DNA of 23,972 bases from a virus. The notes below the pieces were generated by a model. The model was not told the origin of the DNA. It ran no database searches and saw only the letters and a program-made list of their open reading frames with translations. Where the stretch lies: positions 1-23,972 of the IMG/VR virus record IMGVR_UViG_3300021962_000648. One strand, given 5' to 3'. The position numbers were made by a program, and so were the translations under genes. This document shows positions 1-23,972 of this stretch, piece after piece (position 1 is the first letter of the stretch; every line of letters begins with the position of its first letter).

Positions 1-1
1 T

Positions 2-205
2 AATAATTATGGTGGAAATAGTAATACACCAATGGGTACAAGTTTTGTTTGTTATTTAGATAGTCCAAACACAACATCTTCTGTTAATTATGATTTTAGA
101 ATTATTGATGACAGTAATGGTGTTCAAACAGTATATTGGAATATGTCATCATCAGGTAAATTTTCTAAAACAAGTTCAATGACATTAATGGAGATAGGTG
201 CATAA
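2..205 (+). CDS. Fibre-like virion protein, C-terminal end only (5' truncated)
   Basis: An open frame runs from the window edge to a TAA at 203-205 and gives 67 residues of a C-terminus. The sequence is rich in Asn, Ser, Thr and Gly, contains SSVNYDFRIIDDSNG and ends SSMTLMEIGA. A short beta-rich end closing on a 'S.TLMEI' type strand is what I recall from fibre or tail-surface proteins of marine T4-like phages, so a fibre tip is the best guess. Its stop overlaps the start of the next gene (TAATG), which indicates translational coupling. The N-terminal part is outside the window, so length and anchor type are unknown. The position just before a tail chaperone-like gene and gp8 fits a tail structural protein. 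Confidence 0.6.
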   Translation, partial: NNYGGNSNTPMGTSFVCYLDSPNTTSSVNYDFRIIDDSNGVQTVYWNMSSSGKFSKTSSMTLMEIGA

Positions 206-540
206 TGATATTAAAAGCAATACTTAAAATAAATCCAAATGCTAGAGTTGCTGTTACTGGCTCAGATATTAATAATTGTGAAATAGAATGGTATGAAGGT
301 ACTACACCAATAACTAAATCAGAAATAGAAACTATGATACCAATTGTAGAATTTGAAATGGCATTAGATGAATTAAGAGCCAAAAGAAATAAACTAATTG
401 CAGAAACAGATTACCTTGCCTTATCTGACCAGACATTATCAGCAGAAATGACTACATATAGACAGGCATTAAGAGATATAACAAACGGAATAACAACGAT
501 AGAACAAGCAAACAATGTAACTTGGCCTACAAAACCATAA
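205..540 (+). CDS. Tail assembly chaperone-like small protein
   Basis: This 111-residue protein has a helical second half containing LRAKRNKLIAETDYLAL, then TYRQALRDIT and a terminal VTWPTKP. The pattern 'R..LLAETDW....D......W..YRQ.LRDI....... WP' is that of the phage tail assembly chaperone-like family (Pfam Phage_tail_APC type). These small proteins are commonly encoded directly after tail fibre genes. The ATG overlaps the stop of the upstream fibre-like gene, so the two are probably translated together and the product may help fold or assemble that fibre. The N-terminal ~40 residues are more beta-like (ILKAILKINPNA). The family match rests on motif recognition by eye; the exact client protein is inferred from position. 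Confidence 0.72.
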   Translation: MILKAILKINPNARVAVTGSDINNCEIEWYEGTTPITKSEIETMIPIVEFEMALDELRAKRNKLIAETDYLALSDQTLSAEMTTYRQALRDITNGITTIEQANNVTWPTKP

Positions 541-550
541 TGGAAACTTG

Positions 551-558
551 TATAAATA
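551..558 (+). promoter_or_regulatory. T4-type late promoter core upstream of gp8
   Basis: Exact TATAAATA in the 35-base gap between the chaperone-like gene and gp8. This octamer is the T4 late promoter element recognised by gp55-programmed RNA polymerase. It ends 17 nt before the gp8 ATG, and the AAGGA ribosome-binding site lies at 564-568, so the leader is predicted to be very short. It would drive gp8, the giant baseplate protein and the two small genes after it. Confidence 0.8.
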
Positions 559-575
559 TGAATAAGGAATAACAA

Positions 576-2045
576 ATGGCAGCAATTATAACAAATAAAT
601 TTAGAATACACAATGCAGAACAATTTGTGGAATCATTTTCTGAAGCTTCGGGTAATACCTATTATCTCGCTATAGGAAGATCACAACCATTCGCAACCTC
701 AACAAGACCAGATTTACGTACTGAAAATGAAGGTACAGATTCAGGTCCATTAACACCTGCCGATTCAATACAAGAACAGTTTTATTCCTATGATGATTTT
801 TTATCAGCAAAAAGAATTACAAATACAGACATTTCTTATGTGATTGCAAGAAGAAATTGGACAACTGGTACTGTATATGATATGTACAGACATGATTATG
901 GTAACAGAATTACTGGCACAACAACTACTAAAACCTCTAACAGCGGTGCTTCTTCATTATGGGATTCGACTTTTTATGTGATGAGTGCTGATTATAATGT
1001 TTACAAATGTTTAGATAATAATAGTGGGGCTGCTTCAACAGTAGAACCATCAGGAACATCTACATCAATTTTATCAACAGCAGACGGTTACCGATGGAAA
1101 TATATGTACTCTCTATCGGCTTCTCAACAAACAAATTTCTTATCAACAGATTTCATGGCTGTTTCTACAAACTCTACGGTTTCATCATCAGCTACAGATG
1201 GTGCAATTAATATTGTTACAATCAAAACTGCAGGTTCAGGTGGAACAGATGGTACTCATACAGGTATAGCAATTAGAGGAGATGGTTCTTCAGGAACTGT
1301 TTCAGTTACAATTTCATCAGGTGCTGTAACAGCGGTAACAGTTACTAATCCAGGTTCAGGTTATACACATGGTTATATAAGAGTTGCAGACATTAATACA
1401 GCAGGTGGTGGTTCTTTATCTGGAACTGAATTAGATTGTATTATTGAACCAAAAGGTGGTCACGGATATAATGCTATACAAGAATTGGGTGGTTATTATG
1501 TAATGACAAATTTAAATTTTGAAGGTTCAGAAACATCTAACTCTGGTGACTTTACAACACAAAATGATTTTAGGAGAGTTGCTTTAATTAGAGATCCACA
1601 ATCAGGAGGATCAGCAGCTACAGCAACAACTTTAAATGCTTTAAAGGCTGTTGTATTTGCTTCTTCACCAACACCTGGTACATTCCAAGTTGACGAAGAA
1701 ATTAATCAGGCAACTACAGGTGCTGTTGGTAAGGTTGTTGAGTGGGATGCAACAAACAGAATTTTATATTACATACAAACAAGATTTAGTGATGAAGGTG
1801 CTGATAGTAATGGAAACAAAACAGCATTTTCAACAGCAGCAGTTATAACTGGTCAATCTTCTAGTGCAACAGGAACACCTGATACTTCAATTTCAGCAAG
1901 TGTTGACAATGTTACATTTTCAGGTGGTTATTCTACTGGTGAATTAGATGAAGATACTGGAGATATTTTATATATCGAAAATAGATCACCAATAACTAGA
2001 GCAGCTGACCAAACTGAAAACGTTAAATTAATAATTGAATTTTAG
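576..2045 (+). CDS. 8: Baseplate wedge subunit gp8
   Basis: This 489-residue protein aligns by eye with T4 gp8 at both ends. The N-terminus ITNKFRIHNAEQF followed by YYLAIGRSQPF matches T4 'IVTSKFR...' and 'FITFGRSEPW'. Next come VIARRNW, YKCLDNN and DGYRWKYMYSL, matching 'VIPRRDW', 'YRCLD' and 'DGYVWEYLFEI'. The C-terminus GDILYIENRSPITRAADQTE matches T4 'GEMIYMENRPPIIMAMDQTE'. gp8 is a wedge protein of the hub-surrounding baseplate and is essential for T4 baseplate assembly. The protein is about 150 residues longer than T4 gp8 (334). The extra sequence sits between roughly residues 200 and 430 and includes a Gly/Ser-rich stretch with a TVTNPGSGYTHGYI motif and a 'TTGAVGKVVEWD' module that also occurs in the next gene. 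It has a good ribosome-binding site and a late promoter. Confidence 0.93.
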   Translation: MAAIITNKFRIHNAEQFVESFSEASGNTYYLAIGRSQPFATSTRPDLRTENEGTDSGPLTPADSIQEQFYSYDDFLSAKRITNTDISYVIARRNWTTGTVYDMYRHDYGNRITGTTTTKTSNSGASSLWDSTFYVMSADYNVYKCLDNNSGAASTVEPSGTSTSILSTADGYRWKYMYSLSASQQTNFLSTDFMAVSTNSTVSSSATDGAINIVTIKTAGSGGTDGTHTGIAIRGDGSSGTVSVTISSGAVTAVTVTNPGSGYTHGYIRVADINTAGGGSLSGTELDCIIEPKGGHGYNAIQELGGYYVMTNLNFEGSETSNSGDFTTQNDFRRVALIRDPQSGGSAATATTLNALKAVVFASSPTPGTFQVDEEINQATTGAVGKVVEWDATNRILYYIQTRFSDEGADSNGNKTAFSTAAVITGQSSSATGTPDTSISASVDNVTFSGGYSTGELDEDTGDILYIENRSPITRAADQTENVKLIIEF

Positions 2046-2055
2046 AGGGAAATAA

Positions 2056-5000
2056 ATGCCAAGTCCAACAGACTTTAACCTCTCGCCTTATTATGATGAT
2101 TTTACTGAAAGTAAAAAGTTTCATAGAATACTTTTCAGACCATCATTTGCTGTACAGGCTAGAGAGTTAACACAATCACAAACTATACTACAAAATCAAA
2201 TTGAAAGAATGGGTGACCATTTTTTCAAACAAGGTGCCATAGTTATTCCAGGTCAAATAGGACTTGATACAAAATATCATGCTGTCAAACTAACATCAAA
2301 ATCTGCTTCAAGTATTTCAGCTTATATTAATACAACTGTAACAGGCGGCACTTCAGGTGTTGTTGCTGAAGTTATTGGTGTTGCAACTACAGACGGTACG
2401 GATCCTGATACTTTATATGTTAAATATAACAAAACAGGAACAGATAATACGGTTGCTGTTTTTTCAGATGGCGAAACCATAACTTCAAATGGAACAGGAA
2501 ATCCGACAGCAGTTGTAAATACAACAGCTACAGGTTCTGCTGTTTCAGTTCAACAAGGTATTTACTACATTAATGGTTTCTTTGTACAAGTTGATTCTCA
2601 AACTTTAGTATTAGACAAATACACAAATACACCATCATACAGAATTGGTTTTACAGTTACAGAATCTTTTGTAACTTCAAATGATGACGCAACATTAAAT
2701 GATAATGCTGCTGGCTCATCAAACGCAAATGCTCCAGGAGCTCACAGATTTAAAATTTTACTAACACTTGCAAAGAAAACATTATCATCTACTGAAGATT
2801 CAAACTTTTTTGAATTAATGAGAGTTGAGAATGGTAAAATTAAATCACACGCAAGATCAACTGATTATAATATTTTAGAAGATACTTTAGCAAGAAGAAC
2901 TTTTGATGAATCAGGAGATTATGTTTTAGTCAATCCTGACTTTGATGTAAGAGAACATTTAATATCAGGCACAAATAGAGGAATTTACACAGCAGCTGAA
3001 GGTGGGTTATCTTCAAAATTAGCAATTGGTATTTCACCTTTTAAAGCATATGTGAAAGGTTATGAATCTGAAGTTTTAACTACTACTTTTATTGATGTGG
3101 ATAAAGCAAGAGATTTTGAAACTGCTAATAATCATAAAACAAGATTTAACGTAAAAAACTACGTTAACGTAACAAACGTTTACGGTACACCAGATATTGC
3201 ATTTGTTTCTGGTGATGTAGAAGCATTTAAAACAGTTAATCTATATGACACACCAACAAGTGTTAGGGGAACTGAACAATCAACCGTTGGTACAAGTGTA
3301 CCTCAAATTGGTCGTGCAAAAAGTAAAGGTTTTGAAAAAGTATCAGGCACAGATACAAACGATATTTTATCAACATCTTCTATATTCAGACATTATCTAT
3401 TTGATATAGAAATGTTTACACATTTAACATTAACAACTTCAGTAACATTTACAACAGGTGAAATCGTTTCTGGATCTACTTCAGGTGCAATTGGTATTGT
3501 TCAAGGTAATACAGCAACAACATCAACAACTGTAGCTTCTTGTAATACAACAGCTGCTCCTAATGGTGCTGGAGTATTTACTCAATCTGCTCACGGATTT
3601 AAAGATGGCCAAATTGTTAATGTATCGGGTGGAACTATGCAAGTTAACTCAACAGCATATACTGAAGGAAATTATGTAATTAGAAATACAACAACAAATA
3701 CTTTTGAATTATATGAAACTGACGGAACAACACCAGTTGTTGTAACATCTTTTTCATCTAGTCCAACTTTTGAAAATACAGTTGTTGTTGTTTCAAATGT
3801 TAGAAGAAGTTTCATAGCAGGTGAAGTAATATCAGGACAAACATCAAATGCTTCAGGTACAATTCAGTCAGATATATTAGGTTACAAAGGTGTAAGAACA
3901 AGAGAAATTTCTGCTGTTAAACAAATTGGTATGGCAGGTTCACCAGCTTATACTGCTGATACAGTTTTAGATTCTACATATGGAGAAAACACAATTTTAA
4001 TTGGTAACATATCAGTTTCAAATTCAGACGCAACTGTTTTAGGTAAAGGAACAAACTTTGTTAACGATATAAAAATAGGAGATCAAATTACATTTACAAA
4101 TGACGCAGGTTCAACTGTAACAGGTAAAGTTAAATATGTAGTTTCACAAAATGAATTGGAATTAGAAAGTTCGGTAGGAGCTTCAGATGTAACTACAGCT
4201 GGTATTTTAACAAGACAAAGAGCTAAACTTACAAATCCAGAAAACAATATTTCTATATTTAAACTACCTCACGTAACAGTTAAAACATTAAAAACAACTG
4301 CAAACGGTGGCGCTACAGATACAAACTTTAATATAAGAATACAAAGAACTGCTACATTATCGTCAAATGGTGACGCTACAATTACTGCTGGAACAAATGA
4401 AACGTTTGCGGGTTTAGCAACAGATGATTATGCTGTTTCAATTATGACAACAGGTGCTGGTACAACAGGTGCTGTAGGTGATGTTTTACAATTAGAAGGA
4501 AATAACCACGAAGGTGATCCGATCTTTGTATTAGGAGGTTCGCCAACAGGTAAAACATTAACACTAGACTTTGGTGAAGATTTAAGAGGACACAAAATTA
4601 AAATTTATGCAACAGTACAAAGAACAGTTGCCGATTCAAAAACAAAAACATTAAATTCAAATGAAACCGTTGATATTACTTCACAAACAATTATTGAAGG
4701 TGGAACTATAGGATTGGGCAAAGCAGATGTTTATAGAATTAACAATGTTTATATGTCAGGTAGCTTTGGTGCAAATGCTACAAGTTCAGATACAGATATT
4801 ACAAGTAGATTTAATTTAGATACAGGTCAAAGAGATAACTTCTACGACATTGGACGATTACAATTAAAACCAGGTGCAATCAGGCCAACAGGTCGATTGC
4901 TTGTTGATTTTGATTATTTCTCACACGGTTCTGGAGATTACTTTGACGTAGATTCATATTCAGGTGTTATTGATTATGAAAACATTCCAAGTTATACTTC

Positions 5001-8000
5001 AGATACAACAGGACAAACTTTTCAATTAAGAGATTGTTTAGATTTTAGACCACGTGTTGATGACGCAACAACTATCAATTCAGGATATTCAGATAGAAGT
5101 TATGATGGTACTGGTGCTTCGACTGTTAACGTTGTACAATTTAATTCAGATGTAACTACTGACTTTGAATATTACTTAAACAGAATAGATAAAATTTTTA
5201 TCACAAGAGATGGTCAATTAAAAGTAGTTAAAGGTGCTTCAGCAGTTAATCCATTAACACCAGGTAATTTAGAAGGACATTTACATTTAGCCACATTAAA
5301 TATACCTTCTTATACTTTAAATACAGATCAAGTTGTTGTTACTAAACAAGATAATAGAAGATTTACAATGAGAGATATTGGTCGTTTAGAAAAACGAATC
5401 CAAAATATTGAATACTATACTCAACTTTCATTATTGGAAGCTGATGCACAATCTTTACAAATACAAGACGCAGATGGCTTTGATAGATTTAAAAATGGTT
5501 TTGTTGTTGACAATTTCACAGGTCATAATGTGGGTGATGTTGGAAATAATGATTACAAATTATCTATTGATAGAGGTAGAGGAGAGGCAAGAACTCCTTT
5601 CAATGAAGATATTATTGAATTGGAAGAAGTAGATGATGACGGTACTGCAATTACTTCAACAGATAGAACAGCAGGAAATTATCAGTTAACAGGTGACCTA
5701 ATAACATTGCCTTATACTGAAACTACTGTAATTGAACAACCATTTGCTACAAAAACCGAAAACTTAAATCCTTTCTTTGTATTTAATTGGATTGGAAATA
5801 TAGATTTAGATCCTCCTTTAGATGAATGGAAAGAAACTGAAAGAGCTCCAGATTTGGTTGTCAATTTAAATGGTACTTTTGATAATATCGCTAGGGAATT
5901 AGGATTGACTAATTCAAATATCTCATCAATACCTTTTGGTACAGAATGGAATGAGTGGCAAGATCAATGGTCAGGTAATCCAAGAACGGATAGAGTTAAC
6001 GATACATTAACTACAAGTGTAGATGTTGTACAAACAAGAAGTGGTATTAGAACAGATTTAGTACCACAAACAGTCACACAAAGTTTAGGAGATAGAGTTG
6101 TTTCAGTAAACTTTGTTCCATTTATTAGAAGTAGAGATATTACTTTTGAAGCCTACGGTTTAAGACCGAACACACAAGTTTATCCTTTCTTTGATAATAT
6201 AGATGTGTCTTCATATGTAACACCAGATGAAGGAGAGATAGGTGGAAATTTAATATCAACTCCAAATGGTTATGTCAAAGGAGTTTTTTCTATACCTGAT
6301 CCTAAAACAGATTCAAATCCAAGATGGAGAACAGGTAATAGAGTATTCAGATTAACAAGTTCAGATACAAACGCTGATTTAACAGCATCACCAACAGCAA
6401 CATCAGCTGAAGCGGATTATTCAGCAAAAGGTTTACAAGAAACTGTAAGAGATGTAATTGCTTCAACAAGAGAAGCTACTGTTGTAAGAACAACTGTTTC
6501 TCAAAATAGAAATACAACTAGAGTTATAAGAACAGTACAAATAGAACAGAATAATGGTAATGGTGGTGATCCACTTGCACAATCATTTATTATTGATGAA
6601 AATGATGGAGTATTTGTAACAAGTATTAATGTTTACTTTGCAACTAAATCAGATACAATTCCTGTAAGAGCAGAAATTAGAAATATGGTAAATGGCTATC
6701 CAGGAACTACAATCTTACCTTTTGCACGTAAGTATTTAAATCCTTCATCCGTAAATACAAGTACAGATGGTTCAGTAGCAACCACATTTACTTTTAATTC
6801 ACCAGTTTATTTACAAGAAGGTACAGAATATTGTATCGTATTATATTCAGATTCACAAGACTATACAGTTTATGTAGCAAGATTAGGTGGCACAGTTATT
6901 GGTTCTGATAGAACAGTATCAAAACAACCTGCAATGGGTGTATTATTTAAATCTGCTAATAATAGAACATGGTCAGCAGAACAAATGGAAGATTTAAAAT
7001 TCACAATGAAGAAAGCAGTATTTGATACCTCTTCATCAGGAACATTAACACTTTCAAATGCTGTATTGCCTACAAAAACTTTAGGATCAAATCCAATTAG
7101 AACATTTAATGGTTCTGGTGTAATTAGAGTATTCCATAAAAATCACGGAATGCATTCCACAACAGATAATGTCACAATTGCTGGACTTTCATCAGGTACT
7201 TACAATGGTATTGCACACTCGGATATAAATGGAACATATACAAGCATTTCAAACATTACTTTAGATAGTTATGACGTTACAACTTCAGGTACAGCGACAG
7301 CAACTGGAGATGTAGGAGGTTCTACAGTTACAGCAACACAAAATAGATTATTTGATGTATTACAATTACAAATTGGAAATTTGGTACATCCAGGCACAAC
7401 GTTATCATCTACATTAAGAACAACATCAGGTAAATCTGTACACGGTTCAGAAACAGCATTCATAAGACAGACTGCAACACAAGCTAAAGGTGTTGTATTG
7501 GGTGATAATATTTACTTTGATAATCCTAGATTGGTTGCTAATGAAGATAATGAAAAGAATGAAATTGGTTCAGCTGCAACTACAAGATATGGTAACCAAG
7601 CTATGTTTGTTAACTTAACTATCAGTTCTTCAAATGCTAACTTATCACCTGTAATAGATTTAAAACGAGTTAATGCTTTTGCAATTTCAAATAGATTAAA
7701 TAATCCTACTGTGTCTTCTACAGATACATTTACTGGAGATGGTTCAACAACTGCATTTACTTTATCAGGTACTCCATCAAGTGTACATTTATTGGCCGTT
7801 AAAAAAGACGGTAAAAAATTACAACCAGTAGATGACTTCACAGTTGCAGGCACAACTTTAACTTTAGATAATGCACCTGCAATTGGTTCTAAAGTTGTTG
7901 TAAAAATTACTAACACAGTAGATTACGAAGATGATACAGCTTGTGGTGCTGTATGTTTTGGTTCATCTGCTGGTTCTTATATAACTAAACCAATTAACTT

Positions 8001-8334
8001 GGCAAATCCTTCTACTGCTTTAGACGTGAGAATAGCTGCAAGTGTTAGATCAACTTCATCTATTGAAATGTATTACAGATTATCAGGCGGAGAAGAAACA
8101 AGAAGAATAGAAGATTTACCATATACACCATTTAATACAGATGGTTCTTCAGATACAACTATTGATCCTTCAAATGGTGATGTTGTATTAGATAATGATT
8201 TTAAAGATTACAAATTTAGTGCAAGTGGATTACCTGAATTTACATCTTTCCAAATTAAGATTGTATTTAAAGGAACTAATTCAGCTCTACCTGCAAGACT
8301 AAAAGATTTAAGAGCAATTGCTTTGGCGGTATAA
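2056..8334 (+). CDS. Giant DUF4815-type virion/baseplate structural protein
   Basis: This single uninterrupted 2092-residue reading frame is the largest in the window. Its N-terminus (FNLSPYYDDFTESKKF, then RPSFAVQARELTQSQTIL and NQIERMGDHFFKQGAIVIPG) matches the DUF4815 family found in marine T4-like phages. Downstream are two short 'F..GE.ISG.TS.A.G' modules (about residues 470-490 and 590-610) and a 'QSAHGFKDGQIVNVSGG' SH3-like module near residue 510. A domain starting DPLAQSFIID lies at about residue 1505 and resembles a ligand-binding beta sandwich. A TGDGSTTAFTLS module lies near residue 1890, and a beta-rich C-terminus ends RLKDLRAIALAV. It follows gp8 by 10 bases with a GAGGG ribosome-binding site. 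T4 carries genes 9 and 10 here, so a baseplate-periphery role is likely but inferred. No enzymatic motif was seen. Confidence 0.85.
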   Translation: MPSPTDFNLSPYYDDFTESKKFHRILFRPSFAVQARELTQSQTILQNQIERMGDHFFKQGAIVIPGQIGLDTKYHAVKLTSKSASSISAYINTTVTGGTSGVVAEVIGVATTDGTDPDTLYVKYNKTGTDNTVAVFSDGETITSNGTGNPTAVVNTTATGSAVSVQQGIYYINGFFVQVDSQTLVLDKYTNTPSYRIGFTVTESFVTSNDDATLNDNAAGSSNANAPGAHRFKILLTLAKKTLSSTEDSNFFELMRVENGKIKSHARSTDYNILEDTLARRTFDESGDYVLVNPDFDVREHLISGTNRGIYTAAEGGLSSKLAIGISPFKAYVKGYESEVLTTTFIDVDKARDFETANNHKTRFNVKNYVNVTNVYGTPDIAFVSGDVEAFKTVNLYDTPTSVRGTEQSTVGTSVPQIGRAKSKGFEKVSGTDTNDILSTSSIFRHYLFDIEMFTHLTLTTSVTFTTGEIVSGSTSGAIGIVQGNTATTSTTVASCNTTAAPNGAGVFTQSAHGFKDGQIVNVSGGTMQVNSTAYTEGNYVIRNTTTNTFELYETDGTTPVVVTSFSSSPTFENTVVVVSNVRRSFIAGEVISGQTSNASGTIQSDILGYKGVRTREISAVKQIGMAGSPAYTADTVLDSTYGENTILIGNISVSNSDATVLGKGTNFVNDIKIGDQITFTNDAGSTVTGKVKYVVSQNELELESSVGASDVTTAGILTRQRAKLTNPENNISIFKLPHVTVKTLKTTANGGATDTNFNIRIQRTATLSSNGDATITAGTNETFAGLATDDYAVSIMTTGAGTTGAVGDVLQLEGNNHEGDPIFVLGGSPTGKTLTLDFGEDLRGHKIKIYATVQRTVADSKTKTLNSNETVDITSQTIIEGGTIGLGKADVYRINNVYMSGSFGANATSSDTDITSRFNLDTGQRDNFYDIGRLQLKPGAIRPTGRLLVDFDYFSHGSGDYFDVDSYSGVIDYENIPSYTSDTTGQTFQLRDCLDFRPRVDDATTINSGYSDRSYDGTGASTVNVVQFNSDVTTDFEYYLNRIDKIFITRDGQLKVVKGASAVNPLTPGNLEGHLHLATLNIPSYTLNTDQVVVTKQDNRRFTMRDIGRLEKRIQNIEYYTQLSLLEADAQSLQIQDADGFDRFKNGFVVDNFTGHNVGDVGNNDYKLSIDRGRGEARTPFNEDIIELEEVDDDGTAITSTDRTAGNYQLTGDLITLPYTETTVIEQPFATKTENLNPFFVFNWIGNIDLDPPLDEWKETERAPDLVVNLNGTFDNIARELGLTNSNISSIPFGTEWNEWQDQWSGNPRTDRVNDTLTTSVDVVQTRSGIRTDLVPQTVTQSLGDRVVSVNFVPFIRSRDITFEAYGLRPNTQVYPFFDNIDVSSYVTPDEGEIGGNLISTPNGYVKGVFSIPDPKTDSNPRWRTGNRVFRLTSSDTNADLTASPTATSAEADYSAKGLQETVRDVIASTREATVVRTTVSQNRNTTRVIRTVQIEQNNGNGGDPLAQSFIIDENDGVFVTSINVYFATKSDTIPVRAEIRNMVNGYPGTTILPFARKYLNPSSVNTSTDGSVATTFTFNSPVYLQEGTEYCIVLYSDSQDYTVYVARLGGTVIGSDRTVSKQPAMGVLFKSANNRTWSAEQMEDLKFTMKKAVFDTSSSGTLTLSNAVLPTKTLGSNPIRTFNGSGVIRVFHKNHGMHSTTDNVTIAGLSSGTYNGIAHSDINGTYTSISNITLDSYDVTTSGTATATGDVGGSTVTATQNRLFDVLQLQIGNLVHPGTTLSSTLRTTSGKSVHGSETAFIRQTATQAKGVVLGDNIYFDNPRLVANEDNEKNEIGSAATTRYGNQAMFVNLTISSSNANLSPVIDLKRVNAFAISNRLNNPTVSSTDTFTGDGSTTAFTLSGTPSSVHLLAVKKDGKKLQPVDDFTVAGTTLTLDNAPAIGSKVVVKITNTVDYEDDTACGAVCFGSSAGSYITKPINLANPSTALDVRIAASVRSTSSIEMYYRLSGGEETRRIEDLPYTPFNTDGSSDTTIDPSNGDVVLDNDFKDYKFSASGLPEFTSFQIKIVFKGTNSALPARLKDLRAIALAV

Positions 8335-8335
8335 T

Positions 8336-8554
8336 ATGAAAGTAAAAGTTGAAGGACATGAAAACTTACTAAGAGATATTAAATCAAATGCAATTATTAA
8401 CACAAATATTTCTGATTTTAAATTATATATGAATAGAAAAAAAATGAGAGAAAAAGATGCTGATGAAATTAGGAATGCATGTAAAGAGATAAATAATTTA
8501 AAGAAAGAATTGTACGAAATTAAAGAATTAATAAAAAATTTAGGTAAAAAATAA
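8336..8554 (+). CDS. Small charged helical protein (72 aa), unknown function
   Basis: I chose the ATG at 8336, one base after the upstream stop, because the product then begins MKVKVEGHENLLRDIKSNAI. This start is familiar from a small conserved protein in T4-like cyanophage genomes. An upstream in-frame ATG at 8318 would add six residues but lies inside the giant gene. The second half is charged and helical (DADEIRNACKEINNLKKELY, ending LIKNLGKK) with heptad-like spacing of Ile/Leu, suggesting a short coiled coil. The stop overlaps the next ATG (TAATG), so it is coupled to the following fibre-type gene. Function is unknown. Its place between baseplate and fibre genes suggests an assembly or linker role. 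Confidence 0.72.
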   Translation: MKVKVEGHENLLRDIKSNAIINTNISDFKLYMNRKKMREKDADEIRNACKEINNLKKELYEIKELIKNLGKK

Positions 8555-8964
8555 TGGCTATAAGATCAGTTGCAACAACAGATACAGTTGAAGGTTTTAG
8601 AACAACTTTCAATAATTTAGGAACAGACGTAGGAGATTTAAATAATCTTAATACTGTTGAACAAGGTAGTATTGTTGGTGCATTAAACGAAGTTTTAACT
8701 GCAACATCTACTTTTACAATAAGAGATGAAACTTCATCTGTTCAAACTATAGGAAACAATGATACGCTAAATATATTAGGAGATACTAATATTACCGCAT
8801 CCGTTTCCGCTACGGATAGATTGACTATTTCTTTAAATTCTAGTATAACTGGACTAACGAATATAACAGCTACTGGAACAATAGAAGGAGCTGCGATTAC
8901 CGAAAATGGTATAAGAGTAGCAACAAAACCTTTTGCAATTGCTCAGGCAATAGCTTTAGGATAA
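8554..8964 (+). CDS. Short fibre-type protein with KPFAIAQAIALG C-terminus
   Basis: This 136-residue protein has an N-terminus (RSVATTDTVEGFRTTFNNLG) typical of marine phage fibre proteins, followed by 'NLNTVEQGSIVGALNEV'. The middle is a beta-rich Ser/Thr/Asn segment (ADRLTISLNSS-like, then TGLTNITATGTIEG). It ends in KPFAIAQAIALG, and exactly the same 12 residues end the 308-aa fibre at 19333-20259 although the codons differ. It looks like a mini-fibre made of an anchor, one repeat-like segment and a shared tip or trimerisation end. The start overlaps the previous stop (TAATG). It is the last gene before a pair of late promoters. The precise virion location is inferred. Confidence 0.75.
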   Translation: MAIRSVATTDTVEGFRTTFNNLGTDVGDLNNLNTVEQGSIVGALNEVLTATSTFTIRDETSSVQTIGNNDTLNILGDTNITASVSATDRLTISLNSSITGLTNITATGTIEGAAITENGIRVATKPFAIAQAIALG

Positions 8965-8966
8965 AA

Positions 8967-8974
8967 TATAAATA
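8967..8974 (+). promoter_or_regulatory. T4-type late promoter core (distal of a tandem pair)
   Basis: Exact TATAAATA starting three bases after the preceding stop codon, on the + strand. It lies 62 nt upstream of the next ATG. With the copy at 9011-9018 it forms a tandem pair 44 bases apart, start to start. Confidence 0.65.
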
Positions 8975-9010
8975 ATTGATAGGAATTTAGATAATAAAAA
9001 CTAAAACTAT

Positions 9011-9018
9011 TATAAATA
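9011..9018 (+). promoter_or_regulatory. T4-type late promoter core (proximal of a tandem pair)
   Basis: Exact TATAAATA ending 18 nt before the ATG at 9037, with an AGAGGA ribosome-binding site at 9025-9030. This spacing closely matches the promoters before gp8 and before the 308-aa fibre gene. Confidence 0.78.
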
Positions 9019-9036
9019 GATTAAAGAGGATAACTA

Positions 9037-9408
9037 ATGGCTAACGATTTTAAAAGATTTACTGCACAAAGTGTTTCAGACAATTCAGGAGCATCTGGTG
9101 ATGTTGTTTATACAGTACCAGCTGGTTCGGATTCATCAGCGTTAGAATCAATTGTAATCGGTATAAGTATTTCAAATAAAACTGCTTCAGATACTACAGC
9201 AGAAATATTTTTAGATTCTTATTCAGGTTCAGGTGATGACGCATACATTGTAAAAGGTATTTCAATACCTGCAAATACAAGTGTTGAGCTGATGTCAGGA
9301 AACAAAATAGTTCTTCAAAACAATGGAACAACTGGTGATATTCTAAAAGCTTCTAGCGGAACTGCTAGTGCTTTAGATGTTGTTGTTTCTGTTTTAGAAG
9401 ATGTGTAA
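9037..9408 (+). CDS. Small beta-rich virion structural protein (123 aa)
   Basis: The protein begins MANDFKRFTAQSV and has a beta-rich body: a VVYTVPAG segment, then SIVIGISISNKT, DDAYIVKGISIPANTSVEL and a C-terminal LDVVVSVLEDV. The order 'YTVP... VIGLSVSN... TYIVKG..IP.G.S....' is recalled from small virion proteins of T4-like cyanophages, where it occurs near fibre genes. No catalytic motif is present, and the predicted fold is a single beta sandwich. It is first in the unit driven by the tandem late promoters, so it should be made in quantity. Whether it decorates the tail, baseplate or capsid cannot be told from the sequence. Confidence 0.72.
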   Translation: MANDFKRFTAQSVSDNSGASGDVVYTVPAGSDSSALESIVIGISISNKTASDTTAEIFLDSYSGSGDDAYIVKGISIPANTSVELMSGNKIVLQNNGTTGDILKASSGTASALDVVVSVLEDV

Positions 9409-9442
9409 TAAACATATAAGTAAAAGAGATTAAGGATAAAAA

Positions 9443-9685
9443 ATGGTAAGATATATACCCGAAACCAAAGCACCGACTAATATAGTTAGAAGAAGCTATA
9501 CTGGTGATGGATCTACGACTAACTTTACTGTTACAGCGGGATCTAAAGTGAATGATGTTTACGTTGACATTAACGGTATCATGCAATTACCTACAACAAA
9601 CTATACTATATCTGGAACTACATTAACTTTTGATGAAGCTCCTGCGAATGGATATAGTATTCATATCATAGAATATCCAATTTAG
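9443..9685 (+). CDS. Single-domain fibre-type beta protein (80 aa)
   Basis: Nearly the whole protein is one beta module: YTGDGSTTNFTVTAGSKVND, then VYVDINGIMQLPTTNYTISG, TTLTFDEAP and a terminal HIIEYPI. The same module occurs inside the giant baseplate protein near residues 1890-1950 (TGDGSTTAFTLS ... DFTVAGTTLTLDNAPAIGS). It is widespread in phage fibre proteins as a repeated beta unit. Here it stands alone with a short N-terminus (MVRYIPETKAPTNIVRRS). It has an AAGGA ribosome-binding site and is followed closely by the large adhesin gene. It may be an adaptor that plugs a fibre into the baseplate, or a decoration protein. The choice between these is inference. Confidence 0.72.
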   Translation: MVRYIPETKAPTNIVRRSYTGDGSTTNFTVTAGSKVNDVYVDINGIMQLPTTNYTISGTTLTFDEAPANGYSIHIIEYPI

Positions 9686-9703
9686 GGGAGGATAAATAAT
9701 TGT

Positions 9704-11506
9704 ATGCCAAGAAAAATTAGAGAAAATAATACAGGATTTGATTCTGACACAACTCAACTAAGAGTTCCTAAAGGAACAACAGCACAAAGACCATCTTATA
9801 CAGCTGGTACTAATGCTGGTGCTATAAGATTTAATACTACAGATGGAACACTTGAACAATGGGACGGAAATTCTTGGTTTCAAATTGCAGCTAATCCTGA
9901 AATTACAGGTGCAACTTCTTCAACATTAGGATTAAACGAAGATGATAACGCTGTTGTAACTATAACAGGTACTTCATTATCTTCAGTAAATTCAGTTACA
10001 TTTATAAGAAATTCAGATACAACATTATTATCTACAGCAGCTACAGTTTCAATTGTTGATGATACAACAATTACAGCTACATACGATTCTACCGATTTTA
10101 CTGGTGAAGCTGGTAATGATATTGATATAAAAGTTACTACAGCTTCAGGAAAAACATCTACACTATCCCGAGCATTTACAATTTCTGCCGATCCAGTATG
10201 GACAAAAGCTGCAGGTTCTTTAGCTACAATTGCAGACGGAAGTAGAACAGGTGTTTCAATTACAACAGGCGCTACGGTAGTAGGTGGCGATACAATTTCA
10301 TACGAATTAACAAGTGGTTCACTACCAGGTGGATTAACTTTAAACGCTTCAAGTGGTACAATTTCAGGTAACGCTAGTGTTGTTAGTACACAAACAACAT
10401 ATACATTTACTTTAACTGCTTTTACACTAACAGTTGACTCTGCTGTAAGAAGAACAGCTAGAGAATATTCAATTACAATTGGAGCTCCATCTATTTCTTG
10501 GACAACTTCAGCTGGTTCATTAGGTACTTTATCAAATGGAAATAGAGCTGCATCAGCTTTAACAACATCTACACTTGTTGCTTCAGCTTCAAGCGGTACA
10601 ATAGCATATAACATAACAACAGGTGCATTACCTTCAGGTTTAAGTTTAAACACATCTACAGGTGCTATTACAGGTACAGCTGCTCAAGTTGGTACAAATA
10701 CAACATCTAGTTTTACAGTAACAGCTTCTGCTACAGGTTCATATGTGGGTTCAATTTCAGAAGCAAGAGCATTTTCAATTTTAGTAGAAGCTCCAGTTGT
10801 TGCTACATATACATCTTCAGGTACATTTAGTGTACCATCAGGTGTATCTACAGTTGACGTATTAATCGTTGCTGGTGGCGGCGGTGGTGGTGCTCAAGGT
10901 AACGGTGCTCAAGCTGAAAGATGTGGAGGCGGTGGTGCTGGTGGTTTAATTTATAAACCAGCTCATGGTGTTTCTCCAGGTTCTTCAATTAGTGTAACTG
11001 TAGGAAATGGCTCAGGTCCTTCTCCATTAAATAACAACCACGGTGGTCCTAACGGTGACCAAGGTGGTCCTTCAATTTTTGATAGCTTAACGGCAATAGG
11101 TGGCGGACACGCTGCTTCAGGTGCTGGAGGTTCAGGTGGAGGTGTTAGAGGTCCTGGATCAGGTGCTGGTGGACCAGGTCAACAACCTGCACAAGGAGGA
11201 GATTCAGGAACTTACGGATTTGGAAATCCAGGTGGCGGTTATCTTGGACAACAAGGTGGCGGTGGCGGTGGCGCTAGTCAAGCTGGACAAGGTGTTCGAG
11301 GTGGTGACGGAAGATCATACTCTATTAGTGGTTCATCTGTAGAATACGCTGGAGGAGGCGGAGGATACGGTGGTAACGGTGGAAACGGTGGCGGAGGATC
11401 ATATAACGGTGGTTCTGCTACTGCGAATAGAGGTGGCGGTGCTGCTGGAGGACATCAAACTCCTGCTGGTTCTGCTGGAAAAGGTATAGTTATCGTTGCT
11501 TACTAA
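9704..11506 (+). CDS. Putative tail fibre adhesin: Ig-like domains plus glycine-rich tip
   Basis: This 600-residue protein has a clear domain series. Residues ~26-63 carry the common phage fibre motif AGAIRFNTTDGTLEQWDGNSW. Residues ~69-157 look like an IPT/TIG-type Ig domain (ITGTSLSSVNSVTF). Two He_PIG-like Ig domains follow at ~160-258 (GSLPGGLTLNASSGTISG) and ~262-361 (GALPSGLSLNTSTGAITG). From ~367 there is a glycine-rich domain opening TFSVPSGVSTVDVLIVAGGG and full of GGGG, GGAGG and GGNGG runs, ending GKGIVIVAY. Glycine-rich tips with this entry motif are known in phage receptor-binding proteins and can form polyglycine II bundles, as in Salmonella phage S16 gp38. This is therefore the best host-recognition candidate here. 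A GGGGAGG ribosome-binding site lies 11 nt upstream. The local GC content of the tip is much higher than in neighbouring genes. Confidence 0.85.
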   Translation: MPRKIRENNTGFDSDTTQLRVPKGTTAQRPSYTAGTNAGAIRFNTTDGTLEQWDGNSWFQIAANPEITGATSSTLGLNEDDNAVVTITGTSLSSVNSVTFIRNSDTTLLSTAATVSIVDDTTITATYDSTDFTGEAGNDIDIKVTTASGKTSTLSRAFTISADPVWTKAAGSLATIADGSRTGVSITTGATVVGGDTISYELTSGSLPGGLTLNASSGTISGNASVVSTQTTYTFTLTAFTLTVDSAVRRTAREYSITIGAPSISWTTSAGSLGTLSNGNRAASALTTSTLVASASSGTIAYNITTGALPSGLSLNTSTGAITGTAAQVGTNTTSSFTVTASATGSYVGSISEARAFSILVEAPVVATYTSSGTFSVPSGVSTVDVLIVAGGGGGGAQGNGAQAERCGGGGAGGLIYKPAHGVSPGSSISVTVGNGSGPSPLNNNHGGPNGDQGGPSIFDSLTAIGGGHAASGAGGSGGGVRGPGSGAGGPGQQPAQGGDSGTYGFGNPGGGYLGQQGGGGGGASQAGQGVRGGDGRSYSISGSSVEYAGGGGGYGGNGGNGGGGSYNGGSATANRGGGAAGGHQTPAGSAGKGIVIVAY

Positions 11507-11538
11507 ATAATTTTTTATATTATATTGAAAGGTAAATT

Positions 11539-11964
11539 ATGAATGAAAATAATACAATTGATTTGGATAAAGAAGTTACTCAGGAAGAATCTTATAAAGG
11601 TTTGTTAGATACTTCAATGATTACCGAAGAAGGTAAAAAAATAGCTTCTCATATTATTGAAAAATTTATTGAAAGCAATAACCTACAGAACGTTAATCCA
11701 GCAATACTAAAATCACTTATCGTAAAAGAATTTGGTCTAAAAGAAAAAGAAACTGTAAATTTTAGACAAACATATTTTTTTAGTAAATTTTCAAAATTTA
11801 TTACTAGAATGGGTGTGTCATTAGCAGGTCATATCGAAAAAGAAGATAAGAAAATACCAATCATTAATATGACTGTTGCTGTTGATGAACTTGACCTAAT
11901 GGTTAAAGAAGTGATAAATGAAGAAGTAGAAAAAAAATTAGAAGAATTAAAAACTAACAAATAA
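11539..11964 (+). CDS. Unrecognised helical acidic/basic protein (141 aa)
   Basis: I do not recognise this family. The protein is charged and predicted to be largely helical, unlike the beta-rich fibres around it. It has an acidic N-terminus (NTIDLDKEVTQEESYKGLLD), a middle stretch with FRQTYFFSKFSKFITRMGVS, and a C-terminal coiled-coil-like run (DELDLMVKEVINEEVEKKLE). It has a GAAAGG ribosome-binding site and codon use like its neighbours, and it sits after the adhesin with only a 32-base gap. By position and character it could be a chaperone, linker or assembly factor for the adhesin or the next proteins. This is a guess from context only. Confidence 0.65.
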   Translation: MNENNTIDLDKEVTQEESYKGLLDTSMITEEGKKIASHIIEKFIESNNLQNVNPAILKSLIVKEFGLKEKETVNFRQTYFFSKFSKFITRMGVSLAGHIEKEDKKIPIINMTVAVDELDLMVKEVINEEVEKKLEELKTNK

Positions 11965-11972
11965 ATAATATT

Positions 11973-12194
11973 ATGAGTGAAAAAAAAGATATTATACTTA
12001 TAGATAATAAAGAATATAAACTTGATGATTTGTCAATACCTTTAAGAAATACGATTGCAGCTAGACAAGAAATACAGCAATCAAAAGTAAGGCATGAGTT
12101 GGAACTAGAAAAAATTGATGTCTTAACTGATTATTACAATAAAAAGATAAAAGAGGAAATTGATAAATTAAATGGCAGCAGTAGCGAATCTTAA
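11973..12194 (+). CDS. Small coiled-coil protein (73 aa), DUF6447-like N-terminus
   Basis: The protein starts MSEKKDIILIDNKEYKLDDL and continues with a helical segment AARQEIQQSKVRHELELEKI and a lysine/glutamate-rich tail. The 'I.IDGKEY.LDDLS......L' opening followed by a coiled coil resembles a family of small phage and bacterial proteins (DUF6447-like) of unknown function. The gene begins eight bases after the previous stop and its last 23 bases overlap the start of the following gene in another frame. The overlap suggests coupled expression. A role as a small structural linker or chaperone is plausible but not demonstrated by any motif. Confidence 0.65.
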   Translation: MSEKKDIILIDNKEYKLDDLSIPLRNTIAARQEIQQSKVRHELELEKIDVLTDYYNKKIKEEIDKLNGSSSES

Positions 12195-12507
12195 AATAGA
12201 CCAAGGTGCAAGTTTTAGTTCGGATGTAACTGTAACAAATACAGACGGCGACGCTGTAGATTTATCAGGTTACACAGTAACAGCTAGAATGTCAAAAGAC
12301 TATGGTTCTTCAACATATACTACAATAACCTCTAATATTGCAGCTGACCCTACTACAGGCGTTATTACTTTATCTTTAACAAATTATCAAACATCAAATT
12401 TAGACGCTCCAGCAAGATATGTGTATGATGTTTATATTACACAAACCTCAACTAGCACGGTAACAAGGGTTATTGAGGGAATTATTACTATAAATCCAAA
12501 AGTTTAA
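12172..12507 (+). CDS. BppU-like baseplate/virion protein (111 aa)
   Basis: The pattern is 'AAVANLKIDQGASFSSDVTV', then DLSGYTVTARMSKDYGSS, GVITLSLTNYQTSNL, ARYVYDVYI and a terminal VTRVIEGIITINPKV. It is characteristic of a small beta-sandwich protein common in T4-like marine phages and similar to N-terminal domains of phage baseplate upper (BppU-type) proteins. The motif 'Y.YDV.......V.RV.EG...V.P.V' is its hallmark. The ATG lies inside the end of the upstream gene (23-base overlap), with an AAAGAGGAA stretch upstream serving as ribosome-binding site. Fibre attachment to the baseplate is a reasonable role given the long fibre genes directly downstream, but it is an inference. Confidence 0.75.
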   Translation: MAAVANLKIDQGASFSSDVTVTNTDGDAVDLSGYTVTARMSKDYGSSTYTTITSNIAADPTTGVITLSLTNYQTSNLDAPARYVYDVYITQTSTSTVTRVIEGIITINPKV

Positions 12508-12529
12508 TAGTTCTTCAACATATTTTCAT

Positions 12530-12537
12530 TATAAATA
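12530..12537 (+). promoter_or_regulatory. T4-type late promoter core before the long fibre genes
   Basis: Exact TATAAATA in the 55-base gap after the BppU-like gene. It is followed by a strong GAGAGAGGA ribosome-binding site (about 12545-12554) and an ATG at 12563. It would drive the 90-, 800-, 157- and 1182-residue genes. Confidence 0.78.
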
Positions 12538-12562
12538 TTACAAAAGAGAGAGGAACCATCAA

Positions 12563-12835
12563 ATGGTTAAAGCAGTTATTAATCAAACTGGAGGTGTTAG
12601 AGCAAATATCAACTCTAGTAATTCACAGGGACCACAACAGGTTTCTGTACAAGTGCCTAGTACAAATATTAACTTATCAAACGTTAATAGATTAAGAAGC
12701 TTAACAGATGTAGATTCAACAACTTTGAATGATGGAGCCTTATTACAGTATGACGCTACTAGTGATAAATTTATAACAAAAAATAACATTGATACAGATA
12801 CAGGAATTATTGTATTCAATGGAGGAAGTTTTTAG
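12563..12835 (+). CDS. Short fibre-associated protein (90 aa)
   Basis: This small protein begins MVKAVINQTGGVRANI and includes the segment RLRSLTDVDSTTLNDGALLQ followed by YDATSDKF. The 'L.DVD.S...DGALL.YD..S..F' string is a recurrent element of marine phage fibre proteins. It ends NGGSF, and the next fibre gene ends DGGTF, so the two may share a C-terminal feature. The stop is ten bases before the next start, and the intervening TTTAGGGAGAAATAA supplies the ribosome-binding site for the 800-aa fibre. It may be an adaptor for that fibre. Function is inferred from position and motif only. Confidence 0.7.
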   Translation: MVKAVINQTGGVRANINSSNSQGPQQVSVQVPSTNINLSNVNRLRSLTDVDSTTLNDGALLQYDATSDKFITKNNIDTDTGIIVFNGGSF

Positions 12836-12845
12836 GGAGAAATAA

Positions 12846-15248
12846 ATGGCAACAATTATTCAGATTAAAAGAAGTTCAAATACAACCGCTCCTTCTACTT
12901 TAAAACTAGGTGAATTAGCATATACATATGGTACTGGTACACAAGGAAATTTAGGAGATAGGTTATTTATAGGAGAAGGCGGCGTTGACGCTAACGGAGA
13001 TGCCAATAACGTAACGGTAATCGGTGGTCAGTATTTTGCTGATAAATTAGATCACGCTGACGGAACATTAACAGGAAATTCGGCATTAACAGTAGATTCA
13101 AATTTAGCAATTGATACACTAAACGTAGGAAATTCAACTACTGTAGGTGGTACAATTAAATTTAATGAAGGTACAAATAACGGTTCAAATTTTATTGCGT
13201 TAAAATCTCCCAATGACGTAACAACTTCAACAACCTTTGTTTTACCAAATGGTGATGGATCTTCAGGACAATTTTTAACTACAGACGGTTCAGGTAATTT
13301 ATCATTTTCAACAGTAACTCAAACTCTCTCTATAGCTGCTGATACTGGTTCAAATGATTCTGTAAGTACAGGTGAAACAATAACTTTCACTGGAGATACA
13401 GGTATTACAACAACTGTTTCTGACAACACAATAACAATTGATTTAGATGATACAGCGGTAACTCCAGGCACATATGGTTCATCTTCAGCAATTCCAACTT
13501 TTGTAGTTGATCAACAAGGTAGAATTACATCTGCTAGTACAACAAACGTTGCTACAACATTAACTATCGTTGATGAATCTTCAACTGCTACAACAATCAA
13601 TTTATTAAATGATACTTTAAAGTTAACAGGTGGTTCAGGTATAACTACAGTAGCTTCTGGTGACACAATTTCTATTAACTTAGATTCAAATATTGTAACC
13701 GAAGATTCAACTGACACATTAACTAACAAAACTATTGATTTAGATTCAAATACTATAACAGGTACATTTGCTGAATTTAATACAGCTGTACAGGATGCTA
13801 CTTTAGTTTCTACAACAGGTACTGAAACACTTACAAATAAAACTATTGATAGTGCTAGTAACTCATTAACAGTTGACTTATCAGAAGCAACAGTAACAGG
13901 TACTTTTGCTGAGTTTAATACTGCTGTATCAGACGCAACATTAGTTTCTACAACAGGAACAGAAACACTTACAAATAAAACTATTGATAGTGCTAGTAAC
14001 TCATTAACATTAGATTTATCTGAAGGTACTTTAACAGGTACTACGGCTGAATTTAATACAGCATTAAGTGATGGTTCTTTTGCTACATTAGCAGGAACAG
14101 AAACACTTACAAATAAAACAATAGACGCTTCTAACAATACTTTATCAAATATTGGTAACTCTTCGTTAACAAATTCATCTATCACAATTGGTTCTGATAG
14201 TGTATCATTAGGTGCTACACAAACAGACTTAAATGGTATCACATCAGCTGATATTGATAATATAACAATTGATGGTAATACAATTTCAACAACAGATTTA
14301 AATGGTGATTTAATTTTAAACCCTAACGGTACAGGTGATATTGATGTTAATAGTAGTAAAATTATTAATGTTGCAACTCCAACTGCTGATAATGACGCTG
14401 CCAACAAAGCATATGTTGACGGTGTTGTAAATGGTTTAGATGTAAAAGAATCAGTATCAGTCGCTACAACAACAAATTTAACAGCAACATATAATAATGG
14501 TGCAGGAACTTTAACAGCTAATTCAAATGGTGCTTTATCAATTGATGGTGTAACACCAAGTGAAGGTGCTAGAGTTCTTATTAAAGATCAAACTACACAA
14601 ACACAAAACGGTATCTATGTAGTAACTACTGTAGGTGACGGTTCAACAGCATTCGTATTAACTAGAAGTCCAGACGCTGACACAGCTTCTGAATTAACTG
14701 GTGGTACTTTCTTCTTTGTAGAACAAGGTACAAATAATGCTGACAATGGTTATGTTGCAACTCACAATGGTACACCAACCTTTGGTGTTACAAACATCAC
14801 CTTCTCACAATTCTCTGGCGCAGGTCAAATTAGTGCTGGCGATGGTTTAACTAAAACTGGTAATCAATTAGATGTACAAGTAGATGATAGTTCCATTGAA
14901 ATTTTTAGTGATTCTTTACAAGTTAAAGCTTTAGGTATCACAAATGCTATGTTAGCTGGTTCAATCGCAAATGATAAACTTGCAGGTTCAATTACAAATA
15001 ATAAACTTGTAAATTCAACTATTACTTTTGCAGATGACTCTTCAACAATATCAACAGTATCGCTTGGTGGTGTTTTAACAATTTTAGGTGGCGAAGGTAT
15101 GGACGCTACATTTAATGGTGATACATTAACAATATCTGGTGAGAATGCTTCAACATCAAATAAAGGTGTTGCTTCATTTAGTTCAGATAACTTTATAGTT
15201 AGTTCTGGTGCTGTTAGTGTTTCTAGTATTGATGGTGGAACATTTTAA
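12846..15248 (+). CDS. Long repeat-containing tail fibre protein (800 aa)
   Basis: The N-terminus MATIIQIKRSSNTTAPSTLK, then LGELAYTYG and GDRLFIGEGG, is a widespread phage fibre start that is also seen in the 157-aa protein downstream. Residues ~200-280 hold the cassette [14 protein letters not shown]...VDQQGRIT, which recurs twice in the 1182-aa fibre. Residues ~294-434 are tandem repeats built on 'TLTNKTID...N' and 'GTFAEFNTA..D' with a 46-residue period. At ~510-660 is a common fibre domain (DNDAANKAYVDGVVNGLDVK, then GARVLIKDQTTQTQNGIYVV). The end has two 'NDKLAGSI/NNKLVNST' short repeats and finishes DGGTF. This is a trimeric fibre type of protein by its repeat style. The exact fibre (long, short or whisker) cannot be assigned. 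Confidence 0.88.
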   Translation: MATIIQIKRSSNTTAPSTLKLGELAYTYGTGTQGNLGDRLFIGEGGVDANGDANNVTVIGGQYFADKLDHADGTLTGNSALTVDSNLAIDTLNVGNSTTVGGTIKFNEGTNNGSNFIALKSPNDVTTSTTFVLPNGDGSSGQFLTTDGSGNLSFSTVTQTLSIAADTGSNDSVSTGETITFTGDTGITTTVSDNTITIDLDDTAVTPGTYGSSSAIPTFVVDQQGRITSASTTNVATTLTIVDESSTATTINLLNDTLKLTGGSGITTVASGDTISINLDSNIVTEDSTDTLTNKTIDLDSNTITGTFAEFNTAVQDATLVSTTGTETLTNKTIDSASNSLTVDLSEATVTGTFAEFNTAVSDATLVSTTGTETLTNKTIDSASNSLTLDLSEGTLTGTTAEFNTALSDGSFATLAGTETLTNKTIDASNNTLSNIGNSSLTNSSITIGSDSVSLGATQTDLNGITSADIDNITIDGNTISTTDLNGDLILNPNGTGDIDVNSSKIINVATPTADNDAANKAYVDGVVNGLDVKESVSVATTTNLTATYNNGAGTLTANSNGALSIDGVTPSEGARVLIKDQTTQTQNGIYVVTTVGDGSTAFVLTRSPDADTASELTGGTFFFVEQGTNNADNGYVATHNGTPTFGVTNITFSQFSGAGQISAGDGLTKTGNQLDVQVDDSSIEIFSDSLQVKALGITNAMLAGSIANDKLAGSITNNKLVNSTITFADDSSTISTVSLGGVLTILGGEGMDATFNGDTLTISGENASTSNKGVASFSSDNFIVSSGAVSVSSIDGGTF
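13725..14147 (+). repeat. Tandem NKTID repeats in the 800-aa fibre gene (138-bp period)
   Basis: Four NKTID motifs begin at 13725, 13836, 13974 and 14112. The last three are exactly 138 bp (46 codons) apart and the first unit is shorter (37 codons), lacking the nine-residue 'VDLSEATV'-type insert. Between units 2 and 3 a 48-bp stretch is identical (13824-13871 and 13962-14009). This points to recent duplication or recombination between units. Confidence 0.9.
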
Positions 15249-15269
15249 TAATTAATAGAAAGTTTAATA

Positions 15270-15743
15270 ATGGCTTCTGTAATTAAATTAAAAAGAACAA
15301 CAACTGCTAGCAGTGTACCAACAACTTCAGATTTGGTTGATGGTGAAGTTGCTGTAAATATAGCAGACAGAAAAATTTATGTTCGCAATGGAGCAAGTAT
15401 TGTAGAAGTTGCTAATAATACTTCTAGTTCTGCTTTAGATTTAACAAATGTTTCTACTAATATTGTACCAGATTCAGATGCTCAAAGGGATATTGGTACT
15501 ATACAAAGTATCTTTGATGAAATTTTTGGTTATGATGTAATTGCATTAAAAGACACTTATAGAGGATGTAAAGTTTTTACAAATAGTGGAGGATTATCAA
15601 CTTCACAAACACTATTTAAATTTAAACTAAATACAGTAGGTTCAAAATTTGATCAAGTATATACAAGTTCAGGAGGATTAGGAAGTGCGGCTATCTCAAT
15701 ACCTAGCAATTTTAATGATGATAACCCAGCTTTTTTATTTTAA
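15270..15743 (+). CDS. Short fibre-type protein (157 aa), paralogue of long-fibre ends
   Basis: The N-terminus MASVIKLKRTTTASSVPTTS, then DLVDGEVAVNIADRKIYVRN, matches the anchor type of the 800-aa fibre (IIQIKRS...LGELAY...DRLFIG). The middle has a PDSDAQRDIGTIQSIFDEIF segment like the 'LGS..RRW..LYLSG' element of the 1182-aa fibre. The C-terminus (FTNSGGLSTSQTLFKFKL ... FLF) resembles the end of the 1182-aa fibre ([19 protein letters not shown] ... FVF). It is therefore an anchor joined almost directly to a tip, with no long repeat shaft. It lies between the two longest fibre genes, 21 bases after one and three bases before the other. A tip or adaptor role is inferred. Confidence 0.78.
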   Translation: MASVIKLKRTTTASSVPTTSDLVDGEVAVNIADRKIYVRNGASIVEVANNTSSSALDLTNVSTNIVPDSDAQRDIGTIQSIFDEIFGYDVIALKDTYRGCKVFTNSGGLSTSQTLFKFKLNTVGSKFDQVYTSSGGLGSAAISIPSNFNDDNPAFLF

Positions 15744-15746
15744 TAG

Positions 15747-18700
15747 ATGGCAGAAAAAACACCAATTAGACTAGTATTTACCAGTGGAACCCCAACAGGT
15801 ATTGCTGAATATCAATCAGGCGATACAATAGGAAATTCATTTCTTACAAATCCTAATTTTACTTTAGTTGATGATAGTTCAACTTCAACAACAATCTCTC
15901 TAGGAGAAACACTAAAAATAACAGGAACAGGTGGAATAACCACATCATTATCAGGAGATGTTTTATCGATTTCAGTTGATGGTTCTATTGTAACTGAAAG
16001 TTCTGCCGACACATTAACTAATAAAACTATAAGTGGATCTTCAAACACCTTATCTGATATTGGTAATTCATCACTAACTAATAGTACAATTACAGTTGAT
16101 GGTGATAGTGGATCACAAGCTATTGATTTAGGAGATACTTTAACAATTTCTGGAGATACTGGAATTACAACTTCAGTTTCAGGAGATTCAATATCAATTG
16201 ATTTAGATGACACAGCAGTAACTCCAGGTTCATATGGTTCTACTACTGCTATACCTGTCATAACGGTAGATCAACAAGGAAGATTAACAAACGTAAGCAC
16301 AAGTAATATTTCTACAGTATTAACAGTAGTTGATGATAGTTCAACAAGCGCTTCTATTAATTTATTAAATGATACTTTAAAAATATCAGGAACTTCTAAT
16401 GAAATTGAAACATCTATTTCGGGTGATACACTTTCAATAGGCCTTCCTAATAATGTTACAATAGGTAATAATTTATCAGTTACAGGCAATGCAACAATAT
16501 CAGGAGATTTAACAGTAAATGGAACAACAACAACTGTTAATTCTAGTACGATAGAAATAACAAATTCATTTACATTTGAAGGTTCAACAGCGGACGCATA
16601 CGAAACAGTTTTAGGTGTAGTTGATCCTACAGCAGATAGAACAATTAATTTACCAGATGCTACGGGTACAGTAGTATTAAAAGATACAACTGATACATTA
16701 ACTAATAAAACTATTAATAGTGCTTCAAACACAATTACAATTACCGAGTCAAACATTTCTGACTTACAAAGTTATATACTTGCTGATTCAACTGACACAT
16801 TAACAAACAAAACATTTGACGCAAATGGTACAGGTAACTCCATATCCAATATTGAAGTTGCTGATTTTGCTTCAGGTGTTGTTGATACAGATTTATCAAG
16901 TGTATCCGCTAATGATGATACTCTTGCTTCAGCAAAAGCAATTAAAACTTATGTTGACAGTCAAGTTACAGCACAAGATTTAGACTTCCAAGGTGACTCT
17001 GGTGGTGCATTATCAATTGATTTAGATAGTGAATCATTAACAATCGCTGGAGGAACTGGTATTGACACTTCAGGTTCTGGAAATACTTTAACTGTTGCTA
17101 TTGATAGTTCAGTAACAACAAATACAGGTAGTCAAACACTTACAAATAAAGTTATTGATACTGCTTCAAACACAATCACAGTTGTTGAGGCTGATATTTC
17201 GGATTTACAATCTTATATACTTGCTGATAGTACAGACACTTTAACAAACAAAACTATCAATTTAACATCAAATACGTTAAGTGGTACTACTGCTGAATTT
17301 AATACAGCATTAAGTGATGGTTCTTTTGCTACATTAGCAGGTTCTGAAACATTAACAAATAAAACTTTAACAACACCTGTCATTAGTTCAATTTCAAATA
17401 CTGGAACATTAACACTACCTACATCAAGCGATACTTTGGTTGGTAGAGATACAACTGATACATTAACAAACAAAACTATTAATAGTGCTTCAAACACGAT
17501 TACGATTACTGAATCAAACATTTCTGACTTAGGTGCTTATATCACTGCTTCATCAACAGATACATTAACGAATAAGTCAGGTAATATATCACAATGGACT
17601 AACGATAGTGGTTATTTAACTACTGAAACTAATGATTTAACATCAGCTGTTACTTGGGCAAATATTCCAGACGCAAATGTTCCTCAATCAGCAGTTACAC
17701 AACACCAAGCGGCGTTAAGTATCACCGAAAGTCAAATAAGTGATTTAGGTGCTTATATAACAGCTTCTAGTACAGATACATTAACTAATAAAACAATTAA
17801 TGGTTCTCAATTAGTAGATGGTTCAGTCGCAAATGCTAAATTAACCAATTCATCAATCACAGTTTCAGATGGTTCTAATTCTACTGCTACATCTTTAGGT
17901 GGTACAATTACTTTTTCTGGTACAGCAAATGAAATTGAAGTTGGTGAAAGTTCTGGTACAATTACTATTGGATTACCTAATGATGTTACAATTGGAAATA
18001 ATTTAACAGTTACAGGTGATTTAACAGTCAATGGTACAACTACAACAGTTAATTCTACAACACTTACAGTAGATGATAAAAATATAGAATTAGGTTCTAC
18101 TGCTTCACCTACAGACACATCTGCTGATGGTGGTGGTATTACATTAAAAGGTACTACAGATAAAACATTTAATTGGGTAGATTCTACAGATTCTTGGACA
18201 TCATCTGAGCATTTAGATTTAGCAACAGGTAAAGAATTTAAAATTAATAGTTCAACTGTATTAACTTCATCACAAGTTTTAGGTAAATCATTACCATCAG
18301 GTGATGTAATTGGAACAAGTGATACACAAACACTTACAAATAAAACAATTAGTGGATCTTCAAACACTTTATCCAATATTGATAATGCGTCTTTAACAAA
18401 TTCGACCATTACTGTATCTGGTGATAGTGGTTCACAAGCTATTGATTTAGGAGATACTTTATCTGTAAATGGTGATACTGGTATTACAACAACTGTATCA
18501 GGCGATACTATTTCTATAGATTTAGATGACACAGCAGTAACTCCAGGTTCATATGGTTCTGCTACAGAAATTCCTACCTTTACAGTTGATCAACAAGGTA
18601 GAATGACAGCGGTTGGCATAGCTAATGTTGCGTCAAGTTTAACAATTGTTGACGATAGTTCAACAAGTGCTACAATATCATTATTAAACGATACTTTAAA

Positions 18701-19295
18701 AATAGGTGGAACTTCTAATGAAATTGAAACATCTATTTCAGGTGATAATTTAATTATTGGACTACCAGATGATGTTACTGTAGGTAACGATTTAACTGTA
18801 TCAAATGATTTATCGGTAACAGGAGCTACAGTATTAAAAGGTAATGTAACAATAGGTCAAAATACAGGAGATTCTACCGAAGATTCTATTACTGTAAATG
18901 GTAGATTTGTTTCTAATTTAGAACCTATGGCTACTGTAACTTATGACTTAGGTTCACCAAATAGAAGATGGAGAGATTTATATTTATCTGGTAATACTAT
19001 TGATCTTGCAGGAGCAACTATTTCTGGAGACGGAACAGGTTCGATTACTATTTCTGCTTCTGGTGCTATTTTACCACAAGGTTCAAAAATAGGTAGTGAT
19101 ACAATTGCATCAGCTGATGCTAGCGGTGCTGCTGTACGAAATGTACCTTTTTATACAAATTCAGGTGGCTTAGTTACTGCTGCTAAAAATTTCAAATTTA
19201 GTGCAGGCTCAAATGCTACGGTATTTCAATCAAATCAAACATTTACATTAGCAAATGGTTTTAACACTCAAACATTAGCATTGTTTGTATTTTAA
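15747..19295 (+). CDS. Very long repeat-containing tail fibre protein (1182 aa)
   Basis: The N-terminus EKTPIRLVF...TGIAEYQSG defines a second anchor type, shared only with the 308-aa fibre. The body is built of 'DTLTNKTI...SNT' units, '[20 protein letters not shown]' units and a ~155-residue block present twice (residues ~91-246 and ~864-1019). Other segments are '[17 protein letters not shown]' and, near residue 1071, [19 protein letters not shown], a common phage fibre element before the tip. The C-terminus ([20 protein letters not shown] ... LALFVF) resembles that of the 157-aa neighbour. It lies three bases after the previous stop with no strong ribosome-binding site, so translation probably depends on coupling. 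Function: host-contacting or shaft fibre, assigned by repeat architecture and location. Confidence 0.88.
16018..16480 (+). repeat. Copy 1 of a ~460-bp in-frame duplication in the 1182-aa fibre gene
   Basis: This block encodes [20 protein letters not shown] through [14 protein letters not shown]. It pairs with the block at 18337-18799 at a constant offset of 2319 bp, checked at three anchor points (16032/18351, 16269/18588, 16391/18710), so there is no indel between copies. Roughly three quarters of residues are identical by eye. Confidence 0.88.
17292..17341 (+). repeat. 50-bp stretch identical to 14046-14095 in a different fibre gene
   Basis: These 50 bases encode [17 protein letters not shown] and are identical, base for base, to 14046-14095 in the 800-aa fibre gene, with mismatches immediately outside on both sides. 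The corresponding element in the 308-aa fibre (near 19720-19770, AEFNIALSDGDFATLAG) is similar in protein but differs at many codon positions. Confidence 0.88.
18337..18799 (+). repeat. Copy 2 of a ~460-bp in-frame duplication in the 1182-aa fibre gene
   Basis: This is the partner of 16018-16480. It encodes [20 protein letters not shown] through [14 protein letters not shown]. Shorter parts of the same block ([13 protein letters not shown]...VDQQGR and LLNDTLK) also occur in the 800-aa fibre, around 13430-13630. Confidence 0.88.
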
Positions 19296-19306
19296 TGCTA
19301 AAGTAT

Positions 19307-19314
19307 TATAAATA
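19307..19314 (+). promoter_or_regulatory. T4-type late promoter core before the 308-aa fibre
   Basis: Exact TATAAATA in the 37-base gap after the 1182-aa fibre gene, ending 18 nt before the ATG at 19333. The AAGGAGA ribosome-binding site lies at 19319-19325. Confidence 0.8.
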
Positions 19315-19332
19315 GAATAAGGAGATTAATAA

Positions 19333-20259
19333 ATGACGGCAAAAATACCTATTAGAACAGTCTTTGATGGAGATGGCAATGCTACAGGTTTAGCAGAATT
19401 TCAATCAGGCGAGTTTGTAGATTACTCATACGGAGGAACTGGTCTAACAAGTTTAGGATCAGCAGGTCAAGTTTTAAAAATTAACTCGGGCGGTACAGCT
19501 TTAGAATATGGAAGCGTTGAAGCGGTCATTAATATTGATGGAGCAACAGATTTAACAGGTAGTACACTTACTGCTACGGATTTACTTTTAATATCTGATG
19601 GCGGTACTGAAGGAAGAGTCGAATTAGGACAATTAGACACTTTATTTTCAGGATCTACAAAATCACTTACTAATAAAACAATAGACTTATCTAATAATAC
19701 TTTAACAGGTACTGTAGCTGAATTTAATATCGCTTTGAGTGATGGAGATTTTGCAACACTTGCTGGTTTTGAATCATTAACTAATAAAACAATTGATAGT
19801 TCAAATAACACCATTACAATTACTGAAGCAAACATTTCTGATTTACAATCATACCTAACAGCAGAAACAAATGATTTAACATCAGCTGTTACTTGGGCAA
19901 ACGTTCCTGACGCAAATATAACTCAAAGTTCAGTAACACAACACCAAGCTGCTTTATCAATTACTGAATCACAAATTAGTGACTTAGGTGCTTACATTAC
20001 TGCTTCATCTACTGATACATTAACTAATAAAACAATTAGTGGAGCTTCAAACACATTATCTGGTTCATTTTCAGGAATTACAAGTTTAACTGCTACAACA
20101 CTAACAGACGGTACAGCTACTTTAACAAGTGGTTCACTATCTGGTATTGTTAATATTACAGCTTCGGGTACTATTAATGCTACTTCGGATATACAGGTTA
20201 ACGGAAATTCAGTTGCATTAAAACCTTTCGCTATTGCTCAGGCTATTGCATTAGGATAA
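19333..20259 (+). CDS. Tail fibre protein (308 aa) mixing modules of its neighbours
   Basis: The N-terminus KIPIRTVFDGDGNATGLAEF, then QSGEFV, is the same anchor type as the 1182-aa fibre. The shaft has 'SLTNKTIDLSNNTLTGTVAE' units and a ~58-residue cassette ([20 protein letters not shown] ... [17 protein letters not shown]) also present in the 1182-aa fibre at 17625 onward, 2239 bp away. The C-terminus VALKPFAIAQAIALG is the same as that of the 136-aa protein at 8554-8964. It thus combines the anchor of one gene with the tip of another. It has its own late promoter and a strong AAGGAGA ribosome-binding site, so its dosage may differ from that of the longer fibres. Being directly before gp13 it occupies the place of T4 wac (fibritin), but no fibritin similarity was seen. 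Confidence 0.85.
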   Translation: MTAKIPIRTVFDGDGNATGLAEFQSGEFVDYSYGGTGLTSLGSAGQVLKINSGGTALEYGSVEAVINIDGATDLTGSTLTATDLLLISDGGTEGRVELGQLDTLFSGSTKSLTNKTIDLSNNTLTGTVAEFNIALSDGDFATLAGFESLTNKTIDSSNNTITITEANISDLQSYLTAETNDLTSAVTWANVPDANITQSSVTQHQAALSITESQISDLGAYITASSTDTLTNKTISGASNTLSGSFSGITSLTATTLTDGTATLTSGSLSGIVNITASGTINATSDIQVNGNSVALKPFAIAQAIALG

Positions 20260-20274
20260 TCTCTATTTTACTCT

Positions 20275-20282
20275 TATAAATA
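20275..20282 (+). promoter_or_regulatory. T4-type late promoter core before the neck/terminase unit
   Basis: Exact TATAAATA in the 61-base gap between the 308-aa fibre and gp13. It ends 38 nt before the gp13 ATG and would drive gp13, gp14, gp15, gp16, the ParB-like gene and gp17. No other octamer was seen downstream between these genes. Confidence 0.8.
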
Positions 20283-20294
20283 TACCAGATAACA

Positions 20295-20321
20295 AAAAGG
20301 TATAATTAAAAGGTATAATTA
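20295..20321 (+). repeat. Tandem 13-bp repeat carrying the gp13 ribosome-binding site
   Basis: The 14-mer AAAAGGTATAATTA occurs at 20295-20308 and again at 20308-20321, a period of 13 bases. The second copy places AAAAGG 7 nt before the gp13 ATG, and the ATG overlaps the end of the repeat. The first copy duplicates the ribosome-binding site. Confidence 0.85.
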
Positions 20322-21133
20322 TGGCAACGCCAAGCACCAGAGAAACATTAAAACAATATGCTTTGAGAGCATTAGGTAAACCAGTCATAGAAGTCAATGT
20401 AGCTGATGATCAGCTAGAAGACAGAATTGATGAGGCATTACAATTCTTTGCTCAATATCATTATGACGGTATTGTTAGAACATACCTAAAATATAAATTA
20501 ACATCAGCTGACAAAACTAGATTGTCTGCTACTAATCCAGCTACTGAAACTGCTACACAAAATAGTGTAACAACTACTTGGTATGAAGACAACAATTTTT
20601 TAGTTGTACCAGAATCAATAGTATCTGTTATCAACATATTTCCCTTTTCAGACAACGCAAATTTAAATTTATTTGATGTAAGATATCAATTAAGATTAAA
20701 TGATCTATATGATTTTTCATCAACTTCGGTTATCAACTATGAAATGGTAAGAAGACATTTAGATTTTTTAGATCATATATTAGTAGGTGAAAAACCATTA
20801 AGATTCAATCAACATCAAAACAGATTATATATTGATATGGATTGGACTAACGATATAGCTACAGACGAATATATAGTTATTGAATGTTATCGTAAATTAG
20901 ATCCGTCAACATATACAGATATTTGGAATGATATTTTCCTAAAAAGATACGTTACTGCTTTATTTAAAAAACAATGGGGTACTAACTTAGCTAAATTTAA
21001 TGGTGTTACTATGGTTGGTGGTGTATCACTAAATGGCGGACAAATATTCACAGAAGCCTTACAAGATATAGAAAAACTAGAAAAAGAAATTAGAGATACT
21101 TTCGAATTAAATCCAGCAATGATGATAGGATAA
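20321..21133 (+). CDS. 13: Neck protein gp13 (head completion)
   Basis: The 270-residue protein matches T4 gp13 at its N-terminus: LKQYALRALGKPVIEVNVAD, then DQLEDRIDEALQFFAQYHYD, against T4 '[42 protein letters not shown]'-type sequence. The C-terminus has the family pattern of a 'K.....NG..M.GG..LNG..I..EA...' segment (VTMVGGVSLNGGQIFTEALQ) and ends in DTFELNPAMMIG, like T4 'LLDPPFGILVG'. gp13 binds the filled head with gp14 to form the neck to which the tail joins. It is somewhat shorter than T4 gp13 (309). It is first in the neck/packaging unit with its own late promoter, and the next gene begins four bases after its stop. Confidence 0.93.
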   Translation: MATPSTRETLKQYALRALGKPVIEVNVADDQLEDRIDEALQFFAQYHYDGIVRTYLKYKLTSADKTRLSATNPATETATQNSVTTTWYEDNNFLVVPESIVSVINIFPFSDNANLNLFDVRYQLRLNDLYDFSSTSVINYEMVRRHLDFLDHILVGEKPLRFNQHQNRLYIDMDWTNDIATDEYIVIECYRKLDPSTYTDIWNDIFLKRYVTALFKKQWGTNLAKFNGVTMVGGVSLNGGQIFTEALQDIEKLEKEIRDTFELNPAMMIG

Positions 21134-21137
21134 TGAC

Positions 21138-21923
21138 ATGGCTGTTAATCATTATTTTCAAGGTGGTAACGGCATTGGAAATACCAATGAAAAAAGACTT
21201 TATGAAGATTTAATCATAGAGGGTTTAAAAATTTATGGATTTGATGTCTATTATTTACCACGTACACTAGTAAACCGAGATATAATTTTAGGTGAAGATA
21301 CATTATCTAAATTTGATGATTCATATTTAATTGAAATGTATATGGAGACCACCGAGGGGTTTGCAGGTCAACAAGAACTTATCAATAAATTTGGTTTAGA
21401 AATTAGAGAAGATACAACATTTACTCTCGCAAAAAGAAGATGGCAAGACGCTGTAGATAGTCAGCACACAATGATTAAAGAGGGTAGACCAAATGAAGGC
21501 GATATCATTTATATGCCTTTAATGAATAGTTTTTTTGAAATACAATTCGTAGAAGATCAGGAGCCATTCTTTCAATTAGGCAATTTACCAGTTTACAAAT
21601 TAAGAGTAACACGTTGGGAGTACAGTTCAGAAAGACTCAATACAGGTGTTACAGATATTGACGCAGCTGAAAATACTTATTCACTAGATCAATTAGCACA
21701 TCAAGTTTCTTTAGAAAATGAAGCAGGTTCATTATTATTAGAAAATGATTCAATTGATCAACAAAACAACTATTTCTTATTAGAAACTTATGCTATACAA
21801 ACCCAATCAACATATGCTGATAACATAGATTTGGATAATCAGGCAGGTTTTGATACATCATCAACAGCTGATGATATATTAGACTTTACAGAACGAAACC
21901 CTTTTGGAGAAGTGGATTTTTAG
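21138..21923 (+). CDS. 14: Neck protein gp14 (head completion)
   Basis: The 261-residue protein is close in length to T4 gp14 (256). Matching blocks are GFDVYYLPRTLVNRDIILGE, then SKFDDSYLIEMYMETTEGFA and EGDIIYMPLMNSFFEIQFVE, followed by EPFFQLGNLPVYKL. T4 has 'CYYVPREYVAPDLIFGED', 'EGYEG' and '[20 protein letters not shown]' in the same order. The acidic C-terminus ends NPFGEVDF, comparable to T4 'SPFDNDFMD'. gp14 forms the lower neck ring with gp13. The ATG at 21138 is favoured over an out-of-frame ATG at 21133. The ribosome-binding site (TAGGA) is inside the end of gp13, implying coupling. Confidence 0.93.
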   Translation: MAVNHYFQGGNGIGNTNEKRLYEDLIIEGLKIYGFDVYYLPRTLVNRDIILGEDTLSKFDDSYLIEMYMETTEGFAGQQELINKFGLEIREDTTFTLAKRRWQDAVDSQHTMIKEGRPNEGDIIYMPLMNSFFEIQFVEDQEPFFQLGNLPVYKLRVTRWEYSSERLNTGVTDIDAAENTYSLDQLAHQVSLENEAGSLLLENDSIDQQNNYFLLETYAIQTQSTYADNIDLDNQAGFDTSSTADDILDFTERNPFGEVDF

Positions 21924-22724
21924 ATGTTTGGAAATTATTTTTATAACGAAAGTATGAGAAGAATGACCATAGCGTTTGGTCAAATATTTAATAACATACA
22001 AATTAAAAGAAAAGATAGTAATGGAAATGTTGTACAATCTATAAGAGTTCCATTAGCTTATGCACCAAAAGAAAAATTTTTAGCTAGATTAGATCAACAA
22101 GCTAGTTTAGATAATAGAGAATTTGCTGTAACATTACCTAGAATGGGTTTTGATATTGCAGGTTTAGAATATGACGCAACTAGAAAATTAAATAGAATAC
22201 AAAAGTATAAAACTGTCAAAGCAGATATTGATGGTAAAGTTATGAATTATAATTACGTACCTGTGCCTTATAATATTTCATATAACTTATCTACTTTTAC
22301 AGCAAGTGCTGAAAGTGGATTACAAATTATAGAACAAATCTTACCTTTCTTTCAACCTGACTTTACTGTAACTATAAATGTTATACCTGAAATGAATATT
22401 AAAAGAGATGTTCCTGTAATATTAAATAGAATTAATTATGAAGATACCTATAATGGAAGTTTTACAGATAGAAGAGCTGTGATTTATACATTAAACTTTA
22501 CAGCTAAAACTTACTTATATGGTCCTGCAAGAACACAAAAAGTTATTAAAGAGGTTCAATCTGATTTATATACTACAACACCAGAAGCAACACGAGAAGA
22601 AAGAATTATTGTCATACCAGAACCTACAACAGCAAATGCAAATGATGATTTTGGATTTACAACTACAATAACAAATTATTTTGATGGTAAAAATTATAAT
22701 CCATCAACTGATAGTGATGAATAG
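21924..22724 (+). CDS. 15: Tail completion / sheath terminator gp15
   Basis: The 266-residue protein matches T4 gp15 (272). The start MFGNYFYNESMRRMTIAFGQ, then IFNNIQIKRKDSNG and RVPLAYAPKEKFLARL, matches T4 'MFGYFYNSSFRRYATLMGDLF', 'SNIQIKR' and 'RVPITYASKEHFMMKL'. The later block YNLSTFTASAESGLQIIEQI, then LPFFQPDFTVTINV, matches T4 'YELSIFTRYEDDMFQIVEQILPYFQPHF'. gp15 caps the top of the tail tube and sheath as a hexamer and provides the surface that joins the neck. The ATG directly follows the gp14 stop with no gap. The C-terminal ~40 residues are diverged and low in complexity. Confidence 0.95.
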   Translation: MFGNYFYNESMRRMTIAFGQIFNNIQIKRKDSNGNVVQSIRVPLAYAPKEKFLARLDQQASLDNREFAVTLPRMGFDIAGLEYDATRKLNRIQKYKTVKADIDGKVMNYNYVPVPYNISYNLSTFTASAESGLQIIEQILPFFQPDFTVTINVIPEMNIKRDVPVILNRINYEDTYNGSFTDRRAVIYTLNFTAKTYLYGPARTQKVIKEVQSDLYTTTPEATREERIIVIPEPTTANANDDFGFTTTITNYFDGKNYNPSTDSDE

Positions 22725-22737
22725 AAAAGGATAAATT

Positions 22738-23211
22738 ATGTCAAAGATAGAAGATAAGGTTAATGAGATTTTAGGTATTGAAGATAAAAAAGAACAAAAT
22801 TATAATTCTATACAAACACAAGAATTTAAGCCTTTAGTTCCTCGTGTAGAAGAAAAAGATAAAGGTGATATAGATAATGATTACAAATATAGTAGAGAAA
22901 ATTACTATAATCTTATTGAAAGAGGACAAGAAGCTATACAAGGTATATTGGATATTGCAAGAGAAGGACAACATCCAAGAGCGTATGAGGTGGCAGGACA
23001 ATTAATCGGTCAAGTTGCAGGTACAGTTGATAAGTTGCAAGACTTACAAAAAAAATTAAAAGATTTAAAAGAATTACCTAATAAAACTTCTACAAATATT
23101 AAACAAGCACTATTTGTAGGTTCAACGGCTGAATTACAGAAAATGTTAAAGAATGAAAATACTGAAAGCAAAACAATCACACCCGAAGAAACAGATAATA
23201 GCGATAAGTGA
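22738..23211 (+). CDS. 16: Terminase small subunit gp16
   Basis: The 157-residue protein is the length of T4 gp16 (164) and has the same layout. A diverged acidic N-terminus leads to DIDNDYKYSRENYYNLIERG, matching T4 'DLEDDYGVVRRNMHFQQQ'. A helical core EAIQGILDIAREGQHPRAYE, then VAGQLIGQVAGTVDKLQDLQ, matches '[30 protein letters not shown]'. Near the C-terminus, ALFVGSTAELQKML matches 'ATVFMGSPTELMDEI'. gp16 forms rings and regulates the ATPase and nuclease of gp17 during packaging initiation. It has an AAAAGGAT ribosome-binding site. Its last 59 bases overlap the next gene in another frame. Confidence 0.92.
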   Translation: MSKIEDKVNEILGIEDKKEQNYNSIQTQEFKPLVPRVEEKDKGDIDNDYKYSRENYYNLIERGQEAIQGILDIAREGQHPRAYEVAGQLIGQVAGTVDKLQDLQKKLKDLKELPNKTSTNIKQALFVGSTAELQKMLKNENTESKTITPEETDNSDK

Positions 23212-23434
23212 TTTAACTTACGTTAAACATAATCTGATATTAGAAGATTTATTAAAAGATAAAACTCTTATAAATCCTATAGAGATAGAAAAAGATAACC
23301 ATACAGGTGAATATGGTGCAAACGGAGTATTGTATAAAAAAAAGAAATATACAGTTTTTAGAGGAAGTCGAAGAGTAACTACAGCATTAAAGTTGGGTTA
23401 CACACATATAGAGGCTATAGTAATTAATGTCTGA
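23153..23434 (+). CDS. ParB/sulfiredoxin-like small protein between terminase genes
   Basis: The 93-residue frame holds a ParB N-domain-like pattern. A segment ILEDLLKDKTLINPIEIEKD corresponds to the 'L..SI...G..NPI.V' part. KYTVFRGSRRVTTALKLGYT, then HIEAIVI, corresponds to 'Y.V..G.RR..AA..LGY..I...V'. The family's usual GERR reads GSRR here, so the glutamate is missing and CTPase or nuclease activity is uncertain. The only ATG in frame lies inside gp16 and gives a 59-base overlap; no GTG or TTG occurs before the domain. An A8 run lies at 23336-23343. The stop overlaps the gp17 start region by eight bases. In T4, gene 16 runs directly into gene 17 without this gene. A role as a packaging accessory is inference from position. 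Confidence 0.72.
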   Translation: MKILKAKQSHPKKQIIAISDLTYVKHNLILEDLLKDKTLINPIEIEKDNHTGEYGANGVLYKKKKYTVFRGSRRVTTALKLGYTHIEAIVINV

Positions 23435-23972
23435 CGCATATTTGGGAAATCCCAATCTTAAAAAAGTAAATACTAAAGTTGAATTTACTAAAGAACAGAT
23501 TATAGAATTTCAAAAGTGTTCAAAAGATCCTATATATTTTATGGAAAATTATGTTCAAGTAGTATCACTTGATCATGGACTTGTGCCATTTAAGATGTAT
23601 GGTTTTCAAAAAAAGATTGTTGAAACTATACATGATAATAGATTTACAATCTGTAAATTGCCTAGACAATCAGGTAAATCAACAACAACTATTTCTTATC
23701 TTTTACATTATGCGTTATTTAATCCTAATTCAAACATTGCCATACTTGCAAACAAATCATCTACAGCTAGAGATATATTAGGTCGTTTGCAGCTTGCATA
23801 TGAAAATTTACCAAGATGGTTACAACAAGGCGTCATTAATTGGAACAAAGGTAATATAGAATTAGAAAACAAATCAACGATTGTGGCAGCTGCAACTTCA
23901 TCATCTGCTATTCGAGGAGGTTCTTATAACATAATCTTCCTAGACGAGTTTGCTTTCGTACCTACAAACATT
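23427..23972 (+). CDS. 17: Terminase large subunit gp17, N-terminal 182 residues (3' truncated)
   Basis: The frame opens at an ATG at 23427 (MSDAYLGNPNLKKV) and is still open at the window edge. A likely adenine-binding region is MYGFQKKIVETI (residues ~57-68). The Walker A loop is LPRQSGKST, with the lysine at residue 84. The Walker B strand is NIIFLDEFAF, with D173 and the catalytic E174. AAATSSSAIRGGSYN just before it corresponds to the T4 'SS..AVRGNSF' motif. This is the N-terminal packaging ATPase domain of the T4 gp17 type (610 residues in T4). The C-terminal RNase H-like nuclease lies beyond the window. The gene overlaps the ParB-like gene by eight bases, in a +1-type frame relation, suggesting translational coupling. 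Confidence 0.95.
   Translation, partial: MSDAYLGNPNLKKVNTKVEFTKEQIIEFQKCSKDPIYFMENYVQVVSLDHGLVPFKMYGFQKKIVETIHDNRFTICKLPRQSGKSTTTISYLLHYALFNPNSNIAILANKSSTARDILGRLQLAYENLPRWLQQGVINWNKGNIELENKSTIVAAATSSSAIRGGSYNIIFLDEFAFVPTNI

Follow-up and report, generated by a model that had tools for sequence, protein, structure and literature searches.

The fibre cassette of this ocean virus encodes, with a probability that we put at roughly three in four, a multi-segment tail fibre assembled by a plug-and-socket code. Its genes share a small set of ends, the C-terminal end (tip) of each gene is associated with the N-terminal end (anchor) of the gene that follows it, and these associations recur in unrelated phages. 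In the proposed code, the tip of each segment, which is probably trimeric, would dock onto the anchor at the N-terminus of the protein encoded next. Anchor A would receive tip 3 ([DN]GG[ST]F) and anchor B would receive tip 2. The socket for tip 1 (...FAIAQAIALG) would be p123, a small adaptor with a predicted jelly-roll fold, which would then bear a receptor-binding module, here p80-p600. The product would be a daisy-chained fibre, p90>p800>p157>p1182>p308. As the tips would dock onto the anchor of the next gene, gene order is the likely fibre order.

The window, that is, the whole stretch of DNA analysed here, is a 24-kb virus record (23,972 nucleotides). Its genes begin with those for a baseplate wedge protein (phrog_438) and a VrlC-type protein of 2092 aa (phrog_358). 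The fibre cassette follows, and beyond it lie gp13/gp14-type neck proteins, a stabiliser of the tail sheath, and the small terminase. The best match of gp13 among annotated phages was Pelagibacter phage Mosig (80%); Melnitz and HTVC008M came next, at about 61%. We identify the window as the 'host recognition cluster' of a myophage that is T4-like and of the Pelagibacter type. In the portion of Zaragoza-Solas 2020 (PMC7029224) that deals with this cluster in pelagimyophages, it is the region from VrlC to the neck genes, with the same location and the same hypervariable tail-fibre content as in the window. That portion describes variability and gene content, and the pairing of ends is not part of the description there.

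All features given below lie on the + strand, and the open reading frames (ORFs) were found where an earlier note on this DNA had placed them. The short fibre p136 (8554..8964) has weak PHROG tail-fibre matches and combines a baseplate-side anchor, MAIRSVATTDT..FRTTFN (N9), with tip 1 as its plug (8926..8961; end ..KPFAIAQAIALG). Downstream are p123 (9037..9408), a 123-aa protein and the proposed socket of tip 1; p80 (9443..9685), a small protein next after the adaptor with an M..YI start and a T7-tail-fibre-N-like domain; and p600 (9704..11506), a probable adhesin with Ig-like repeats and a C-terminal glycine-rich domain (PF21722). The conserved start of the chain is p111 (12172..12507), a BppU_N-like / 'L-shaped tail fibre assembly' protein. 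The first chain segment, p90 (12563..12835), has tip 3, NGGSF, at its end (12818..12832). The long fibre segment p800 (12846..15248) starts with an anchor A socket of the gp37-N/Mtd-N type (12846..12986) and ends in the tip 3 plug IDGGTF (15228..15245). The adaptor p157 (15270..15743) carries anchor A and tip 2 (15573..15740; VFTNSGGL...NPAFLF), the long fibre segment p1182 (15747..19295) carries the anchor B socket (15747..15845) and tip 2 (19149..19292; FYTNSGGL...LFVF), and the terminal chain segment p308 (19333..20259) carries anchor B and the tip 1 plug (20221..20256; end ..KPFAIAQAIALG). The gp13 neck protein (20321..21133) is the fixed right border of the cluster. Tip 2 is a domain of 50-60 aa, and tips 1 and 3 comprise 5-10 residues only.

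In the proposed fibre, the short proteins would be extension pieces or converters: p157 would convert anchor A to tip 2, and p308 would convert anchor B to tip 1. p136 would be a second, short fibre with a different N-terminus. Because p136 and p308 end in the same plug, both could mount the same p123 adhesin module, and we infer that one adhesin is used on both fibres. Tip 1 would then be a standard mount, via p123, for an exchangeable adhesin module.

The shared ends were evaluated pairwise, using the N- and C-terminal 60 residues and 300 shuffles. Anchor A was common to p800 and p157 (z = 7.3), anchor B to p1182 and p308 (z = 12.2), tip 1 to p136 and p308 (z = 14.4), and tip 2 to p157 and p1182 (z = 7.3), in agreement with the earlier note. 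The DNA of p136 and p308 was 84% identical across the last 49 nt. The sharing of tip 3 (NGGSF/DGGTF) by p90 and p800, which had also been claimed, stood as a C-terminal motif in relatives but did not pass the pairwise shuffle test, as the two ends have only about five residues in common. That p90 and p800 are fully homologous was rejected on this non-significant score. Among relatives, the p90 end (cluster C14, n = 29) and the p800 end (C7, n = 47) were each conserved, both as [DNS]GG[STN][FY], and the same motif terminates other, unrelated upstream proteins (clusters C36 and C32).

Ends were clustered by BLASTP across approximately 195-200 related loci containing 2,097 distinct ORFs. Among these ORFs, anchor-A N-termini (n = 114), anchor-B N-termini (n = 99), p136-type N-termini (n = 32), and tip-1 C-termini (n = 88) were found. 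At least eight C-terminal types were found with each of anchors A and B, and four or more with the p136 anchor; each tip was in turn combined with several anchors. The description of the locus as a mix-and-match of modules was therefore right, and module shuffling is supported, with anchors and tips freely recombined across some 200 related loci. It is also the case that each of the three tip pairs comprises one short and one long protein. What matters, and had been overlooked, is how the C-terminal end pairs with the beginning of the gene downstream.

In the window, tip 3 (p90 and p800) precedes anchor A (p800 and p157), tip 2 (p157 and p1182) precedes anchor B (p1182 and p308), and tip 1 (p136) precedes p123. 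Across all loci, tip 2 was followed by anchor B in 47/47 cases. Tip 3 was followed by anchor A in 84 cases, by anchor B in none, by p123 in three, and by other genes in three; a short ORF had been missed in between in the three p123 cases. The gene after tip 1 belonged to the p123 family in 212 cases and was another gene, nearly always gp13, in 70, and never carried anchor A or B. The pairing was seen within each class of own anchor. Genes starting with anchor A were followed by anchor A when they ended in tip 3, by anchor B when they ended in tip 2, and by p123 when they ended in tip 1. Genes starting with anchor B were followed by anchor B after tip 2, by a Mtd-like anchor A after a DLG[AS][FV][SA] end, and by p123 or gp13 after tip 1.

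Conditional on the own anchor, the tip rule was correct at 52 of 60 diverged junctions (the set reduced to 60% identity), which are not phylogenetically independent and for which the tip 2 and DLG end patterns were written partly from the same loci as tested. Junctions shuffled within the own-anchor class gave 22.5 correct on average and 37 at most, and none of the 20,000 shuffles reached 52. The next anchor tracks the tip of a gene, not the gene's own anchor.

Annotated phages from several families showed the pairing of tip 1 with p123. The gene preceding the p123 homologue ended in ..AIALG, GFA[IV]AMAIAL, or a near variant in 12/12 phages (Roseobacter CRP-9, S-TIM54, HMO-2011, HTVC203P, HTVC035P, HTVC115P, HTVC103P, an Autographiviridae contig, phage 023Pt, S-BM3, Cobetia Carin-5, and Lederberg). 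Three p123 scans of IMG/VR yielded 240 contigs, which are partly redundant. The tag was present upstream of p123 in 235/235 assessable contigs, directly adjacent in 227 and one gene farther up in eight; five contigs lay outside this count, one (L435) being cut off too early and four having no upstream sequence. Redundancy reduction left 122 distinct tip 1-p123 junctions. The flavour of the tag was paired with that of its partner, GFAIAMAIAL with MAQ-type p123 and ..ALG with MAN-type p123. As background, the tag was found in 15 of approximately 2,970 complete ORFs that do not precede p123, gp13, or anchors A/B, and nearly all of the 15 were accounted for by misses in ORF picking or by the insertion of one gene. 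Cases that seemed to break the tip-1 rule were traced to the choice of ORF or to a single intervening gene. No description of the tag was found in the open-access literature, and no relative of p123 was found in a scan of genome contigs.

In HMO-2011, HTVC035P/203P, CRP-9, and S-TIM54, a tip-1-tagged protein directly precedes the p123 homologue, as in the window. These phages have one tagged protein per p123 gene in the stretch examined, whereas the window has two fibres and one p123, and p308 is not directly adjacent to it. In the loci spanning both ends in which the p136-type gene carried tip 1, the gp13-side gene also carried tip 1 and p123 was present. HTVC008M and one other locus (L135) had neither p123 nor tip 1 on the p136-type or gp13-side gene. 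In Mosig, the p123-type gene adjoins a short anchor-A protein bearing a variant tag. The gene after p123 had a YIG-type motif at its start in 177/203 cases, and p123 itself therefore appears to accept another anchor class, on the following gene.

Structures were predicted with AF2 from single-chain read-through fusions, p136-p123 and p800 tail-p157-p1182 head, in which stops were read as Gly to give a linker; trimers are outside the reach of this single-chain approach. In the p136-p123 fusion, p123 was a confident all-beta domain (pLDDT mostly 85-98). Its best PDB matches by fold were jelly rolls, namely Ena3A, the FasL/TNF family, and the KHP40 cement protein, and were weak (E ~1e-3). On this predicted fold, p123 would be a jelly-roll adaptor. 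The PDB sequence matches of p123, a designed MS2-derived protein and a superantigen (E 0.005-0.08), were judged to be chance. The tag was left undocked in this single-chain fusion (pLDDT ~48). The joints were not obtained in the single-chain p800 tail-p157-p1182 head fusion (mean pLDDT 61.8), in which fair confidence was reached for the anchors only.

The association of tip and next anchor could partly be inherited synteny, adjacent plug and socket being genetically linked. It is improbable that linkage is the whole explanation, with the tip of one gene and the anchor of its downstream neighbour co-inherited through synteny or hitch-hiking and not binding each other. The order p111-p90-p800-p157-...-gp13 is conserved in many loci, and most contigs are related, but the tip rule persists where own anchors differ, in phages whose fibres are otherwise unrelated, across intervening genes, and at p308, where tip 1 is not adjacent to p123. 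The tags are also conserved while the residues immediately preceding them are unrelated. A different objection concerns p123, which might recognise tip 1 as a folding or trimerisation chaperone (Tfa/gp38-like) and not as a structural socket. Fibre chaperones are commonly encoded directly 3' of the fibre gene, and p123 is small and lies directly downstream of one. We consider this role unlikely, as p123 had no Pfam match, no informative PHROG match, and no match to a Tfa/gp38-type chaperone family, and its predicted jelly roll is akin to the Ena appendage, TNF-like, and phage cement trimers. Moreover, adhesin-like genes with a common YIG start come after p123, and its homologues are labelled virion structural proteins, by annotation only.

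Phage fibres often terminate in trimerisation foldons, and the 50-60 aa length of tip 2 would suit tips that are self-contained C-terminal fold or trimerisation motifs registering three chains, the association with the next gene being secondary. The brevity of tips 1 and 3 and the private next anchor of each tip class make this account improbable as well. The occurrence of one short and one long protein in every tip pair is the point in favour of the model in the earlier note, in which short proteins serve as caps, regulators, or assembly partners of the long fibre that has the same end. This model is disfavoured and, in our view, very unlikely to hold, because the same ends occur on widely differing lengths (109 to 2,568 aa for tip 1 carriers and 147 to 401 aa for p157-type tip 2 carriers among relatives) and shaft-less adaptors with the same ends stand alone in other phages. 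The data favour the shared end as a reusable connector, with the members of a pair occupying different steps of the chain. For the plug-and-socket fibre, we infer direct binding between tip and anchor, trimeric segments with the corresponding stoichiometry, and a single linear chain in gene order.

The anchor A profile matched the N-termini of gp37 from RB14, Rpl1, KMI10, and CIP9 (35-45 bits) and, more weakly, Acj9. These profile matches indicate that anchor A is homologous to the N-terminus of T4 gp37. In T4, trimeric gp36 binds the N-terminal region of gp37 (PMC3004832). The gp36 proteins encoded before these gp37 proteins end in DFGYY (RB14), DYGTY (Acj9), DFGSY (Rpl1 and KMI10), and DFGTF (CIP9). 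DGGTF precedes anchor A in S-CBS2 and in MED4-213, with a small overlapping ORF between them in the latter, and Vibrio phage 1.293.O has DGGSF before anchor A twice in succession. The upstream end motif was thus present in 8/8 annotated phages, as strict DGG[ST]F in three and as the variant D[FY]G[STY][YF], not the strict motif, in five gp36 proteins, which are all homologous and represent a single independent case.

The genes of the T4 long tail fibre (gp34-gp35-gp36-gp37) lie in fibre order, with a short connector followed by a long distal subunit, and the window is alike. The T4 gp36 end, D-x-G-[STY]-[FY], resembles tip 3 of the window; p90 had no PHROG match to any gp36 family and is similar in the end motif only. 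Unlike in T4, the gp36:gp37-type joint would be used twice in one chain (p90:p800 and p800:p157). Further along would come a pair of tip 2:anchor B joints and one tip 1:p123 joint, for which we saw no counterpart in T4. The window genes also sit between VrlC and gp13, unlike the T4 fibre genes. Neither a match to the gp35 hinge protein nor a homologue of gp36 was found among the proteins of this 24-kb fragment, and a sequence search found no solved structure of gp36 or of the gp37 N-terminus. Anchor B was found in this phage group only.

The N-terminus of Mtd from Bordetella phage BPP-1 matched the anchor A profile over nearly its full length (27 bits), and p157 matched Pfam Mtd_N (PF18454) at 12.7 bits, below the cut-off of 26.3. 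The BPP-1 tail protein bbp9, encoded just before Mtd, ends in ..ADLGGIA, comparable to DLG[AS][FV][SA], the end found in HTVC008M ahead of the Mtd-like subtype of anchor A. In contrast to BPP-1 Mtd, neither a DGR nor a C-type lectin variable domain was noted among the window proteins.

Shaft-less proteins consisting of a socket and a plug were also found: 63-72 aa with anchor A and AIALG, and 71 aa (Melnitz) with anchor B and FAIALG. A full chain recurs elsewhere, in which a BppU_N-like protein, an LDGGSF end, and an anchor-A fibre ending in IDGGTYS are followed by an anchor-A + AIALG adaptor, p123, and an 800-1,000-aa adhesin-like protein. The window looks like a version of this compact chain that has gained two anchor-B segments and retained the final plug.

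In this virus, each fibre protein probably clips onto the product of the following gene, and the same plug-socket pairs are found again in numerous unrelated phages, with the well-known T4 gp36-gp37 joint among them. We propose, tentatively and at slightly less than even odds, that the small, orthogonal plug/socket set is a general parts standard for the fibres of unrelated tailed phages, which would allow cross-family exchange of segments and receptor-binding modules without redesign of the joint and would here place the same adhesin on a short baseplate fibre as well as at the end of a long segmented one. If the code holds, strings of 'hypothetical protein' in the fibre clusters of abundant marine phages would become readable as an assembly order, the ends alone would predict which protein comes next, and the likely adhesin would be predictable as the gene after p123. 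It would also suggest the composition of the T4 gp36:gp37 joint, predict how Mtd is mounted in BPP-1, and offer a reason why host-range clusters recombine without loss of function.

Recombination in the shafts would swap segments and keep the joints intact. Because the plug and socket of one joint adjoin in the DNA, joints would survive recombination within repetitive shafts. Across genomes, p136-type and p308-type genes had common tip-proximal DNA, in shaft-tip blocks of at most 282 nt (282 nt at 72% identity, 162 nt at 78%, and 155 nt at 83%). Within one genome, the bodies of the two types were usually unrelated right up to the tag.

The shafts of the fibre-chain proteins p800, p1182 and p308 (named by length in amino acids) share many LTNKTI-type repeat blocks with 75–90% DNA identity (12846–20259). 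These blocks recur both inside single genes and across the three genes, and would be a ready substrate for recombination.

Genes immediately 3′ of homologues of p123 (9037–9408), the jelly-roll protein proposed as adaptor for the tip 1 tag, begin with the motif M.Y[IL]G..P in 177 of 203 cases. In the window, the gene downstream of p123, p80 (9443–9685), begins with MVRYIPE. The common start of these genes seems to represent a further class of plug-socket joint, the proposed pairing of one gene's C-terminal end with the N-terminal anchor of the next.

In loci L190, L191 and L194, a 1308-aa fibre whose end reads AIAMAIVFGG precedes a 119-aa protein (MANPNVVSVAQIFG..) that did not match the p123 profile and is possibly a second adaptor family. 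In L412, L416, L433, L438 and L451, a large gene starting with MFG[HF][GS]PFS[FT]TAFS lies between the tagged fibre and p123. Where proteins of the type of the short fibre p136 end in ..LKSLYGAGA in related loci, the next gene belongs to a different family of approximately 310 aa (N44/C45) instead of p123, probably forming another plug-partner pair.

In BPP-1 (L452, 3438–6125), Mtd, the DGR-diversified receptor-binding protein, starts with an anchor A domain, and its upstream neighbour, bbp9, carries an ADLGGIA end, suggesting how Mtd is mounted. Lastly, a 93-aa ORF (23153–23434) with a weak ParB-like match overlaps the end of the small-terminase gene.
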